Source: Emticicia sp. CRIBPO (GTDB lineage: Bacteria; Bacteroidota; Bacteroidia; Cytophagales; Spirosomataceae). From it: a stretch of DNA of 64,000 nt. Below are positions 1 through 64,000 of the stretch, one piece after another. Numbering within the stretch: the stretch's first letter is position 1; each line of letters opens with the position of its first letter. Under the pieces are notes generated by a model. That model made no database searches, was not told where the DNA came from, and saw only the letters and a list, made by a program, of their open reading frames with translations. Location: positions 62,001 through 126,000 of the forward strand of contig NZ_JAAAKV010000006.1 in the NCBI RefSeq assembly GCF_009905725.1. The letters are read 5' to 3'. Made by a program: the position numbers and the translations under genes.

Positions 1-708
1 AACCGACTGCCCACCTGCACCTGACGAACAAAAAGTATCTTTACGGACATCGTTCATGTTGATCACCACGTCCACTTCATCTGCTTCGGGCAATACAGCC
101 ACCGTAGCGGCCGAAGTATGAATCCTTCCCTGGGATTCTGTGGCCGGTACACGTTGCACACGGTGTACGCCCGATTCGAATTTAAGTTTACCGTACACAT
201 CCTCTCCTTTTACACTCACTACGATCTCCTTGTATCCGCCGGAAGGGGCTTCGGTATAGTCCATCACCTGGAACTGCCATCCCTGCAAAACACTGAAACG
301 CTGATACATCCTGAACAGATCACCTGCAAAAATAGAGGCCTCGTCGCCTCCAGTTCCGGCACGGACTTCCAGGATCACATCCTTGCTGTCGTTCGGGTCT
401 TTCGGAATCAGCATGTCTTTCAGCAAATCCTCGGCCGCATCACGCTTAGGAAGCAGCTCTTCCAGTTCTATTTTAGCCATTTCTCTCATTTCCTCGTCCT
501 TTTCATAAGCGATGAGGTCTTTGGCTTCCTGGATATTGGCTAAAAGCGTGGTGTATTTTTTATATTCGTTGACGATTTTTTCCAGGTCCTTATATTCCTT
601 GCTGATTTTCTTGAATTTATTCATATCAGAAACAACCTCAGGCATCGTGATCTGCTGGGTTACTTCTTCAAATCTCTCCTTAATGGATTCTAACTGGTCT
701 ATAATCAT
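1..708 (-). CDS. prfA: Peptide chain release factor 1 (C-terminus beyond window)
   Basis: This is the N-terminal 236 codons of a class I release factor, which reads UAA and UAG and triggers hydrolysis of the finished peptide on the ribosome. The reading frame runs from an ATG at 706-708 to the left edge without a stop. It ends in the SSGAGGQSV stretch, which holds the universal GGQ motif that enters the peptidyl transferase centre. The N-terminal part (MIIDQLESIKERFEEVT) matches the helical domain of RF1 rather than RF2. A Shine-Dalgarno-like AAGGAG lies 6-7 nt before the ATG, which is rare in this window. About 120 C-terminal residues should lie outside. The next gene, dxs, is on the same strand but has its own terminator between them. 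Confidence 0.95.
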   Translation of the reverse strand, partial: MIIDQLESIKERFEEVTQQITMPEVVSDMNKFKKISKEYKDLEKIVNEYKKYTTLLANIQEAKDLIAYEKDEEMREMAKIELEELLPKRDAAEDLLKDMLIPKDPNDSKDVILEVRAGTGGDEASIFAGDLFRMYQRFSVLQGWQFQVMDYTEAPSGGYKEIVVSVKGEDVYGKLKFESGVHRVQRVPATESQGRIHTSAATVAVLPEADEVDVVINMNDVRKDTFCSSGAGGQSV

Positions 709-773
709 TATTTACTCCTTTGGATAATAACACAAAATTAAGTTTTTTCGATCAGTTTTTGTAAGTCATCCTG

Positions 774-812
774 ACCAAAACAAAATCCCTGCCTCATGGA
801 TAAGACAGGGAT
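774..812 (-). terminator. Terminator of dxs
   Basis: Read on the minus strand, the 7-bp stem ATCCCTG/CAGGGAT (785-791 with 806-812) is followed by the T-rich tail TTTTGTTTTGG. It lies 26 nt past the dxs stop codon, between dxs and prfA. Confidence 0.7.
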
Positions 813-837
813 ATCTATAGTTTACCGTACTCTTTAT

Positions 838-2769
838 CTAAATCAAAACCTTCGCGGCAAGGATCTGGCGGACAGCCGCGGCAATTCCGTTGGCATCAAA
901 ACCACACTCTGCATAAAGCTCGTGCTGTTCCCCGTGCTCAACGATGGTATCAGGAATACCTAACCTCTTTACCTGGGCATGATAGCCATGGTCCATCATG
1001 AATTCCATAATGGCCGAACCTATTCCTCCCATCAGACAGCCGTCTTCGACGGTAATGATCTTGTCAAATTTAGCAAAGACTTCGTGTAAAAGGGCTTCAT
1101 CCAGCGGCTTGGCAAAACGCATGTCATAATGAGCAGCAGATACGCCCTCTGTTTTCAACTTCCCGATGGCTTCTGTGGCTTCATTGCCGATAGGTCCGAA
1201 AGTCAGGATGGCAACATCGTCTCCGTCAGCCACCTGGCGGCCTTTGCCGATTTCAATTTCTGTAAATGGCTTCCTCCAATCCGGCATAACCCCCGCTCCT
1301 CTGGGATAACGGATGGTGATGGCCTGTTTTCCCTGCTGCACTTTGTCAGACTGGGCCAGGAACATCAGATTACGAAGCTCCTCCTCGTTCATCGGAGACG
1401 ACACGATCATGTTCGGAATACACCTCATGAAAGCAATGTCATAGGCTCCGTGGTGTGTAGGTCCGTCGGCTCCGGCAAAACCGGCCCTGTCAAGACAGAA
1501 CACCACAGGAAGATGCTGCAGACAAACGTCATGAATCACCTGATCATAAGCCCTTTGCATAAAAGTGGAATAGATATTACAGAAAACCGTCAGCCCCCTC
1601 GTTGCCATTCCGGCAGAGAAGGTAACCGCATGCTGTTCGGCAATACCCACATCAAAAGCCCTGTCCGGCATGGCTTTCATCATGATATTGAGCGAAGACC
1701 CTGAAGGCATAGCCGGGGTAATCCCTACAATTTTATCATTCTTTTCTGCGAGTTCCACGATCGTGTTTCCGAATACATCCTGGAATTTAGGAGCTACGGG
1801 CTCGTTTATTATTTTTTTCTGGATTTCACCCGTCACTTTATCAAAAAGCCCCGGTGAATGCCATTTGGTCTGGTCTTTTTCAGCGGGAGCGTATCCTTTG
1901 CCTTTTTTGGTGAGGCAATGAAGGATTTTCGGTCCCGGAATGTCTTTGAGGTCTTTCAGCACATGTACCAGGTGATCAATATCGTGTCCGTCGATGGGCC
2001 CGAAATATCTCAGGTTCAGAGCTTCAAAGAAATTGCTTTGACTTAGCAAAGCCCCTTTCATCGCATTTTCTATCTTGGAAACGATCTCCCTGGCACTTTT
2101 ACCGAAATGGCTCATTTTGCCTAGCAGCTTCCAGACATCGTCTTTTACTTTATTATAAGTGGGCGAAGTGGTGATGTCGGTCAGGTATTCTTTCAGGGCT
2201 CCGACGTTAGGGTCAATCGCCATGCAGTTGTCATTCAGGATGATCAGCAGGTTAGCGTCTTTAAGTGATCCTGCGTGGTTCATCCCTTCAAAAGCAAGGC
2301 CGGCTGTGAGGGCACCGTCGCCGATAACAGCGATATGCTGGCGGTGTTTTTCACCATTGTGCAATGAACCCATGGCCATGCCTAAAGCGGCAGAAATGGA
2401 GGTGGAAGAGTGACCTACTCCGAAAGTATCGTATTCACTTTCTTTTCTTTTCGGAAAACCCGAAATGCCGCCGTATATTCTGTTGGTATAAAAAACGTCT
2501 TTTCTTCCGGTCAGGATTTTATGGCCGTAAGCCTGGTGGCCGACGTCCCAAACCAACTGATCATCAGGGGTATTAAAAACATAATGAAGTGCAACGGTGA
2601 GTTCGATTACGCCTAAACTGGCTCCAAAGTGCCCTCCGTTTACAGAAACCATGTCGATGATGTATTGTCGTAACTCTTCACAGACCTGCGGCAGGGATTC
2701 CGTGCCAAGATTTCTTAAATCTGCCGGTATCTGAATATTTTTTAAGAGCTCACTCTCCGGAATCAGCAT
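838..2769 (-). CDS. dxs: 1-deoxy-D-xylulose-5-phosphate synthase
   Basis: The enzyme condenses pyruvate with glyceraldehyde 3-phosphate, using thiamin diphosphate, in the first step of the MEP isoprenoid pathway; its product is also a precursor of thiamin and pyridoxal phosphate. The 643 residues are full length for the family. Visible motifs are GHQAYGHKILTGR with the N-terminal His, HSSTSISAALGMA, the TPP and metal-binding GDGALTAG followed by NDN, the pyrimidine-binding region YSTFMQRAYDQ, and RAGFAGADGPTHHG of the transketolase-like central domain. The C-terminal transketolase domain is intact up to the stop. The start is the first ATG, 160 nt from the divergent spacing to the rhomboid gene. 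It is transcribed with the minus-strand block but has a likely promoter of its own. Confidence 0.97.
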   Translation of the reverse strand: MLIPESELLKNIQIPADLRNLGTESLPQVCEELRQYIIDMVSVNGGHFGASLGVIELTVALHYVFNTPDDQLVWDVGHQAYGHKILTGRKDVFYTNRIYGGISGFPKRKESEYDTFGVGHSSTSISAALGMAMGSLHNGEKHRQHIAVIGDGALTAGLAFEGMNHAGSLKDANLLIILNDNCMAIDPNVGALKEYLTDITTSPTYNKVKDDVWKLLGKMSHFGKSAREIVSKIENAMKGALLSQSNFFEALNLRYFGPIDGHDIDHLVHVLKDLKDIPGPKILHCLTKKGKGYAPAEKDQTKWHSPGLFDKVTGEIQKKIINEPVAPKFQDVFGNTIVELAEKNDKIVGITPAMPSGSSLNIMMKAMPDRAFDVGIAEQHAVTFSAGMATRGLTVFCNIYSTFMQRAYDQVIHDVCLQHLPVVFCLDRAGFAGADGPTHHGAYDIAFMRCIPNMIVSSPMNEEELRNLMFLAQSDKVQQGKQAITIRYPRGAGVMPDWRKPFTEIEIGKGRQVADGDDVAILTFGPIGNEATEAIGKLKTEGVSAAHYDMRFAKPLDEALLHEVFAKFDKIITVEDGCLMGGIGSAIMEFMMDHGYHAQVKRLGIPDTIVEHGEQHELYAECGFDANGIAAAVRQILAAKVLI

Positions 2770-2851
2770 TGAAGTAGGTTTTTAATTGTATCCTGAAAAC
2801 AAATCCAATGGAAGAATGTTTTCATTTTTTTCAAAGTGTAAGTACAATTTG

Positions 2852-2859
2852 CAAAATTA
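2852..2859 (-). promoter_or_regulatory. Putative -7 element for dxs
   Basis: TAATTTTG on the minus strand matches the Bacteroidota -7 consensus TAnnTTTG, about 80 nt before the dxs start. No convincing -33 TTTG is visible, so this is tentative. Confidence 0.35.
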
Positions 2860-2926
2860 CTAATAATAATACTATTAATCTGAAAGAAATAAGGAGTAAT
2901 TTTCAAAATAAAAAAGGCAGTGCCGG

Positions 2927-3832
2927 CTAGTCTTTCTTCTGGCTGGCGATATAAAGTCGTTGTTTTTCCTCTTTAGTCAGGCTTTCATAGCCATTTACAC
3001 TAATTTTATCCAGAAGAGCATCTATTTCATCCTGGTTAGGAAAAAAATCTCTTTCATATTCATCAGACGCTTTGGATGAACCGACGGTGGTTTTGCTGAA
3101 GCGTTTGTGGATCACTTGTTTTTTAGGTCTGCCCAGTCTGCGGAACCAATCAAAGAAATTGCCGACCGGGGAGCCGATAATATCCCAGCCCGATCTCAGG
3201 AATTTGATATAGAGGTAACCAAAAATAGCCCCGCCCAGGTTTAACACCCCGTGACTCGGGTTAAGAAACGAAATCACCAGGAATATAAGGGCGATATATT
3301 TGACACGGATGTAAAACAACCGGAAGATATACAGCTCATAATCAGGCAGTAAAGCCACAGTAGCAAACATAACGGCATACATGGCCGCAGGGGCACCATA
3401 CACAACCGGTGAAAGCGAATGTGTGGTGTTCGAAAGGCCTACGATATTATAGACAGCCAGGTAATACAAACCTGAGAATATACCTCCCGCCAGGTAAATA
3501 GACAGCATTTTACGGCCACCGATAAAGTCAAGGAGGATACTTCCGAACCAGAATAAAGCTATGGAATTAAAGATCAGTGAAAAAAAGCCGTCATTCATGA
3601 AAGGGAAAAACACCAATACCCAGGGATGCAAAAGAAACGACCTGAAGTTGGTGCTCAGCACCATATTTTCACGCAGAAGGGCAGAATATTCTACCCTGTT
3701 GTCGGTAAATCCAAAAATAAAATTGAGAATGACCTGACCAAAAAACACAAAAAAGCATACCAGAATTAATTGAATACTCTGGTTGTTGCTTTTGCTGAAG
3801 GCATTTTTTATGTCATCCCAAATACTTCCCAT
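2927..3832 (-). CDS. Rhomboid-family membrane protein, predicted inactive
   Basis: A 301-residue polytopic inner-membrane protein with the rhomboid layout of about six helices in residues 20-215 and a hydrophilic tail. The catalytic serine motif, GASG in the neighbour, reads GAPA at 146-149, so Pro148 stands where Ser should be. The catalytic histidine of the AHIGG motif is Asn198 (LNLGG). In helix 2 the HxxxN pair is Ser85 and Asn89. It therefore cannot use the usual Ser-His dyad. The C-terminal tail (about residues 265-301, DEIDALLDKI followed by SLTKEEKQ) is a short module I recall from other Bacteroidota rhomboids. It lies 46 bp behind an active rhomboid gene on the same strand. It may act as a regulator or chaperone of substrates, as eukaryotic iRhoms do; that is inference. 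Confidence 0.85.
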   Translation of the reverse strand: MGSIWDDIKNAFSKSNNQSIQLILVCFFVFFGQVILNFIFGFTDNRVEYSALLRENMVLSTNFRSFLLHPWVLVFFPFMNDGFFSLIFNSIALFWFGSILLDFIGGRKMLSIYLAGGIFSGLYYLAVYNIVGLSNTTHSLSPVVYGAPAAMYAVMFATVALLPDYELYIFRLFYIRVKYIALIFLVISFLNPSHGVLNLGGAIFGYLYIKFLRSGWDIIGSPVGNFFDWFRRLGRPKKQVIHKRFSKTTVGSSKASDEYERDFFPNQDEIDALLDKISVNGYESLTKEEKQRLYIASQKKD

Positions 3833-3878
3833 TTGTGATAATTGCTTTTCCTATACAATAATACTAATATCTACGAAA

Positions 3879-4538
3879 TTAATGATAGTATCGTTTATCA
3901 AAATTGAAAAATTTTAATAATATAAATCCGGTGATGAGACCGCCAATGTGTGCAAAATGGGCAATTCCTGACTGTAAACCCGCTGTGCCGGCATAAAGCT
4001 CATATAATCCGTATAAAGTTACAAAATATTTCGCTTTAATTGGAAACGGAAAAAACAACAGCATTAGTTCCACATTTGGAAACAGAAACCCGTAGGCCAC
4101 CAATATTCCGAAAATAGCTCCGGAAGCTCCTACCATCGGGGTTTGGACCATCGCCCAGTACGGCTCGGAGTCGGGCAGCATGCGGCTCATTTCAAACGCA
4201 TTCAGACCTGAGTTAAGCAAAGCGGCTCCGATACCGGTCAGGAGGTAATACGCCATGAATTTCTTTGACCCCATAAAAGCTTCCAGAGCTGACCCGAAAA
4301 TGAACAACCCGAACATATTACTCAGCAGGTGCCCGAATCCCCCGTGCAGGAAAATGTAGGTCAGTGGCTGCCAGGGCTTAAAAAAAGGATTAAGCCAATC
4401 GTCGTTGTTCGGTAAAAACGGGTTGAAGAAAGCAAAATTCCCTATGACAAACTGCTGTGAAAAGAGCTGGGAGATTAAGTGAATTCCTATGGTTAATATC
4501 AGTAGCCTTTTTACAGCGGGTGTTATTTGGTCAAACAT
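3879..4538 (-). CDS. Rhomboid intramembrane serine protease
   Basis: A 219-residue protease of the GlpG type that cuts transmembrane helices inside the inner membrane. The full catalytic set is present: Ser139 in GASG (137-140), His197 in AHIGG, and the helix-2 HGGFGHLLSN stretch with His70 and Asn74, which form the oxyanion site. The L1-loop WR-type motif is not obvious. Glycine-rich helix 6 (GGLITGF) fits the family. It is the first of two rhomboid genes on this strand; the second one is catalytically dead. The length is that of a minimal six-helix bacterial rhomboid without extra domains. Substrates cannot be told from the sequence. Confidence 0.93.
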   Translation of the reverse strand: MFDQITPAVKRLLILTIGIHLISQLFSQQFVIGNFAFFNPFLPNNDDWLNPFFKPWQPLTYIFLHGGFGHLLSNMFGLFIFGSALEAFMGSKKFMAYYLLTGIGAALLNSGLNAFEMSRMLPDSEPYWAMVQTPMVGASGAIFGILVAYGFLFPNVELMLLFFPFPIKAKYFVTLYGLYELYAGTAGLQSGIAHFAHIGGLITGFILLKFFNFDKRYYH

Positions 4539-4591
4539 ATTTTTTTTATTTAGCTAATTCAATATCGTAAAAAAACATTCAAAAGTCATGT

Positions 4592-6448
4592 TTATTGTTT
4601 AAAACCCTCGGCGTTAAAAATGAGTTCGTTGAGTCTTGATAAACTTAGAATCGTCATGACGGGCTTTCCGTCAGGGGTAAAACTCGGCATAGAGGTCTCA
4701 AACAATTGATTAATCAGTCCGTTGATCTCGGGTTTGCTCAGGGTTTTACTGAATTTATGTGAGAATCTCTTGGCCATTGACCTGGCCATATTTTCTTTCT
4801 TGTCCATCTTCTGGTGGTTCTCGTTGATCCTGAACTGCTCGATGATGGCCTTAAAAACATCGGCCTCGTCTTCATCGATGATATCTGCCGGCACACCGTT
4901 GATAATGAACGTATTCTGGCCGAATTCTTCTACACCGAAACCCAGGGACTGGATCAGGTCCATGATTTCAAGAGCCACAGAAAAATCAACAGGAGATAAA
5001 GATACGGTTTTAGGAAATAGCAATTGCTGCGACAAGCCACCTTTGTGTGTCAGTTCCTTTAAATACTTCTCATAAAATATCCGTTCATAAGCCCCCATCT
5101 GGTGAATGACCATGATGCCGCTTTTGACCTGCGAGATGATGAACCGGTTATGAATCTGTATGGCGTTGGCTTCGTGCCATTCGTCGGCCACCAAGGGCGG
5201 TTCGTGATGAATGGAGTTGGCCTTGCTCGAGAATGTCAGCGGGGCTTCCTGTATATGTCTTTGCTCCTGCACTTCTTTTACCCCTTCAAATAGCTTCTGC
5301 CAGTTTTCTTTATTGGGCTTGTCAGCCGGAAAAGATGGCTGTTTCCTGCTTTCAAAATCCGAATACGCCGTTTTTGAAGCTGGTGTCTGCAAAAAAGGAA
5401 TGGGGGAAGACGTCAGATTTCCGAAATTAATATCAGACTCAAAATCAATCGAAGGAGTAAGGTTATACACCCCGATGGCCTGCCTTACCGCTGACCTGAG
5501 AATGGCATAGACGGCTTTTTCGTCGTCAAACTTGATCTCTGTTTTGGTGGGATGAATATTGATATCGATATGCGAAGGGTCTATCTCTATAAAAAGGACG
5601 TAAAAAGGAAATGAGCCCTGTGGTATGGTAGATTCGAATGCCCCCGTAACGGCATGGTTCAGGTACGAACTTTTGATAAATCGTTTATTAACAAAAAAGT
5701 ACTGTTCTCCCTTGCTTTTCTTGGCCGCCTCTGGCTTGCCCACATAACCCTGGATACTCACAAAAGGCGTTGTTTCCTGGCAGTTGGCCAGCTGTTCACG
5801 ATAACTTTTCCCGAATACATCAATAATCCTTTTGCTCAGTTTGGCCTCAGGCAAATTGAAGATTTCGATCTCATTATGAAAGAGAGAAAAGGAGATTTCA
5901 GGATGTGCCAGGGCGATGCGTTGAAATTCCTCCAGGATATGTTTCATTTCAACGGGATTGCCTTTGAGAAAATTTCTGCGGGCAGGCACATTGAAAAAAA
6001 GATTTTTGATCTGAAGATTGGTGCCGGCTGGGCACTGAACATGCTCCTGTTCTTTAAAATCCGAGCCCTCGATGCGGATGTAAGTACCGAGTTCATCATC
6101 AGCCCGCCTGGTTTTCAGTTCCACCTGGGCTACCGCCGCGATAGAGGCCAGGGCTTCGCCCCTGAATCCCATGGTTTTGATAGAAAAGAGGTCGTCAGAC
6201 TCACGGATCTTGGAAGTAGCGTGGCGTTCAAAACTCATGCGGGCGTCCGTCGGAGACATCCCCGAGCCATTGTCAATGACCTGTATCAGGTTACGGCCCG
6301 CTTCTTTAACGATAAGTTGTACAGAGGTGGCATGGGCATCTATGGCGTTTTCCATGAGTTCTTTTACCACAGAAGCCGGCCGCTGAACAACCTCCCCGGC
6401 AGCAATCTGATTGGCAATTGAATCTGATAATAAATGAATGATGTCCAT
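4592..6448 (-). CDS. mutL: DNA mismatch repair protein MutL
   Basis: MutL couples mismatch recognition by MutS to strand removal. The N-terminal GHKL ATPase domain (about 1-330) has KELMENAIDA with the catalytic Glu, DNGSGM at 59-64 and GFRGEALASIAAV at about 94-106. The C-terminal dimerisation domain begins near residue 430. The endonuclease metal motif DQHAxxExxxxE is degenerate: positions 449-460 read HQMGAYERIFYE, so both the Asp and the His are replaced. The late CPHGRP motif reads TPDGKP. The length of 618 is normal. The gene stands 53 bp upstream of the active rhomboid on the same strand. Identity is certain; lack of nicking activity is inferred from the motif. Confidence 0.96.
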   Translation of the reverse strand: MDIIHLLSDSIANQIAAGEVVQRPASVVKELMENAIDAHATSVQLIVKEAGRNLIQVIDNGSGMSPTDARMSFERHATSKIRESDDLFSIKTMGFRGEALASIAAVAQVELKTRRADDELGTYIRIEGSDFKEQEHVQCPAGTNLQIKNLFFNVPARRNFLKGNPVEMKHILEEFQRIALAHPEISFSLFHNEIEIFNLPEAKLSKRIIDVFGKSYREQLANCQETTPFVSIQGYVGKPEAAKKSKGEQYFFVNKRFIKSSYLNHAVTGAFESTIPQGSFPFYVLFIEIDPSHIDINIHPTKTEIKFDDEKAVYAILRSAVRQAIGVYNLTPSIDFESDINFGNLTSSPIPFLQTPASKTAYSDFESRKQPSFPADKPNKENWQKLFEGVKEVQEQRHIQEAPLTFSSKANSIHHEPPLVADEWHEANAIQIHNRFIISQVKSGIMVIHQMGAYERIFYEKYLKELTHKGGLSQQLLFPKTVSLSPVDFSVALEIMDLIQSLGFGVEEFGQNTFIINGVPADIIDEDEADVFKAIIEQFRINENHQKMDKKENMARSMAKRFSHKFSKTLSKPEINGLINQLFETSMPSFTPDGKPVMTILSLSRLNELIFNAEGFKQ

Positions 6449-6825
6449 TATGCTAAAAATCGAAAATCTGTGATTGTAATGAATTTAAATATACTCTAAA
6501 TCCGGCAAAATGCAAAAATGCCTATTTTGCCGACGATTTCCGAATATTTTCTATATGCTTTTATCAACGGGTTTATCCACAAATTGGTTTGTGAGTCATT
6601 TGTTTTACTCATAAATTCAGCAAACAAAGACCGCTCTTGTTATCTTATTTAGCCGGCCAGGCCGTTTCTATAAAGCAGGATAAAGCAACCTGTTTTCTGA
6701 TACGTAAGTGATTGGGACAGATTCAGCCTGTTATAGTACCTTTTCAGGGAGCCGGGGCAAATATCAGCACGTCAGAATTATTTGTCCGCAACTTTGGTTT
6801 AAATGAAATATCAACCCATAGAAAA
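6449..6825. other. Divergent intergenic region with hairpin
   Basis: This 377-bp gap separates the divergent mutL and DUF2911 genes, so it should hold promoters for both. The clearest element is a 9-bp perfect hairpin, CGGCAAAAT (6503-6511) with ATTTTGCCG (6524-6532), 55 bp from the mutL start. A single perfect DnaA-box-like TTATCCACA sits at 6573-6581. I see no clear coding potential; an in-frame ATG-less extension of the DUF2911 gene up to 6712 lacks family similarity. Confidence 0.5.
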
Positions 6826-7347
6826 ATGAAAAAAACCATCAAGATCGCTGTCATTGTTATAGGTGTGCTGGCCGTTGCCTTATTTGTATTCCGGATATGG
6901 ACCAAAAGCAGCAGCCCGTTTGAAAAAGTAGAATTATCACAGGGAGAGCTCAATGTTACTGTAGAGTATTGCAGGCCCTACATGCGGGGCAGAAAAATAT
7001 TCGGTGAACTGGTCCCTTTCGGAACCGTCTGGAGAACAGGGGCCAACGAAGCCACTGTCATTACCTTTTCCAAAAATGTCAGACTGGCCGGAAATCAAGT
7101 CAAGGCAGGTAAATATTCACTCTGGACCATCCCCAATAAGAAAAACTGGACAGTTATCCTGAATCGTGAAACCGGACAATGGGGTACCAACTACAATGAA
7201 AAGGATAACATCCTGAGTTTTGTTGTTCCTTCTGCAGAACTGGGACAAACCATCGATCAGTTTACCATTCAGCTTAAATCGGCAGAAAAAGGAATCGACA
7301 TGAGCCTTAACTGGGAAAATACGGGGGTGAATGTGCCGGTGAGATAA
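6826..7347 (+). CDS. DUF2911 domain protein, membrane-anchored or exported
   Basis: A 173-residue protein of unknown function from a family frequent in Bacteroidota. Residues 5-24 form one hydrophobic segment that is a signal peptide or anchor, so the rest should be in the periplasm. The family is recognised from the central WRTGANEATVITF and GKYSLWTIP stretches and the C-terminal MSLNWENT, which together look like a small beta-sandwich. The start at ATG 6826 is preferred over an upstream in-frame codon at 6712 because it places the signal segment at the N-terminus. It is a single gene, divergent from mutL, and is followed by a purine-rich tract. No biochemical role is known to me. Confidence 0.85.
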   Translation: MKKTIKIAVIVIGVLAVALFVFRIWTKSSSPFEKVELSQGELNVTVEYCRPYMRGRKIFGELVPFGTVWRTGANEATVITFSKNVRLAGNQVKAGKYSLWTIPNKKNWTVILNRETGQWGTNYNEKDNILSFVVPSAELGQTIDQFTIQLKSAEKGIDMSLNWENTGVNVPVR

Positions 7348-7410
7348 TTTTATCGGAGAAAGGAAAAAAGGAAGAAGGAGAAAAGACAAGGGTAGAAAGA
7401 GCAGGGTAAT
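7348..7410. repeat. Purine-rich intergenic tract
   Basis: Just past the DUF2911 stop the plus strand is almost all purine, with repeated GGAAGAAGG and GGAGAAAAG blocks. Similar low-complexity tracts lie at 11509-11566, and as pyrimidines at 26366-26400 and 36160-36209. All four are intergenic. Confidence 0.5.
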
Positions 7411-7520
7411 AGATAGAGTCGAGTGTCTGAAACCTCTTTTGCCGTAAACTTGGACTCTATCAATTATATATGATCAGACATGGCAGACGTTTCTTTTTCC
7501 GTTATCCTTTCTTCCTACAT

Positions 7521-7557
7521 AAATAAAGCCCCTGCTTTTGGTAAAGACAGGGGCTTT
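7521..7557 (-). terminator. Terminator of the DUF4270 gene
   Basis: A perfect 10-bp stem, AAAGCCCCTG (7525-7534) with CAGGGGCTTT (7548-7557), lies 28 nt past the DUF4270 stop. On the minus strand it runs into TTTATTTATG. It could also stop the convergent DUF2911 transcript. Confidence 0.8.
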
Positions 7558-7584
7558 GGGATTTTATAGAACAAGACTTCGCCT

Positions 7585-8901
7585 TTAGTTCGTAGTGTAG
7601 TAGACCTTGATCTCAATCGGGAGTGTCGGGTGGTTCTGGGCACCGATCATGACGCTGCTGGTCGTGTTGCCGGTGTCTGAGCCGCTGGGTACGGTCAGCA
7701 AAAACCCTTTATTGGCCTCTTTTCCAGTGATAATATCATTATAATACTGTGTCAGGTCAAAAGTATAGAAAGAAGTGAAAGTAAGGGCTGAGGCGTCATA
7801 GGTATAAGCACCGGTAACCGCCCCTCCGGCTACATTATATACAGCTCCTTCTATCTGGTTACTGAGGTTTAACTTTAACAAAGAAAGACTCTGGGGCACA
7901 TTCAGACTCTCTTTGACGTTTTTGTGCAGGGCATATACCCGCATCTCCACTCTTGAGACATTCCTGAACTTATTGATTTCTGTCAGCTGGCGTATGCCGG
8001 GGATATTAAACTTGGTATAAAGCCCTACTCCGGCCTTAATCAGACCCTGCTTGTTTGACAGGTCTGTTGACACCTGGGTAAGTGGCTTTTTCAACTGATT
8101 GACCGGTTCAAAAATCGAGCTGTAGGTCAGGTGATTAAACTGGACCGCATTGGTTATCGCCGCAAAATCAAAAGTATGCTTGGTCAGTGTTTTTTCAGAA
8201 TGGGTATACACCCTCACCGAGCTTCCGGTTACTGAAAAATTAAGCAGGGAAGTTACGTTACTTTCGCCAGGTTTGACCACCAGGCCCTTAACCCTCCGGG
8301 TGACTTCATCCATTTCGAAAGTGGCGATTCCGTTCAGTACTTCAAACAGCTTCAATCCGAAATCGTCCGAAAACCTGATGTTTAGCGTAGAGTCTTTCGT
8401 AGGCCTGGCTCTGAATGTGGTACTTCCGAGCGGCGTGCTTTCCGAAGCCAATGACGAGGTATTGTAATAAGTCCTCGAAGTCAAGGGGATGCTTTTCAAC
8501 TGGTAGGCTGATATCACCTGCTGCTGCGTAGTGTCTCCTGTATAACCTGAATAATCAAGCACCAGGGCTACAGAATCGTAAATCTCCTTTTCATTAAGAG
8601 CCAGTCCGTTGATGTTCTGAGAAGGCAATGCGATCTGAAAATAGCTTTCGGAGCGGGTAGAGCCGAAGGTTCCTTCATAAAAAGCCCCCACCAGCATGCT
8701 GCCGGTGGCTGAAGTCGAAATAGAATCAGTCTTCAGAACAGACGTCTGGATTTTCATGGTATCAATAAAAACCACGCTGTTGTTTTCAGGTTGATTCAAA
8801 TCAAAATCAATGGACATGTCTCCGCTGGTACACGCCCAGAAGAAAGAAGACATGGCAATGCCCAGGTACAGCCTGAGGCTGTATTTGAGAAATTTATTCA
8901 T
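7585..8901 (-). CDS. DUF4270 family lipoprotein
   Basis: A 438-residue exported protein of a Bacteroidota family with no known function. The N-terminus MNKFLKYSLRLYLGIAM continues to a lipobox ending in Cys (SSFFWAC, Cys about 24), followed by TSGDMS, so it should be a lipoprotein. The rest is rich in beta strands and Ser/Thr, with the family's usual pattern near the start (a VVFIDTMKIQTS stretch) and end. The start at 8901 is chosen because it puts the signal at the N-terminus; 29 more codons upstream would overlap the end of the DUF4907 gene. It is the last of three minus-strand genes, kelch protein, DUF4907 and this one, separated by 3 and 10 nt, so they are probably one operon. Confidence 0.87.
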   Translation of the reverse strand: MNKFLKYSLRLYLGIAMSSFFWACTSGDMSIDFDLNQPENNSVVFIDTMKIQTSVLKTDSISTSATGSMLVGAFYEGTFGSTRSESYFQIALPSQNINGLALNEKEIYDSVALVLDYSGYTGDTTQQQVISAYQLKSIPLTSRTYYNTSSLASESTPLGSTTFRARPTKDSTLNIRFSDDFGLKLFEVLNGIATFEMDEVTRRVKGLVVKPGESNVTSLLNFSVTGSSVRVYTHSEKTLTKHTFDFAAITNAVQFNHLTYSSIFEPVNQLKKPLTQVSTDLSNKQGLIKAGVGLYTKFNIPGIRQLTEINKFRNVSRVEMRVYALHKNVKESLNVPQSLSLLKLNLSNQIEGAVYNVAGGAVTGAYTYDASALTFTSFYTFDLTQYYNDIITGKEANKGFLLTVPSGSDTGNTTSSVMIGAQNHPTLPIEIKVYYTTN

Positions 8902-8911
8902 CTGATGTTTT

Positions 8912-9241
8912 TTAATATATGATATGGAGGCTGTCCAGTTCAGCCTGGCTGACGGTCGGAGGAAAAACTCCTTTTGACATTTTCTCAACCATCAATCCGG
9001 CTACCTGTTCGGCCTGCTTCTTATCTGCAAATCCGGTGGTCCCTGCTGCTCCCGGCACGTTGAACTGCTCTATGATCAGCTGTTTGTCTTTAAAAATCTG
9101 ATAACCAAGGATTCCGGCCTCAGATCTTTTGACCCCTACTGAAAAACTCCCGTTGCTCTTTCTGTAATATCTGAGACCAAACACTGAGACAAAAACGAGC
9201 AACAAGACTAATCCACCCTTAAAAATCGTATTCCTTGTCAT
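8912..9241 (-). CDS. DUF4907 domain protein
   Basis: A 109-residue protein with one N-terminal hydrophobic segment (residues 8-23) and a small periplasmic domain. I recognise DUF4907 from GYQIFKDKQLIIEQFNVPG, the KKQAEQVAGLMVEKMSKG helix and the closing PPTVSQAELDSLHI. The family is restricted to Bacteroidota as far as I know and has no known role. The gene starts 3 nt after the kelch gene and ends 10 nt before the DUF4270 gene. Such close spacing suggests co-translation and a shared task, possibly a surface complex with the kelch propeller. Confidence 0.85.
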   Translation of the reverse strand: MTRNTIFKGGLVLLLVFVSVFGLRYYRKSNGSFSVGVKRSEAGILGYQIFKDKQLIIEQFNVPGAAGTTGFADKKQAEQVAGLMVEKMSKGVFPPTVSQAELDSLHIIY

Positions 9242-9244
9242 GTT

Positions 9245-10201
9245 TTATTCCTGAACCACATCCGGAGTGAGCGACCAGATATCATCAAATTTTGACAAAC
9301 CGTTAGAACCTGTGGCCACATAACCGTAGTTGCCTATACCCCAACCTACTGCATAGTTCCTGGTGATACCTTCAAAAGCAGTAACCTCTTCCCACGTGTT
9401 ATCGGCAGGATTGTATCTCCACACAGTACTGTTGTTTGAGCCAGTCGCAAAATAACCTTTCCCGTTGATGGTGAAACCTACACCGTAAGATCTTGATACC
9501 GTAGTTTCTTCAAAATTGAGTTTTTCAGTCCAGATATCCGTAGCAGGATCATACTCCCAGAAATCGATCTGATCAATACCGTTGTTGTTACCGGTGCCTA
9601 CGTAAGCTTTGCCGTTGATGACAAATGATGCAGCTCCAAGTCTTTTTTCACCTCCGATACTGCTTACTTTTGACCAGGTGTCGGTAGAAGGGTTATAAGC
9701 AAAGAAATCTTTCAGGTAACTGCCATCAAAGCCCGTTCCGATATATCCCAGGTTGTTGATAGAAAACGCGGTGGCATTTCTTCTGGCCGTACCTTCAAAA
9801 TCTTTCTTTTTGGTCCATTTATTCGTAGCCGGGTTGTACTCCCAGAAATCGTTGAGACGAACTTCCTCTGAATCCAGTCCTGTACCCACATATCCTTTTC
9901 CGGCAATGCTCAGACCAACTCCGGCTGTTCTGGCTGCACCAGGAAAATTGGCCACCTGGCTCCATGAATTTTTCACAGGATCAAACTTCCAGAAATCACT
10001 CTGCTTCTTATTGTCTTCGTCGGCTCCGAGTCCGAGATATCCCATATTGTCAATGACAAATCCGACAGCTGCGTGCCTTGCCACACCATCCAGGGCCGAT
10101 TTTTTGATCCAGTCGCCTGAGGCCACTTCTACATCGTCAGTTGTGCAAGCTCCAAAGGTCAGGGACGAAAGTGCGATCAGTAAAAACTTCTTTTTCATCA
10201 T
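9245..10201 (-). CDS. Kelch-repeat beta-propeller lipoprotein
   Basis: A 318-residue exported protein. MMKKKFLLIALSSLTFGAC is a lipoprotein signal with Cys19 as the likely modified residue, followed by acidic TTDD. Six kelch-type blades can be counted by the recurring F/I-x-I-x-GKGYVGTG element (for example VIDNMGYLGLG, IAGKGYVGTG, INNLGYIGTG, INGKAYVGTG, INGKGYFATG, IGNYGYVATG), each followed by a DFWEYNPATxxW strand. Six blades make one closed propeller, as in NanM-like proteins. It is the first gene of the three-gene unit with DUF4907 and DUF4270. A binding or scaffold role at the cell surface is plausible; no catalytic residues are evident. Confidence 0.88.
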   Translation of the reverse strand: MMKKKFLLIALSSLTFGACTTDDVEVASGDWIKKSALDGVARHAAVGFVIDNMGYLGLGADEDNKKQSDFWKFDPVKNSWSQVANFPGAARTAGVGLSIAGKGYVGTGLDSEEVRLNDFWEYNPATNKWTKKKDFEGTARRNATAFSINNLGYIGTGFDGSYLKDFFAYNPSTDTWSKVSSIGGEKRLGAASFVINGKAYVGTGNNNGIDQIDFWEYDPATDIWTEKLNFEETTVSRSYGVGFTINGKGYFATGSNNSTVWRYNPADNTWEEVTAFEGITRNYAVGWGIGNYGYVATGSNGLSKFDDIWSLTPDVVQE

Positions 10202-10432
10202 TTGAATGTAAGTATTTTTTTAATGTTTATTTAAGAGAATACGCACCCTCCGGATGAAACGTGGGTCGGAGAATCTTAAAAAAGTGAGTTTTTTTATAAG
10301 ATTCCTCTCGAAATACATTCTAAAATATTTTAAATCAGAAGCTTAAGCAGGAATAATTTTAAAGGATTTCTTTCCCGAAACTACCGGTCAGCCTGAAAAA
10401 AAGGGGATTTTTACAAACCTATATCAGCAGAA

Positions 10433-10466
10433 TTTCAGCCGGGAATCTGAAAAAATCCGGCTGAAA
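10433..10466. terminator. Hairpin after the Gfo/Idh gene
   Basis: A 10-bp perfect stem, TTTCAGCCGG with CCGGCTGAAA, with a 14-nt loop. It lies 24 nt past the stop of the minus-strand oxidoreductase. A real T-run is missing on the far side, so it may act as a processing or weak termination site. Confidence 0.45.
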
Positions 10467-10489
10467 AAAACTTGAAAAAAGTAACCATT

Positions 10490-11461
10490 TCAATACACAA
10501 TACGGGCTGCCTCACGGGTTTTGTCGAGCAGGTGAATCAGCTTCAGGCTCATGGCAAGCGGCATCAGTTCACTCTCCATCTGCCCGTTTCTGAGGCATTT
10601 ATTGACCTCCTCAATTTCATAATTATACCCGAAAGTCTCTCTTTCAAACGAGAAATCCTGAGGCTCCTGGCCGGTGATGTTCAGGGTCAGTTTTTTACTT
10701 TCATGAAACCTGGAATGCAGGTGAATAGACCCTTCAGTACCATAAATAAAGGCCTCGGTGTTGGTTTCTGCACCAAAACTACAGTTCAGAACCGCCGTGG
10801 CTTCATTGTCATACTGATAGATAAAAGAGGTGGTTTCATCCACGCCCGTCGGCCCGAAAATGCTCAAAGCCTCTATTTTAGAAGGATAACCCAAAGTAAG
10901 CAACGATAGAAAAGCAGGATAAATACCGATATCGAGGAAAGCTCCGCCACCCAGTTTCGGGTTCAGGGTTCTTCTTTCCGGTAAAAACGGGGCCACAAAT
11001 CCAAAGTCGGCATGGATGGTCTTGATCTTACCGATGGTATCGGCCGCCAGCAACTCCATCATTTTCAAAGTTGAAGGTAAAAACCTCGTCCACATGGCTT
11101 CCATCAGGAATATCTTTTTCTCACGGGCCAGGTTAACCATGTTAGTCACCTCTTTTTCATTCATGGCAAAAGGCTTTTCACAAAGCACTGCCACGCCATG
11201 TTCAAGGCACAATTGGGTACACGACTCATGTAAGGTATGCGGAGTGGCAATGTACACCACGTCGACCTCTGACTTAAAAAGATCTTCATAACAGCCATAG
11301 GCATGGTCTGCCTTGTGCCTGATAGCAAAATCCTGTGCCCGCTCCAGTGAATTGGAAGCGACAGCCTCCAGTTTACAATTAGCTGCAAAACTTAAATCAT
11401 AAGCAAATTTCTCCGCGATTTTGCCTATTCCGATTATCCCCCATTTGATTTGTTGATCCAT
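10490..11461 (-). CDS. Gfo/Idh/MocA family oxidoreductase
   Basis: A 323-residue cytoplasmic NAD(P)-dependent dehydrogenase. The Rossmann motif GIIGIGKIAEKF is at residues 9-20, the family's EKPFA with the conserved Lys is at about 94-98, and the C-terminal alpha/beta dimerisation domain follows. The HADFGF and GGGAFLDIGIYP stretches are typical of the dihydrodiol/glucose-fructose-type subgroup that oxidises sugar or inositol-like substrates. The substrate cannot be named. It stands alone, with no sugar genes next to it, divergent from the phosphotriesterase-like gene. It shows no signal peptide, unlike the second Gfo/Idh gene at 34695. Confidence 0.9.
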   Translation of the reverse strand: MDQQIKWGIIGIGKIAEKFAYDLSFAANCKLEAVASNSLERAQDFAIRHKADHAYGCYEDLFKSEVDVVYIATPHTLHESCTQLCLEHGVAVLCEKPFAMNEKEVTNMVNLAREKKIFLMEAMWTRFLPSTLKMMELLAADTIGKIKTIHADFGFVAPFLPERRTLNPKLGGGAFLDIGIYPAFLSLLTLGYPSKIEALSIFGPTGVDETTSFIYQYDNEATAVLNCSFGAETNTEAFIYGTEGSIHLHSRFHESKKLTLNITGQEPQDFSFERETFGYNYEIEEVNKCLRNGQMESELMPLAMSLKLIHLLDKTREAARIVY

Positions 11462-11508
11462 AACTCAAATAAAACAGATCAGAAGGACATTGTCAACAGT
11501 TTTAAAAA

Positions 11509-11566
11509 AAAGGATGGAAGGAAGGATAAAAAGCGGAGGAAAGGAAGACGGAAAATGGAAGGGGGC
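11509..11566. repeat. Purine-rich intergenic tract
   Basis: Between the divergent oxidoreductase and phosphotriesterase genes the plus strand is purine-rich (GGATGGAAGGAAGGATAAAA and on). It resembles the tract at 7348-7410. No coding potential is seen. Confidence 0.45.
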
Positions 11567-11717
11567 ATGATGATTAGCATGCCTTCCGGGGAATCAGGCA
11601 TTTTTAAAAACTTTAGATTTTGAACGTCTCTACCCTGGAAACCTTTTTCCATCGGCCTTTACATCCACCTTTCAGCAAATTTCAGTAAATTTATACTCCT
11701 GACTTAAATCAGAAACC

Positions 11718-12716
11718 ATGAGTATCACAAGACGATCATTTTTATTAACGGCATTACTTGGTTTTGTCTCCAAAAAGCCGGCTATTATGACCATTAAGGG
11801 TCCGATTGACCCCTCCAGGCTCGGTATGAGCCTCATTCATGAGCATTTCCTGGTGGATTTTATAGGAGCGGACAAGATCGGTACCAGTAACTGGAACTTA
11901 GATGAAGTAACAGAGAAAGTCATGCCTTACCTGGCAGAAATAAAAAAACTGGGTGTAAAATCAGTATTTGAATGCACACCTGATTTCCTGGGCCGGGACA
12001 TTGCATTACTGAAAATCCTGGCACAAAAAAGTGGTCTGAACATCGTCACCAACACGGGTTACTACGGGGCCGTCAATAATAAATACCTGCCGAAATGGGC
12101 TTTTACATATACTGCCGAACAACTGGCAGACCGCTGGATCAGGGAATTTGAAGAAGGTATTGATTCCTCAAATGTGCGTCCGGGGTTCATCAAAACCGGT
12201 GTTGACGCCGGAAAAACCCTGTCCGGCCTGCACCGGAAACTTCTGCAGGCAGCGGCCCTCACACATCTCAAAACAGGTCTGACGATTTGCTCGCATACCG
12301 GCCTGGCCTCTGCAGCCTTTGAAGAAATTGAAATTCTGCAAAGCATGGGCGTTCACCCTCAGGCCTTTGTGTGGGTACATGCCCAGGGCGAAAACAACAA
12401 GGCATTACATACCAAAGCCGCCAGAATGGGTACCTGGGTGAGCCTGGACGGCATAGGCTGGGGAGGTTTTGAAAATTATGCCGACTCCATCGACCTGATG
12501 AAAGCCAATGGTGTACTCAACAGACTCCTGATTTCGCACGATGCCGGATGGTACAAACCTGGTGAACCCAACGGGGGTGATTTTAAAGGATACACCAACA
12601 TATTTAAAGAACTGATGCCGCTGCTCAAAAAGAGAGGGTTTACAGAAACAGATTTTGAGCAGATTCTGGTGAAAAATCCTGCTGAAGCCTTTACCGTAAG
12701 GGTCAGGGCTGCTTAG
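11718..12716 (+). CDS. Phosphotriesterase-family metal hydrolase
   Basis: A 332-residue amidohydrolase-superfamily TIM barrel. The binuclear metal set is complete: HEH at 41-43, Lys159 in GFIKTG as the carbamylated bridge, His193 in CSHTG, His221 in VHAQ and Asp275 in SHDAG. The N-terminus MSITRRSFLLTALLGF resembles a Tat signal (RRSFL), but the cleavage region is short and no AxA site is clear, so export is uncertain. Natural substrates of this family are often lactones or phosphoesters; the true one cannot be told. The gene is single, with plus-strand glyA 290 bp downstream. Confidence 0.88.
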   Translation: MSITRRSFLLTALLGFVSKKPAIMTIKGPIDPSRLGMSLIHEHFLVDFIGADKIGTSNWNLDEVTEKVMPYLAEIKKLGVKSVFECTPDFLGRDIALLKILAQKSGLNIVTNTGYYGAVNNKYLPKWAFTYTAEQLADRWIREFEEGIDSSNVRPGFIKTGVDAGKTLSGLHRKLLQAAALTHLKTGLTICSHTGLASAAFEEIEILQSMGVHPQAFVWVHAQGENNKALHTKAARMGTWVSLDGIGWGGFENYADSIDLMKANGVLNRLLISHDAGWYKPGEPNGGDFKGYTNIFKELMPLLKKRGFTETDFEQILVKNPAEAFTVRVRAA

Positions 12717-12958
12717 CATTCAGTCGGATAAAGCCCGGCTTCTGCGACTCAGTAGACATCTGCCTCCGGACCGTCAGCAGAAAAGACACGGATTTTTATA
12801 ACCTGGTCAAAAAGCTAAATGCTGACTGTTGAAAGCCGGTAGCCGTAAACAAGTAATCCTTTTTCCCGCCGATTACGTAATTCTCTCAGTTGCCGGGGTT
12901 TGAAGGTATCAATTATTTTAAATCATATATTTTTCATCTGATTTTATGAAGAATTATT

Positions 12959-12966
12959 TACCTTTG
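12959..12966 (+). promoter_or_regulatory. -7 element of the glyA promoter
   Basis: TACCTTTG matches TAnnTTTG, 40 nt before the glyA start. The -33 region is only T-rich, without a clear TTTG. Confidence 0.5.
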
Positions 12967-13005
12967 CACATCATTTTAATAACCTCAAAATAAGTATTTT
13001 ACTCA

Positions 13006-14298
13006 ATGTCTACATTGCAAACATCTGTTGTGAGAGATACACAAATTTTTGATCTGATTCAAAAAGAGCATAATCGTCAGTTACACGGTATAGAATTGAT
13101 AGCCTCGGAAAACTTTGTTTCTCCGCAGGTTATGGAAGCTGCAGGAAGTGTTTTAACCAATAAATATGCCGAAGGATTACCCGGCAAAAGATATTATGGT
13201 GGCTGTGAAGTAGTGGATGAAGTGGAGCAGATTGCGATCGACAGACTTAAAGAACTGTTTAATCTTACCTGGGCCAATGTTCAGCCGCACTCCGGTGCAC
13301 AGGCCAATATGGCGGTGTTCCTGGCTTGTCTTCAGCCTGGTGACAAAATCCTCGGATTTGATCTTTCACACGGCGGACACCTTTCACACGGTTCTCCGGT
13401 GAACATTTCAGGTAAATATTTCCAGCCGTTCTTTTATGGTGTGGAAAAAGAAACCGGCCTGATCAACTGGGATAAAGTAGAAGAAACTGCTGTAAGAGAA
13501 AACCCGAAACTGATCATTTGCGGAGCTTCGGCTTACTCAAGAGACTGGGATTACGAAAGACTGAGATTTATTGCTGATAAAGTAGGAGCGGTATTGCTGG
13601 CCGATATTTCACACCCTGCGGGTCTGATCGCCAAAGGTTTGCTGGCAGATCCTTTTGATCATTGTCATATTGTGACCACAACTACCCACAAAACCCTCAG
13701 AGGAACGCGTGGCGGAGTTATCATGATGAGAAATGACTTCGAAAATCCGTTCGGTATTGCCACTGCCAAAGGTAAGGTAAGAACCATGTCGTCGTTACTT
13801 GATTCCGGAGTATTCCCTGGCACACAAGGTGGCCCGCTGGAGCATATCATCGCTGCCAAAGCGGTAGCCTTCGGTGAAGCTTTGAGTGACAATTTCTATA
13901 ACTACGCCGTGCAGGTTCAGAAAAACGCGAAAGTAATGGCCCAGGAGTTTGTCAACAGGGGATATAAAGTGATTTCAGGCGGAACAGACAACCACCTGGC
14001 CCTGATCGACCTTCGTCCGAAAGGCCTGACCGGTAAACTGGCTGAGAACACTTTGATCAAAGCTGATATTACGGTCAATAAAAACATGGTTCCTTTTGAT
14101 GACGCCACAGCCATGACTACCTCAGGTATGCGTGTCGGAACGGCTGCCATGACTACTAGAGGTATGGTAGAGAGTGATTTTGTGAGAATTGTAGAGCTGG
14201 TAGATAAAGTCCTGGTTAACCATGACAATGACGCGATCATCGGGTCGGTAAGATCTGAAATCAACGAATGGATGAGTGAATTCCCGTTGTTTCAGTAA
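13006..14298 (+). CDS. glyA: Serine hydroxymethyltransferase
   Basis: This PLP enzyme converts serine and tetrahydrofolate to glycine and 5,10-methylene-tetrahydrofolate and is the main source of one-carbon units. All 430 residues fit the bacterial family. Visible are [11 protein letters not shown] near the N-terminus, [17 protein letters not shown], the substrate region [24 protein letters not shown], and [13 protein letters not shown] with the PLP-binding Lys (about residue 229). The C-terminal domain with [12 protein letters not shown] is intact. The start ATG follows a good -7 element. A terminator hairpin separates it from tatC. Confidence 0.98.
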
Positions 14299-14320
14299 TT
14301 TGATAAAAAATAAAAAAGAT

Positions 14321-14355
14321 AACCTCACAGCTTCTGACTCGTGAGGTTTTTCTTT
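14321..14355 (+). terminator. Terminator of glyA
   Basis: AACCTCAC (14321-14328) pairs with GTGAGGTT (14341-14348), followed by TTTCTTT. It lies 22 nt past the glyA stop. Confidence 0.8.
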
Positions 14356-14411
14356 GGAGAAAGAGAACTCATTTCGAAAGATTTGTATTATAATATTGAA
14401 CATTAATAAAT

Positions 14412-15284
14412 ATGCCATTGGATCAGACCCCCTATATCGATTACGAAGACGAAGAGGACGAAACAGTTGAAAAAGAGATGACCTTTATTGAGCATCTTGA
14501 AGAGTTGAGATGGCATTTATTAAGATCTGTTGCAGCCATTGTGACCTTCATGATCATTGCATGGATCTTCAAGGGTGATATTTTCAACAAGATCATCCTG
14601 GCCCCGTCAAGACCTGATTTCTGGACTTACCGGAAAATGTGTGAGATCGGCAATGCCGTCGGGATTCCGAGTCTCTGTGTTGACAAACTTAACTTCTCAC
14701 TGATGAGCCGTGAGGTTTCAGGCCAGTTCATGATGGCTCTGACTTCTTCTGCTATCATCGGTCTTCTTTTTGCTTTCCCGTATGTTTTCTGGGAAATCTG
14801 GCGATTCATTAAACCGGGTCTTAAAATCACGGAAAAGAAAGCAGCCACAGGATCGGTTTTCTATGTCACCATGCTTTTCTTCCTGGGTGTGCTTTTCGGG
14901 TTCTTTGTGGTAGCTCCATTTGCAATCAACTTCCTGGTTAACTTCCAGATTGACCCGAGTATCGAAAACCAGTTTGACATTCAGTCCTATATTTCCGTAC
15001 TGGCTACCCTTACACTGGCCTGCGGTGTTACCTTCCAGTTGCCGATGGCAATCCTGGTATTGACCAAAGTGGGTATCGTAACCCCGGCTTTCCTTAAGGC
15101 TTACCGTAAACACTCCATCGTGGTTATCCTGATTGTGGCGGCGGTAATTACTCCTTCACCGGATATGATCAGCCAGGTTTTGGTGGCTATTCCTCTGTAC
15201 TTCCTTTATGAGATCAGCATCGTGGTTTCAGGCAGGATTTACAAAGCCAAACAAAGAGAAATGCTTGCAGGTGATAACGATTAA
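14412..15284 (+). CDS. tatC: Twin-arginine translocase subunit TatC
   Basis: TatC is the membrane receptor for twin-arginine signal peptides and exports folded proteins. The 290-residue product has six hydrophobic helices. After an acidic N-terminus, MTFIEHLEELRWHLLRS carries the conserved cytoplasmic Glu and Arg residues of the signal-peptide site. The FKPGL-type motif reads FIKPGL before helix 3. No tatA or tatB lies nearby. Likely Tat substrates in this window include the oxidoreductase at 34695 (RRDFIR). The gene is bracketed by two strong terminators, so it is probably transcribed alone. A length of 290 is slightly long because of an insertion with two Cys between helices 1 and 2 (about residues 65-95), as seen in Bacteroidota. 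Confidence 0.96.
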   Translation: MPLDQTPYIDYEDEEDETVEKEMTFIEHLEELRWHLLRSVAAIVTFMIIAWIFKGDIFNKIILAPSRPDFWTYRKMCEIGNAVGIPSLCVDKLNFSLMSREVSGQFMMALTSSAIIGLLFAFPYVFWEIWRFIKPGLKITEKKAATGSVFYVTMLFFLGVLFGFFVVAPFAINFLVNFQIDPSIENQFDIQSYISVLATLTLACGVTFQLPMAILVLTKVGIVTPAFLKAYRKHSIVVILIVAAVITPSPDMISQVLVAIPLYFLYEISIVVSGRIYKAKQREMLAGDND

Positions 15285-15302
15285 TCATCACTGAAGATAT
15301 AC

Positions 15303-15335
15303 AAAAAGGCCTCCTTTTCGGGAGGCCTTTTTTTT
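15303..15335 (+). terminator. Terminator of tatC
   Basis: AAAAAGGCCTCC pairs with GGAGGCCTTTTT around a 6-nt loop and continues into a T-run. It could also serve the convergent minus-strand lipoprotein gene. Confidence 0.9.
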
Positions 15336-15357
15336 GTGCTATCTGTCTGAAAGATTC

Positions 15358-15621
15358 TTATTCCACATCCGAAGTAAACTCTTTGACAATACCCACCCCA
15401 TGGCCTGCTTCCGGCTTCTGAATAGCGGGAAGAACCACATCCTGTTTCTCTTCATTGATCAGAATTTCAGGCTTCAGCTTCATTTCTTCTCCATTATAAG
15501 AAGGATTTCCTATCATTTCCAAGCCCGGCGTGTTGCTTGCAGGAGCAATGTCAGATGATTCACATGAAGCCAATGCAGCAAGGGAAAAAAGAGCGATGAA
15601 GGTGATTTTTAGAGATTTCAT
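15358..15621 (-). CDS. Small putative lipoprotein
   Basis: An 87-residue product starting at ATG 15621. MKSLKITFIALFSLAALASC is a clean lipoprotein signal with Cys20 followed by ESSD, an acidic stretch often seen on surface lipoproteins of Bacteroidota. The mature part of about 67 residues is polar and has no domain I recognise. An in-frame extension of 14 codons upstream would bury the signal and is not used. It lies between the tatC terminator and a large hairpin, on the same strand as the T9SS-sorted gene upstream. Confidence 0.65.
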   Translation of the reverse strand: MKSLKITFIALFSLAALASCESSDIAPASNTPGLEMIGNPSYNGEEMKLKPEILINEEKQDVVLPAIQKPEAGHGVGIVKEFTSDVE

Positions 15622-15813
15622 TGTCGTAATTGTTTTTATTTTTAATGTTTTGATTTTTTGCATTTCAAATCATTTGCCTGATTTGATGATTCAAAACTAT
15701 GGCGGATTTTACCCCTTTAAAAACACAAGTGACCATGTGGTGGCGGTTTGGTATGAAACCCCGGAGATTTGGGATTTGCTGTTTCAGAAGACTCCTGAAA
15801 GCGAAGAATTTTA

Positions 15814-15853
15814 ATTTATATGCTGCAAAGCCTGAGCTTCACAGCATATAAAT
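15814..15853. terminator. Long perfect hairpin between minus-strand genes
   Basis: ATTTATATGCTG (15814-15825) pairs perfectly with CAGCATATAAAT (15842-15853), and the loop closes again by AAGC/GCTT. It lies 21 nt past the stop of the T9SS-sorted gene and is the likely end of its transcript, although the T-run is broken by A residues. Confidence 0.6.
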
Positions 15854-15873
15854 TCTTATGAAGTATATTTGAT

Positions 15874-17094
15874 TTATTGCTTGATTATCTTCCTGTATTG
15901 TTTACCCGCTTCCGTAATTATCAGGACATTGTACATCCCAGGGGCCAGGTGATCCAGGTTGTTGATATCAAAGGTGTTTGTTCCTTCGTGAAGCTCCCTG
16001 GTCATTTTATGACGCACTCCACCGTTCTGATCCGAAATGAGAATAGTTGCGGTTTCATCCTTTTTAGATTTCATGGAGATCCGCAGATAACTGTCAAACG
16101 CAGTAGGGTAAGCGATCAGCTGGTAAAAATCATTCTGCCATGGCTCTACAGCAATAATCCGGCTCAGTTCTTCTGATCCGTCGATGTCTACCATTCTGAG
16201 TCTGTAATATTTTACATTTTCAAGTAGCTCATTGGTGCTGAACTGGTATTTTACTGCAGTGCTGCTGTTTCCCTTGGCCGATACAGTTCCTGCAGCCGTA
16301 AAATTTAAAGCGTCGTCACTGGATTGTACTTCAAAATGATCTGCATTGGCTTCGGTGGCTGTCACCCAGTTCAGGTCCGTCACTCCATTGATATTTTTAC
16401 CCTCAAAACTGATGAGGTCAACAGGAAGAACGGTTGGACAAACGGCAGAGAGCTTGTCCAGGATCAGGTCCATGCCATTATGGTTAGTGGTTATGGTTAA
16501 CTGAATTGCCCTGACATCTGCCAGGTTAGCTGCCCCGGTCAACAAGCCCAGGTTGGATATTTCAGTTACTTCGACTCTGGGGCCGTTAAGTGTCAATGTT
16601 GCCTCTGATTTGTTTCCTGCGGCATCCCATACGCTTACGGTAAAAGTTAAAAAACTACCCGCCCCCATATCATCCAGGTTATTTTCAAGGTGTATTTCCT
16701 TGCCTGTAAAATTACCAAGAACAGGACCTGTCAGGGTCGGGCTGTTCGGATCAGTATTGCTGTCATTCCCATCATAGGTAACAGATATGGCGTAAACACC
16801 CCCTGCCCCTGCCGTAGCATCGAATATGCCGACATTATAGTAACCACCTGATCCGCTGGTACCCCCGGCCACTCCTGAGAGTTTCTGCATCCATATATCA
16901 GCAGACCCCGAAAGAGCGGGCATACCGTTACATTCCACAGATTTAACAGTATTTAGCGGATCTGAGTTAGAAAACACGAGATTACATGTTGAACCATCAA
17001 AAGTATCGATGGTGATGTCTCCTCCCGGGCATTGGGATTGAGCGGAGAAAGCCATTAGCATGGCAGAGCATAAAAGTAGAATTTCTTTTTTCAT
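15874..17094 (-). CDS. Secreted protein with type IX sorting domain
   Basis: A 406-residue protein exported through Sec and then the type IX secretion system. MKKEILLLCSAMLMAFSAQSQ is a signal peptide. The last 80 residues form a type A T9SS sorting domain, recognised by the YPTAFDSYLRISM start, the DQNGGVRHK middle and the LAPGMYNVLIITEAGKQYRK end. The central part (about 20-210) is rich in Gly, Asp and Thr and likely forms beta-sandwich folds; the stretch with VDLISFEGKNINGVTDLNWVT is the usual spacer domain before these sorting tails. No catalytic motif is seen. It stands alone, with 750 bp of gene-free DNA upstream. Confidence 0.88.
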   Translation of the reverse strand: MKKEILLLCSAMLMAFSAQSQCPGGDITIDTFDGSTCNLVFSNSDPLNTVKSVECNGMPALSGSADIWMQKLSGVAGGTSGSGGYYNVGIFDATAGAGGVYAISVTYDGNDSNTDPNSPTLTGPVLGNFTGKEIHLENNLDDMGAGSFLTFTVSVWDAAGNKSEATLTLNGPRVEVTEISNLGLLTGAANLADVRAIQLTITTNHNGMDLILDKLSAVCPTVLPVDLISFEGKNINGVTDLNWVTATEANADHFEVQSSDDALNFTAAGTVSAKGNSSTAVKYQFSTNELLENVKYYRLRMVDIDGSEELSRIIAVEPWQNDFYQLIAYPTAFDSYLRISMKSKKDETATILISDQNGGVRHKMTRELHEGTNTFDINNLDHLAPGMYNVLIITEAGKQYRKIIKQ

Positions 17095-17840
17095 TATATT
17101 TTGTTTAGCCCTGGGGCAGTTATTATCCGTTTATAAAAAAGTGATTAAAGATATTTTCACATATACCCCTTCCTGAATGCCTGGCGGTATCAGCCACACA
17201 CACCCGGATCTTGGTACTGCTCTGTAATCCGGGTCAGGCCAAAGCCATCCGGCCTTTTACGAAGCAATAGCAAACAGGTTGTTACATGAAAATTACCCGG
17301 TCTGCGGGAGACCGGTGAAGCAGGCTGAATGGTTACGGGAATCTGTCCTCACAAAAGGGCATTTAAACGCCCGGTTGCCCTGATCAGGAAATGAAGACCA
17401 GGTTATGTCAAACCATGTTCGCAGACAGGTGGAGACTTGAGTGAATGGGCCATATCCGGAAAAGCCAGGCCTTTCCGGATATGGCAGAAGAGCAATGGTG
17501 TTTTTTTCATTTTTACTTTTATGTTTTTTTTATATTCTGTCGTGGCTTGTTTATTATTGAGACGGGATAAATGACGGAAGTCACTAAAAAAGAACAGTTG
17601 CCTGATTATAAGCACTTGACAATGTGACAATTGATTGATTTACAGTGAAATTTATCCGGCATGTCCTGGTTAAATGTCATCATGGTATTCAGAACTAAAT
17701 AATAAATTCCGGGGATATTTCATGGCCGGATACGTATATTACAGTCAAATAGAAACACAGCCCTCCCCGGTTTAAGACCTTACGGAATCAGACAGATATG
17801 CCATTGTTTTCCAAAAAAAAGCTTTAGATTTACATCAGAA
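17095..17840. other. Gene-free region with perfect inverted repeat
   Basis: No convincing gene is found in these 746 bp between the divergent T9SS gene and the TPP operon. A 13-bp perfect inverted repeat, CCATATCCGGAAA (17450-17462) and TTTCCGGATATGG (17472-17484), closes a 9-nt loop. A smaller 7-bp hairpin, CCGGTCT/AGACCGG, lies at 17297-17315. Neither is followed by a T-run. The promoter of the thiamin operon must lie in the right-hand part. Confidence 0.5.
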
Positions 17841-17927
17841 TTGCACGGGGTGCTTTTGACCAATGGGTCCAAAGGCTGAGATGATACCCGCGAACCTGAT
17901 ACGGATAATACCGGCGAAGGAATGCAC
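17841..17927 (+). promoter_or_regulatory. TPP riboswitch (THI element)
   Basis: The conserved core is unmistakable: GGGGTGC at 17847-17853, GGCTGAGATGATACCCG at 17874-17890, and GAACCTGATACGGATAATAC, then CGGCGAAGGAA, to 17922. The P1 stem closes with TGCA (17842-17845) and TGCA (17923-17926). This aptamer binds thiamin diphosphate and represses genes of thiamin synthesis or uptake. A terminator follows at 17961, and four genes start at 18028. Confidence 0.97.
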
Positions 17928-17960
17928 TGCCAGAGAATCTTCATTTTTTATGAATATCAG

Positions 17961-18008
17961 GCCTTGTTTTCTCTACCCGGTTTTCCGGCAGAGCAACAAG
18001 GCTTTTTT
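17961..18008 (+). terminator. Riboswitch-controlled terminator
   Basis: GCCTTGTT (17961-17968) pairs with AACAAGGC (17995-18002). The inner parts CTCT/AGAG and CCGG/CCGG extend the stem, and TTTTTT follows at 18003-18008, 19 nt before the first start codon. This is the expected expression platform: bound TPP should favour termination. Confidence 0.9.
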
Positions 18009-18027
18009 ATTTGTAAAATTTGAAATT

Positions 18028-18744
18028 ATGGAACTTCAGAAAAACAATTTCGGACTGATGACCAAAGACCTTACCAACTGGCAGGGTCGCAAGGAATGGT
18101 TCTTTAACCGCGAGCATACCGACACGTACGAGCTCTGGTATGAGGGCCGCTACAAAAGAGCCGAAGTATGGCAGAAAAAAGTAATGGGGCAATTGGTCGG
18201 CCAGGACAAGCGGGTAAAAGAACTTCTTGAGTTTGGCTGCGGTACCGGGCGTTTTACCCGCTGGTGGCATGAAATCGGCATTGAAGCCACAGGTGGGGAC
18301 ATTTCTCCTTTTATGCTGGGGCAGGCTGTTCATTTGTTTAAAGGTGACCTCGTCAATGCAGACTCTCATCACATGCCTTTTAAAGACAACACCTTTGATG
18401 CCGTAGCTTTCATCACCACTTTTGAGTACTACAAAGATCCGGTCAAGGTGATCAGGGAAGCCGCCAGGGTGGGTCGTCACGGCATAGGATTCGGGATGAT
18501 GAACCGCAACTCACCCAAGGTGGTCAGGAGGCGGATCCAGGAAGCATTCGGCAAAAACCCTTTTTACGTAACAGCCACTTTTTATACCCCTTCCTTGCTC
18601 ATCGAAAAGATCAATGAAGCCCTGGCAGGAAGGCAATACAGCATTGAATGGTCGTGTACAGGATTGCCGGAGTGGTTCCCGGTGCAGCAATGGAGCGTGC
18701 CTTATGGCGATTTCTTTGGTCTTTATGTCAGGTTTAATGATTAA
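18028..18744 (+). CDS. Class I SAM methyltransferase of the TPP-regulated operon
   Basis: A 238-residue cytoplasmic methyltransferase. Motif I reads LLEFGCGTGRF (about 68-78), followed by the acidic GGDIS after strand 2, the DSHHMPFKDNTFDAVAF stretch with motif IV, and a C-terminal substrate part with WFPVQQW. It belongs to the UbiE/BioC-like Methyltransf_11 group, which does not reveal the substrate. ATG 18028 is taken as the start because longer frames run into the riboswitch. The gene is first in a four-gene unit behind the TPP riboswitch and is 3 nt from the next. The fourth gene encodes a Trm112-like zinc protein; Trm112 proteins activate methyltransferases, so the two may work together. 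A role in thiamin-related chemistry is inferred only from control and neighbours. Confidence 0.88.
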   Translation: MELQKNNFGLMTKDLTNWQGRKEWFFNREHTDTYELWYEGRYKRAEVWQKKVMGQLVGQDKRVKELLEFGCGTGRFTRWWHEIGIEATGGDISPFMLGQAVHLFKGDLVNADSHHMPFKDNTFDAVAFITTFEYYKDPVKVIREAARVGRHGIGFGMMNRNSPKVVRRRIQEAFGKNPFYVTATFYTPSLLIEKINEALAGRQYSIEWSCTGLPEWFPVQQWSVPYGDFFGLYVRFND

Positions 18745-18747
18745 AAC

Positions 18748-19788
18748 ATGGCACTTTCAGGAAAAATAGAGAATACAGATTTTGACAGGATCATCCGCCC
18801 GCAATGCGGATTTAAGCGTCCGGAAGTACTCACCGGGCCTGCTTTCGGGACGGACGTGTCGGTGGTTGATCTGAAAAACGGCCTGGGGCTGGCCATGACC
18901 AGTGACCCGCTGTCGCTCATTCCATCTCTCGGTCTGCAGGAATCAGCCTGGTTGTCGGTTCATTTAATGGCCAATGATATGGCTACCACGGGTTTTGCCC
19001 CGATGTATGCCCAGACGGTCCTTAACCTGCCACCATGGCTGAGTGAAGAAGATTTTGTGACCTACTGGGGTTTTATACATCAATATTGTGAAGAAATCGG
19101 CGTGGCCATTACAGGAGGACATACCGGGGGTATTGAGGGACAGAATTCTACCATTGCAGGTGGAGGCACTATGATCCTGACAGCCCCGCTTGACCAGATC
19201 CGGCTGAGCAACAAAGCCAGGAGCGGAGATGTGATCATACTCACCAAAGAAGCCGCCCTTTCTTCTGCGGCCATCCTGGCCATGAGTTTTCCGGAAACGG
19301 TCACGGATCAGCTCGGTAAAGAAATCTCCGAAAAAGGTGCCGGCTTGTTTTATAAGACCTCCTCGCTGAATGACGGCCTGATTGCGGCCCGCCACGCTTC
19401 GGTGTCTGCCATGCATGATGTAACGGAAGGCGGGGTTCTGGGGGCAATATATGAGATGGCGATTTCTTCAGGGAACGGCGTAAGGGTTGACAAAGACCTC
19501 TTGCCCGTCGGTGAAACACAGAAGGCCATCTGTCGCTTATTCGGACTTGATCCGGGATATTGCATCGGGGCGGGCTCCATGGTGATTGCTGCCCGGAAAG
19601 AGGGTGCCGGGGAGGTCATAGAAGACCTGAACAAAAACGGCATCCAGGCCACCATAGCCGGAGCTTTTACGGCAAAGCAAGACGGGTACACCCTGATCGA
19701 AAACGGGCAGGAAAAACCTTTACCCTATTATCACAAAGACCCTTACTGGGAAGCCTTTTTTAAAGCATATCAAAACGGATGGAAATAA
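18748..19788 (+). CDS. AIR synthase-related protein (PurM/HypE/ThiL fold)
   Basis: A 346-residue protein of the PurM superfamily, which includes ThiL, HypE, SelD and PurM and binds ATP across a dimer. The N-terminal domain has FGTDVSVVD, TSDPLS and the conserved ANDMATTGFAPMYAQTVL stretch; the GGHTGG motif at about 128-133 precedes the C-terminal domain, which has MHDVTEGGVLGAIYEMA typical of HypE and SelD. The usual GDDAAV of ThiL is altered to GTDVSV. Under a TPP riboswitch and next to a ThiE-like gene, the natural guess is a thiamin monophosphate kinase-like step, but the sequence looks closer to HypE than to classic ThiL. It overlaps the next gene by 10 nt. Confidence 0.85.
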   Translation: MALSGKIENTDFDRIIRPQCGFKRPEVLTGPAFGTDVSVVDLKNGLGLAMTSDPLSLIPSLGLQESAWLSVHLMANDMATTGFAPMYAQTVLNLPPWLSEEDFVTYWGFIHQYCEEIGVAITGGHTGGIEGQNSTIAGGGTMILTAPLDQIRLSNKARSGDVIILTKEAALSSAAILAMSFPETVTDQLGKEISEKGAGLFYKTSSLNDGLIAARHASVSAMHDVTEGGVLGAIYEMAISSGNGVRVDKDLLPVGETQKAICRLFGLDPGYCIGAGSMVIAARKEGAGEVIEDLNKNGIQATIAGAFTAKQDGYTLIENGQEKPLPYYHKDPYWEAFFKAYQNGWK

Positions 19789-20420
19789 AAAAATCAGCTA
19801 TAAAAGGAGGCGTTTACCTCGTCATTGACCCTTCTTCAGAGCTCATCACCCTAAAAACAAAGTTACTGGCGGCCCTGGAAAGCGGGGTGGCTGTGATCCA
19901 GATCTGGAATCACTGGCAGGCGGGGCAAAACAAAAAACAGACCATAGAAGAGGTGGGCAAGCTTGCTTCACCGTTCGGAGTGCCTGTACTGATCAATGAA
20001 GACTGGAAACTGATGCAGGATTGTCCTGTACTGGATGGGGTGCATTTTGACCAGGTTCCGGCAAACATGGATGAAATCAGTGCCAGCTTCAAAAAGCCTT
20101 TCTTTTGCGGCATAACCTGCTCCAACGACCTGAGTACCGTGATGTGGGCCGTCGAAAACAAGCTGGATTATGTCTCATTCTGTTCTATGTTTCCCTCTTC
20201 ATCAGCCGGTAGCTGTGAGATCGTCATGCCTGAAAATGTGATCAGAACCAAAGAAATCACGGACATTCCGGTATTTGTGGCGGGGGGGCTTACGCCTGAA
20301 AACGTCGCTGCATTAAAAGAAAATATACCTTTCGACGGCATCGCTGTGATTTCGGGAGTCATGAGCAGCGATAAGCCGGGAGAAAAAGTAACAGCATATT
20401 TAAACGCATTAAAAAAATGA
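19779..20420 (+). CDS. Divergent ThiE-like (thiamine phosphate synthase family) protein
   Basis: A 213-residue TIM-barrel protein. Recognisable elements in order are GVAVIQIW, the LINEDW strand, LDGVHFDQ, CGITCSNDL, LDYVSFCSMFPS, IPVFVAGGLTPENV and FDGIAVISGVM, all in the order of ThiE. Normal ThiE joins HMP diphosphate and thiazole phosphate to thiamin monophosphate. Two of its signatures are changed: the QxREK strand with the catalytic Arg reads QIWNHW, and the GPxFxTxTK loop reads CSMFPSSSAG without the Thr-Lys. Activity on the usual substrates is therefore doubtful. It overlaps the genes on both sides (10 nt and 4 nt), so translation is coupled within the TPP-controlled operon. Confidence 0.85.
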   Translation: MEIKKSAIKGGVYLVIDPSSELITLKTKLLAALESGVAVIQIWNHWQAGQNKKQTIEEVGKLASPFGVPVLINEDWKLMQDCPVLDGVHFDQVPANMDEISASFKKPFFCGITCSNDLSTVMWAVENKLDYVSFCSMFPSSSAGSCEIVMPENVIRTKEITDIPVFVAGGLTPENVAALKENIPFDGIAVISGVMSSDKPGEKVTAYLNALKK

Positions 20421-20677
20421 GATTAAAAACGATTAAAAAACTTTGTTGTCCGCTGGATAAACAAGACCTCACTTTACAAATCATTGCCCAGGATCTGGAT
20501 GAGAACATTCTTGAAGGGATGCTCACCTGCAGCCAGTGTCAGCGTAAATACCCGATCATCCATGGTGTGCCCATCATGTCGCCGGATGAGTATCGTCAGA
20601 CGGCACTTGAGCAACCGGTGATTGACCGCTGGGAGAATGCCCTTTCAAATGCCCAGACCCATTTATTGAATCACTGA
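20417..20677 (+). CDS. Trm112-like zinc-ribbon protein
   Basis: An 86-residue protein. CCPLDKQDL near the start (Cys10-Cys11) and LTCSQCQRKYPI (Cys38, Cys41) form a zinc ribbon, followed by HGVPIMSPDEYR, the YPI...GIPxLxP ending of Trm112/YcaR proteins. In eukaryotes and archaea Trm112 is a small partner that stabilises several SAM methyltransferases. The ATGA overlap with the ThiE-like gene makes it the last gene of the TPP-regulated operon, whose first gene is a methyltransferase; the two are likely partners. The C-terminal 20 residues (VIDRWENALSNAQ) are a helix outside the normal domain. It converges on the Nudix gene with a 5-nt gap. Confidence 0.85.
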   Translation: MRLKTIKKLCCPLDKQDLTLQIIAQDLDENILEGMLTCSQCQRKYPIIHGVPIMSPDEYRQTALEQPVIDRWENALSNAQTHLLNH

Positions 20678-20682
20678 AGGGT

Positions 20683-21123
20683 TTAACGCATGAAAATTTC
20701 GCCGCCTGTACTCATGGCGTCGCTGAGCCAGAAGGGGTTAATGGTGGCGAGGTTTTCGGGAATATGATCAAGGGGAAAGAACTTCAGTTCTTCTGTTTCT
20801 TCATTATGATAACCTGCTATCAGCGGGGCAGTTAAACGGGCTTCAAAATAAGAAGTGATGTATTGGACTGTCCTGTCTTTATAGTGATAAGTCTGGGATG
20901 CAGGGGAAGAATAAACACCCAGAAACCTGATGATTTCTCCGCTTACGCTGGTTTCTTCCCAGATTTCACGCAATACAGCCTCCTGAACAGATTCTCCGAA
21001 TTCAACGTGTCCTGAGATGATGCACCACTGATTCACATCACGGCGTTTCTGGAGTAATACCTCTCCTTTGTCATTGAATATCGCAACGGCAACAGCCGGA
21101 AGAATCTGTTCAGAGGCCTGCAT
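20683..21123 (-). CDS. Nudix hydrolase
   Basis: A 146-residue pyrophosphohydrolase. The Nudix box spans residues 38-60 as GHVEFGESVQEAVLREIWEE then TSV; the catalytic REIWEE is intact, and the Gly that usually follows EET/EEx is Ser59. The N-terminal part (ILPAVAVAIFNDKGEVLLQKR) is the standard first strand set. It resembles the ADP-ribose or (deoxy)nucleotide class but lacks a feature that fixes the substrate. It starts 2 nt after the lipoprotein gene on the same strand and converges on the thiamin operon. Confidence 0.9.
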   Translation of the reverse strand: MQASEQILPAVAVAIFNDKGEVLLQKRRDVNQWCIISGHVEFGESVQEAVLREIWEETSVSGEIIRFLGVYSSPASQTYHYKDRTVQYITSYFEARLTAPLIAGYHNEETEELKFFPLDHIPENLATINPFWLSDAMSTGGEIFMR

Positions 21124-21125
21124 GA

Positions 21126-21488
21126 TTAATTAAGTTCTCTTACGGTAATATAGTTGTCTTGCTCGAGCATCCAGGCATCGCCTTTTACCTTGACGGTTTC
21201 CCCTGGTTTTACAGTTTTATACTGCTTCGGATCCTTCATATTGGGAATACTGATGGTCAGAAAATAGACCTCGTCCTTGCCCGTAACGATTTGTGCGGTG
21301 TACCCGTCTTTCCCCATCGTTATTTCCTTTACTTTTCCTTCTACTTCAATGGGTTTCATAGGCGACTCCTCTATCCGGGTAGTGTCTGCAACCACTTCAA
21401 TGGGCTCCTCTTCCTCTTCTTCAGCTTTTGGTGAGCTGCATGAGATAATAACGGCCGCTAAGGCCAATGTTTTGATCAGGCTTTTCAT
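21126..21488 (-). CDS. Putative lipoprotein of unknown function
   Basis: A 120-residue exported protein. MKSLIKTLALAAVIISC is a lipoprotein signal (Cys17), followed by an acidic linker with seven Glu residues in a row of eight, and a domain of about 65 residues (from IEVEGKVKEI to YITVREL) with the strand spacing of an OB fold or similar small barrel. No family name can be given. It is 2 nt upstream of the Nudix gene and probably co-transcribed. The acidic linker resembles surface-export signals of Bacteroidota lipoproteins. Confidence 0.7.
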   Translation of the reverse strand: MKSLIKTLALAAVIISCSSPKAEEEEEEPIEVVADTTRIEESPMKPIEVEGKVKEITMGKDGYTAQIVTGKDEVYFLTISIPNMKDPKQYKTVKPGETVKVKGDAWMLEQDNYITVRELN

Positions 21489-21773
21489 ACATGTTAAGGT
21501 TTAAAATCCCTGTGAGTTTTTAATAAACAAAATCAGGAATTAGCAAAAATATCCATTCAGGTTGATTATAAAAATGAATATTCCTGGATTAGTTTCATAA
21601 TTTCCATTCAATGGTCGAGTCAGAATTGAGAACGTATAAACCGATTCAATTAGTTTTGTAAATCAGATATTTTTTTGAGAATAGTCAATGCCGTTGATCT
21701 GATGATATATGGCATTTTACCCGGTCTGTTACGGCCGTTTAATAAAATCAAACAGGCAAATCATCCCGACAGC
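21489..21773. other. Divergent intergenic region
   Basis: AT-rich DNA between the lipoprotein gene and the rhamnosidase gene. Apart from the promoter at its right end I see no structured element, repeat or coding frame. Confidence 0.5.
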
Positions 21774-21803
21774 TTTGTGTGGCCGCTTAAATTTGTATCT
21801 TTG
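21774..21803 (+). promoter_or_regulatory. Promoter of the rhamnosidase gene
   Basis: TTTG at 21774-21777 and TATCTTTG at 21796-21803 are separated by 18 nt, which fits the Bacteroidota consensus TTTG-N19-TAnnTTTG. The start codon lies 32 nt downstream. Confidence 0.7.
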
Positions 21804-21835
21804 AAAATTCTATTAACTACGGAATCTAAAACTTT

Positions 21836-24625
21836 ATGAAATCTGCAAAGACCTTTTTTATTGTTCTGTTCTTTATTTCTGCTCAATTATCCTATTCACA
21901 AACGGTAGAAAACCTCAAAGTCGAATATCAGGCCAGGCCGCTGGGTGTTGAAACCCAATCCCCCAGGTTATCATGGCAAATCAAATCTCCTAAAAGAGGA
22001 ACAACCCAGACCTTTTACCAGATACTGGTGTCGGATGATGAAAAAACGCTGGCTAAAAATATCGGGAATGTATGGGACAGCAAAAAAATAAAATCAGACC
22101 AGTCGCTCTGGATCGAGTATAAAGGCAAACCGCTTGAATCCCGCAAAAGATATTTCTGGAAAGTAAAAATATGGAATGAGCTGGCTAAAATGAGTGCTTT
22201 CAGTGAAGTCTCTTATTGGGAAATGGGTCTGTTAAACAAAGACGACTGGTCGGCCAGATGGATCGGCATGAAAGGGACAGAGGGTAAACCGCCGAAGTCA
22301 GTTGAACTTGACAAGACCTTTAACCTGGGCAAAAGAGCCGTAAGGGCCAGGATTTATGTTTCAGGGCTGGGAGCTTATCACCTGATATTCAACGGTAAAA
22401 AAGTCGGCAATGATTTTCTGACACCCGGCTGGACCCATTACCTTAAAACGGTTCATTATCAGACCTATGAAATTGACCCGGAAAACCTTACGATAGGATC
22501 GAATTTTATAACCGCTACCCTGGGCAGCGGCTGGTGGAGCAGCGGACTCGGCTGGGGTGGTGGCAACCACCGCTACAGCGAAGGTCCGTGCAGACTATTG
22601 TTCCAGATGGAAATGGAATTTTATGACGGCAGCCGCCAGACGGTGGTCTCAGACGCCTCGTGGCAGGTCAGGACCTCTCCTATCACTTCAAACTCTATTT
22701 ACCATGGCGAAACCTATGACTCCAGGCTTGAGTACAACAAGCTCTGGAAAAAAGCTGATGTACTGGACGATCTCGAAAATACCACCAGCCTTTTCGGGAC
22801 CGAGGCCGCCGCTAACATCAGAGAGGAAAGTGAAAAATTCAGTACAGCCAATATCGCCCTGAAATCATCGCCTTCGACACAGATAGAAGTGATCCAGGAA
22901 ATAAAAGCGATCAGCATCACCGAGCCGCGAAAAGGGCGATATGTATTTGATTTCGGCCAGAACCTCGTCGGATATGCCCATCTGGCTGTGGAAGGAAAGG
23001 CCGGGAAAGAAATCACCATGAAATTTGCAGAACTTCTGACTGACAAAGGGCTGGCTGATCAGGCCAACCTGAGAAGCATCAGACCCACAGACAAATTCAT
23101 TCTGAAAGGCTACGGTGTAGAGCAATGGGAGCCTAAATTTACTTATCATGGTTTCAGGTATGTCGAAGTGGAGGGGCTCCCTTCCAAACCGGATAAGAAT
23201 ACACTGGTAGCTAAAGTGATTCACAATAATGTACCCTTTACCGGGGAATTTACCTGTTCCAATGAACTGCTGAATAAGATTTATAAAAATATCACCTGGG
23301 GGCAACGGTCCAACATGCACAGCGTACCCACAGATTGCCCTCAGCGTGACGAACGCCTGGGCTGGATGGGAGACGCCCAGATTTTTGCCCCTACGGCAAG
23401 CTATATCATGGACATGAACGGCTTTTTTGCTAAATGGATGAAAGATATTACGGATTCTCAGCACAGTTCTGGGTATGTTTATGATGTTAACCCGAAGATG
23501 GTGGTGGGCGGCCCTTCAAAGCCGGCCTGGGGCGATGCCCTGGTGATTGTGCCCTGGAGGATGTATCAGTTTTATGGTGACAAAAGAATATTGGAAGAGA
23601 ATTACGAGGCTATGAAAAAGTGGGTGAATTACCTCAACAATCACCCTAATACAAAACAAAACGGCATTTACCATTTTCAGTCCGGAGAAGGCGAAAAAGC
23701 ATGGTACGGCTATGGCGACTGGGTTCCGGTAGAAAACTCTCCAACCAAACCCATCGGTGGAAGTTATCAGTATTTCAGCAACCAGATAATGGCCCAAACG
23801 GCCAGAATACTGGAGAAAAGCCAGGACGCGGCCGAATTTGAAAAAACGACCCAGCAGATCAAGCTGAAGTATAATGAACTGTACTTTGACAAAGCCGGCT
23901 CGCAATATGAAGGTAAAACACAGGGAGCTAACCTGATCCCGCTTTCTTTAGGCCTGACCCAGGATGCCGACAAAGCAGCGGTGGCGGCCAATATTGCTGA
24001 AAATGTAAAAAACCACCAGAAGCACCTGACCACCGGTTTTCTTTCCACTGCCATGCTTCTGCCGGTACTCAGCGAGTCTGGAAATCATGAACTGGCCTAT
24101 GAAGTAGTCAATCAGAAAACCTACCCGGGCTGGGGTTATATGATAGAAAAAGGAGCCACAACGATGTGGGAGCTCTGGAATTCGGACACCGAAAAACCGG
24201 AAGGTATGAATTCCCGTAATCACTTTGCCTACGGTTCTGTTGGTGAGTGGTTTTATGGTTACCTGGCGGGTATCCGTCCGGATGACAGCGGAGCAGGATT
24301 CAGGAAATTTAAAATTGCACCGATGCCGGTGGGTGATCTGACATCAGCCTCGGCTTCTTATTTGTCTCCCTACGGGCAGATCAGGTCTTCCTGGACCAAG
24401 ACGGGCGATAAGTTTACGCTGAAAATATCAGTTCCGGCCAATACCTCAGCCACAGTAGAAATTCCGAATACAGCAAACGGTAACCTGAAAGAAACCGGCA
24501 AAGTGTTGCTGGCTAAAGGCAAGCAGCCTAAAATACTATTGCCCGGTATAAAAGTAGTAAAAGCAGATGCGAAGGTGGTTACTCTGCAGGTTTTAAGCGG
24601 TGACTATGAGTTTGTTACAGAATGA
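21836..24625 (+). CDS. Alpha-L-rhamnosidase, GH78
   Basis: A 929-residue exported glycoside hydrolase that removes terminal alpha-L-rhamnose from plant glycosides or polysaccharides. MKSAKTFFIVLFFISAQLSYSQ is a signal peptide. Two N-terminal beta-sandwich domains lead to the carbohydrate-binding part, then the (alpha/alpha)6 barrel, whose signature DCPQRDERLGWMGDAQ starts at Asp500. A GATTMWELW stretch near residue 777 and a C-terminal beta domain complete the family layout. No SusC/SusD pair or sugar regulator is adjacent, so it is not in a typical polysaccharide utilisation locus. cysC follows after 40 nt on the same strand and may share the transcript. Confidence 0.95.
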   Translation: MKSAKTFFIVLFFISAQLSYSQTVENLKVEYQARPLGVETQSPRLSWQIKSPKRGTTQTFYQILVSDDEKTLAKNIGNVWDSKKIKSDQSLWIEYKGKPLESRKRYFWKVKIWNELAKMSAFSEVSYWEMGLLNKDDWSARWIGMKGTEGKPPKSVELDKTFNLGKRAVRARIYVSGLGAYHLIFNGKKVGNDFLTPGWTHYLKTVHYQTYEIDPENLTIGSNFITATLGSGWWSSGLGWGGGNHRYSEGPCRLLFQMEMEFYDGSRQTVVSDASWQVRTSPITSNSIYHGETYDSRLEYNKLWKKADVLDDLENTTSLFGTEAAANIREESEKFSTANIALKSSPSTQIEVIQEIKAISITEPRKGRYVFDFGQNLVGYAHLAVEGKAGKEITMKFAELLTDKGLADQANLRSIRPTDKFILKGYGVEQWEPKFTYHGFRYVEVEGLPSKPDKNTLVAKVIHNNVPFTGEFTCSNELLNKIYKNITWGQRSNMHSVPTDCPQRDERLGWMGDAQIFAPTASYIMDMNGFFAKWMKDITDSQHSSGYVYDVNPKMVVGGPSKPAWGDALVIVPWRMYQFYGDKRILEENYEAMKKWVNYLNNHPNTKQNGIYHFQSGEGEKAWYGYGDWVPVENSPTKPIGGSYQYFSNQIMAQTARILEKSQDAAEFEKTTQQIKLKYNELYFDKAGSQYEGKTQGANLIPLSLGLTQDADKAAVAANIAENVKNHQKHLTTGFLSTAMLLPVLSESGNHELAYEVVNQKTYPGWGYMIEKGATTMWELWNSDTEKPEGMNSRNHFAYGSVGEWFYGYLAGIRPDDSGAGFRKFKIAPMPVGDLTSASASYLSPYGQIRSSWTKTGDKFTLKISVPANTSATVEIPNTANGNLKETGKVLLAKGKQPKILLPGIKVVKADAKVVTLQVLSGDYEFVTE

Positions 24626-24665
24626 TGAAACTTTGATTACAAAAATATAAATAATACCTCCGGCC

Positions 24666-25190
24666 ATGACACTTTTAAAAAACAAATGCCTGTGGCTCAC
24701 CGGGTTGTCGGGTTCGGGCAAAAGCACCATTGCCAATGCCCTGCAGGCAATGCTGGAAAAAGAAGGCCTCCGGGTGAAAATCCTGGATGGTGATATCCTG
24801 CGTACGGGACTTAATGCCGACCTGGGATTTTCTGCCGCAGACCGCCAGGAAAATATCCGGAGGGTTGCTCATGTATCGAAGCTGTTCCTTGACGAAGGAT
24901 ATTGGGTATTGTCAGCCTTCATCACCCCCGCCGAAAGCCTCAGAACCCTGGCCAGGAGTATTGTCGGGGAGGAAGATTACATCGAAATTTTTGTCCGGGC
25001 CAGTTATGAAGTCTGCCGGAAACGCGACCCGAAAGGCCTCTACAAAAAAGTAGCAGAAGGCAAGATCACTGATTTCACAGGACTTGATTCGGTATTCGAA
25101 GTCCCCCTGAACCCGGCCCTGGTGGCTGACACGGAGGCAGACACTCATGAAGAAACGATTCAGAAAATACTGGATTTTATAAGGCAATAG
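24666..25190 (+). CDS. cysC: Adenylylsulfate kinase
   Basis: APS kinase phosphorylates adenosine 5'-phosphosulfate to PAPS, the activated sulfate used in assimilation and sulfation. The 174 residues hold the P-loop GLSGSGKS (13-20), the DGDILRTGLNADLGFSAADR substrate loop, the NIRRVAHVSKLFLDEG lid helix and the FITP strand. The second part has RDPKGLYKKVAEG, the usual KGLYKKARxG. It is not next to cysD, cysN or cysH, and lies 40 nt behind a secreted rhamnosidase gene. Since PAPS also serves sulfotransferases, a link with polysaccharides is possible but unsupported here. Confidence 0.95.
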   Translation: MTLLKNKCLWLTGLSGSGKSTIANALQAMLEKEGLRVKILDGDILRTGLNADLGFSAADRQENIRRVAHVSKLFLDEGYWVLSAFITPAESLRTLARSIVGEEDYIEIFVRASYEVCRKRDPKGLYKKVAEGKITDFTGLDSVFEVPLNPALVADTEADTHEETIQKILDFIRQ

Positions 25191-25248
25191 TCATTTTCTG
25201 AGAAGTAAAAAAATGACAAATGTGCCCGCCATACCAAAGCCAAATACT

Positions 25249-25256
25249 TATCTTTG
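25249..25256 (+). promoter_or_regulatory. -7 element for the ferredoxin gene
   Basis: TATCTTTG matches TAnnTTTG exactly and lies 39 nt before the ATG at 25296. It also argues against starting translation at 25254. Confidence 0.6.
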
Positions 25257-25295
25257 CAGTCAATCCCGGAAAAGGGAACAGACAAAAGAAAATTT

Positions 25296-25598
25296 ATGAA
25301 ATTTAAGAAACACGTTTTTATTTGTACCAACGACAAAGATGCTCCCAAAAAGAGCTGTGGCAGCGGCCGTGGCATGGAATTGGTAAATGCTTTTAAAGAA
25401 GGCCTGAAAGACAGGAACCTTCAGACCGAAATCAGGGCTCAGAAAGCCGGATGTCTCGATATGTGTGCCTTCGGTCCTTCTATGGTGGTTTACCCTGAAG
25501 GCGTTTTTTATGGCAATGTTACGCCTGCAGATGTCGAAGAAATCATCGAAAATCACCTGGTAAACGACCAGCCGGTAGAAAGACTGATTATTGCCTGA
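25296..25598 (+). CDS. Thioredoxin-like [2Fe-2S] ferredoxin
   Basis: A 100-residue ferredoxin with the thioredoxin fold, like the NuoE C-terminal domain or the Aquifex Fd4 type. The four probable cluster ligands are Cys10 (FICTND), Cys20 (KSCGSG), Cys53 and Cys57 (GCLDMC, then FGPSMVVYPEG). Such proteins carry electrons in the cytoplasm; the partner is unknown. ATG 25296 is chosen since the segment before it contains the promoter and gives no family similarity. The HAD nucleotidase gene begins 3 nt after the stop, so the two are probably one transcript. Confidence 0.9.
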   Translation: MKFKKHVFICTNDKDAPKKSCGSGRGMELVNAFKEGLKDRNLQTEIRAQKAGCLDMCAFGPSMVVYPEGVFYGNVTPADVEEIIENHLVNDQPVERLIIA

Positions 25599-25601
25599 CA
25601 A

Positions 25602-26300
25602 GTGAGTTCATTCAAGCATATATTTTTTGATCTTGATCATACTCTCTGGGACTTCGAAAGGAATTCCAGAGAGTGTCTTGTTGAAATTTTCAACGAATTC
25701 CGCCTGGACAACCTGGGCATTGAAACCGCGGAAACTTTTACCGGCACGTTTCTCACCATCAATTACCAGCTCTGGAACCTGCTGGACACACGGGTCATCA
25801 CCCATGAAGAATTAAGAAGGCGAAGATTCGGAGAAGCTCTGGCTCAGTTGGGAGCGACGGTGTCTGAAGACAGAAGCCTTGAAATGAACGAATTCTTCCT
25901 GCAGGCTTTGCCGTCCAAACAACACCTGATTCCGGGTGGAAAAGAAATCCTGGACTATCTGAGTCCCAATTATGCCCTGCACATCATCAGCAATGGTTTT
26001 CATGAAGTACAGCTCCGCAAAATGAAAAGTTCGGGTATTCATGATTACTTCAGGGAGATAGTGACCAATGAGGTCGCCAATGCCAGAAAACCTGAAAAAG
26101 CGATATTTGATTTTGCTTTGAATGCCGCCGGAGCTACCACCGACAACTCTATCATGATCGGCGACAATATTGAGGCTGATGTCAACGGGGCCCTTAACGC
26201 CGGACTGGCCTGTGTTTACTTCAACCCTGATTCCAATCCAAGCCCTTATGAATCACACCTCGAAGTTAAATCGCTGGATGAATTAAGAGAGATATTATGA
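25602..26300 (+). CDS. HAD-superfamily hydrolase, YjjG-like nucleotidase
   Basis: A 232-residue phosphatase of the HAD superfamily, subfamily IA. Motif I is FFDLDHTLWDF (about 8-18) with the nucleophile Asp, motif II is HIISNG, motif III is the Lys of NARKPEKAIF, and motif IV is MIGDNIEAD. The long helical cap between motifs I and II and the LWDFE after motif I match the YjjG group, which dephosphorylates non-canonical pyrimidine nucleotides such as 5-fluoro-dUMP. Translation starts at GTG 25602, only 3 nt after the ferredoxin stop. Confidence 0.88.
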   Translation: MSSFKHIFFDLDHTLWDFERNSRECLVEIFNEFRLDNLGIETAETFTGTFLTINYQLWNLLDTRVITHEELRRRRFGEALAQLGATVSEDRSLEMNEFFLQALPSKQHLIPGGKEILDYLSPNYALHIISNGFHEVQLRKMKSSGIHDYFREIVTNEVANARKPEKAIFDFALNAAGATTDNSIMIGDNIEADVNGALNAGLACVYFNPDSNPSPYESHLEVKSLDELREIL

Positions 26301-26328
26301 TGATGGAAAATGGACATTCTCTATCGCC

Positions 26329-26400
26329 TCCGGCCTGAAGGCCCAGGTATCGTTCTATTTTTCTTCAAAAACACCCTTCTCCCTTCATCCTTTCTCCTTC
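26329..26400. repeat. Dispersed intergenic element, copy 1
   Basis: Starts with TCCGGCCTGAAGGC (26329-26342), continues to GGTAT, and then turns into a pyrimidine-rich tract (CCCTTCTCCCTTCATCC and on). A second copy with 20 of 22 identical bases over the head lies at 36125. The GGCC-TGAA-GGCC core can form a small hairpin. Both copies follow plus-strand stop codons. Confidence 0.6.
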
Positions 26401-26481
26401 ACAAAAAAAGAGCCCCGGCAAAAGCCAGAGCCCTTCATGAGTGTTTTTCTACTCCACTATCCTTTCTTCACAAACACCTGA

Positions 26482-27186
26482 TTATTTAATGATCGCTTTG
26501 ATTCTGTCGTAGTAAAGTACCGTTAAGCCTTCAAAACCTGAATCTGTTCCTACACACAGCCACAATTCACCTTTCTCATTAGGCTTAACGGCCAGTGGTT
26601 TGGTAGCAGTAGTGTGCTTAACCAGTTTATGCACTACGCTGTCTGCCGTTCCGTTAGATACGTTGCCCACCAGGATAAGGTCTTTTCCACCAGTAGCCTG
26701 ATTTCCTTTGTCAAGACTAAACCCGTAAAAACCGTCTTTGGCTACTTTAACAGGCTCTTTTGAAGATGCACCCGCTTTAAGATATACCGAAGTTCCCGGA
26801 GAACCACCGATACCAACGCTGTTGGTCGGATATTGAGTACCCAGATCGATTTCAAATGTAACGTTGTAAGTTTTGTTCGGATCCAGCCCGGTTACTTTCT
26901 TTTTAAGGAACATAAACATATCATCGCTTCTGTTATGGCTTTGAATTCTCAGGGCTTTTTTCTTCACATCCAACGGTGCCGGAAGTGCCTCTCTTTTGAA
27001 AGAAAATTCTGTAACTGTGCTGTCCATTGAAGTACTGTAGTCTGCCAGTTCACCTGACCATCCCTCCGCATCGTTCTCAAAAGTTGCCTCTACACTCTTA
27101 TCCGCATTCAGATTATCATCGTCATTATTACACGCAGTAAAACCCAATACCAGGGCCAAACTTGCCCCCATCATCCATTTTCTCAT
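26482..27186 (-). CDS. Putative lipoprotein
   Basis: A 234-residue exported protein. MRKWMMGASLALVLGFTAC is a lipoprotein signal with Cys19, followed by NNDDDN, an acidic stretch typical of surface-exposed lipoproteins in this phylum. The mature part is predicted to be mostly beta strands and looks like a carbohydrate-binding jelly roll (VEATFENDAEGW at the start, YDRIKAI at the end), but no family can be named with certainty. It has its own 140-bp upstream gap from the LytTR regulator gene and may be a target of it. Confidence 0.7.
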   Translation of the reverse strand: MRKWMMGASLALVLGFTACNNDDDNLNADKSVEATFENDAEGWSGELADYSTSMDSTVTEFSFKREALPAPLDVKKKALRIQSHNRSDDMFMFLKKKVTGLDPNKTYNVTFEIDLGTQYPTNSVGIGGSPGTSVYLKAGASSKEPVKVAKDGFYGFSLDKGNQATGGKDLILVGNVSNGTADSVVHKLVKHTTATKPLAVKPNEKGELWLCVGTDSGFEGLTVLYYDRIKAIIK

Positions 27187-27328
27187 TTAGTCGATTTTTT
27201 GATTTGTTAATAACTTTAAAAAATTGACCGGTCAGTTAAATAGACTCAGAAGGTTTTGGAAAGGTTGGAAAGAAAGCTTGAATTAAATATTTACATAATT
27301 TAAAATTTCAGAAAAAAACGTCACCGCA

Positions 27329-28090
27329 TCACAACTCAAGAAGCCGCTTCAGATTGTCATGAAACGAGGTCCCTGTTTCCAGCTTTGTCCCTTTCAAGTC
27401 GTTTAAAACCACCAAAAACTTCCCGTTGAAATATCTCTCCAACTCTTTTATCTTCAGAGAATTAACAATATTAGAGCGGCTTATCCTGACAAAGCTTTCC
27501 GGCAGTTTTTCTTCCAGGTTACTCAGGGTGTAATTAGACAGGTATTGCTTGTTATCCACGGTGTTCAGGAAGACATATTTATCCTCCGCCTGGAAATAAC
27601 TGATGTCGGAAATAGGTATAAATAAAATTTTATCTCCGCTCTTTACAGTGATGGTATGAAGTTCTTTTTTGGGGTTTAGCTGACCCAGAAGCTCCAGCAG
27701 ATTAGTCTGCGAAAACTTACTTTCGTCTTTAAGTTTCAGCTGCTGCAGTTTCTCTATGGTTTTTTTCAGCCGGTCTTTCTCTACCGGTTTAAGGAGATAA
27801 TCAATCGAATTTTCTTCGAAAGCTTTGATGGCATACTGATCAAAGGCCGTCGCAAAAACCACCACAGGCATATAGCTGAGTTTTGAAAGCATCTCAAAAC
27901 CGGACATAAGAGGCATTTCTATGTCCAGAAAAATCAGGTCCGGCCTCAGCTCCTCTATCTTTTCAAGCCCTTCCCTGCCGTTGACAGCCTCGTCAATGAC
28001 CTGGATCACTTCATATTCCCCCAGTAATCTTCTTAATCTGCTGATGGCCAGTGGCTCATCATCAATGAGTATGGTTTTAAACTTTTCCAT
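27329..28090 (-). CDS. LytTR-family response regulator
   Basis: A 253-residue regulator. The receiver domain (1-120) has Asp10 and Asp11, the phospho-acceptor Asp56 in LIFLDIEMP, and the Lys in LLKPVEKDRL. The C-terminal LytTR DNA-binding domain (about 150-253) shows the IPISDISYFQAEDKYVFL and SFVRISRSNIVN stretches. It is 2 nt behind the sensor kinase gene, so the two form a cognate pair of the LytS/LytR (or BtsS/BtsR) type, which often controls envelope or nutrient responses. The targets are unknown; the lipoprotein gene downstream is one candidate. Confidence 0.95.
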   Translation of the reverse strand: MEKFKTILIDDEPLAISRLRRLLGEYEVIQVIDEAVNGREGLEKIEELRPDLIFLDIEMPLMSGFEMLSKLSYMPVVVFATAFDQYAIKAFEENSIDYLLKPVEKDRLKKTIEKLQQLKLKDESKFSQTNLLELLGQLNPKKELHTITVKSGDKILFIPISDISYFQAEDKYVFLNTVDNKQYLSNYTLSNLEEKLPESFVRISRSNIVNSLKIKELERYFNGKFLVVLNDLKGTKLETGTSFHDNLKRLLEL

Positions 28091-28092
28091 GG

Positions 28093-30336
28093 TTATTCAT
28101 TCGGTAAAACGATAGGCAGCTTTAAAAAGACGGCTTTATAGCCATCATTCAGAATCTCAAAAGAGGCCTGGTTTCCATAAATTAAATTGAGTTTATCTTT
28201 AATACTTCTAAGTCCGTATCCGCCGCCGAGGCCTTCTTCAAAACCCGGGCCATTGTCATGGATCAGGAATTCTACAAAATCACCGTTATGACTGACTTTC
28301 ACTTCGATCAACCCCTCACCTGTCATTTTGGAGATGCCGTGCTTAATGGCATTTTCTACCAGCGGCTGAAGCAAAAACCGCGGGATCATGATATTTTCGA
28401 GTTCTTCATCTATTGAAATCTGAAACTTGAGCCGGTTGCCAAACCGGGTCTGTTCTATAGCCAGGTAGGTTTTGACGATTTCGAGTTCTTCGCTGATCGT
28501 ATGATAATTCTGCTCTGTCCGTCCTGTGGTATAGCGGAATAATTTTGATAGCTGTATGGTCATTTCTTCAGCTTTATCCGGGTTTTCGTGGATCAGGCTG
28601 GCGATGCTGTTCAGTGAATTGTACAAAAAGTGCGGATTGATTTTAGCCTCCAGGGCATTCAGTTGTGCTTTCGTTTTGAGTTTTTCAAGGTTCAGAAGCT
28701 GATATTCCTGTTCTGTAATTTTCCTGTTCATCTTTTTTGAACGCTGCCAGGTATAAAAGTATACACAGGATACAATGGCCGGTACGGACAGGTACATCAG
28801 CGAAGCTGGGCTGTATTTGGTGTACTCATCAGGCCGGACCATCCGCCAGTAATCGCCCCAGAACGGCTGACCGTCATTGAGGGCCTTGTACATGATCCAC
28901 TGAAAAGTCTGAATAATAAACAAAAAACCGTAACTCAGACTGGTCATCACGACATATTTCATCCAGTTAAGGCCAATTCTGCTTTCGATATAATGAATAA
29001 ATATCAGGCCACTCAGAAAAACCGCAAACCCTGCGGTAATGTTGGAAAGAAAAACTGCGATATTCTGACTCGAACTTTCTGTGGACGGACTGGTCATCTG
29101 CATCGAAAAATAGATGAGACTGTTCAATCCGTACACAAAAAGGCTGATAAACGCCAGGGCATAAACCATATCCCCCAGCGTTTCTTTTCCCCAGCTTTTA
29201 GAACTATTCAGCTTTTCATAACTATTTTTTTTTTCAACCTGAGGCCTTACAAATGCTCTCCCGGGAGTTTTCGGAAAATCTTCTTCAGATACGACCCCTT
29301 CCTTCCGCCAGCTTTGCGGCTCCTTTTTCGGGATTACAGGCTCAGGAATATCAAACCGTGGTATCACCTGGTCAACAGAAATCGTCCCGCCTGACGTCTT
29401 AAGACTTACGTTGGCACCGCTTCCGTTCAGGGCCCCGATCACTCTTCGCCTGCTGATTTCGCCATTAAAGTTCTGTAACCTGGGCATTTTAATTTTCTCG
29501 GCTTTCAGGTCCAGGTACAAGCCCTGGTTCAGGGGAATCTGTGCAGATACTGTGCCCCCCATCGTTTCCAGCCACAGATATTCATGAATGGCAAGCACCT
29601 CAGCCCTCACCCGTCCGCCGCTGGTAGAAGCCCCGACATTGCCTTTCATACCGGTCAGGGTGATATTCCCGCCTGAGGTAGAGGTTTTAAAATCTCCGTT
29701 CACCTCAGAGGCTTTTATATTTCCTCCGTAAGTATTGCTGTATATCTTCCCTACAAACTTATTGATGGTAATGTTCCCTCCGGCTGTTTTGACATTCAGG
29801 TCACCTTTTGAGTCCAGAACGCTGACATTCCCTCCTTTTGTACTAAGCTCACCTTTGGAATTGCAATCCCACATCCTGATGTTCCCGCCCGACGACCTGC
29901 CGTCAAGTCTCCCGGAGTGCCTGCTGACCACCAATCCGCCGACGGTCGTGGAAAAACGGTGATTGGCATTGGAATCTGAAATGGATATTCTCCCGAAAGT
30001 AGTAGTCAGCTGGGTGGCCACATTTTTGGGAAGCCTTATCAGGAAAGATACGCTGTAAAATGACAGGGTATCCCAGAAACCGGGAGATTCATAGGTCTTA
30101 AGATTCCATGATTCTCCCGATTTATCAAGCATAAACAAAGTATGATTTTCATTGTTTCTCCTTAACTCAGTTTTGAAAAAGAGGTTCTCCCAGTTTCTTA
30201 CCGAGCCGAAGGTTAATATTTCTACCGTATCCGATTCGTGACCGACAATCTCAATATCGCCTCTGAAGGTCTTGACATTCAGAAATTTGAGATTTTCAGC
30301 CGCGAAGATCCTTGTTTCAAACGGTTCGTCTCTCAT
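28093..30336 (-). CDS. LytS-type histidine kinase with N-terminal DUF4097-like beta-helix
   Basis: A 747-residue sensor. Residues 1-325 are a DUF4097-like repetitive region: GG pairs at 133, 150, 168, 186, 204, 222, 240 and 260 give an 18-residue period typical of a parallel beta-helix. After a linker come four membrane helices (about 389-413, 424-449, 459-482 and 508-531). The kinase part has His569 in KINPHFLYNSLN and the ATP-binding N-box LVENAIKHG (659-667) and DNGPGF. No signal peptide precedes the repeats and the helix count is even, so both ends are predicted to be in the cytoplasm. I do not recall this domain fusion being described. The start overlaps the preceding gene by 4 nt (ATGA), and the LytTR gene follows after 2 nt. 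Confidence 0.92.
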   Translation of the reverse strand: MRDEPFETRIFAAENLKFLNVKTFRGDIEIVGHESDTVEILTFGSVRNWENLFFKTELRRNNENHTLFMLDKSGESWNLKTYESPGFWDTLSFYSVSFLIRLPKNVATQLTTTFGRISISDSNANHRFSTTVGGLVVSRHSGRLDGRSSGGNIRMWDCNSKGELSTKGGNVSVLDSKGDLNVKTAGGNITINKFVGKIYSNTYGGNIKASEVNGDFKTSTSGGNITLTGMKGNVGASTSGGRVRAEVLAIHEYLWLETMGGTVSAQIPLNQGLYLDLKAEKIKMPRLQNFNGEISRRRVIGALNGSGANVSLKTSGGTISVDQVIPRFDIPEPVIPKKEPQSWRKEGVVSEEDFPKTPGRAFVRPQVEKKNSYEKLNSSKSWGKETLGDMVYALAFISLFVYGLNSLIYFSMQMTSPSTESSSQNIAVFLSNITAGFAVFLSGLIFIHYIESRIGLNWMKYVVMTSLSYGFLFIIQTFQWIMYKALNDGQPFWGDYWRMVRPDEYTKYSPASLMYLSVPAIVSCVYFYTWQRSKKMNRKITEQEYQLLNLEKLKTKAQLNALEAKINPHFLYNSLNSIASLIHENPDKAEEMTIQLSKLFRYTTGRTEQNYHTISEELEIVKTYLAIEQTRFGNRLKFQISIDEELENIMIPRFLLQPLVENAIKHGISKMTGEGLIEVKVSHNGDFVEFLIHDNGPGFEEGLGGGYGLRSIKDKLNLIYGNQASFEILNDGYKAVFLKLPIVLPNE

Positions 30337-30911
30337 AAAAATTTAAATTTAACTGCTCCTGTTAAAAACATCACCAGGAGGATTTCAAAAACAAATGCAA
30401 ACGGTATAACAGAAATGTTTTTCAGGAACAGTATCACAGGCCATTGCCCTGCAGTGGGTGCCAGCAGATGAAGGCTCTTCAGGTGAGTCAGGAAAGGCGT
30501 GGCTTCCATCAAAAATGCCAGACCGACATTGACCCCGATACTGATCACTACAAAAACAATGACATTGACAATCAGGGCCGGCAGATTAAATCTGACATTC
30601 TCTTTCAGGCTCATTCCCACCATTTTCCATTCTCCGGCTGATAAAGAAAAAATCTTAAAAATCTGATTCAACCCTTCAACGATATTGCCCTGGCCTGCGG
30701 CAGACAATACGATGATGGTCCTCGACAGAAACACGACTATTCCGAGAATGGCCTGTGTACTCACACTGACTGGTCCGGCTCCGCCTTCCTGAACGAAACG
30801 GCACAAACCCGAAATCAGTCCCGGAACAAAAGTGGTCAGGAAATTTTGTCTTATAAACCTATCCGTTTCGGATATCAGTTCTGCAAAACCCAGATTTCTT
30901 TCATTGTTCAT
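30333..30911 (-). CDS. Unknown multi-pass membrane protein
   Basis: A 192-residue inner-membrane protein with about four hydrophobic helices (roughly 22-40, 52-72, 112-134 and 160-188) and a charged N-terminus (MNNERNLGFAELISETDRFI). No family can be named; the central FKIFSLSAGEWKMVGMSLKEN loop is amphipathic. The 4-nt overlap with the kinase gene suggests coupled translation, so it may be an accessory of the sensor. It lies 54 nt behind the gene for a secreted helical protein, in the same direction as the TonB receptor gene. Confidence 0.75.
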   Translation of the reverse strand: MNNERNLGFAELISETDRFIRQNFLTTFVPGLISGLCRFVQEGGAGPVSVSTQAILGIVVFLSRTIIVLSAAGQGNIVEGLNQIFKIFSLSAGEWKMVGMSLKENVRFNLPALIVNVIVFVVISIGVNVGLAFLMEATPFLTHLKSLHLLAPTAGQWPVILFLKNISVIPFAFVFEILLVMFLTGAVKFKFL

Positions 30912-30965
30912 TTTTATAAGTTTAGGGGGTTTAAATCTCTGTTAGCTTTCAGGCTTTTGTCAGGA

Positions 30966-31607
30966 TCAGTTGCACTGGGAAATATACCAATCTGTAATTT
31001 CTTTTCCCCAGCTTGGATGAATAGACGATTTTGGAGTGAATTTAGCATATTTTTCCAATGCTTTCTCAAAAAACACCTTGGCTTTAGGTTTTCCACCACC
31101 AAATGCCTCAGGAGTATAAAACATCCCCTCACCTTCCAGCAGGCTGATTCTCGGGTTTTCAGCATTGATTTTTTTGGCATTACCGATAGCGGCGGCTACT
31201 TTGGCTCCGTAAGTCTGCCAGCGATCCTGAGGGCTCACTACCAATCGTCCGTTGGCTAAATTGGCCTTCAGCACTTCGAGTTCGTCATTGTTCTGAGAAA
31301 GGGCTTCGGCTTTGTTAAAATACTCATCTGCCTTGTCGAGGATCATGTCTTTCTTTGCGGCGTCAGTTTCAATGTAAGAGTCTCTGAGATAACAGAATGC
31401 CACCCAGTAATTCGGAAGCCACTCTCCTTTTTCTGCCGAAGCTATTCTTTCCATCTGATTAGCCAGCGGTTGCAGCGGAGTACCGAACTGTGTGGTCTGG
31501 ATTTTACTCACCAGGCCCTCCATGGTTTTAAGATAAGCCGGATTCTGGGCAAAAGACTGAGCTGCTGTCAATAATAAAGCGAAGACGAATACAAGTTTAC
31601 TTTTCAT
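30966..31607 (-). CDS. Secreted helical (TPR-like) protein next to TonB receptor
   Basis: A 213-residue periplasmic protein. MKSKLVFVFALLLTAAQSFAQ is a signal peptide ending at an AxA site. The mature part is alpha-helical with TPR-like spacing (EKGEWLPNYWVAFCYL, KADEYFNKAEALSQNN, KAKVFFEKALEKYAKF). I recall similar proteins beside TonB-dependent receptors in Bacteroidota but cannot give a family name. It begins 33 nt after the receptor gene and is probably in the same transcript. Confidence 0.78.
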   Translation of the reverse strand: MKSKLVFVFALLLTAAQSFAQNPAYLKTMEGLVSKIQTTQFGTPLQPLANQMERIASAEKGEWLPNYWVAFCYLRDSYIETDAAKKDMILDKADEYFNKAEALSQNNDELEVLKANLANGRLVVSPQDRWQTYGAKVAAAIGNAKKINAENPRISLLEGEGMFYTPEAFGGGKPKAKVFFEKALEKYAKFTPKSSIHPSWGKEITDWYISQCN

Positions 31608-31640
31608 TTTTCTGTTTGTTTAATTGAGTTTATAATCTTT

Positions 31641-33818
31641 TTAGTCAAAATTCAGTGTTGCTTCTTTGGGTATACGGTCCAGTTTACCGATACTCCACGA
31701 CACCCCGAAGAAGAAGGTCCTGTAAGCCGGCGGTATGACCGCTGTTCTTTGTTTTCCATCAGGCGAGTAACGGTATCCGAATACATTTTTACGCCCCAGG
31801 ACATTGTCAACCGCCAGATAAAATACTACAAAATGATTTTTAATGGCCCTGAAATAACTGGTCGCAAAACTCAGGTTTTCGTAAGGTTTTGTCAGTTCGT
31901 AGGTCTTCAGATCGCTGCCATAATCATAAATCCTGCGGCCTGATGTCAGTGAATAGGTCAGTCCCACGCTGGTGTTCAGCTTTTCAAGGAAATATTTAGA
32001 GACGACGCTGAAATTGTGCTTGCTGGCAAAGGACGGCGTAACCCGCGAAGGATAATTCTGGAATTTCCTTTCTGTGTCCAGGAATGAGTAAGTCACCCAC
32101 AGATCTGCATTTTTTACAGACTTTTTATCCCTGAAAAACACATCGAATCCTTTGGCGTACCCCTCTCCCGAATTATCTGTCTTGCCTGTCGGGAAGCGGT
32201 AAGGATTAGGATCAAAAAAGTCTGTTTTTTCAGTGATCAGGTTTCTATAGTTCTTATTGAAGGCTTCTACCCTGAATGTCCGGTCGTTTTTAATAAGCTG
32301 GTAATTGAGGATCACATGATCGGCTATTTCGTAATCCAGGTTTCTGTTCAGATAAAGGTAATTTTTGTCGGGCGTCTGATAGAACCTCCCCGCTGCCAGC
32401 GAAAACTGGGCATATTTGCCGACTTTGTACGCCAGTGAAAGCCTCGGGGCTACGTTGAATTCATCTATGACACTGGTATATTCCCCTCTCAGACCTACCC
32501 TGGCCGCCAGTTTAGGAGAAACATAAAACTCAGATTCCGTAAAAACCGCTGAATAGTTATCTTTCAGGCTGACGTCATATCCTCCATAAATATTACCCAC
32601 ACGAATCGCATGAAACTCACTTCCGAAAACAATGGAATTGTTTTTACCTGCACCGAAAAGCCTCGTTAATACAGCCCTGCCCTGTGTTCTTTCGTCGTGC
32701 CTGTCAGCATTGGTCTGGTCCATTCTTATGCGATCATTGTTTTTGCTGTAGGACATTCCCGATTGAAAAATCCATTTTCCTTCATCAAAATTGACCTGAT
32801 ACGAAGCATTGGTGAAGATATTCCTGTTATTCATCGAAAAGAGGTACTTCGAATTAAATTCGTCATAAGAATTGAGTCTCAGAGCCGACTGGTTATCTGT
32901 GTAAGTACCATAAAGTTTGAAACTGCTGTTTTTAGTCGGGTTTTCGTTGATAGTGACCGAAGCACCGAAGGCTTCAGGCACTTTGTCAAAGTCGATGTTA
33001 GTCTTCAGTAAACTCAGGAAAGGCGAAAGATTGGTGTAGCTCAGTGAGCCGTTGATCCAGCCTTTGTGGGTATAGGAGGCAGACAATCCGGCCAGGTTGG
33101 CATTTAAGTTCAGGTTGCTTTCTTCACTGATCTTGTCCTGGGTCTGAAGCAATAAAACCGACGACAAAGCCTGTCCGTACTGAGCTGAATAACCGCCGGT
33201 GCTGAAGGCCGTTCCTTTAAACATAAATGGTGTAAACCTGCCTCTTTGCGGCACGTCAGGTGTGCTGCTGAAAAACGGATTTTGTACGATCATCCCGTCA
33301 ATCACCGTTTTGGTTTCATTGGCAGAGCCTCCTCTTACAAACAGGCCTTCTGTTTCACCCACCCGGTTGGCTCCCGGCAAAAACTGCATCACAGAAGCAA
33401 TATCTGCTGCACCACCCGCTGTGGTCACGATGTCCATGGGCTTAAGCATCACCATCTTCTTTTCGTCCGAAGCCTCGAAAGTCCCGGCCGTAATCACGAC
33501 CGCATTCAGGGCGTTGATAGATTCTTCCAATACAAAATCAAGACGGACATCACCAGTGCCCAGTGTGGCTTTCTTTACCGATGGGTTATAACCGATCATA
33601 GTGATTTTGAAGACCACCTCACCTTTACTGTCGGTTGTAAAAGCAAATTCTCCTTTTTCATCAGCAGAGGCACCGTCATAAGTACCTTCTATCTGGATGT
33701 TGGCACCCGGCAACACCTCTCCTTTTCTATCTGTGATTTTTCCTTTTATGTTCGCCTGCCCCAGGGCCACTGAAAATCCGGCGGTAACAAGCAAAATGAT
33801 GAGTAATAGCTGTTTCAT
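31641..33818 (-). CDS. TonB-dependent outer-membrane receptor
   Basis: A 725-residue outer-membrane receptor. The signal peptide (MKQLLLIILLVTAGFSVALGQ) is followed by a carboxypeptidase-regulatory-like domain (about 22-105, NIKGKITDRKGEVLPGANIQ), a plug (VMQFLPGANRVGETEGLFVRGG) and a 22-strand barrel ending in FGVSWSIGKL. The length is at the short end for SusC-type receptors, and no SusD partner follows. That points to an iron-complex, peptide or cofactor transporter rather than glycan uptake. It is the first of at least two genes, probably five, that end with a two-component system; its own promoter is visible. Confidence 0.93.
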   Translation of the reverse strand: MKQLLLIILLVTAGFSVALGQANIKGKITDRKGEVLPGANIQIEGTYDGASADEKGEFAFTTDSKGEVVFKITMIGYNPSVKKATLGTGDVRLDFVLEESINALNAVVITAGTFEASDEKKMVMLKPMDIVTTAGGAADIASVMQFLPGANRVGETEGLFVRGGSANETKTVIDGMIVQNPFFSSTPDVPQRGRFTPFMFKGTAFSTGGYSAQYGQALSSVLLLQTQDKISEESNLNLNANLAGLSASYTHKGWINGSLSYTNLSPFLSLLKTNIDFDKVPEAFGASVTINENPTKNSSFKLYGTYTDNQSALRLNSYDEFNSKYLFSMNNRNIFTNASYQVNFDEGKWIFQSGMSYSKNNDRIRMDQTNADRHDERTQGRAVLTRLFGAGKNNSIVFGSEFHAIRVGNIYGGYDVSLKDNYSAVFTESEFYVSPKLAARVGLRGEYTSVIDEFNVAPRLSLAYKVGKYAQFSLAAGRFYQTPDKNYLYLNRNLDYEIADHVILNYQLIKNDRTFRVEAFNKNYRNLITEKTDFFDPNPYRFPTGKTDNSGEGYAKGFDVFFRDKKSVKNADLWVTYSFLDTERKFQNYPSRVTPSFASKHNFSVVSKYFLEKLNTSVGLTYSLTSGRRIYDYGSDLKTYELTKPYENLSFATSYFRAIKNHFVVFYLAVDNVLGRKNVFGYRYSPDGKQRTAVIPPAYRTFFFGVSWSIGKLDRIPKEATLNFD

Positions 33819-33848
33819 ATTTCAGGTAATTGTTTCTGATTGTTGAAA

Positions 33849-33879
33849 CAAAACTATATCTCTGAATGAAGCTGCTCAA
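33849..33879 (-). promoter_or_regulatory. Promoter of the TonB receptor operon
   Basis: On the minus strand TTG (33877-33879) and TAGTTTTG (33849-33856) are 20 nt apart, matching TTG-N19-TAnnTTTG. The start codon lies 30 nt further on. Confidence 0.65.
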
Positions 33880-33991
33880 TGCAAATCCGATGAGTGAGCC
33901 TTTTGAAGGAGTGAATGAGGTTTTTCGGGGAGTGAGTTTCTAAGTAGTGCTTTAGCAGGTGTCAGGGTTTATCCTGAAAAATCGGAGCATA

Positions 33992-34064
33992 ACTTTAAAT
34001 TTTCAGGGTTGCAGACCATTTAACCTTGAAAATTTAAAGTACAACTATGAATTTTCAAGGTTAA
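33992..34064. promoter_or_regulatory. Three-armed inverted repeat with exclusive stems
   Basis: Arm A (33992-34010) and arm B (34022-34040) pair over 19 bp with one G-T pair and an 11-nt loop. Arm B also pairs over 15 perfect bases (34020-34034) with arm C (34050-34064). The two stems exclude each other. They lie between the divergent TonB receptor and DoxX-like genes, 140 nt before the latter. No T-run follows either stem. Confidence 0.65.
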
Positions 34065-34203
34065 TTCAGTTATAAAAAAGGTGATTCCGGAAAGGTGGTC
34101 GTGCTTAACCTAAAAAAACAGAAGTAAATATTTGGTTTAATTCAATAAATAATTGTACTTTTCGCCGCTCTTATTAACCTTTTAACCCTTACCTTTAAAT
34201 TTT

Positions 34204-34578
34204 ATGGAGTCAATTATTTCACCTTTAACCAAGCTGGGCCGCTTTCTGCTGGCTATTCCGATGGCTATTTTCGGAATTTTGCACTTTATGGCGGCCAATA
34301 ATATGGCGGCTATGGTGCCGATACCGGGAGGAGCTATCTGGGTTTACATCACCGGAGCAGCCCTGATTGCTGCAGCTGTCAGTATCATCATTCAGAAAAA
34401 ATCCAGGCTGGCTGCCACATTGCTCGCCATCATGTTGCTCATTTTTGTACTTTCTATCCACTTGCCGGGCGTACTGGCCGGAGGCGACGGAGGACAGATG
34501 TCCATGATGAGTCTGCTGAAAGATATAGCCATTGCCGGTGGAGCCCTGGTGTATGCCGGTACCCAGCCACAAGAATAA
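34204..34578 (+). CDS. DoxX-like membrane protein
   Basis: A 124-residue inner-membrane protein with four hydrophobic helices (about 12-33, 45-65, 70-90 and 100-120). The first helix ends GILHFMAANNMAAMVP, which resembles the DoxX family signature; the IHLPGVLAG stretch between helices 3 and 4 also fits. Function in bacteria is poorly known, with proposed roles in thiosulfate oxidation or redox stress. It stands alone behind the three-armed inverted repeat and is closed by its own terminator. Confidence 0.78.
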   Translation: MESIISPLTKLGRFLLAIPMAIFGILHFMAANNMAAMVPIPGGAIWVYITGAALIAAAVSIIIQKKSRLAATLLAIMLLIFVLSIHLPGVLAGGDGGQMSMMSLLKDIAIAGGALVYAGTQPQE

Positions 34579-34611
34579 AATACCCCTTAAAACCCCCTGA
34601 AATATAATAGG

Positions 34612-34642
34612 CACCCTTTCTTTTGGAGAGGGTGTTTTTTTT
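34612..34642 (+). terminator. Terminator of the DoxX-like gene
   Basis: CACCCT (34612-34617) pairs with AGGGTG (34629-34634) and eight T residues follow at once. A TATTTTTG -7 element for the next gene starts 3 nt later, at 34645. Confidence 0.8.
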
Positions 34643-34694
34643 GTTATTTTTGTTTTATCTCAATTTCTTACCTTAAAATATATGATATAAAACT

Positions 34695-36068
34695 ATGAAG
34701 CCTACCAGAAGGGATTTTATCAGGAATGTCGGGGCCTTGTCTTTGCTTTCAGCCGCTCCGGGATTTGCCAAACCGTTCTCTATCATCAAAAGCATGTCTG
34801 TCAGTCCCAATGATAAAATCCGTATTGCCACCATCGGCATGGGTATCCAGGGCAACTATGACACCCGTTCTGCTCTTAAAAACGAAGGTGTGGAATTTGT
34901 AGCGGCAGCTGATTTGTACAGCGGCAGGCTGACAAGGGTTCAGGAAACTTTCGGTAAAGATATTTTCACCACACGAGATTACCGTGAAATTCTCAATCGC
35001 AAAGATATAGATGCTGTTTTGATCGTTACGCCTGATCACTGGCATGATAAAATCACCATCGATGCCCTCAATGCCGGCAAGCACGTGTATTGCGAAAAAC
35101 CTATGGTACAGAGCATCAATGAAGGCCGCCCGGTGATTGAAGCCTGGAAAAAATCAGGCAAAACCATGCAGGTAGGCAGCCAGCGTATCAGCGGAAGCGT
35201 TTTTAATGAAGCAAAAAAAATGATCGCTGCGGGCGACCTCGGCGAAATCAACTATATAGAATCAAACAACGACCGTTTCAATGCCATCGGTGCCTGGAAT
35301 TATTCGATTCCGACAGATGCCTCTACTGAAACGGTGGACTGGGATACCTTTTTGAAAGACACCGCCAAAATGCCTTTTGACGCCAAGCGTTTCTTCAGAT
35401 GGAGAAACTACAAAAACTACGGTACAGGCGTAGCCGGCGACTTGTTTGTTCACCTGATCACCGGAGTTCATTATGTACTCGACTCCAAAGGACCAAACAG
35501 GATATTTGCCTCGGGTGGACTAAGCTACTGGAAAGACGGCCGTGATGTGCCTGACGTGATGGTGGCGGTAATGGATTATCCTAAAACAGATAAACACGCT
35601 GAATTCCAGATGGTACTGAGGGTTAATTTTGCCAACGCAGGTACAATCAACAACAACACCAGGATCATCGGTACTGAAGGGCAGCTTGACCTTTCGGGCA
35701 ACGGACTGGTGCTCAGCAAGAAAAAGCTCCCCAAAGCTCCGGGATATGGCAATTATGACAGTTATTTCACTTTCTCAGAAGCCCAGCAAAAGGAATTTGA
35801 GAAACAATATAATGCGACTTATACCGCTGAAGACAGAAAAGGTGAGCCTGTGAAAGAAGTGAAGTTTACCCCACCTCAGGGAGACGATGAACATAAAAAT
35901 CACTTCGGCAATTTCTTTGATAACATCAGGAAAGGCAGCCAGGATACCGTCGAGAACCCTATTTTCGGCTTCAGAGCAGCCGCCCCGGTATTGTCTTGTA
36001 ATGACAGCTATTTCAACAGGAAACCTGTGATCTGGGATCCTGAGAACATGAAATTGCTCAAAAAATAA
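34695..36068 (+). CDS. Tat-exported Gfo/Idh/MocA oxidoreductase
   Basis: A 457-residue dehydrogenase. The N-terminus MKPTRRDFIRNVGALSLLS ends in a FAKPF region and is a Tat signal (RRDFIR), so the folded, NAD-loaded protein should reach the periplasm. The Rossmann motif is IGMGIQGNYD (about 47-56) and the EKP with the conserved Lys is in HVYCEKPMVQ. The C-terminal half matches the glycosidase/oxidoreductase subgroup common in Bacteroidota that acts on sugars. A TATTTTTG element 43 nt upstream gives the promoter. It is followed by a very strong terminator. The substrate is unknown. Confidence 0.92.
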   Translation: MKPTRRDFIRNVGALSLLSAAPGFAKPFSIIKSMSVSPNDKIRIATIGMGIQGNYDTRSALKNEGVEFVAAADLYSGRLTRVQETFGKDIFTTRDYREILNRKDIDAVLIVTPDHWHDKITIDALNAGKHVYCEKPMVQSINEGRPVIEAWKKSGKTMQVGSQRISGSVFNEAKKMIAAGDLGEINYIESNNDRFNAIGAWNYSIPTDASTETVDWDTFLKDTAKMPFDAKRFFRWRNYKNYGTGVAGDLFVHLITGVHYVLDSKGPNRIFASGGLSYWKDGRDVPDVMVAVMDYPKTDKHAEFQMVLRVNFANAGTINNNTRIIGTEGQLDLSGNGLVLSKKKLPKAPGYGNYDSYFTFSEAQQKEFEKQYNATYTAEDRKGEPVKEVKFTPPQGDDEHKNHFGNFFDNIRKGSQDTVENPIFGFRAAAPVLSCNDSYFNRKPVIWDPENMKLLKK

Positions 36069-36071
36069 AAT

Positions 36072-36103
36072 AAAAAGACCGCCGGGCCCCGGCGGTCTTT
36101 TTA
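36072..36103. terminator. Strong bidirectional terminator
   Basis: AAAAAGACCGCCGG pairs perfectly with CCGGCGGTCTTTTT around a 3-nt loop, so it works in either direction. It separates the Tat-exported oxidoreductase from convergent trpA. Confidence 0.92.
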
Positions 36104-36124
36104 TTTTATCTTCTATCCATTTTC

Positions 36125-36212
36125 TCCGGCCTGAAGGCACGGGTATGAGATGAAAAATTTTATTTTCCCCTGCCTTCTCCTTTTCCCTTCCTACCTTTTT
36201 CCTTCTTCCGGA
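36125..36212. repeat. Dispersed intergenic element, copy 2
   Basis: TCCGGCCTGAAGGC (36125-36138) through GGTAT repeats the head of the element at 26329, and a pyrimidine-rich tract (CCTTCTCCTTTTCCCTTCC and on) follows. It fills the gap between the terminator and the trpA stop. Confidence 0.6.
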
Positions 36213-36216
36213 AATC

Positions 36217-36990
36217 TCACCCTCTCACGCCTTCCAGGTACTCAACAATATCCTCTTTCAGATGCTCAGCTGATTCAATTACCCTGATGAACTGGCTTCC
36301 GATAATGGCTCCTGCGGCGTATTCCGATGCTTTATTGAAGCTTTCATTGTCTTTTATTCCAAAACCGATCAGTCTTGGGTTTTTCAGATTCAAGGCATTG
36401 ACACGGTTAAAATAAGTCTCCATCCCCTCAGAAATGCCGGAAGTAGCCCCGGTCACACTGGCAGAAGAAACCATATAGATAAACCCTTCAGAAATCTCGT
36501 CGATCCTTTTGATCCTTTCCTCAGAAGTTTGAGGGGTAATCAAAAAGATATTTAACAGGCCATATTGGTCAAAAACCGGCTTATATTCTTCATAATATTC
36601 ATCAATCGGCAGGTCAGGAATGATCAGCCCGTCGACGCCCACTTCCTTACATCTCTTACAGAACTCTTCAATACCGTACTGATAAACCGGATTAAGATAA
36701 CCCATCAGGATCACCGGAATCCTGATACTGTCTCTCATGCCCTCCAGCTGCGAGAAAAGCACTTTCAGGGACATCCCGTTATCTAAGGCCACCTGGTTGG
36801 AAGCCTGGATGGTTTCACCGTCAGCCACAGGGTCAGAATAAGGCATGCCGATCTCGGCAATATCCGCTCCGCCGGCCTCAATGGCCGAAAGGATTTCCCT
36901 TGTTGATTCCAGTTGAGGAAAACCAGCCGTAAAATAAATATTAAGTACTTTCCCGGTTTTGTTGTTAAATGTTTCTACAATACGATTCAT
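36217..36990 (-). CDS. trpA: Tryptophan synthase alpha subunit
   Basis: The alpha subunit splits indole-3-glycerol phosphate to indole and glyceraldehyde 3-phosphate for the beta subunit. The 257 residues form a TIM barrel with the catalytic Glu in ADIAEIGMPYSDPVADG, the catalytic Asp in DGLIIPDLP, and the phosphate loop VTGATSG and FGI. ATG 36990 gives the normal family start (MNRIVETFNNKTGKVLNIYFTAG); a 47-codon extension upstream has no family similarity. No other trp gene is in the window, so it is separated from trpB unless an operon lies elsewhere. Confidence 0.95.
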   Translation of the reverse strand: MNRIVETFNNKTGKVLNIYFTAGFPQLESTREILSAIEAGGADIAEIGMPYSDPVADGETIQASNQVALDNGMSLKVLFSQLEGMRDSIRIPVILMGYLNPVYQYGIEEFCKRCKEVGVDGLIIPDLPIDEYYEEYKPVFDQYGLLNIFLITPQTSEERIKRIDEISEGFIYMVSSASVTGATSGISEGMETYFNRVNALNLKNPRLIGFGIKDNESFNKASEYAAGAIIGSQFIRVIESAEHLKEDIVEYLEGVRG

Positions 36991-37209
36991 ATCATGATAA
37001 ATTAATTCCGGAATACACCTGATAGCATTCTTCTCCGGTTCCTGCTCCAAAATTAGGAATTTATAGTGGTTTGATAGCAGAAGAAACCGTTTAAAAATCG
37101 GATATCTGAAAGTATTGAGATCAATAGCCAATAAAGGAATACAAAACCCTGTTACCTGACAAAAAGATATTACAACAGAAACTCCATCAAATTTTCAATC
37201 AATAAATCT

Positions 37210-37217
37210 TACTTTTG
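37210..37217 (+). promoter_or_regulatory. -7 element before the KdpD-like kinase
   Basis: TACTTTTG matches TAnnTTTG and lies 17 nt before the TTG start at 37235. It is divergent from trpA. Confidence 0.5.
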
Positions 37218-37234
37218 CATAAAACAGGAATATT

Positions 37235-38302
37235 TTGATCTCCAGAAAATACAATGCCGCCTTTCAATACGTCATCAGCCTGATCACTGTCCTGATGGCT
37301 GCTATTGGCTGCTATTTATTCATTGATCTGATCAACTACAAGATCGTGGCCCTGCTCCTCCTGATGGTAGTATCGCTTCTGGCTATGCTTTTTGATATTT
37401 TCCCTGTGCTGCTGGCGGCTTTACTCAGTGCCCTGGCATGGAATTTCCTTTTCATTCCTCCGCTGTTTACGTTTCATATCGGTGACACCGAAGACATCCT
37501 GATTTTCATGATGTATTTTGTTATTGCCTGCGTCAATGCCGTATTGACCATCAAAATCAGGAAAGTGGAAAAGAAAGCGGTGGAAAAAGAAGAGAAAGAA
37601 AAAACGATCAAACTTTACAATACCTTGCTGAGCTCTTTGTCACATGAACTCAGGACACCCATCGCTACAATTCTGGGGGCCGTGGACACTTTGAAAGACA
37701 GCAACCATAAATTATCAGACAAAAACAAAGGGGCTTTGCTTGAAGAAATAGACATTGCCAGCGTCAGATTAAACAGGCAGGTCAAAAACCTGCTGAATAT
37801 GAGCAGGCTGGAGTCAGGCATCATGACCCTGCACCTCGACTGGAGTGATGTCAATGAAATCGTCTTCGGTATCATCGGGGGATTTCCTGTCACAACGCAC
37901 CGGTTTATTTTTGAACCTGACGAAACCCTTCCTTTGTACAAACTCGACGGAGGATTACTGGAGCAGGTCCTTCATAACATATTGCACAATGCCATTCAGT
38001 ATACCCCTGACGGAAGCAAAATTAACATCGAAGTAAAAGGCGATGATCAGAATTGCATCATCATCATTTCAGATAACGGAGGCGGGTTTCCTGAAAATGA
38101 AATCGAATCAGTGTTTGAGAAATTCTACCGTTTACCCGATTCAAAGACGGGGGGAACCGGCCTGGGGCTTTCTATTGCCAAAGGGTATATTGAGGCACAC
38201 AGCGGCACAATCCTCCTTGAAAATATACCTTCAGGAGGTGCCAGGTTTACCATTAATATCCCAGCCGATGCATCCTATCTAAACAATCTGAAAAATGAAT
38301 AA
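37235..38302 (+). CDS. KdpD-like sensor histidine kinase, short form
   Basis: A 355-residue kinase. Four closely packed membrane helices (about 10-105) form a DUF4118 domain as in KdpD, followed by a short linker, the HisKA domain with His137 in SSLSHELRTPIATILG, and the HATPase domain with HNAIQYTPDG, DNGGGF and GGTGLGLSI. The cytoplasmic KdpD and universal-stress domains that normally precede the membrane part are absent, so the sensing surface is reduced. Translation starts at TTG 37235. It overlaps the response regulator gene by 8 nt, and the Kup potassium transporter follows. The start could be slightly off. Confidence 0.9.
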   Translation: MISRKYNAAFQYVISLITVLMAAIGCYLFIDLINYKIVALLLLMVVSLLAMLFDIFPVLLAALLSALAWNFLFIPPLFTFHIGDTEDILIFMMYFVIACVNAVLTIKIRKVEKKAVEKEEKEKTIKLYNTLLSSLSHELRTPIATILGAVDTLKDSNHKLSDKNKGALLEEIDIASVRLNRQVKNLLNMSRLESGIMTLHLDWSDVNEIVFGIIGGFPVTTHRFIFEPDETLPLYKLDGGLLEQVLHNILHNAIQYTPDGSKINIEVKGDDQNCIIIISDNGGGFPENEIESVFEKFYRLPDSKTGGTGLGLSIAKGYIEAHSGTILLENIPSGGARFTINIPADASYLNNLKNE

Positions 38303-38972
38303 GCAGGAAATACTGGTCATAGATGACGAACCCCAGATCCGGAAATTGCTCGAGATCATCCTTGAAAGCAATGATTACAAGATCACCCAGGCCGAAACAG
38401 CCCGGGAAGGCATCATTCTCGCCGCCAGCCACCCTCCGGACCTTATCCTCCTCGACATCGGCCTTCCTGATAAAAGCGGGCTCGAAGTACTGAAAGAAAT
38501 CAAAACCTGGTATTCCAAAGCCGTCATTATTTTATCTGTACAGGACGACGAAGAAAGCATCATACAAGCCCTGGACCTCGGTGCGGCTGACTATCTCACC
38601 AAACCCTTCAGAACGGGTGAGCTTTTGGCCCGGATCAGGTCGGTCATCAGGCGGAACCAGACCGGCAGTATAGAAAGTGTTCTTGATTTTGACAATCTGC
38701 AGATCGACCTGATCAACAGAATCGTCAAAAAGAATGATGAAATATTAAAACTGACCTCTACAGAGTTTAACCTGCTGGCTTTGTTCTCAAAAAATGCCGG
38801 CAAAGTACTCACCCACCGCTATATCCTCAAGCAGATCTGGGGTGTGGGCTACCAGGAAGAGACACAATATCTGAGGGTTTTTGTGGCCCAGATCCGCAAA
38901 AAAATCGAAGACAATCCCAATCAACCCCTGCATATCGTCACAGAAAGCGGCGTAGGATACCGTTTTAACTGA
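38295..38972 (+). CDS. KdpE-like response regulator (OmpR family)
   Basis: A 225-residue regulator. The receiver has Asp10 and Asp11, phospho-acceptor Asp54 in LILLDIGLP, and Lys in LTKPF. The C-terminal winged helix-turn-helix (about 130-225) has LTSTEFNLL and the closing VTESGVGYRF typical of the OmpR/PhoB group, and overall the match is best to KdpE. It is translated with the kinase through an 8-nt overlap. It ends 93 nt before the kup gene, whose promoter region may hold its binding site. Confidence 0.93.
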   Translation: MNKQEILVIDDEPQIRKLLEIILESNDYKITQAETAREGIILAASHPPDLILLDIGLPDKSGLEVLKEIKTWYSKAVIILSVQDDEESIIQALDLGAADYLTKPFRTGELLARIRSVIRRNQTGSIESVLDFDNLQIDLINRIVKKNDEILKLTSTEFNLLALFSKNAGKVLTHRYILKQIWGVGYQEETQYLRVFVAQIRKKIEDNPNQPLHIVTESGVGYRFN

Positions 38973-39050
38973 TCTTTATAAAATCTTTATATCTGCCTTA
39001 TTCTCTTTTACACTTTACTTATACCTAATGAGCCAATTTTGCGGCATCAT

Positions 39051-39058
39051 TAATTTTG
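39051..39058 (+). promoter_or_regulatory. -7 element just before kup
   Basis: TAATTTTG lies 7 nt before the GTG start at 39066. If it is used, the transcript would start at or very near the start codon, giving a nearly leaderless mRNA. Confidence 0.4.
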
Positions 39059-39065
39059 TAAGAAA

Positions 39066-41018
39066 GTGGGTCATTCAAAAACAGGAGTTTCATCAAAAGT
39101 GACCGCGGCGTCGCTGCTCGTTGCACTGGGAATTATTTACGGAGATATCGGAACAAGCCCCCTTTATGTGTTGAAAGCCGTCGTAGGCTCACGGCCAATT
39201 GACGAAATCCTCGTTTTCGGAGGCGTTTCATGTATTTTCTGGACCCTGGTCTTTCAAACTTCCGTTAAATACATCTGGCTGACCCTCCAGGCCGATAACG
39301 AGGGCGAAGGAGGAATATTCTCTCTGTATGCCCTGGTCAGAAGATATGGCAAAAAGCTGGTCATTCCTACCATTTTAGGAGCTACCACACTGCTGGCTGA
39401 CGGCATCATCACCCCGCCCATTTCAGTGGCCTCAGCTGTCGAGGGCTTTACCATCGTCAGAGGATTTGAACATTTACCGACCGTTCCGGTAGTTATCGTC
39501 ATTTTATCACTCCTGTTTTTCTTCCAGAGATTCGGGACGCAAAAAGTCGGAATACTTTTCGGACCGGCCATGGCCGTCTGGTTTACGATGCTTCTTGTTA
39601 TCGGTTTGTCCCAGATCATCCATTATCCTTCTGTAGTAAAAGCCCTTAATCCTTATTATGCTTACGAACTCCTGGCCAGATATCCCCATGGTTTCTGGTT
39701 GCTCGGAGCAGTATTCCTGGCCACCACCGGGGCTGAGGCCCTGTATTCTGACCTTGGGCACTGTGGCCGCAAAAACATCAGGATAACCTGGGTGTTTGTC
39801 AAAATATGCCTCATCAGCAATTACCTCGGTCAGGCCGCATGGCTCATGCACCAGGGCAATCCCGATTTAGGTAACAGGAATCCGTTCTTTGAAATGATGC
39901 CTCACTGGTTTCTGATTCCCGGCATCTGTATTGCTACTTTCGCGGCCATTATTGCTTCCCAGGCCCTGATCAGCGGATCATACACCCTGATCAGCGAAGC
40001 CATGAACCTGAATTTCTGGCCCAGGGTAGCCGTCAGACAGCCCTCCGAAACCAAAGGACAGATTTATATTCCGAGTGTCAACAATTTACTTTGGATCGGA
40101 TGTGTGATGATGATCGTTTACTTCAAATCGTCCACCCACATGGAAGCCGCCTATGGCTTCTCCATCACGATCACCATGATGATGACCACCGTATTACTGA
40201 GCTATTTTATGGTTTATAAGCTCAAATGGAAAATGGTGTGGGTAGTGGCCATTCTCCTGTTGTTTTCAACGATCGAAATCTCGTTTTTCATCGCCAACGT
40301 GGCCAAGATCAAGGAGAGATGGATGTTTTTATTCTTCGAACTGTTTATTTTCATGGTCATGTATGTGTGGTACTATGCCCGGAAGGTCAACAACCGCCTG
40401 ACGAAATTCGTGGATTTGGGAAAATACACCACCATGATTTCCGAATTAAGCAAGGATGACAACATACCGAAATTTTCCACCCACCTGATTTACCTGACCA
40501 AAGCCAACAGAAGAAATGAAATAGAAGATAAAATCATCAAGTCGATATTTTCTAAAAAGCCGAAAAGAGCAGATGTCTACTGGTTTTTGCATATCGACAG
40601 GACCGAAAACCCCTATACCCTCAGTTATGATGTTTCAGAACTGATTGACGACAAAGTCATCAAAATCAACATCAATATCGGCTTCAGGATTCAGCCCCGC
40701 ACAGAATTGTATTTCAAACAGATCGTCCGGGACCTGGTCATCAATAAGGAGCTTAATCTGCACATCAGACCTGACGGCTCGACGAAATACAATCCGAACC
40801 CGGACTTCAAATTTGTGGTCATTGAGAAATTCCTGTCGGTGGAAAATGAGTTTGCCCTAAGGGAAGGTCTGCTTCTTAACTCTTATTTCTTCCTCAAAAG
40901 ACTCGGACAAAGCGACCAGGAAGCCTTCGGACTTGACAAAAGCGATGTGGAAAAAGAACTGATACCGCTGGTTTATCACCCCATTGAAAAAGTAAGCCTG
41001 ATAAGAGCATGCCGGTAA
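39066..41018 (+). CDS. kup: Kup-family potassium transporter
   Basis: A 650-residue proton-coupled potassium uptake protein. It has twelve membrane helices in the first 430 residues and a cytoplasmic C-terminal part of about 210 residues. The family signature GIIYGDIGTSPLY lies at 23-35, and the LADGIITPPISVASAVEG and GAEALYSDLGHCG stretches are conserved. Translation starts at GTG. A KdpD/KdpE-like pair lies directly upstream, but kdpFABC is not in the window, suggesting that potassium control acts on Kup here. A terminator follows. Confidence 0.95.
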   Translation: MGHSKTGVSSKVTAASLLVALGIIYGDIGTSPLYVLKAVVGSRPIDEILVFGGVSCIFWTLVFQTSVKYIWLTLQADNEGEGGIFSLYALVRRYGKKLVIPTILGATTLLADGIITPPISVASAVEGFTIVRGFEHLPTVPVVIVILSLLFFFQRFGTQKVGILFGPAMAVWFTMLLVIGLSQIIHYPSVVKALNPYYAYELLARYPHGFWLLGAVFLATTGAEALYSDLGHCGRKNIRITWVFVKICLISNYLGQAAWLMHQGNPDLGNRNPFFEMMPHWFLIPGICIATFAAIIASQALISGSYTLISEAMNLNFWPRVAVRQPSETKGQIYIPSVNNLLWIGCVMMIVYFKSSTHMEAAYGFSITITMMMTTVLLSYFMVYKLKWKMVWVVAILLLFSTIEISFFIANVAKIKERWMFLFFELFIFMVMYVWYYARKVNNRLTKFVDLGKYTTMISELSKDDNIPKFSTHLIYLTKANRRNEIEDKIIKSIFSKKPKRADVYWFLHIDRTENPYTLSYDVSELIDDKVIKININIGFRIQPRTELYFKQIVRDLVINKELNLHIRPDGSTKYNPNPDFKFVVIEKFLSVENEFALREGLLLNSYFFLKRLGQSDQEAFGLDKSDVEKELIPLVYHPIEKVSLIRACR

Positions 41019-41044
41019 TTTCCGGAGCGGACAACCTCTGTAAA

Positions 41045-41086
41045 AAACACAACCCTGACAGAATAAACTCTACCAGGGTTTTTGTC
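41045..41086 (+). terminator. Terminator of kup
   Basis: AACCCTG (41051-41057) pairs with CAGGGTT (41074-41080), followed by TTTG and more T residues. The loop is 16 nt. Confidence 0.7.
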
Positions 41087-41137
41087 TTTATTGCCGGAAA
41101 AATTCAATAACTTTCAGAAAATAATTTTAACAGCCGT

Positions 41138-41674
41138 ATGGAAAACAAGGATATCTCCCGCTTACTCAGTGAAGAAAACAATCACCTGAAAAAACTGCAT
41201 CAGATTGTAGAAGAATCTATCAAAGAAGAAAAACTGATCATACATAACCTCCTTAACCCTCCGGGCGAAACCCTGACCCAGGGACAAAAAATATCAGACA
41301 AAGTAGCCCGTTTCGGCGGCAGCTGGAAATTTATCATCATGTTTGCGGTTATCTTATTTGTCTGGATTATTTTCAACTCGGTTTCAGGCATCAATTTCGA
41401 TCCGTACCCGTTTATCCTGATGAACCTTATCCTTTCCTGCGTGGCTGCCTTGCAGGCCCCGATCATCATGATGAGTCAGAACAGGCAGGAAGAAAAAGAC
41501 AGGATGCAAAGCGAAAACGATTACCTGATCAATCTGAAAGCTGAAATGCAGATCCGCAGTTTGCATCAGAAAATGGATTTGCTACTGGAAGATCAGATCA
41601 AAACCCTGTTTGAATCCCAGGCCAATCAGCTGACTATATTGCAGGAATTAAGTGCCAGACTTGAAAAAAAATAA
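41138..41674 (+). CDS. DUF1003 membrane protein
   Basis: A 178-residue protein. Two membrane helices (about 67-86 and 93-113) form the DUF1003 core, with the typical DKVARFGGSWKFIIMFAVILF and FDPYPFILMNLILSCVAALQAPIIMMSQNRQ stretches. The N- and C-terminal parts are charged helices, the last with coiled-coil character (residues 120-178). Function is unknown. It is the first of two DUF1003 genes in a row, 25 nt apart, followed by an overlapping ureohydrolase gene. Confidence 0.88.
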   Translation: MENKDISRLLSEENNHLKKLHQIVEESIKEEKLIIHNLLNPPGETLTQGQKISDKVARFGGSWKFIIMFAVILFVWIIFNSVSGINFDPYPFILMNLILSCVAALQAPIIMMSQNRQEEKDRMQSENDYLINLKAEMQIRSLHQKMDLLLEDQIKTLFESQANQLTILQELSARLEKK

Positions 41675-41699
41675 GACCCGGATTAAATCTCAAACTCAT

Positions 41700-42176
41700 A
41701 TGAAACATCAGCATCTCAAAACCATCGAAGAGATCAAACGTGATCATCAACCTGTCAGAAATGTTAATGCTGAGCACAAACAAAACCTGAGCAGGCTGGA
41801 TAAACTGGCCCTCGTCATCACAGAAAAAGTGGGCAGCATGGGCTTTTTTATGATCATTTTTACCTGGACAGCCCTGTGGCTCGGGTGGAACAGCCTCGCA
41901 CCGGACCATCTTAAATTTGACCCGTTTCCTGCCTTTGTGCTTTGGTTATTCATATCCAATATGATCCAGATTTTCCTGATGCCGCTCATCATGGTGGGAC
42001 AAAACCTGCAATCCGGTCACGCCGAACTCAGGGCAGAAGCCGATTTCGAGATCAACCGGAAAGCCGAAACCGAGATTGAGACCATACTGATGCATCTCGA
42101 AAACCAGAATGCCCTCATTCTGCAAATCCTTGACCAGATCAAGAAAACGGAAAACAACAAAGAATCCCGGGCATGA
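41700..42176 (+). CDS. Second DUF1003 membrane protein
   Basis: A 158-residue DUF1003 paralogue with two membrane helices (about 47-66 and 76-97). KVGSMGFFMIIFTWTALWL and FDPFPAFVLWLFISNMIQIFLMPLIMVGQN match the family pattern closely, with conserved Asn, Phe-Asp-Pro and Gln-Asn positions. The coiled-coil C-terminus mirrors that of its neighbour. ATG 41700 is preferred, since an upstream in-frame codon overlaps the first gene. The stop overlaps the arginase-family gene by 4 nt (ATGA). The pair may form a hetero-oligomer. Confidence 0.87.
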   Translation: MKHQHLKTIEEIKRDHQPVRNVNAEHKQNLSRLDKLALVITEKVGSMGFFMIIFTWTALWLGWNSLAPDHLKFDPFPAFVLWLFISNMIQIFLMPLIMVGQNLQSGHAELRAEADFEINRKAETEIETILMHLENQNALILQILDQIKKTENNKESRA

Positions 42177-43081
42177 AAAGCATTGCTATCGTTGAATTTC
42201 CGTCAAATCTCGGGCTGAAAGAACTGAAGCCCGGACACGAACCCGGTGTGAGGAAATTGCCTGAATGGCTGAGAAAGCATCAATTCCATTCATTGCTTGG
42301 CCCGGTTGCTGAATACAGGCTTGAACCACCGCCTTACACCATGAATCTCGACAAAACCACAGGAGTCAGGAATGCCGACGCCATAGCGGAGTATGCCGGA
42401 AAACAATCTGACATGTTACAGAAAGTGATCGGTAATAACACTTTTACGGTCGTTCTGGGTGGCGACTGCAGCGTCCTCATCGGCAATATGCTCGCATTGA
42501 AGAAGATGGGAAATTACGCCTTATTCTATCTCGACGGGCATACCGACTTTGTCACGCCGGATATGTCGCAAACGGGCGGAGCGGCAGGAATGGACCTCGC
42601 CATAATCACAGGTTACGGGCCTCAAAAACTGACCAATATCGATAAACTTAAACCCTATGTAAAAGAGGAGCAGGTTTGGTGCATCGGTAACCGGTATCTC
42701 GATGAAGAAGATTATGTAAATGCCGTCAAAGAAACCTCCATTCATTATTCCGACCTGTATCAGCTCAGGGAAAACGGCATCGGAAAGACAACCGCAGAAT
42801 TTCTTAATATGGTGAAATCACGTAAACTGGACGGTTTCTGGATTCATATGGATGTAGACGTGTTAAACCACAACATCATGCCTGCCGTAGATAGCCCGCA
42901 GCCCGACGGATTGACTTATGAAGAACTCTCTGAGCTGTTTTTGCTGCTATTATCAGATAAAAAAGCTGCCGGAATCAACATCACAATCCTGGATCCGGAA
43001 CTCGACCCCACCAGCGAATTTTCCTTGGCTTTTATAGACCAACTGACACGTTTACTCAACATTGTGAAAACCATTGAATAA
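42173..43081 (+). CDS. Arginase/agmatinase-family ureohydrolase
   Basis: A 302-residue manganese hydrolase that splits a guanidino compound to urea and an amine. The metal motifs are GGDCS (96-100), DGHTD (121-125) and DVD in HMDVDVL (227-229), then a DPELDP region near the end. The first motif usually reads GGDHS, where the His binds one Mn; here Cys99 takes its place, as in some members. The substrate is not clear; the C-terminal DSPQPDGL and DPTSEF loops resemble arginase more than agmatinase. It is coupled to the second DUF1003 gene by a 4-nt overlap. Confidence 0.88.
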   Translation: MKSIAIVEFPSNLGLKELKPGHEPGVRKLPEWLRKHQFHSLLGPVAEYRLEPPPYTMNLDKTTGVRNADAIAEYAGKQSDMLQKVIGNNTFTVVLGGDCSVLIGNMLALKKMGNYALFYLDGHTDFVTPDMSQTGGAAGMDLAIITGYGPQKLTNIDKLKPYVKEEQVWCIGNRYLDEEDYVNAVKETSIHYSDLYQLRENGIGKTTAEFLNMVKSRKLDGFWIHMDVDVLNHNIMPAVDSPQPDGLTYEELSELFLLLLSDKKAAGINITILDPELDPTSEFSLAFIDQLTRLLNIVKTIE

Positions 43082-43097
43082 ATTCAGGATTTTAGTT

Positions 43098-43105
43098 TAT
43101 TTTTG
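43098..43105 (+). promoter_or_regulatory. -7 element before the DUF1304 gene
   Basis: TATTTTTG matches TAnnTTTG and lies 25 nt before the ATG at 43131. Confidence 0.5.
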
Positions 43106-43130
43106 AACCTTAACTAAAAACCAATCACCC

Positions 43131-43496
43131 ATGAAATTAATCGCTGACATACTGATCGGACTTGTGACTTTGATTCACCTCTATATTGTATGGTTGGAAA
43201 TGTTTGCCTGGACCACCCGTGGCCCGAAAGTATTCAGATCAATTCCGGCGAGTCTTTTTCCACCGACCAAAGCACTGGCCGCCAACCAGGGGCTTTACAA
43301 TGGTTTTCTGGCTGCCGGACTGATCTGGTCGCTCATCATCACTGACCCGGTCTGGAGCAATAACGTTTCTTATTTTTTCCTGGGATGTGTGGCGGTAGCT
43401 GGTATTTACGGAGCCGTTACGGCCCAAAAAACCATCCTGTTTGTTCAGACCGTCCCAGCTACACTGGCCATCATAGCCATTTACCTGGCCGGTTGA
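43131..43496 (+). CDS. DUF1304 membrane protein
   Basis: A 121-residue protein with four membrane helices (about 5-25, 52-70, 77-95 and 100-119). The opening LIADILIGLVTLIHLYIVWLE and the AANQGLYNGFLAAGLIW stretch are diagnostic of the family. The role is unknown. It appears to have its own promoter and no visible terminator before the Fur-type regulator gene, 83 nt downstream. Confidence 0.9.
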   Translation: MKLIADILIGLVTLIHLYIVWLEMFAWTTRGPKVFRSIPASLFPPTKALAANQGLYNGFLAAGLIWSLIITDPVWSNNVSYFFLGCVAVAGIYGAVTAQKTILFVQTVPATLAIIAIYLAG

Positions 43497-43579
43497 TCCC
43501 CACACCCGGATTTGAATTTTAACCTGCAGAAATTCGTTATTTAAAGGATACCGGTGATTAGCTGGTATCCCGAAAACTC

Positions 43580-43996
43580 ATGAATACGCATCGTCTTGAA
43601 GACATATTGATCACCAAACAAATCAGCCCTACTAACATGAGGCTGATGGTGCTGGACCATATGCTGAAGCAACAATCTGCCATCAGCATCACCGGGCTGG
43701 AAAATGAATTTGAAAGATCAGACCGGATCACACTTTACCGGACCCTGAAAACTTTCGAGAAAAAAGGACTGATACACAGCATCAATGACGGTACGGTCAC
43801 CAAGTATGCCATGTGCGAGGACCATTGCACAGAAAACCACCATGCAGACTCACACCTTCATTTCTATTGTACGTCTTGTAAGGAAACCTTCTGCCTGCCG
43901 AGAATAAAGACGCCGGAAATCAAATTGCCAGGCAGTTTTAAAATGCAGGAACTCAGCCTTATTGCGAGGGGCCTGTGTGAGAAGTGTTCTGCCTGA
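43580..43996 (+). CDS. Fur-family metal regulator, Zur-like
   Basis: A 138-residue regulator. The winged-helix DNA-binding domain (about 1-80) has RITLYRTLKTFEKKGLIH. The dimer domain has HCTENHHADSHLHFYC, giving the His-rich sensing site, and two CxxC pairs (CTSC near residue 95 and CEKC at the end) that bind structural zinc. The protein lies directly upstream of a cation diffusion facilitator gene, which suggests zinc or a related metal. A palindrome between the two genes is a candidate binding site. It is shorter than typical Fur by a few N-terminal residues. Confidence 0.92.
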   Translation: MNTHRLEDILITKQISPTNMRLMVLDHMLKQQSAISITGLENEFERSDRITLYRTLKTFEKKGLIHSINDGTVTKYAMCEDHCTENHHADSHLHFYCTSCKETFCLPRIKTPEIKLPGSFKMQELSLIARGLCEKCSA

Positions 43997-44000
43997 ACAT

Positions 44001-44036
44001 TGCAATGGCATTGCACGCCGCGGATTTTTACCTTTG
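44001..44036 (+). promoter_or_regulatory. Palindrome and promoter before the cation exporter
   Basis: TGCAATGGCATTGCA (44001-44015) is a perfect 6-3-6 inverted repeat that covers the -33 region. The -7 element TACCTTTG follows at 44029-44036, 21 nt before the exporter start. CATTGCAATG (43998-44007) is a second, overlapping palindrome. The location just behind the Fur-type regulator gene makes it a likely operator. Confidence 0.6.
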
Positions 44037-44057
44037 TGATATCATTATCTTACTATT

Positions 44058-44954
44058 ATGGAACATCAAAAAGGTTTAAATACAGCATTCTGGCTTAATG
44101 CCGGGTTTACCATCATCGAACTCGCCGGTGGGATTTTCACCAACTCAACCGCTATCCTGACAGACGCCGTACATGATTTCGGTGATACACTGGCTATCGG
44201 TCTCGGCATCTGGTTTGAAAAAATCTCCGGCAGGAAAAGAACCGAAACCTATTCCTACGGATATAAAAGGTTTTCTCTCCTATCAGCCCTCATTCTTTCT
44301 GTTTTCCTTCTGGGCGGTTCATTGGTAATGTTAATAGAGTCTTTCTCCAAACTGTTCCAGGCTCAGGAGGTAAACAGTGTCGGTATGCTCTGGCTTGCAA
44401 TTCTTGGCATCGCGGCCAACGGACTGGCATTTCTCAAAATCAAAAACGGCCATCACCACCACCATCATCACGGTCCACATGACCATGATCACAGTCACAA
44501 CAGCAAGGCCATTATGTTGCACCTGCTCGAAGACGTGCTGGGCTGGGTAGCGGTACTGATCGGTGCCATCGTCATTTATTTTACAAAATGGTACTGGATT
44601 GACCCTTTGCTTTCTATTCTCATCGCAGGTTTTATCATTTCAAGGGCAGTGCCGAACCTGGTCAATACCCTTAAAATATTCCTGCAGTCTGTGCCCGAAC
44701 ATCTGAATATCCCATTCATCAGAGAAGAAATCATGAAGATCAAAGGCATCAGCAGCCTGCACGATCTGCATGCCTGGACACTGGACGGCAATTACAATGT
44801 ATTGACACTGCATATTGTTATAGAAGACACGGCCATTACCAGGCTTCAGGAAATTCAGAATAAAGCGGAAGACATCCTGCTCGCCAACAAAGTACATCAT
44901 CCAACACTGCAGCTGGAAACCGTGAGCGAGGGCTGTCAGTTCAGAAATTGCTGA
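44058..44954 (+). CDS. Cation diffusion facilitator (CzcD-type metal exporter)
   Basis: A 298-residue inner-membrane exporter that swaps zinc or similar metals for protons. Six helices lie in the first 200 residues; helix 2 has DAVHDFGDTLA with the metal-site Asp and His, and helix 5 carries the paired site WVAVLIGAIVIY. Between helices 4 and 5, residues 131-150 form a His-rich loop (GHHHHHHHGPHDHDHSH) that gathers metal. The C-terminal domain (about 210-298) has the ferredoxin-like fold of the family. It is preceded by a Fur-type regulator gene and by a palindrome in its promoter. Confidence 0.95.
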   Translation: MEHQKGLNTAFWLNAGFTIIELAGGIFTNSTAILTDAVHDFGDTLAIGLGIWFEKISGRKRTETYSYGYKRFSLLSALILSVFLLGGSLVMLIESFSKLFQAQEVNSVGMLWLAILGIAANGLAFLKIKNGHHHHHHHGPHDHDHSHNSKAIMLHLLEDVLGWVAVLIGAIVIYFTKWYWIDPLLSILIAGFIISRAVPNLVNTLKIFLQSVPEHLNIPFIREEIMKIKGISSLHDLHAWTLDGNYNVLTLHIVIEDTAITRLQEIQNKAEDILLANKVHHPTLQLETVSEGCQFRNC

Positions 44955-45048
44955 TGTCAACCATAAGATCGGCTGCGAACGAAGACGATATCCCTAAAAA
45001 ATCAAAAAAAACGCCAACTATTTGATTTGATTTCCGAACTTCGCAGCC

Positions 45049-45876
45049 ATGAACTATTTAGAACTTACTATCCAGGTGGATTCGGATTTTGCCGAAATCC
45101 TTGTGGCCGAACTGGCCGAAATCGGCTTCGATTCATTCGTTGATATTGAAGACGGTCTGCAAGCATATATTGTTGAAGAAGAATACAAAGACCAGGAGCT
45201 GAAATGGTTGCTGGAAGAATACGCGGGCAAGACCGTTCTTTCCTATTCACTTAAAAAAATTGCCAAAGAAAACTGGAATGAAGAATGGGAGAAGAACTTC
45301 TCGCCCATTACGGTCACCGACCAGATTTATGTGAGAGCCACTTTCCATGAACCTGACCCGGCATTCCCTCTGGAAATCGTGATCACCCCTAAAATGTCGT
45401 TTGGCACGGGTCACCATGAAACCACCTCCCAAGTCATGGAGTTGCAGTTGGGGATAGACCACCAAAACAAAACCGTGCTGGATGTAGGAACAGGCACAGG
45501 AATCCTGGCCATCCTGGCTGAAAAACTGGGTGCTGTCGAAATCTCCGCTTTTGATATTGATGAGTGGTCGGTAGAAAATACGATAGAAAACATCGGATTA
45601 AATGATTGCAAGCATATCACCACGAGGCTGGGCACCATCGAAGACGAGCCTGCCAAAGTATATGACATTGTACTGGCTAATATCAACCGCAATATTCTCC
45701 TGAGAGAAATACCTCTTTATGTGAATTTTATGAAAGAAAAAGCCACTTTGATCATCAGTGGTTTTTATGAAAATGACATTGCTGATATTCAGGAGGTTGC
45801 CGAAAAATCAGGATTAAAAAAACTTACTCATCTAAGTAAGAATAATTGGGCGGCTGTCGTTTTCATAAAACAATAA
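45049..45876 (+). CDS. prmA: Ribosomal protein L11 methyltransferase
   Basis: PrmA trimethylates several amino groups of ribosomal protein L11. The 275-residue product has the N-terminal substrate-binding domain (about 1-95), the linker with KENWNEEWEKNFSPI, then the SAM-binding domain with MSFGTGHHETT and motif I LDVGTGTGILAILAEKLGA. The VLANINRNIL stretch holds the catalytic-loop Asn-containing motif typical of PrmA. The next gene follows after 17 nt, so the two may be co-transcribed. Confidence 0.95.
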   Translation: MNYLELTIQVDSDFAEILVAELAEIGFDSFVDIEDGLQAYIVEEEYKDQELKWLLEEYAGKTVLSYSLKKIAKENWNEEWEKNFSPITVTDQIYVRATFHEPDPAFPLEIVITPKMSFGTGHHETTSQVMELQLGIDHQNKTVLDVGTGTGILAILAEKLGAVEISAFDIDEWSVENTIENIGLNDCKHITTRLGTIEDEPAKVYDIVLANINRNILLREIPLYVNFMKEKATLIISGFYENDIADIQEVAEKSGLKKLTHLSKNNWAAVVFIKQ

Positions 45877-45893
45877 TCATGTAGATCAGCAGA

Positions 45894-48800
45894 ATGAGTA
45901 TCAGAGTCCGGCTCGTTATTTTACTTTTTGGCCTTTTACCCTTTGCAGGACATGCTCAGGGTATTAATCTCTCGTCCGAGCCTGTCCAGTTTTTAAAAGA
46001 CCTCATGAAAGTGGTGGGCAATCAGCCCAACCCGGCCCTCAATGCACAGATCAAAGGTTTTGAGTCAGGATTCAGCGGTTCTGTCGGCCCGGAAGCCCAG
46101 AAAGAGTTTATCACACTGGCCCAGATGTTGTCAAAAAAAGGTTTCAAGGGACCTGAATTCGTCAACCTGCTCAGGCTTTACGGCACGCTGATCACCAAAG
46201 AAAACTTCAGCAACGAACAACTCTCCTCGTTTACCGTTTTCCTCAGGAAAAGTGCCGAAGCCAATATCCCGAAAAAGAACATTGAACTGGTGGCTGCACT
46301 GAACGACTTCTTCAGCAACCGCCTGATATACAATTCGCCTTTCAATAAACTATATGCCCTGAACGCCAAATATGAGTTCAGGTACCTCGATAAAAAACAG
46401 GATTTCTTTAATAAAGAGACACCGCAGGAAACGCAAAAACCCGCTACCGAAGAAAAAGAAGAGGATTATGGCTGGTCTGAAGATCTGAACAAGAAAGAAG
46501 AAGAATACGATCCGTGGAACGACGCCAGCCTGGAAGTTAAACCCCTGCAGTCGGGTGGTGTCCGCACGGTCAGCCTGCCCTCCATCAGCGGGATTGTCAC
46601 TGTTTTTTCACAGGTCGACCTGATTTTTGTGACACCTTCCGATTCTGTCGTCATTCAACAGACTTCAGGTGCTTTGGATTGGTCGGGACAGCTTTTTGTG
46701 GGAGAAAAAGGGGTAACTGACTGGGCCAATGTGAGCATCCCCACAGCCAAAGCTACCTTTGACAAATATAGTTTCAAGACACCCACCCCCAGAATTGTAG
46801 CTGAAGACGTCACTTTTGAATACCCCGATAAACTGAAAGCTCCGGTCAAAGGCGTCATTGAAATCAAGCTTGAAAAGCGGCCCAAAGGCCAGGTTTCTAC
46901 GTTTCCACGGTTTAAGTCATTCCATAATGACGCTGTTCTGAGTGTTTATAATGAATATTTCGATTACAAAGGAGGATTCTCACTCGTCGGTACCCGGATG
47001 TTTTCCACCTCTGTTTATGACGATTATTCCAGGATAACCACCAATAAAAACATCCCGCACGCTTTTACTGTGGAAGGACGCAGATTCGAATTCGGTGACA
47101 CACTTGTTACTTCAGACAGGGTCAGTTTTGTAACCCTGATCGACAAAGACTCGATATCCCATCCGGCGGTAAGAATGCGGTACGATTTTATCAACAAGAA
47201 ATTAAAACTCAATAAAATAGAGAAAGGCGGATACAGAAACAGCTTTTACTCAGATACTTTCCACCAGGTCGACATCAAATGTGACGCCATGTCATGGGAC
47301 CTGACCAGCGGGAAAATGGACTTTTACATTGTCTCGGGAAAAAGTGAAATTCCTGCCAATTTTGAATCTTTCAACTATTATAATCCTGACAGGCTCAGGT
47401 ATCTGAGTACGGCTTCCGGATACAACCCGCTGATCCTGGCCGGTAATGTGGTGAACAGGAAAAAAGTAAACTCGCTCACCATTGATGAAATGCAGGCCAT
47501 CACCAAAAAGGAAAGGAGCATTGTGAGCAATGGTATGCTGATCGGCCACCAGATGGGATTCTTTGATTATAATCCCCATCTCAACACCTACTCTATCAGC
47601 AGAAAAGGATTTCATTACTTTAAGTCCTCCCAGGGACAGACAGACTATGACGACTTAGTGCTTTCTTCTTTGAATAAAAATGCCACAGACCAGGGCAATG
47701 CTTCCATTGATCTTACGTCCAAATCACTCGACATTAAAGGTACACAGGAATTTAAACTCAGTGATTCACTCGGGATACAGTTCCAGCCGAAAGACCAGTC
47801 GATGCAGATCATCGGCAATAAGGTATTCACTTTTAACGGGCAGATCATTGTTAAAAACTACCGCTTTGTAGGGGATTTTGAAGTAGATTATGAGAAATTC
47901 CTCGTCAAACTGAAGAGAATTGACTCCATCAGTTACATCCCGCTGGCCATATTCAAAAAAGGCGGCAAAAAAGAAATCGGCGGGAACATCAAATACGGCA
48001 CTACCGGTCTTTTGTATCTCAACAGTCCCGACAACAAATCGGGCAGAAAGAAACTGGCTCATTTTCCGAAACTTGAAATCAAAGAAGGGGCCCTCGTTCA
48101 CTTTAACGAACCGGGCAGAAGGCAGAAATTTGAAAATGAAGTGTACTTCAAAGTACCGTCCATCGACATCGACAGTTTAAATACCAAAGACCTTGAACTG
48201 AAAGGAACATTCTATTCTGCCGGTATATTTAACCCGATCAATGAAACCCTGAGGCTGATGCCCGATACCAGTATGGGGATCAGGCACAAAGCCACAGTGC
48301 CTTACAAATTATATGGAGGAAACTCCACCGTGAAACTGGACTCAGCCCTGGTGCTCACCAAAAGAGGACTTAAAACCTCCGGAGAAATCACGCACCTGGC
48401 CAGTAAATTAAAAGCCACAGAGATCAATTTCTGGACGGATTCATTGTATGCCAAAGGAGAAACCGGCAAAATCACAGAAACCACCGGAGCTGCCGCTTAC
48501 TTTCCCAATGTGGCCATTACCGAATTTAACCTCGGCTGGATTCCCAAAGCAGACAGCATGAAAATAAGCTCTAAGAAAGGGTTTAACTTTTATGCCGGCA
48601 CTACTGTGCTGAATGGTGCTTTGATCGTCAGGTCCGGCGGACTATTCGGAAGCGGTAATCTCGACAGGACTGATTCGGAAGCATCATCTGAAAGCTTCAA
48701 ATTTAACAAAACAGGCTTCCTGGCTGAAAACGCAGGTTTCAAAATCAAATCCGGCGAGAAAGAATCACGACCGGTGCTGACCGGAAAAAATGTCTCTATC

Positions 48801-50651
48801 GACTTTAACATCACCGGCTCCATAGCCAAAATATCCCCTCAGAATGCCGACTTTAACGAGGTAGTCAAATCAGAACTGGAGTTCCCGTTTGCTTCTTACA
48901 AGACCACCATCGACAAAGCCACCTGGGATATCAAGGGCAAGAAAATAAGCATGGCCGGAAACGTGGAGAACTCCCTCTTTACCGCCACCAATCCTAACCA
49001 GTACGGTCTGAAATTTAACGGATCAACAGCCATGTACGATATTGTGGCCATGAGCCTTAACATCGGCGGTGTGCCTTCCATCAACTCCGTAGATGCGTCG
49101 GTGATCCCGGGAGACGGGAAAGTTTCTGTCAAAAAAGACGGTATGCTGGAGCCGTTTACCAAAGCCAAGATCATAGCCGATACACTGAACGGCTACCATG
49201 TGCTGACGAACGCCAATGTCAAAATCAATTCCAGGCTTTCGTTTTCAGGAAGTGCCGATTACCAGTTTGTCAATGTAAGTGCCGATACCTTTAATATCAA
49301 ACTGGGCAATTTCGAATTTGCAGAAATCTCAAAAGACGGCAACATCCTTGAAAACAAAACCTCAGGCAAGCTCTCGACCATTGCCAGGGCAAGGGTAACT
49401 GAAAAAGACAAAGTTTACCTCTCTCCTAAAATGCTGTATCGCGGCGAAATCACGATGATGGCCCCGTTCAAAAACCTGAACCTGGAAGGAGCCATTATGC
49501 CCGACCTGAAAAAATACCCGATGCTGGGCGGTAACTGGGTCAACTACAGCGGCAATAAATCAGAGGAAATCAGCATCAATATTGACAATACCCTGAAAGA
49601 CGGTGGCAAACCATTGTTTGTCGGACTACATATGGGAGTGGCAGTGCAAACCAACGCGATGTACCCGACCTTCCTCTCAGCCAAGAAATTTGAGGATGAT
49701 CATGATATATTCCTGGCGTCCGGAGTGCTGAAAAGGGATGAACCCAATAAGAAATTTGTCGTTACCCCGCAAAATATCAAGCTGGAAACCGACATTGTCA
49801 ACCGCTATGAATTATTTGATGATGAAGGGGTGATAGCCATGGAAGGCAAGTTTAACCTGCTCGGAGGTGAGCAGAACAAATACCTGGAAACCGTAGGGAT
49901 TGCCAACCTGGCCCTTGATTCGATGAAGTACAACTTCTCTACCATGATGAGGTTCAATTTCCCGATTCCTATGCCAGTAACACTCAAAATCGGGGAAAAC
50001 ATTGTTAAAGCCAACCTGGAAGTGGGCAACAGTGAAAGTGCCATTGTAGCAGACTCTCCGTATTTTATGTCCAAGCTGGCTCAGTATGTCGGACAGAAAG
50101 GAGCCGAAGATTACAGGAACAAAACCATGAAAGAACACCTGCCTCTTTTCAAATATTCACCTAAGTTTTATTCTTCGATCCTGTTTTCAGACCTGAATCT
50201 GAAATGGAACCCGGTCATGAACTCCTTCTACAGTTATGGTAAAATCGGGATTTCCAACATTGGGGAAACGGACATCAATGCCATGGTGGATGGTTATGTG
50301 GAAGTCATCAAAAGCCCGCTTACAGGAGATGAAGTCTATGTCTTTCTTGAAATCTCTCCTGAAAAATGGTATTACTTCGGGGTTAAAAACGGAGAACTCG
50401 GTATCATGAGTTCTGACGACGCCGTTAACCAGATGCTGAACTCCGATACCAAAAAAGATAAAAAGTCTGATGTAGTCCTTGTGGAAGCCGACGAAGCCGT
50501 CAAATTCAGGAAGAGATTTCTTCAGACTTACCTGGGCATCAAAGAAACCCAACTCGCCAAAAAACAAAGCGACCCGACCAAACTGGTGGAAGTACCCAAA
50601 CCCGGCGTGAAAAAAGAAACGAAGAAAGAGGCAGAGAAGGAAGGATTTTAA
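45894..50651 (+). CDS. Giant exported protein of unknown function
   Basis: A 1585-residue protein. MSIRVRLVILLFGLLPFAGHAQ is a signal peptide. After a helical N-terminal part (about 25-165) and a charged linker rich in Lys and Glu (about 170-215), the remaining 1350 residues are strongly beta-predicted, with repeating patterns such as the frequent LxLKG, FNGxxI and GxxxFxxxG strands. No enzyme motif or sorting tail is seen; the last 60 residues are a Lys/Glu-rich coil. It may be a structural or lipid-transport-like protein in the periplasm or outer membrane, but I do not recognise a family. It follows prmA after 17 nt. Confidence 0.7.
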   Translation: MSIRVRLVILLFGLLPFAGHAQGINLSSEPVQFLKDLMKVVGNQPNPALNAQIKGFESGFSGSVGPEAQKEFITLAQMLSKKGFKGPEFVNLLRLYGTLITKENFSNEQLSSFTVFLRKSAEANIPKKNIELVAALNDFFSNRLIYNSPFNKLYALNAKYEFRYLDKKQDFFNKETPQETQKPATEEKEEDYGWSEDLNKKEEEYDPWNDASLEVKPLQSGGVRTVSLPSISGIVTVFSQVDLIFVTPSDSVVIQQTSGALDWSGQLFVGEKGVTDWANVSIPTAKATFDKYSFKTPTPRIVAEDVTFEYPDKLKAPVKGVIEIKLEKRPKGQVSTFPRFKSFHNDAVLSVYNEYFDYKGGFSLVGTRMFSTSVYDDYSRITTNKNIPHAFTVEGRRFEFGDTLVTSDRVSFVTLIDKDSISHPAVRMRYDFINKKLKLNKIEKGGYRNSFYSDTFHQVDIKCDAMSWDLTSGKMDFYIVSGKSEIPANFESFNYYNPDRLRYLSTASGYNPLILAGNVVNRKKVNSLTIDEMQAITKKERSIVSNGMLIGHQMGFFDYNPHLNTYSISRKGFHYFKSSQGQTDYDDLVLSSLNKNATDQGNASIDLTSKSLDIKGTQEFKLSDSLGIQFQPKDQSMQIIGNKVFTFNGQIIVKNYRFVGDFEVDYEKFLVKLKRIDSISYIPLAIFKKGGKKEIGGNIKYGTTGLLYLNSPDNKSGRKKLAHFPKLEIKEGALVHFNEPGRRQKFENEVYFKVPSIDIDSLNTKDLELKGTFYSAGIFNPINETLRLMPDTSMGIRHKATVPYKLYGGNSTVKLDSALVLTKRGLKTSGEITHLASKLKATEINFWTDSLYAKGETGKITETTGAAAYFPNVAITEFNLGWIPKADSMKISSKKGFNFYAGTTVLNGALIVRSGGLFGSGNLDRTDSEASSESFKFNKTGFLAENAGFKIKSGEKESRPVLTGKNVSIDFNITGSIAKISPQNADFNEVVKSELEFPFASYKTTIDKATWDIKGKKISMAGNVENSLFTATNPNQYGLKFNGSTAMYDIVAMSLNIGGVPSINSVDASVIPGDGKVSVKKDGMLEPFTKAKIIADTLNGYHVLTNANVKINSRLSFSGSADYQFVNVSADTFNIKLGNFEFAEISKDGNILENKTSGKLSTIARARVTEKDKVYLSPKMLYRGEITMMAPFKNLNLEGAIMPDLKKYPMLGGNWVNYSGNKSEEISINIDNTLKDGGKPLFVGLHMGVAVQTNAMYPTFLSAKKFEDDHDIFLASGVLKRDEPNKKFVVTPQNIKLETDIVNRYELFDDEGVIAMEGKFNLLGGEQNKYLETVGIANLALDSMKYNFSTMMRFNFPIPMPVTLKIGENIVKANLEVGNSESAIVADSPYFMSKLAQYVGQKGAEDYRNKTMKEHLPLFKYSPKFYSSILFSDLNLKWNPVMNSFYSYGKIGISNIGETDINAMVDGYVEVIKSPLTGDEVYVFLEISPEKWYYFGVKNGELGIMSSDDAVNQMLNSDTKKDKKSDVVLVEADEAVKFRKRFLQTYLGIKETQLAKKQSDPTKLVEVPKPGVKKETKKEAEKEGF

Positions 50652-50671
50652 TGACTTTAGCTTATTCAATA

Positions 50672-50679
50672 TAGTTTTG
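50672..50679 (+). promoter_or_regulatory. -7 element before the deacetylase gene
   Basis: TAGTTTTG matches TAnnTTTG and lies 79 nt before the ATG at 50758, just past the stop of the giant gene. Confidence 0.4.
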
Positions 50680-50757
50680 TACGCTTCAAGTACTTACAAA
50701 AGGTTTTCGTACGCATTCCTGCATATAAATATCAAAATAAACCGTTTCAGAAACTTC

Positions 50758-51705
50758 ATGAAATCTGTAATAGCTATCCTTGCCATAGTAACCGGTCTTA
50801 CTGCCTTCCAATTCAGAAGTGACCATCCTGCAGCAACCGTCAAAGCAAAAGACAAACCCAGAATATCTTTTACTTTTGATGATGGCAATACAGACGCACA
50901 GGCCGGTTACAGCCTTGAGGCCTGGAATACCCTTCTTCTGGAAAATCTGAAAAAGCACGGATTAAAATCAATCCTGTTTTCTATGGGACATAACAAAGTA
51001 AGCAAAGAGGGCAAGTATGTTTTATCTTCCTGGAATGATGCGGGACACAAAATCGCCAACCACACTTTTTCGCATCCCAATTTTAACAGCAAAGACGTTA
51101 CGCTGGACTCCTTCAAAGCTGAAATTCTGAAAAATGATGCCCTCATAAAAACATATTCAAACTATCTGCCCTATGTCAGATTTCCTTATTTAAAAGAAGG
51201 AAATACAAAAGAAAAGGTTGATGGGATACGGCAGTTCCTGGCAGAAAAAGGTTATAAAAACGGACATGTTTCGATAGATGCTTCAGACTGGTATATTAGT
51301 AGCAGGCTGGTAAAACGCCTGAAAGAAAACCCCAAAGCAGATATTTCAGGCTTTAAAAAGTATTACATTCAACATTTGTACGACAGGGCCCTTTACTATG
51401 ATTCACTGGCTGTTCAGCTTAAAGGCAGGCAAATCAATCATGTGCTTTTATTGCATCACAATTTAGCAGCCTCCCTCTTTTTAGATGAGCTCGTTCAACA
51501 TTTCAAATCTACGGGCTGGGAAGTACTGGATGCAGATAAGGCTTACCTGGATGATATCTATAACCAACAACCGGCCAATATACCAGCCGGAGAAAGCCTC
51601 GTATGGGCCCTGGCAAAGCAATCCGGCAAATTCGAAAACACCTTACGCTATCCCGCCGAAGACAGCAGGTATGAAAAACAAAAAATGGATGAGCTGGGGC
51701 TGTAA
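50758..51705 (+). CDS. Polysaccharide deacetylase (NodB-like)
   Basis: A 315-residue carbohydrate esterase family 4-type enzyme that removes N- or O-acetyl groups from polysaccharides. MKSVIAILAIVTGLTAF is a signal peptide or anchor. The NodB motifs are present: ISFTFDDGN with the catalytic Asp and metal Asp, the HTFSH metal pair (His-x3-His), VRFPYLKEG with the RxPY, and LLLHHN with the catalytic His near the end. The start at 50758 replaces a longer frame that begins inside the promoter. It converges on secDF across an 800-bp region that holds the 21-bp repeat array. Confidence 0.9.
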   Translation: MKSVIAILAIVTGLTAFQFRSDHPAATVKAKDKPRISFTFDDGNTDAQAGYSLEAWNTLLLENLKKHGLKSILFSMGHNKVSKEGKYVLSSWNDAGHKIANHTFSHPNFNSKDVTLDSFKAEILKNDALIKTYSNYLPYVRFPYLKEGNTKEKVDGIRQFLAEKGYKNGHVSIDASDWYISSRLVKRLKENPKADISGFKKYYIQHLYDRALYYDSLAVQLKGRQINHVLLLHHNLAASLFLDELVQHFKSTGWEVLDADKAYLDDIYNQQPANIPAGESLVWALAKQSGKFENTLRYPAEDSRYEKQKMDELGL

Positions 51706-51912
51706 GGATACTCCACAATTGCCTCAGATATAAATCCCGGCCGGTTCCGACCCCAATAATTTTACCTGACGCGGTTTAATTTACCGTCTGCAGAGATACG
51801 GAAGGGCTGCTCTCTCCATCGCTCCGTTCAATCCCAACGGCTGCCCCCGGGGTATTGCCTCGTGAGTTCATCTGATGCCACTCGTGCCGGTATGTTCCTC
51901 CGTGCAATGAGG

Positions 51913-52437
51913 CAAATCATACTTGCAACGAGACAAATCATACTTGCAACGAGACGAATCATACTTGCAACGAGACAAATCATACTTGCAGCCACACAAA
52001 TCATACTTGCAGCCACACAAATCATACTTGCAGCCACACAAATCATACTTGCAGCGAGGCAAATCATACTTGCAACGAGACAAATCATACTTGCCAACAG
52101 ACAAATCATACTTGCCAACACACAAATCATACTCGCCAACACACAAATCATACTTGCCAACACACAAATCATACTTGCCAACAGGCAAATCATACTTGCC
52201 AACAGACAAATCATACTCGCCAACAGACAAATCATACTTGCCAACACACAAATCATACTTGCCAACAGACAAATCATACTTGCCAACACACAAATCATAC
52301 TCGCCAACAGACAAATCATACTTGCCAACACACAAATCATAGTTGCCAACACACAAATCATAGTTGCCAACAGGCAAATCATACTTGCCAACAGGCAAAT
52401 CATACTTGCCGACACACAAATCATAGTTGCAGCCACG
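51913..52437. repeat. Array of 25 tandem 21-bp repeats
   Basis: Twenty-five head-to-tail units of exactly 21 bp start at 51913 and end at 52437, with a partial unit after. The first 14 bases, CAAATCATACTTGC, are nearly constant; the last seven vary among a few forms (AACGAGA, AGCCACA, CAACAGA, CAACACA, CAACAGG). Similar forms occur in neighbouring units, as expected from expansion by slippage. A degenerate unit precedes the array. Because 21 is a multiple of 3, several frames are open, but no promoter, start context or export signal supports a gene. It lies between the convergent deacetylase and secDF genes. Confidence 0.95.
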
Positions 52438-52460
52438 CAAATCGCCACTCACTAAATCAA

Positions 52461-52497
52461 AAAAAAGCCCCGCAGTCGAAGACCACGGGGCTTTTTT
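52461..52497. terminator. Terminator between the repeat array and secDF
   Basis: AAAAAAGCCCCG pairs with CGGGGCTTTTTT around a 13-nt loop and works in both directions. It lies 15 nt past the secDF stop codon. Confidence 0.93.
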
Positions 52498-52512
52498 GAA
52501 TATCTGAATTCC

Positions 52513-55467
52513 TTATTTTTTACCTGGCTCAGTGGTGGCATTAGCTGCCTGCAACATTGAGTCTCCTTCTTTCTGAAGTCTTCTCTGCATAGAGTCAACC
52601 ACAATCGGAGCAGCAATAAACAATGACGAATAAGTACCGATAATGACACCGATAAACATCGCGAAGATAAACCCTCTGATGGTTTCACCACCAAAGATCA
52701 ACAGGATGAATAACACGATCAAAGTAGTGATACCTGTTACGGCCGTACGGCTCAATGTACTGTTCAAAGCGTTATTGATAACCGTTGCAAGGCTTTCTTT
52801 CGCATTTTTCTTATCTGACAAGTACTCACGGATACGGTCAAAGATAACGACCGTGTCATTCATTGAGTAACCCATCAACGTCAGTACCGCACCTACAAAA
52901 GCCTGGTCGATATCTAAAGAGAACGGCAGGATACCGTTAAAGATAGAGTAGATGGCCAGGATGATCAATACGTCATGGAACAATGAGATCACCGAACCGA
53001 AACCAAAAGCAACGCTCTTGAAACGGATGTAGATATAGATAAAGGTGATCACCAATGAATAGAAAATAGCCTTTAATGCCGACCAGATGGTGTCATTGGC
53101 AATGGTAGGGCCTACTTTAGACTGACCTACGATCTTACCTTTGTTACCTTTTACATCAGAAACCACTTTAGTCAGATCAGACTCGATTTCTCTTTCAACT
53201 TCATTGTCGGTATTTTCGATTTTATAAGCAGAAGTTACTTTTACTTTGTCGAACCCACCGAAAGTTTTTACCTCGACTGCTGCTCCACCGAAAGCCTTCT
53301 CAACCGCCTCTCTTACTTCTTCAGTATTGACAGTCTTATCGAACTTAACTTCATAAGTACGTCCACCTTTGAAGTCAACACCTAAACCGAAACCTCTGAT
53401 TCCGATAGAAACCGCACCTGCAAGGATGATAGCACCCGAGATGGCGTAGAATATCTTACGACGTGAAAGGAAGTCAAAATTAGAGTCCTTGAACAATTTC
53501 TCTGTCCAGGCAGTGAAGAAGTTAACCGTTTTACCTTTTTTGATGAAGTAATCAAAGATCAGACGGGTTACAAATACCGCACAGAATAGTGAAGTGAAAA
53601 TACCGATGATCAACGTAGTAGCAAAACCAAGGATCAGACCAGAACCGAAGATAAACAGGATAACACCGGTGATCAGCGTCGTGATGTTGGAGTCAAGGAT
53701 AGAAGGCATCGCATGTCTGAAACCGTCAGCAATAGCCAGACCGAAACTTTTCCCGGCATTGAGCTCTTCCTTGACCCGTTCATAAATAAGTACGTTCGCA
53801 TCGACCGACATACCTACTGAAAGTACGATACCGGCAATACCCGGAAGCGTCAGTGTTGCTCCGAATGAAGCCATCACACCCAAAAGCAAAAGAAGGTTAA
53901 CCAGCAAAGCCGCGTTAGCAATCCAGCCCGCCTGGTTATAATAGATCATTACGAAGATCAATACCGCCAATAAACCCACTACTGAAGACAATACCCCGGC
54001 TTTAACCGCCTGAGAACCTACTGAGGCACCCACGATACCTTCTTCAATGATGTTGGTCGGTGCAGGTAGTTTACCCGCTTTCAATACGTTGGCAAGGTCA
54101 ATCGCCTGCTCTACGCTGAATGATCCTGAGATACTTGAATTACCTCCTGAGATCTCCTGGTTTACGTTTGGAGCTGAATAAACATAATTATCAAGGATAA
54201 TCGCGATTCTCTTTCCAACATTGGCACCTGTAAGGTTTTTCCATTTACGGGCACCTACAGCGTTCATCTGCATGCTTACATCAGGCTTACCTGAAAGCGG
54301 ATCATAGTCCTGTCTTGCGTCAGTCACCACATCGCCTCCAAGCGGAGCACTACCCAGGTCTTTCACCATATAAACATTAACGATCTCTTCATTATTGGTA
54401 GGGTTAGCCACCGGAGATACGTCATAAAGGAATGACAGGTTAGCAGGGAACAAATCTTTCACATCCGGTCTTTTCAGGATGGTGTTCAATCTCGAAGTAT
54501 CTTTTGATCTTACTGCCAGACCGCTTGGTGAAGCAATAAAGATGCTGCTGAAACCATTGGTCTGAGAAAGTGAATCTCTTTTGGTAGTATCTTTCGCAGC
54601 TCCTTTCAACTGGGAAGCCAGGTTATTGGCTGTAGTATCTGCAGAAGTTTTTGCCGCAGCAGCCGGGGCTTTCTTGATTTTCTCTTCAAGGTCCAGTTGG
54701 GTTAGGATAGCCGAAAGAGCATCAAATGACTGTCCAAGGTCCTGTACTTCATACACTTCGCAGAATTCAAGTTTGGCAGCACCCGAAAGTAATTTTCTTA
54801 CACGCTGAGGGTTGTCAACACCCGGAAGCTCCACCTGGATACGGTTGGTACCCGGCAAACGCTGAAGGTTAGGGTTAGACACCCCGAATTTATCGACACG
54901 GGTCTGAATAACTTTGAACGCACGGTCAAATGCTCCGTCAGATTCCGACTTCACATATTTGATAACTTCGGCGTCAGAAGAATTCAGGTTCAGGATTTCA
55001 CGGTTGTTGCTGTTCGCAAAAATAGTGGCCAGTTTAGTGTCAGGAGCTAATTTTCTATATTCCGACACAAACAGATCAACAAAGTTGGTTGAGCTGGTCA
55101 CAGAAATCTGTTTGGCTTTCTCGATAGCCACAGCAATTTTCGGATCACGGGATCCTTTGGTAAGCGAACGGATGATTTCAGTAGGAGAAACCTCAAGAAT
55201 CACATGCATACCTCCCTGAAGGTCAAGACCTAAGCCCAGCTCTTGTTTGGTAAGGTTTTCAAGTGTCGATCCCAGAAACACATCCTGCTTCCACAATGAA
55301 TCAAGATATCTTTGTTTTTTAGCCTGATCAATGACACCATTTTTGTCCGTTGCAGAGATCTCTGCATCTTTACGGATACTGTTAACTTTCCAGGTTCTGA
55401 TTAAGAAATAGCCACTGATAAGCAGGAAAGTTACCAACAGGGCTATAATACCGCCTTTGTTTCTCAT
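52513..55467 (-). CDS. secDF: Fused protein translocase subunit SecDF
   Basis: SecDF uses the proton gradient to pull exported proteins through the Sec channel. The 984 residues join SecD and SecF into one chain with about twelve membrane helices. The large periplasmic domain of SecD (about 60-440) has the LGLDLQGGMHVILEV start, and the VGMSVDANVLIYERVKEE helix-4 motif with its key Asp appears near residue 560. The SecF half has DFKGGR and the TLMGYSMNDTVVIFDRIRE motif with its conserved Asp near residue 880. An Ala-rich low-complexity insertion (about 265-300) lies in the periplasmic part. It has its own strong terminator. Confidence 0.97.
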   Translation of the reverse strand: MRNKGGIIALLVTFLLISGYFLIRTWKVNSIRKDAEISATDKNGVIDQAKKQRYLDSLWKQDVFLGSTLENLTKQELGLGLDLQGGMHVILEVSPTEIIRSLTKGSRDPKIAVAIEKAKQISVTSSTNFVDLFVSEYRKLAPDTKLATIFANSNNREILNLNSSDAEVIKYVKSESDGAFDRAFKVIQTRVDKFGVSNPNLQRLPGTNRIQVELPGVDNPQRVRKLLSGAAKLEFCEVYEVQDLGQSFDALSAILTQLDLEEKIKKAPAAAAKTSADTTANNLASQLKGAAKDTTKRDSLSQTNGFSSIFIASPSGLAVRSKDTSRLNTILKRPDVKDLFPANLSFLYDVSPVANPTNNEEIVNVYMVKDLGSAPLGGDVVTDARQDYDPLSGKPDVSMQMNAVGARKWKNLTGANVGKRIAIILDNYVYSAPNVNQEISGGNSSISGSFSVEQAIDLANVLKAGKLPAPTNIIEEGIVGASVGSQAVKAGVLSSVVGLLAVLIFVMIYYNQAGWIANAALLVNLLLLLGVMASFGATLTLPGIAGIVLSVGMSVDANVLIYERVKEELNAGKSFGLAIADGFRHAMPSILDSNITTLITGVILFIFGSGLILGFATTLIIGIFTSLFCAVFVTRLIFDYFIKKGKTVNFFTAWTEKLFKDSNFDFLSRRKIFYAISGAIILAGAVSIGIRGFGLGVDFKGGRTYEVKFDKTVNTEEVREAVEKAFGGAAVEVKTFGGFDKVKVTSAYKIENTDNEVEREIESDLTKVVSDVKGNKGKIVGQSKVGPTIANDTIWSALKAIFYSLVITFIYIYIRFKSVAFGFGSVISLFHDVLIILAIYSIFNGILPFSLDIDQAFVGAVLTLMGYSMNDTVVIFDRIREYLSDKKNAKESLATVINNALNSTLSRTAVTGITTLIVLFILLIFGGETIRGFIFAMFIGVIIGTYSSLFIAAPIVVDSMQRRLQKEGDSMLQAANATTEPGKK

Positions 55468-55590
55468 TGTAAAATTGATTTCCCCCTACCCCTGCGGGAG
55501 ATATTGATAATGATCATGCTCACGGGGCTTGACAGCAGAGCATGCTTATATAATGATTAAGATTAGTTAAAAGAGGAGATCTGGCCGGGA

Positions 55591-56019
55591 TCAGGGTGCA
55601 TTGATCGCGATATGGTGCTCAAAAAGTTTTTCAAAATAGGAATCAATAATAGCAGGATTATTGATTTCAGGAAGGGTTTCTTCATCAGAAAGAAACTCGA
55701 ATTTCGGAGAAAATAAACTGATAAGGGGTACACCAAAATCAAAGGCGTAACTCGGCACCACCACTTCGAAAGTCAGCTGGCTTATCGTCGTCTGGTCTTC
55801 CTGTTCCTGAGGCTCCTTATTGTTTTCAGCGTCTTTTCCGGAAGCAGCGGCTTGTTTGCAGGCGGATTTACCCTCCTGTTTCTGTACTTTTTCCTCGTTC
55901 TGACGCAATTGCCCAAGCGAAGTCAATTCACTGAAACTATGGCTGAATACGTGAGTAAACAGCACAGAGAACAGCATTAACAGCCCCGCAAAACGCAATA
56001 TGTTCCTTTGTTTTTTCAT
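55591..56019 (-). CDS. Exported protein of unknown function
   Basis: A 142-residue protein starting at ATG 56019. Residues 7-25 are hydrophobic (FAGLLMLFSVLFTHVFSHS), giving a signal or anchor, followed by a very charged linker with EKVQKQEGKSACKQAAASG and many Glu residues, and a conserved-looking C-terminal part (LTFEVVVPSYAFDF). A TTG upstream in frame would add four residues. No family is recognised. It lies 120 nt upstream of secDF on the same strand, behind a lipoprotein gene. Confidence 0.6.
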   Translation of the reverse strand: MKKQRNILRFAGLLMLFSVLFTHVFSHSFSELTSLGQLRQNEEKVQKQEGKSACKQAAASGKDAENNKEPQEQEDQTTISQLTFEVVVPSYAFDFGVPLISLFSPKFEFLSDEETLPEINNPAIIDSYFEKLFEHHIAINAP

Positions 56020-56108
56020 TAACAGCCGCAAATCTACAATCTTTTCAAAGAAAAAGTCAACAAATGATCATAATAAATTCAAAAATCATTTGAGTTTCAG
56101 CCCGTTTG

Positions 56109-56666
56109 TCATTTTATCTGTCTGATCATGTAAGACTTGTTCAGCAGCAGTTCGACCACCGCATACGCATGAGGATCATTGGCCACACATGCCTTTGAGT
56201 AAGCTGATTTTTTAGAAACAGGAATCGTAAAAAGATATAATGTGTCGTTAAGCTGCTGAATATTGGTGCCGGATTCCAGGTTCTTCTCAAAACTGTATTG
56301 ATAAGCCTCCAGCACTTCCTTTTCTTTGGGCTGAAATGCACCTGCTTTTTTCAGGTCCTCGCTTCTGATCATTCTCACGATTCCCGGAGAAAGGGCATTC
56401 AGTGAATCGCTTACCGGGAAAAGTTTAAAATCACAACCGGCTTTTTTGACGACGGCTTCATTATCCAGCTGCTTTTCTATTCCGGCTTTATTTTCTCCGC
56501 CGAATTTCTCAACCTGGGCAACAATTTGTTCCTGGCTGATTTTTTTGATCTTATAATCGCCCAGATGCTCTTTCACAGAGGTGGTATCTACCTTCCGGAC
56601 GTTTGAACAATTAACAAAAACAGCCATAAACGGAATCATCAGGAGGATACGATGTAATTTTACCAT
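56109..56666 (-). CDS. Putative lipoprotein
   Basis: A 185-residue exported protein. MVKLHRILLMIPFMAVFVNC is a lipoprotein signal (Cys20). The mature part is mostly helical and has two further Cys residues, in KKAGCDFKLF and YSKACVANDPHAY. I cannot name a family; the shape resembles small periplasmic sensor-like domains. It sits 17 nt after queA on the same strand, so it could be the last gene of that transcript. Confidence 0.65.
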   Translation of the reverse strand: MVKLHRILLMIPFMAVFVNCSNVRKVDTTSVKEHLGDYKIKKISQEQIVAQVEKFGGENKAGIEKQLDNEAVVKKAGCDFKLFPVSDSLNALSPGIVRMIRSEDLKKAGAFQPKEKEVLEAYQYSFEKNLESGTNIQQLNDTLYLFTIPVSKKSAYSKACVANDPHAYAVVELLLNKSYMIRQIK

Positions 56667-56683
56667 GACTTAATGAATTTAAA

Positions 56684-57913
56684 TTATTTTGACGGGATCA
56701 GTAAACTCGAATCTCCGTAACTGAGAAATCTGAAATCGTTTTCCAAAGCATAGGCATACAACTCTTTCCACCGCCCCTCTCCTATCAATGCGGCGATGAG
56801 CAGCAGCAATGTTGAGCCCGGCTGATGAAAATTAGTGATGATGCCCCTGCAGATCCTAAACTCATACCCCGGAAAAATGAAAATCTCTGTTTCACCGTGC
56901 AACTGATCCAGGTTACCCGCTTTCATAAAACTGATGATGGCCTCCAGGGACTCTTCTGCAGAAGGAAGTGTATCCTTTTCATGCTGATAAGCGTATAGTT
57001 TTTCTATAAAAAACTGCTGGCCTTCCTTTAAAAAGAGTTTTACACCAAACCAGTACAGGCTTTCCAGCGACCTCATCGAAGTGGTACCTACCGGCAAAAC
57101 GCAGCTCAGGTTAGACTTTAACGCCTCTATAAAACCCAGTGAAAAAATCATCTGCTCGGAGTGCATCGTGTGCTCCACGGCATTCTCCACCTTGACAGGC
57201 TGAAAAGTACCTGCTCCTACGTGCAGCGTCACAAAACCTGATCCGATGCCTCTGGCTTTGATTTTTGACAATACCTCGTCTGTAAAATGAAGCCCGGCCG
57301 TAGGGGCGGCCACCGCCCCGTCATGCAAGGAGTAGATGGTCTGGTAAGTTTCCAGGTCTTTTTCTTCCGTTTCCCGGTTGAGATACGGCGGAAGAGGGAT
57401 TTCACCAAAAGACCTGACCAAAGTACTGAAATAAATCTCTTTTCCAGGATTATCCGGTGACTTCCAGGTCAGTTTAACCTGGTTCTTTTCGTGATCTGTC
57501 AGCTCTGCGGTAAGTTCAACGGATTCATCTCCGATGTTAAAAACGGCCTGAAGGATTTCGCCTTTCCATTTCTTTTTATTGCCGATCATGCAGATCCACT
57601 CAGCGGTGCCGGTGGCTTCCATGGCCTGGGCAATGACCGGTGAAGGCAAAACCGGGTGAAGTAAAAAAAGCTCTATATAAGCCCCGGTACTCTTTTTAAA
57701 ATATAAGCGGGCCGGAATCACCTTGGTATTATTAAAAACAAGGAAGGATTGGTCATCCAGGTATTCGCTGATCCCGGAAAACGAGGCCGTTTCAACAGAC
57801 TCTCCGATCGCCACAAGCAATTTGGAACTGTCTCTGGGCTCAACCGGAAACCTGGCTATTTTTTCATCGGGCAGCTCATATTGATAATCCGATATGGCAA
57901 TATGCTTATTCAT
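56684..57913 (-). CDS. queA: SAM:tRNA ribosyltransferase-isomerase
   Basis: QueA transfers and rearranges the ribose of S-adenosylmethionine onto 7-aminomethyl-7-deazaguanine in tRNA to make epoxyqueuosine. The N-terminus YQYELPDEKIARFPVEPRDSSKLL and the diagnostic AAPTAGLHFT (about 204-213) with LHVGAGTFQPVKVE and TNFHQPGSTLLLL are all present. The product has 409 residues against about 350 in E. coli; the extra length is spread over the middle domain and the region before TNFHQPG. It is 4 nt behind the gene for a membrane protein. No other queuosine gene is in the window. Confidence 0.94.
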   Translation of the reverse strand: MNKHIAISDYQYELPDEKIARFPVEPRDSSKLLVAIGESVETASFSGISEYLDDQSFLVFNNTKVIPARLYFKKSTGAYIELFLLHPVLPSPVIAQAMEATGTAEWICMIGNKKKWKGEILQAVFNIGDESVELTAELTDHEKNQVKLTWKSPDNPGKEIYFSTLVRSFGEIPLPPYLNRETEEKDLETYQTIYSLHDGAVAAPTAGLHFTDEVLSKIKARGIGSGFVTLHVGAGTFQPVKVENAVEHTMHSEQMIFSLGFIEALKSNLSCVLPVGTTSMRSLESLYWFGVKLFLKEGQQFFIEKLYAYQHEKDTLPSAEESLEAIISFMKAGNLDQLHGETEIFIFPGYEFRICRGIITNFHQPGSTLLLLIAALIGEGRWKELYAYALENDFRFLSYGDSSLLIPSK

Positions 57914-57917
57914 CCGA

Positions 57918-58424
57918 TCAGTTGTCCCGTGAAGCAGAAGGATTTGAAAACAAGATCCTCAGCGGTAAGAAGAAAATCAGGATCGTTAAGACCACACCGG
58001 CCAGTAACAGTATCCAGTTATAATTAAAGTCAAGCATCTGGCCTTTGTTGGCATTGATGCTGTTGAGACCGAACAATACAAAGACAAGAAAGGTGTTGAC
58101 CAAAGCCAGAAAAGCATCAAACCATCCTCCGATCAGATCATCCAGCGATTCTTTGTTTTTCGCCCAGACACTCTCAGGATTGAGTTTTACAAAATTAATT
58201 TTGATCAGTTGTTTCTTAAGAGCTCCCATGAGCAGGTTAAAAAACACGGATACACCCGCCGCGATATAGAAAAAATACTGCTTTTCAAGAAAACCGACCG
58301 GCTTGCCGGCCTCGTCATGAGTGACAGCGATAGAATCCGGTAAATTGGCATAACAAAACAGAATGGTAGCAATCAGGATAGCCATTGAAGCCTTTCTCCA
58401 AAACCCAAAAAAAATACTTATCAT
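57918..58424 (-). CDS. Unknown membrane protein before queA
   Basis: A 168-residue inner-membrane protein with four helices (about 9-27, 49-68, 105-121 and 136-156). A short outside loop with DSIAVTHDEAGKPVGFLEKQ and a polar loop between helices 2 and 3 (KINFVKLNPESVWAKNKESLDDL) stand out. I recall similar proteins as unnamed in Bacteroidota genomes. The gene is 4 nt upstream of queA and probably co-transcribed, without an obvious functional link. Confidence 0.7.
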   Translation of the reverse strand: MISIFFGFWRKASMAILIATILFCYANLPDSIAVTHDEAGKPVGFLEKQYFFYIAAGVSVFFNLLMGALKKQLIKINFVKLNPESVWAKNKESLDDLIGGWFDAFLALVNTFLVFVLFGLNSINANKGQMLDFNYNWILLLAGVVLTILIFFLPLRILFSNPSASRDN

Positions 58425-58542
58425 TGTAATCGTTTATCTGTAATTAGCCAGCCTTCATTCGTAGAGAGACTGGTTTTTAAAACACAAAGGTAGTTTGGAT
58501 ATAGCCCATTAAAATTATTTTTAACAATAAATTTAGTCTAAC

Positions 58543-59094
58543 GTGTCAAAAATATATACCAAAACCGGTGACAAAGGCATGACCTCACTCGTCGGTGGTA
58601 CCCGGATCAGCAAGGACCATCTCAAAATTGAAACCTACGGTACCGTTGATGAACTGAATTCGTGGATAGGGGTTTTAAGAGATTCGCCTGAAAATGCTGC
58701 CCGGAAAGATATCCTCAAAGAAATCCAGGACAGGCTGTTTACCCTCGGGGCAGACCTGGCCGCCGAACCTGAGCAAACCAAAAGGAAAATCCCTGATCTC
58801 TTTGAATCCGATATTGAGCTTCTGGAACGTGAAATGGATAAAATGAATGAAGAAATACCCCCTTTAAAGGCGTTTGTTTTACCGGGCGGTCATCAGTCGG
58901 TTTCGTTTGCCCATGTGGCCCGGACCGTCTGCCGGAGGGCCGAAAGGCACGTGATCCGCCTCAGCAGGGAAGAAGAAGTGAACCCGATGATCATTCAATA
59001 TCTCAACCGTTTGTCGGACTACCTCTTTGTGGTGTCAAGAAAAATAACACAGGAGCTGCAGACAGAAGAAGTAGCCTGGAAACCCAGGCTTTGA
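58543..59094 (+). CDS. Cob(I)yrinic acid a,c-diamide adenosyltransferase, PduO type
   Basis: A 183-residue enzyme that adds the adenosyl group of ATP to cobalamin. The N-terminal KIYTKTGDKGMTSLVGGTRISKD and the TYGTVDELNSWIGVLR stretch form the ATP site, and FVLPGGHQSVSFAHVARTVCRRAER with LNRLSDYLFVVSRKI closes the family signature. Translation begins at GTG 58543. No cobalamin riboswitch or other cobalamin gene is nearby. The gene converges on the CBM9-like gene with a 4-nt gap. Confidence 0.94.
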   Translation: MSKIYTKTGDKGMTSLVGGTRISKDHLKIETYGTVDELNSWIGVLRDSPENAARKDILKEIQDRLFTLGADLAAEPEQTKRKIPDLFESDIELLEREMDKMNEEIPPLKAFVLPGGHQSVSFAHVARTVCRRAERHVIRLSREEEVNPMIIQYLNRLSDYLFVVSRKITQELQTEEVAWKPRL

Positions 59095-59098
59095 CCTT

Positions 59099-59740
59099 TT
59101 ATTTTTTCAGGACCATTTTCCCAAACTTCTTAGGCTTGTGAAAAGCAGGATTTTCACCACTCATGGTCGGACTCCAGCATAAAAAATGACATTCTTTTTT
59201 ATTGCAGTGCCAGTCGGGGTTGGGATGAGAAACCTTGGAAACAATCCTGTAGAAATTGACCCGGTAAACAGACGCCTGTTTATCACTGATCAGTTTCCAG
59301 GGCACAGACAGTCTCCCGCTCCACGAGTTCTCAGATTTCTGCACCGCATGTTGTATGCCGCTATCCTTATAATCTATCATGACCGTCGAATTGCCTCCGC
59401 CATCACCTAAAGTCGGGTTGTGTATCTTACCTGTCCAAAGGGCATTGTTCGGATTGATTTCCACCTCCAGGTAATGAGCCGGGTCATCATCCCCGTCACT
59501 GATAAACAGTTCGAAAACTTCCTGGTTATAAAGCGGGTCGTTGTGTACCGTCATGGTGTTCTGGTTCAGAAACGGGTCATCATAACAGGCAAAATCAATA
59601 TGAAAAAACCGATCATCAAACATCAGTTTCACTTCCGTTCTTTCCTTTGATTCTGTCCCGTTGGTCGAGTGTTTAAAATATAAACCCAGCGGGCTTGACC
59701 ATTTCTGGTGGGTAAGAACAAATCCGTATTCGGAATTCAT
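59099..59740 (-). CDS. Carbohydrate-binding family 9-like protein
   Basis: A 213-residue protein without a visible signal peptide. It resembles the DOMON/CBM9-like beta-sandwich, seen from MFDDRFFHIDFACYDDPF, QEVFELFISDGDDDPAHYLEVEINPNNALW, SWSGRLSVPWKLI and the ending HFLCWSPTMSGENPAFHKPKKFGKMVLKK. Such domains often cap enzymes or bind sugars or haem. It stands alone here and its ligand is unknown. A cytoplasmic or unconventional location is suggested by the lack of an export signal, unless the start is elsewhere. Confidence 0.8.
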   Translation of the reverse strand: MNSEYGFVLTHQKWSSPLGLYFKHSTNGTESKERTEVKLMFDDRFFHIDFACYDDPFLNQNTMTVHNDPLYNQEVFELFISDGDDDPAHYLEVEINPNNALWTGKIHNPTLGDGGGNSTVMIDYKDSGIQHAVQKSENSWSGRLSVPWKLISDKQASVYRVNFYRIVSKVSHPNPDWHCNKKECHFLCWSPTMSGENPAFHKPKKFGKMVLKK

Positions 59741-59946
59741 GGTAAATTAAGGTTCGTTGTCTCAAAAAATAATGCGGGCAAATATAGTATTAATCATTGA
59801 ACAGGTATAAGTTTTGTCATAAAAATCAATGAGATACCCCTTCGCCGGACACATCCGTTTGATGATACTGCTCCGAATTGAAATTTATTTTGAAGAATAT
59901 TGTTGTAAACTAAAGCCCTCCATATCCGGCCATTTGAGAAAATGAT

Positions 59947-59954
59947 TAGATTTG
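59947..59954 (+). promoter_or_regulatory. -7 element before the epimerase gene
   Basis: TAGATTTG matches TAnnTTTG, 18 nt before ATG 59973. It covers an upstream in-frame TTG at 59952, which argues for the downstream start. Confidence 0.5.
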
Positions 59955-59972
59955 GGCTTAAATTATCAAGGA

Positions 59973-60965
59973 ATGAAAGTACTGATTACAGGAGCAAACG
60001 GTTTGGTCGGGAGTGCGGTCGCAAAACAATTCTTACAGGAAGGGCATGACGTCTACTGTCTTTGCAGGCCCTCGGCAGACCTGAGTTTTATTCATGAAAT
60101 CCTGAACAAAATCAGTATTATCGAAGGTGACGTGCTGGATGTTTTATCCGTGCAAAAAGCTTTTGAAGGCATGGACCTGATCGTGCATGCGGCGGCTGTG
60201 GTCTCATTTGCCCCGAAAGACCGCGAAATGATGTACAAAGTCAATGTCGAAGGTACAGCCAATGTCGTCAACACCTGCGTCGACCTGAAAATCAAAAAGC
60301 TTTGTTTTGTCAGTTCCATAGCTGCCTTGGGACGCCCTTCGCAAACCTCCGCTACGGACGCCGTCAAAGTCAATGAAAACCAGAAATGGGAAGACTCACC
60401 CCTCAACTCCCATTATGCCATCAGCAAATACCAGGCAGAATGTGAAGTATGGCGGGGCGAAGCAGAAGGACTGGACGTGGTGATTGTTAATCCTGTCATT
60501 ATTTTAGGTGAGGGTAACTGGCTGAAGAGCAGCACCCAGCTTTTCAAATATGTATATGACCAGAAACCGTTTTATACGGAAGGCTTTATTAATTATGTGG
60601 ATATAAAAGATCTTTCGGATATTATCGTTAAACTCAGTACAGGAAACGTTGCCGGAGAAAGATACGTGGTAAGTGCAGGAACGATGTCATACAAAGACTT
60701 TTTCTTTAAGATTGCCGACAGCTTTAAGAAGAAGCGTCCGACAATAAAAGTAAAGCCCTGGATGATGGAAATGATATGGAGAGTGGAAATTGTGCGGTCG
60801 TGGCTTACCGGAAAAGCCCCTTTAATTACAAAAGAGACAGCCAAAACAGCGAAGACTAAATTTATCTACGAAAATAATAAAATCAAGAACGCGTTAAAAA
60901 TGGAGTTTACAGGTATCGATCAAACGATAGAACGCGTCTGTAAATACCTCGTTTCAAAATCCTGA
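59973..60965 (+). CDS. NAD-dependent epimerase/dehydratase family protein
   Basis: A 330-residue extended short-chain dehydrogenase. The Rossmann motif VLITGANGLVGSAVAKQF is at the N-terminus, and the catalytic Tyr-x3-Lys is in HYAISKYQAE (about residue 145). VHAAAVVSFAPKD and NPVIILGEGNW are typical of the dihydroflavonol reductase-like group, which reduces small carbonyl compounds; hopanoid-associated enzymes also belong there. The substrate is unknown. The start at 59973 gives the standard N-terminus. It stands alone, 96 nt before the TPR protein gene. Confidence 0.9.
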   Translation: MKVLITGANGLVGSAVAKQFLQEGHDVYCLCRPSADLSFIHEILNKISIIEGDVLDVLSVQKAFEGMDLIVHAAAVVSFAPKDREMMYKVNVEGTANVVNTCVDLKIKKLCFVSSIAALGRPSQTSATDAVKVNENQKWEDSPLNSHYAISKYQAECEVWRGEAEGLDVVIVNPVIILGEGNWLKSSTQLFKYVYDQKPFYTEGFINYVDIKDLSDIIVKLSTGNVAGERYVVSAGTMSYKDFFFKIADSFKKKRPTIKVKPWMMEMIWRVEIVRSWLTGKAPLITKETAKTAKTKFIYENNKIKNALKMEFTGIDQTIERVCKYLVSKS

Positions 60966-61061
60966 TTTTCGCTTGATTATTAAAAAAAATCGTTTTATAT
61001 TTATTCTGAAATTGGTTGCTAAGAAAGATATTCAATTAATTAACCCAAGAGGCGAATCTAC

Positions 61062-62480
61062 ATGAATCAAGAATTTAGTGATCATTTTGATGAGTTTAAT
61101 GAGGCTACTTTAGCCGACTCGGCGAAAAGGTTTGAGGAAATGTTGTCAAAAAAAGAAGATTCCTTCTTCAATGAAGAAACCTACGAATCTTTATCGGAAT
61201 TTTATCTCGTCAGAGGTAGCTTCGACCTTGCCATGAAAGCCTGTAACATCGGCCTGCAAAACTATCCTTATTCCCTCGATCTCCTGTTAAACAAAGTTCA
61301 GCTCCTGCTTAACAAAGACGAAATCGATGAGGCCACAGACCTCCTCGACAAAGCGGGTATTTACCATCCGGCTGATCCGGAAGTAAATTACATGCGTGGT
61401 GTCATCTGTGTGATCTCGGGCGATTTTGAACAGGCGGTAGAGATTTTCAATGAGGCATTGCTTACATCAGACGAAAAAGACAATGTCTATTTTCAATTAG
61501 CCCAGGCTTACCAGAACTGGGGAAAAATTGATCTGGCCATCGAACATTATAAAATGGCCATTGATGCCAATTTCACCAATGAAATTGCCTTCTATGAGCT
61601 CATCTATTGTCTTGAAGCCAATCAGCAGCTGGAAGACGGCGTGGAGTTCTTCAAGAAAATGGTGGACAACGATCCTTATTCCCACCTGGCGTGGTTCTTC
61701 CTCGGCATGTCATACAACAGGCTCAACCTGTTTGAAAAAGCCATCTCGGCCTATGACTATTCTGTGGTAATCAAAGATAACTTTGCTTCAGGGTGGTTCA
61801 ACATGGGCCATTGCTATATGAATGTGGAGGAATTTGAAAGGGCCAAAGAGGCTTATGAGAATACCATCAAACACGAAGAGCCTACAGCCGAGGTACTGAC
61901 TTACCTGGGGGCGGCCAACGAAAAACTGGAATTGTATGACGAGGCATTCAAACATTATAAGAATGCCACCAAATATGATGAAGAATGGGACGAAGCCTGG
62001 TTTGGTATGGCCTCAGTGCTGTATGAGCAGGAAAGATATTACGAAGCCATTCATTTTATCAAAAAAGCCATCAAACTCAATGATTTCAACAGCGAGTTCT
62101 GGTTGTTGTTGGGAGATAACGAATCGAAACTGGGCAATGTGGTTTCAAGCCTGGAAGCCTACAGCAAGGCCGTTGACCTGGACCCGATCAATCCCGACAT
62201 CTGGCTGAACTGGTCTGTGGTTTATTTTGAGCAGGGCGATTTCGGCAAGGCTTTCGATATCATTTCAGATGCCATTGAAGAACTGCCGAATGACGCAGAT
62301 CTTTTTTACAGAGCCACGGTTTACCTGATTTATGACGGCAAGTATAACGATGCTTACCGCTATCTTCAGGATGGTCTGATCCTGGACTATGAAGGACATG
62401 AGCAGATTTATGACTTCTTTACCAACCTGGACACCCAGAAGGCCCTGCAAAGGATCATCGATCAGTTCAGAAAAGACTAA
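61062..62480 (+). CDS. Large tetratricopeptide-repeat protein
   Basis: A 472-residue protein made almost fully of TPR helices. At least ten repeats can be picked out by the A-x3-Y/F-x2-A pattern, for example NVYFQLAQAYQNWGKIDLAIEHYKMAI, SGWFNMGHCYMNVEEFERAKEAYE and DEAWFGMASVLYEQERYYEAIHFIK. No signal peptide is seen, so it should act in the cytoplasm as a scaffold. The composition is very acidic. It ends in a 4-nt convergent overlap with the DUF1835 gene. Partner proteins cannot be predicted. Confidence 0.9.
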   Translation: MNQEFSDHFDEFNEATLADSAKRFEEMLSKKEDSFFNEETYESLSEFYLVRGSFDLAMKACNIGLQNYPYSLDLLLNKVQLLLNKDEIDEATDLLDKAGIYHPADPEVNYMRGVICVISGDFEQAVEIFNEALLTSDEKDNVYFQLAQAYQNWGKIDLAIEHYKMAIDANFTNEIAFYELIYCLEANQQLEDGVEFFKKMVDNDPYSHLAWFFLGMSYNRLNLFEKAISAYDYSVVIKDNFASGWFNMGHCYMNVEEFERAKEAYENTIKHEEPTAEVLTYLGAANEKLELYDEAFKHYKNATKYDEEWDEAWFGMASVLYEQERYYEAIHFIKKAIKLNDFNSEFWLLLGDNESKLGNVVSSLEAYSKAVDLDPINPDIWLNWSVVYFEQGDFGKAFDIISDAIEELPNDADLFYRATVYLIYDGKYNDAYRYLQDGLILDYEGHEQIYDFFTNLDTQKALQRIIDQFRKD

Positions 62481-63229
62481 ACGCCCTGAGCCCGTAAACG
62501 GTCATATATGGCCTTTACCTGGGTGTCGCCGAAGCCGTAAATACCTTCTTCGAGAAAGAAATATGAAAATAAGTGATGGAAATCCGATGTGCGGGTTTCC
62601 ATTATTTTTTTAACCGTTTTTTCGGGTCTGCCCAATCCCCCATCGGCAGAAAAACGCTCTGCGTGAGCCTCCACCACTTCAGCAAGGAGGTTGAATCCTT
62701 CAGACGCCTGAGCAGCGAGTTTTTTCAATGTTTCAAGATCGCCCGACTGATAGGCACCCCATAGCTGACGGCCCTGTGAAAGGTCTTCAGCAGTCAACCT
62801 CTTCCTTTTGGCAAAAGCCTTGTGCAGCAAAGTGACATCCGGAAATCCGAATCCCCTCCAGTGGTTTTCACCTTCAGGAATCTCCGGAAAAACCCGGTAA
62901 ATCTTTAAATCGTCCGGCCCGGCGGCAATCAGCGAAAACACAAACCAAAGATTAGCCTGGCAGAAAAGATCGTCTTCAAACCACAGGTTTATTTCTGAAC
63001 CCGCCGCGATCCTGAGTATCTTCTCAAATTCAGGTACTACGCCTTCATAATAGCTTTCCTCTCTTTCTTCAAAAGTACCGGAGATATAGGCCGCCCGGCT
63101 TTTGAAGAACGCAGGAAGATCTGCCCCCGACAAGTCCCCGTCTATCAGGCATTCGCGGCAGACAATCACCTCGCCTTCTAAAGGAAACTGGTAAGCCAGG
63201 GCATCACCGTTGAGAATATGGTAAATCAT
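62477..63229 (-). CDS. DUF1835 domain protein
   Basis: A 250-residue cytoplasmic protein. The opening MIYHILNGDALAYQFP with VIVCRECLIDGDLSG is the DUF1835 signature, and LWFEDDLFCQANLWFVFSL follows; the C-terminal half with RKRLTAEDLSQGRQLWGAY and ETRTSDFHHLFSYFF corresponds to the domain often paired with it (DUF3658-like). The function is unknown. Its last codon overlaps the end of the convergent TPR gene by 4 bp. Confidence 0.87.
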   Translation of the reverse strand: MIYHILNGDALAYQFPLEGEVIVCRECLIDGDLSGADLPAFFKSRAAYISGTFEEREESYYEGVVPEFEKILRIAAGSEINLWFEDDLFCQANLWFVFSLIAAGPDDLKIYRVFPEIPEGENHWRGFGFPDVTLLHKAFAKRKRLTAEDLSQGRQLWGAYQSGDLETLKKLAAQASEGFNLLAEVVEAHAERFSADGGLGRPEKTVKKIMETRTSDFHHLFSYFFLEEGIYGFGDTQVKAIYDRLRAQGV

Positions 63230-63525
63230 ATGTTTGTAAGATAAGTGAATACACCGGAAAATAAACCTGCTTTATTTTTAAACAAAAATAGCGGTTAAGT
63301 ACTTTATTACCAAAGGCTGTTCTGCGTGTTTTCTCTTTGGCTTTGTCAACTCCCGTAAGCCGGAAAGCCGGAGAGATTTTTACATTTATCCGGGGCAAAA
63401 TCGCAAGATTCATCTAAGATTTCCGAAGTTTTTTCATATATATATCACCGCGGATTGAAAAATATGATATCCGTCATAAAACAAGAGCAGTAAATTCTCT
63501 TACTTTAACAAAAAAGTAAAAATAA
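63230..63525. other. Divergent intergenic region
   Basis: AT-rich DNA of 296 bp between divergent genes. It contains a short GCCGGAAAGCCGG repeat near 63358 but no long stem, no clear -7 element and no supported gene. Confidence 0.4.
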
Positions 63526-63783
63526 ATGAAGGCTTACGACAAATTAATCAGGAAAGGGGAAGATAAAGTCACTTTTGTTTTGAGGCTGGTGACCTTCGCT
63601 CAGAACAACATTTACCTTAAAAAACATTATAAAGTTTTAACCCCGGAAGAAATCTGTACCACGATTATCCGGTATAAACTCGTTGACCTGTTCGATTCCC
63701 ACAAACCAGGGTTCAGGATGACCTTCAGACACGAAAATATTAATGAACTTATCGGCCAGTCCGAAAGGAGCCACAATAAATAA
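63526..63783 (+). CDS. Small protein of unknown function
   Basis: An 85-residue basic protein without a signal peptide or membrane helix (MKAYDKLIRKGEDKVTFVLRL at the start). The middle (VLTPEEICTTIIRYKLVDLFD) looks like an amphipathic helix pair. No family is recognised. The codon use resembles that of the neighbours and an ATG is well placed behind an AT-rich leader, so it is probably a real gene. An antisense frame at 63637-63879 is judged a shadow. A 10-bp hairpin at 63827-63851 follows. Confidence 0.5.
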   Translation: MKAYDKLIRKGEDKVTFVLRLVTFAQNNIYLKKHYKVLTPEEICTTIIRYKLVDLFDSHKPGFRMTFRHENINELIGQSERSHNK

Positions 63784-64000
63784 CAGTAAGCCATTCCGAG
63801 CCGGTTTGTCTTCTGAATGATCAGACAAGAAATCGGCTACTCCGATTTCTTCATTCTTGAAAACGGGAAACCGTTGCACCCCTTCCTGGGATTCTTCCTG
63901 TCGGCAATCACCACGGCTTCAGCAGCCTTGTCGTCCCTGGCGTTGTAAGCAGACAAACAGAAACCCCAGAGGTAAGGACTCATATTTTCAAAAGTCATGT
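63784..64000. other. Right edge, no supported gene; hairpin
   Basis: AAGAAATCGG (63827-63836) pairs with CCGATTTCTT (63842-63851). On the minus strand, coding-like stretches exist in different frames (MSPYLWGFC, then SAYNARDDKAAEAVVIADRKN after a frame change), each broken by stops, so this may be a decayed gene or simply the end of one that begins beyond the window. It cannot be decided from here. Confidence 0.35.

Follow-up and report, generated by a model that had tools for sequence, protein, structure and literature searches.

The DNA analysed here carries a TPP-riboswitch operon of four genes that probably form (at a probability that we put at about 0.6) a TPP-repressed module for thiamin salvage or supply, replacing ThiE-based salvage in genomes that are seemingly unable to make thiamin. 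The same four genes are found in an identical order on a single strand in all 33 carrier genomes, which represent 16 genera, and their ThiE-like product displays an active site that has been rebuilt in the same way throughout.

A conserved four-gene operon

Within the window (the whole stretch of 64,000 nucleotides that was analysed) a riboswitch and a terminator are followed by genes for a methyltransferase (MTase), an AIRS protein (HypE-like), a ThiE-like protein and a Trm112-like protein, as follows:

17836-17939, + strand: TPP riboswitch (THI element, RF00059; 61.5 bits, E = 1.2e-9)
17960-18008, + strand: intrinsic terminator hairpin (-22.2 kcal/mol) and T-run (18003-18008)
18028-18744, + strand: class I SAM-dependent MTase, 238 aa (Methyltransf_11, 1.7e-19)
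18748-19788, + strand: AIRS/PurM-superfamily protein, 346 aa, HypE-like but neither HypE nor ThiL (AIRS_C, 2.8e-21)
19779-20420, + strand: ThiE-like protein, 213 aa, altered active site (TMP-TENI, 1.7e-25)
20417-20677, + strand: Trm112-like zinc-ribbon protein, 86 aa (Trm112p, 3.6e-8)

A preliminary description of this locus had proposed a TPP-riboswitch operon of four abutting or overlapping genes. That operon is real and the underlying sequence observations hold in all details that can be checked, including the gap of 3 nt and the successive overlaps of 10 nt and 4 nt, with which the coordinates agree. The start at 17863 given for the MTase by mechanical ORF calling was rejected, as it lies within the aptamer and the orthologues agree with a start at 18028. 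The convergent Nudix gene at 20683-21123 was likewise set aside as an operon member, since inspection of the neighbours by eye did not show it recurring beside other operons.

Recurrence in 33 genomes rules out a local accident. The carriers comprise 22 of the 222 genomes in the window's family and 11 more among 395 genomes of the phylum. As a conserved module, the operon is scattered within one phylum, across at least two classes. Moreover, the distances of the four proteins correlate with one another (Mantel r 0.75-0.87, compared with permutation maxima of 0.17-0.26).

The leader and its predicted control by TPP

The MTase gene is preceded by a TPP riboswitch in 33/33 operons, and 32 of these elements score above the Rfam gathering score. 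The element in the window, already recognised in the preliminary description, exceeds the gathering score of 54.3 bits and is the sole match at that level in the 64 kb. The hairpin and T-run that follow are probably the expression platform of the riboswitch, judging from the sequence; the T-run ends at 18008, which places the terminator 19 nt before the first ATG at 18028, as originally noted. The leader stretch 17925-18027 gives a folding z of -6.26, and none of 200 shuffles was equally stable. The hairpin from 17960 is not listed in a simple terminator scan, which returned four others where 3.9 were expected, probably because loops in that scan were limited to 3-8 bases.

A comparable hairpin and T-run, by a criterion set here, is present in 17 of the 33 leaders, all 17 of them in the window's family. 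In three leaders of one genus (L054, L056 and L057) the stretch was probably cut by the choice of start, and the remaining 13, namely all 11 outside the family together with L020 and L053 inside it, contain either no hairpin or weak ones only. The terminator is thus not general across carrier leaders. Control of the operon by TPP is predicted from the terminator together with the conserved position of the riboswitch.

The ThiE-like protein has lost the pyrophosphate side of its pocket

The ThiE-like protein belongs to the TMP-TENI family (PF02581, 89.9 bits against a gathering score of 27) and falls well below the cut-offs for both ThiE (TIGR00693, 80.4 versus 145.1 bits) and TenI (PRK07695, 40.2 versus 251 bits). 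The 33 operon copies were compared with 10 canonical ThiE proteins, using Bacillus subtilis residue numbers counted from the alignment. The loss of the QxREK and TxTK signatures that had been remarked upon in the single sequence is general, with the Arg and both Lys residues gone in all 33 orthologues. Indeed, in every copy R59 is replaced by W, K61 and D112 are gone and K159 is deleted, whereas the Arg, both Lys and the D112 equivalent are present in 10/10 canonical ThiE proteins aligned. The D93 equivalent is kept in 5/33 copies. The equivalents of Q57, N92, H107 and S206 are kept in 33/33, that of S130 is kept as T and that of T156 mostly as S. It differs from ThiE, in addition to the four losses, in two new invariant cysteines, C135 and C146, gained in 33/33 copies. 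We take the lost residues to be those that bind HMP-pyrophosphate and Mg in ThiE, and the kept ones to be those that face the pyrimidine and the thiazole phosphate.

TenI, the thiazole tautomerase, resembles the operon protein in being a relative of ThiE that lacks the pyrophosphate residues. However, two aligned TenI-like proteins (L128 and L139, so named here) are without W43, C135 and C146. A contig scan with the ThiE-like protein as query returned a single weak match (23%), and the plasmid collection 8 records at 24-26%. An AlphaFold2 model of the protein alone has a mean pLDDT of 40 and was left out of the argument.

The AIRS protein is neither HypE nor ThiL

The AIRS N- and C-terminal domains of HypE and ThiL are also present in the operon AIRS protein. 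The suggestion that this PurM-fold protein stands nearer to HypE than to ThiL is borne out by the profile scores (78.4 versus 50.3 bits), both of which lie far below the respective cut-offs (251.6 bits for HypE, TIGR02124; about 50 bits, 49.8-50.3, against 184.15 for ThiL, TIGR01379). HypE ends in a modified C-terminal Cys, which has no counterpart here, there being no Cys among the last 15 residues in 33/33 AIRS proteins. The motif T-E-G-G is found in 33/33, where the ThiL of the same genome carries S-D-G. The AIRS protein was also considered as a missing ThiL; it does not replace ThiL, because a true ThiL sits elsewhere in the carrier genomes, above cut-off in 32/33.

Relatives of the AIRS protein in haloarchaea adjoin thiamine transporter and thiamine-binding genes in 3/3 Haloarcula plasmids. 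No such neighbours were seen for the relatives in Acaryochloris, Haloferax or Halobacterium, and the Acetoanaerobium record is unannotated at this position; 7 of 91 matching plasmid records were inspected. The haloarchaeal relatives were taken as a hint only, and not as proof of a thiamin role.

The methyltransferase and its putative Trm112-like activator

The MTase is the most conserved of the four operon proteins, with 63-100% identity among the 33 orthologues. As a query against the plasmid collection it returned 21 records, none with 80% coverage. The Trm112-like protein scores above the Pfam gathering score (Trm112p, 33.6 versus 22 bits) and below the NCBIfam cut-off for Trm112_arch (61.3 versus 77 bits); its cysteines C10, C11, C38 and C41 are invariant in 33/33, and it has two PDB matches, including 6zxw_H at 1.7e-10. 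The two genes are linked in 33/33 operons and the distances of their products correlate (r 0.84). Together with the PDB matches, this linkage and correlation make a partnership of MTase and Trm112-like protein plausible, in which the latter would probably be the activator of the former.

According to a 2017 review, the targets modified by the known partners of Trm112 are tRNA, rRNA or release factors, and the function of bacterial Trm112 is wholly unknown (PMC5372719). The pair described here resembles the Trm112-MTase holoenzymes in combining a class I MTase with a small protein that has conserved cysteines. It differs in its setting, as the known pairs act in translation, whereas this pair lies under a TPP riboswitch beside a ThiE relative.

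No canonical ThiE was found in carriers of the module

A canonical ThiE, defined as a score above 130 bits with the motif read in 11 proteins only, is found in 0/33 carriers and in 19/54 chosen non-carriers (Fisher, 3e-5), or by genus in 0/16 versus 18/40 (1e-3); these P values are indicative only, because the non-carriers were picked by convenience and the genomes are related. Three genera (g1, g27 and g64) hold both states, that is, carriers without canonical ThiE and a non-carrier with it. Canonical ThiE is likewise missing from 35/54 non-carriers, among them G272, whose ThiE-family protein (110.7 bits, without QxREK) was not counted as canonical. Weak second TMP-TENI matches (21-28 bits over a partial profile) were seen in G026, in G031 and in each of the nine f42 carriers; three of these matches reach or exceed the family cut-off of 27, and all are presumably other TIM barrels.

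In the own whole genome (97.8% complete) there is no match to thiC, and no ThiE-family match besides the operon copy; TPK and a true ThiL (307.2 bits) are present. ThiC and a second TPP element were covered in the 22 family carriers and TPK in the own genome only; the genome-wide comparison of all 33 carriers covered ThiE and ThiL. ThiC is found in 0/22 family carriers and in 4/22 non-carriers, a difference that is not significant by itself (P 0.11). ThiL is above cut-off in 32/33 carriers, the exception being G031 (genome 78% complete), and in 13/13 non-carriers tested. Four of these 13 have no ThiE-family match at all, so that having a ThiL is no proof of thiamin phosphate synthesis. The initial reading would have been contradicted by a full thi set, normal ThiE and ThiL included, beside the operon in one genome. 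No such set was found in the own genome: ThiL is present, and ThiE and ThiC are absent.

A second TPP element is present in each of the 22 family carriers (below the gathering score in G156, G158 and G160), and in 8/8 loci read it leads a TonB-dependent receptor. In six related non-carriers (L122-L127) a TPP riboswitch leads thiM-thiE-thiD-tenA, as confirmed with Pfam. This operon resembles the module in its riboswitch, its four genes and its ThiE-family protein, and ThiC is absent in 5/6 of the genomes. However, the module is without ThiM, ThiD and TenA, carries the MTase, AIRS and Trm112-like proteins instead, and has a rebuilt ThiE active site.

A proposed model for thiamin salvage

The preliminary description had left four functions side by side, namely thiamin salvage, an alternative late route of synthesis, repair of damaged thiamin and formation of a thiamin analogue, and its interpretation is supported in part. 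The absence of ThiC and canonical ThiE in carriers and the thiM-thiE-thiD-tenA operon in non-carriers favour the first two of these functions. Indeed, a TPP riboswitch in genomes without a de novo or ThiE route, as befits a salvage module, is what is found here (ThiE 0/33, ThiC 0/22). Against salvage, imported thiamin should be usable without the module because the own genome has TPK.

In the proposed mechanism, scarcity of TPP would allow read-through of the leader and thereby synthesis of the four proteins. With the Trm112-like protein as its activator, the MTase would methylate a salvaged pyrimidine compound, for which adducts left by thiaminase I are among the candidates, and so convert a thioether or amine, which leaves poorly, into a sulfonium or ammonium, which leaves well. 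The AIRS protein could phosphorylate the thiazole alcohol with ATP, or provide an equivalent activation, standing in for ThiM. The ThiE-like protein, in which the pyrimidine and thiazole-phosphate side is kept and the HMP-pyrophosphate side lost, would join the two halves, perhaps with the assistance of Cys135 and Cys146, and the thiamin phosphate produced would pass to ThiL. Whereas the supply role has good support, this specific division of labour among the four proteins is tentative and, taken as a whole, doubtful. The same reserve applies to the new bond chemistry, whereby methylation from SAM by MTase-Trm112 would replace pyrophosphorylation, an AIRS enzyme using ATP would stand in for thiazole kinase, and the transfer would fall to a rebuilt ThiE that bears cysteines. 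We know of no methylation step in known thiamin salvage.

Alternative functions

Repair of damaged thiamin seems unlikely. The AIRS protein might reclose or dehydrate a ring-opened or N-formyl form with the pyrimidine-thiazole phosphate bound by the ThiE-like protein and a side product trapped or corrected by the MTase; PurM-type AIRS enzymes do use ATP to activate the oxygen of formyl or amide groups, ring-opened thiamin bears an N-formyl group, and the residues that presumably serve the two halves of thiamin phosphate seem to be retained. However, ring-opened thiamin recloses spontaneously near neutral pH, and repair would leave both the methyl step and the absence of canonical ThiE in carriers unexplained. 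That absence also argues against an analogue or antivitamin made under thiamin limitation, which we regard as improbable. The model for such a function is the thiamin-linked bacimethrin operon, which also includes a SAM methyltransferase (PMC5627462). Its deoxyribosyltransferase, thymidylate-synthase-like protein and thiaminase I were not recognised on inspection by eye, either within the four-gene operon or next to it, at the loci read, nor was a recurring export or resistance gene seen there.

It is more improbable still that the module modifies a protein, RNA or non-thiamin cofactor and is switched by TPP only because failing TPP enzymes make that modification necessary. The translational targets of the known Trm112 partners, as given in PMC5372719, would suit such a function, but the ThiE pocket residues are kept in 33/33 copies and the module goes with the absence of canonical ThiE. 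Least probable of all is a thiamin route that is de novo, or for the most part new, and runs on few enzymes in organisms without ThiC and ThiE. ThiC in 0/22 and canonical ThiE in 0/33 carriers, with ThiL nevertheless in 32/33 and a TPP-riboswitch operon that is not for transport, would fit such a route; however, no chemistry known to us would build both rings with only four genes, and the TPP-controlled TonB receptor that has been kept (8/8 loci read) suggests thiamin uptake.

Implications

In our view, the known routes to vitamin B1 are generally regarded as close to complete. This gene set was not encountered in the open-licence literature, although subscription journals or regulon databases may already mention it. 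If the salvage reading is true, the module would represent a means of acquiring B1 that has so far gone unrecognised, and predictions of thiamin need in environmental bacteria would change. A bacterial Trm112 protein also gains a gene partner and a directly testable setting. Should the new chemistry be true as well, this would be, to our knowledge, the first case of a ThiE fold making thiamin phosphate without HMP-PP and the first function for a bacterial Trm112.

The operon and its distribution

Four tightly packed genes lie behind a TPP riboswitch and a strong hairpin with a T-run:

17836-17939, +, TPP riboswitch (61.5 bits)
T-run ending at 18008, strong hairpin with T-run, upstream of the operon
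18028-18744, +, class I methyltransferase
18748-19788, +, AIRS-superfamily protein
19779-20420, +, ThiE-like protein
20417-20677, +, Trm112-like protein

Re-reading of the coordinates bore out the spacing claimed in the preliminary description, namely a 3 nt gap followed by overlaps of 10 nt and 4 nt. When a profile of the methyltransferase was searched over the window's family (222 genomes) and a phylum draw (395 genomes), orthologues were found in 22 genomes of the family, representing 9 of its 36 genera, and in 13 of the phylum draw, 11 of which had not already been counted. Judged by these proteins, the phylum is probably Bacteroidota. The gene order holds across genomes, on one strand, in all 33 distinct carriers. 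By handle, these fall into 16 genera (nine inside the family, seven outside) and span at least two classes, that of the window among them; coverage beyond the phylum consisted of one weak genome-contig scan and a plasmid collection. Within the genus of the window, nine further genomes are listed, and all of them lack the module.

Intergenic spacing is close in most carriers, with up to 528 nt ahead of the last gene in some copies from family f42. A TPP riboswitch is located 42-195 nt upstream of the chosen methyltransferase start in 33/33 operons, and 32 of these score above the gathering score (Rfam RF00059, 54.3 bits), the exception being that of genome G311 (locus L116) at 47.8 bits. Pairwise distances of the four proteins correlate (r 0.75-0.87), which indicates one common history; conservation is highest for the methyltransferase (63-100% identity) and lowest for the ThiE-like protein (30-95%). 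A group II intron D1-D4 match (L113 593-774, minus strand, 115.6 bits) was seen ∼5 kb from the operon of genome G559.

The four proteins

The 33 operon copies of the ThiE-like protein were compared with 10 canonical ThiE proteins of the window's family. The loss of the QxREK and TxTK signatures, initially noticed in the window, extends to every copy: the Arg of QxREK is replaced by Trp and its Lys mostly by Asn or His, and the Lys of TxTK is gone. The Asp equivalent to D112 is missing (33/33), and the Asp following N92 is retained in 5/33. From the B. subtilis enzyme structures, the lost residues are presumably those that hold the HMP-PP pyrophosphate and Mg, and the kept residues are taken to face the pyrimidine and thiazole phosphate. 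The equivalents of Gln57, Asn92, His107 and Ser206 are retained in all 33 copies; the Ser130 position is always Thr (33/33), and the Thr156 position has become Ser in 31 copies, with Thr kept in the other two. New invariant residues arose in the operon copies, including Trp43, Asn116, Ser133, Cys135, Pro139, Cys146 and Val149 (33/33) and Asp91 (32/33), and these speak against simple decay of the protein.

The PurM-fold (AIRS) protein had been likened to HypE over ThiL, and neither identity holds: its HypE score falls below the cut-off, with no Cys near the C-terminus in 33/33 copies, and the true ThiL is encoded elsewhere in the genome. It shares 27-32% identity with AIR synthase family proteins from haloarchaea and one cyanobacterium. 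A T-E-G-G motif is present in 33/33 operon copies and, among the relatives shown, in those of Haloarcula pelagica and Acaryochloris but not Halobacterium. A relative adjoins thiamine transport genes in three of three Haloarcula plasmids (L023, L142 and L143), where the AIR synthase family gene is divergent from genes for a thiamine-binding protein and a thiamine transporter substrate-binding protein; no such neighbours were found in three other organisms examined.

The Trm112-like protein gave two PDB matches, 6zxw_H and 6f5z_C, which we take to be archaeal Trm112 solved with methyltransferases. Among PDB sequences, six matched the methyltransferase profile at a threshold of 1e-5, including an 18S rRNA guanine-N7 methyltransferase, presumably the Trm112-dependent Bud23.

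Thiamin genes in carriers and non-carriers

In the window's own genome the sole ThiE-family match is the operon's ThiE-like protein, ThiC gave no match, and TPK, which lets imported thiamin be used, and canonical ThiL are encoded. The preliminary description had left open whether the module co-occurs with ThiE or stands in its absence; canonical ThiE, defined as scoring >130 bits, was found in 0/22 family carriers and 0/11 carriers elsewhere in the phylum. ThiC was found in 0/22 carriers of the family, and ThiL exceeded its cut-off in 32/33 carriers. Weak second TMP-TENI matches (21-28 bits, partial profile) in G026, G031 and nine f42 carriers were taken as candidate other TIM barrels.

The non-carriers were a convenience sample of 22 of the family's 200 non-carrying genomes and 32 from elsewhere in the order and class. 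Canonical ThiE was present in 9/22 and 10/32, respectively; QxREK was read directly in 10 family proteins and that of G255, and the other nine outside the family were judged by score. Against 0/33 carriers this gives a Fisher P of 3e-5 for this convenience sample, kinship ignored. With kinship likewise ignored, removal of five non-carriers with an earlier weak match gives 0/33 versus 14/49 (5e-4), and counting by genus 0/16 versus 18/40 (1e-3). More telling than the P values are three genera that hold both states: g1 (G000 versus G007), g27 (G156, G158 and G160 versus G035) and g64 (G516 versus G255). Canonical ThiE is also lacking in 35/54 non-carriers, and absence of ThiC alone is not significant (P 0.11).

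The non-carrier G272 encodes a ThiE-family protein (L149 4852-5490, 110.7 bits) in which the QxREK motif is missing; by its sequence this could be another ThiE, rebuilt or decaying. Four genomes that gave no ThiE-family match (G001, G012, G021 and G025) keep canonical ThiL, so ThiL may there act on imported thiamin phosphate or have some other function.

Proposed role and the TPP regulon

Its riboswitch, its exclusion of canonical ThiE and the descent of one of its proteins from ThiE argue that the operon probably serves thiamin salvage or supply in place of ThiE (probability about 0.6). The most economical reading maps it function by function onto thiamin salvage enzymes. The methyltransferase-Trm112 pair would activate the pyrimidine, in place of ThiD and TenA, the AIRS protein would activate the thiazole, in place of ThiM, the ThiE-like protein would perform the joining step of ThiE, and ThiL the last step. 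Since the pyrophosphate site of ThiE is lost and a methyltransferase is present, a sulfur or nitrogen leaving group might be activated by methylation. Thiaminase I, as described in an excerpt of PMC5627462, swaps the thiazole of thiamin for a nucleophile, for example pyridine or a thiol such as cysteine.

The window's own genome has two TPP riboswitches, the non-operon one preceding a TonB-dependent receptor gene. A second TPP element is present in each of the 22 family carriers (below the gathering score in three) and leads a TonB-dependent receptor in 8/8 carrier loci read, an arrangement comparable with that of Bacteroides OMthi (PMC5613172, in excerpt). Near the receptor in 4/8 of these loci is an APC (amino-acid-permease-type; Pfam AA_permease_2) transporter, a candidate inner-membrane thiamin transporter:

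L021 (G000:C37) 10851-12188, APC transporter
L132 4274-5839, APC transporter
L133 3373-4887, APC transporter
L134 4547-5872, APC transporter

Genome G174 has a third TPP-riboswitch-like element (L135 8178-8285, minus strand, 52.7 bits, slightly under the gathering score), ∼600 nt before a gene whose matches to acyl-CoA dehydrogenase are weak and below threshold.

In six non-carrier loci (L122-L127) a TPP riboswitch leads thiM-thiE-thiD-tenA, as assigned by Pfam matches, and in four others (L128, L129, L130 and L139) an operon including thiC and thiE; G010 is the sole genome with both types. Taken together, the TPP-led loci read in carriers and non-carriers suggest a TPP regulon that consists, across the examined genomes of the family, of an importer joined by this operon, by a ThiE-based route for salvage or synthesis, or by no further unit.
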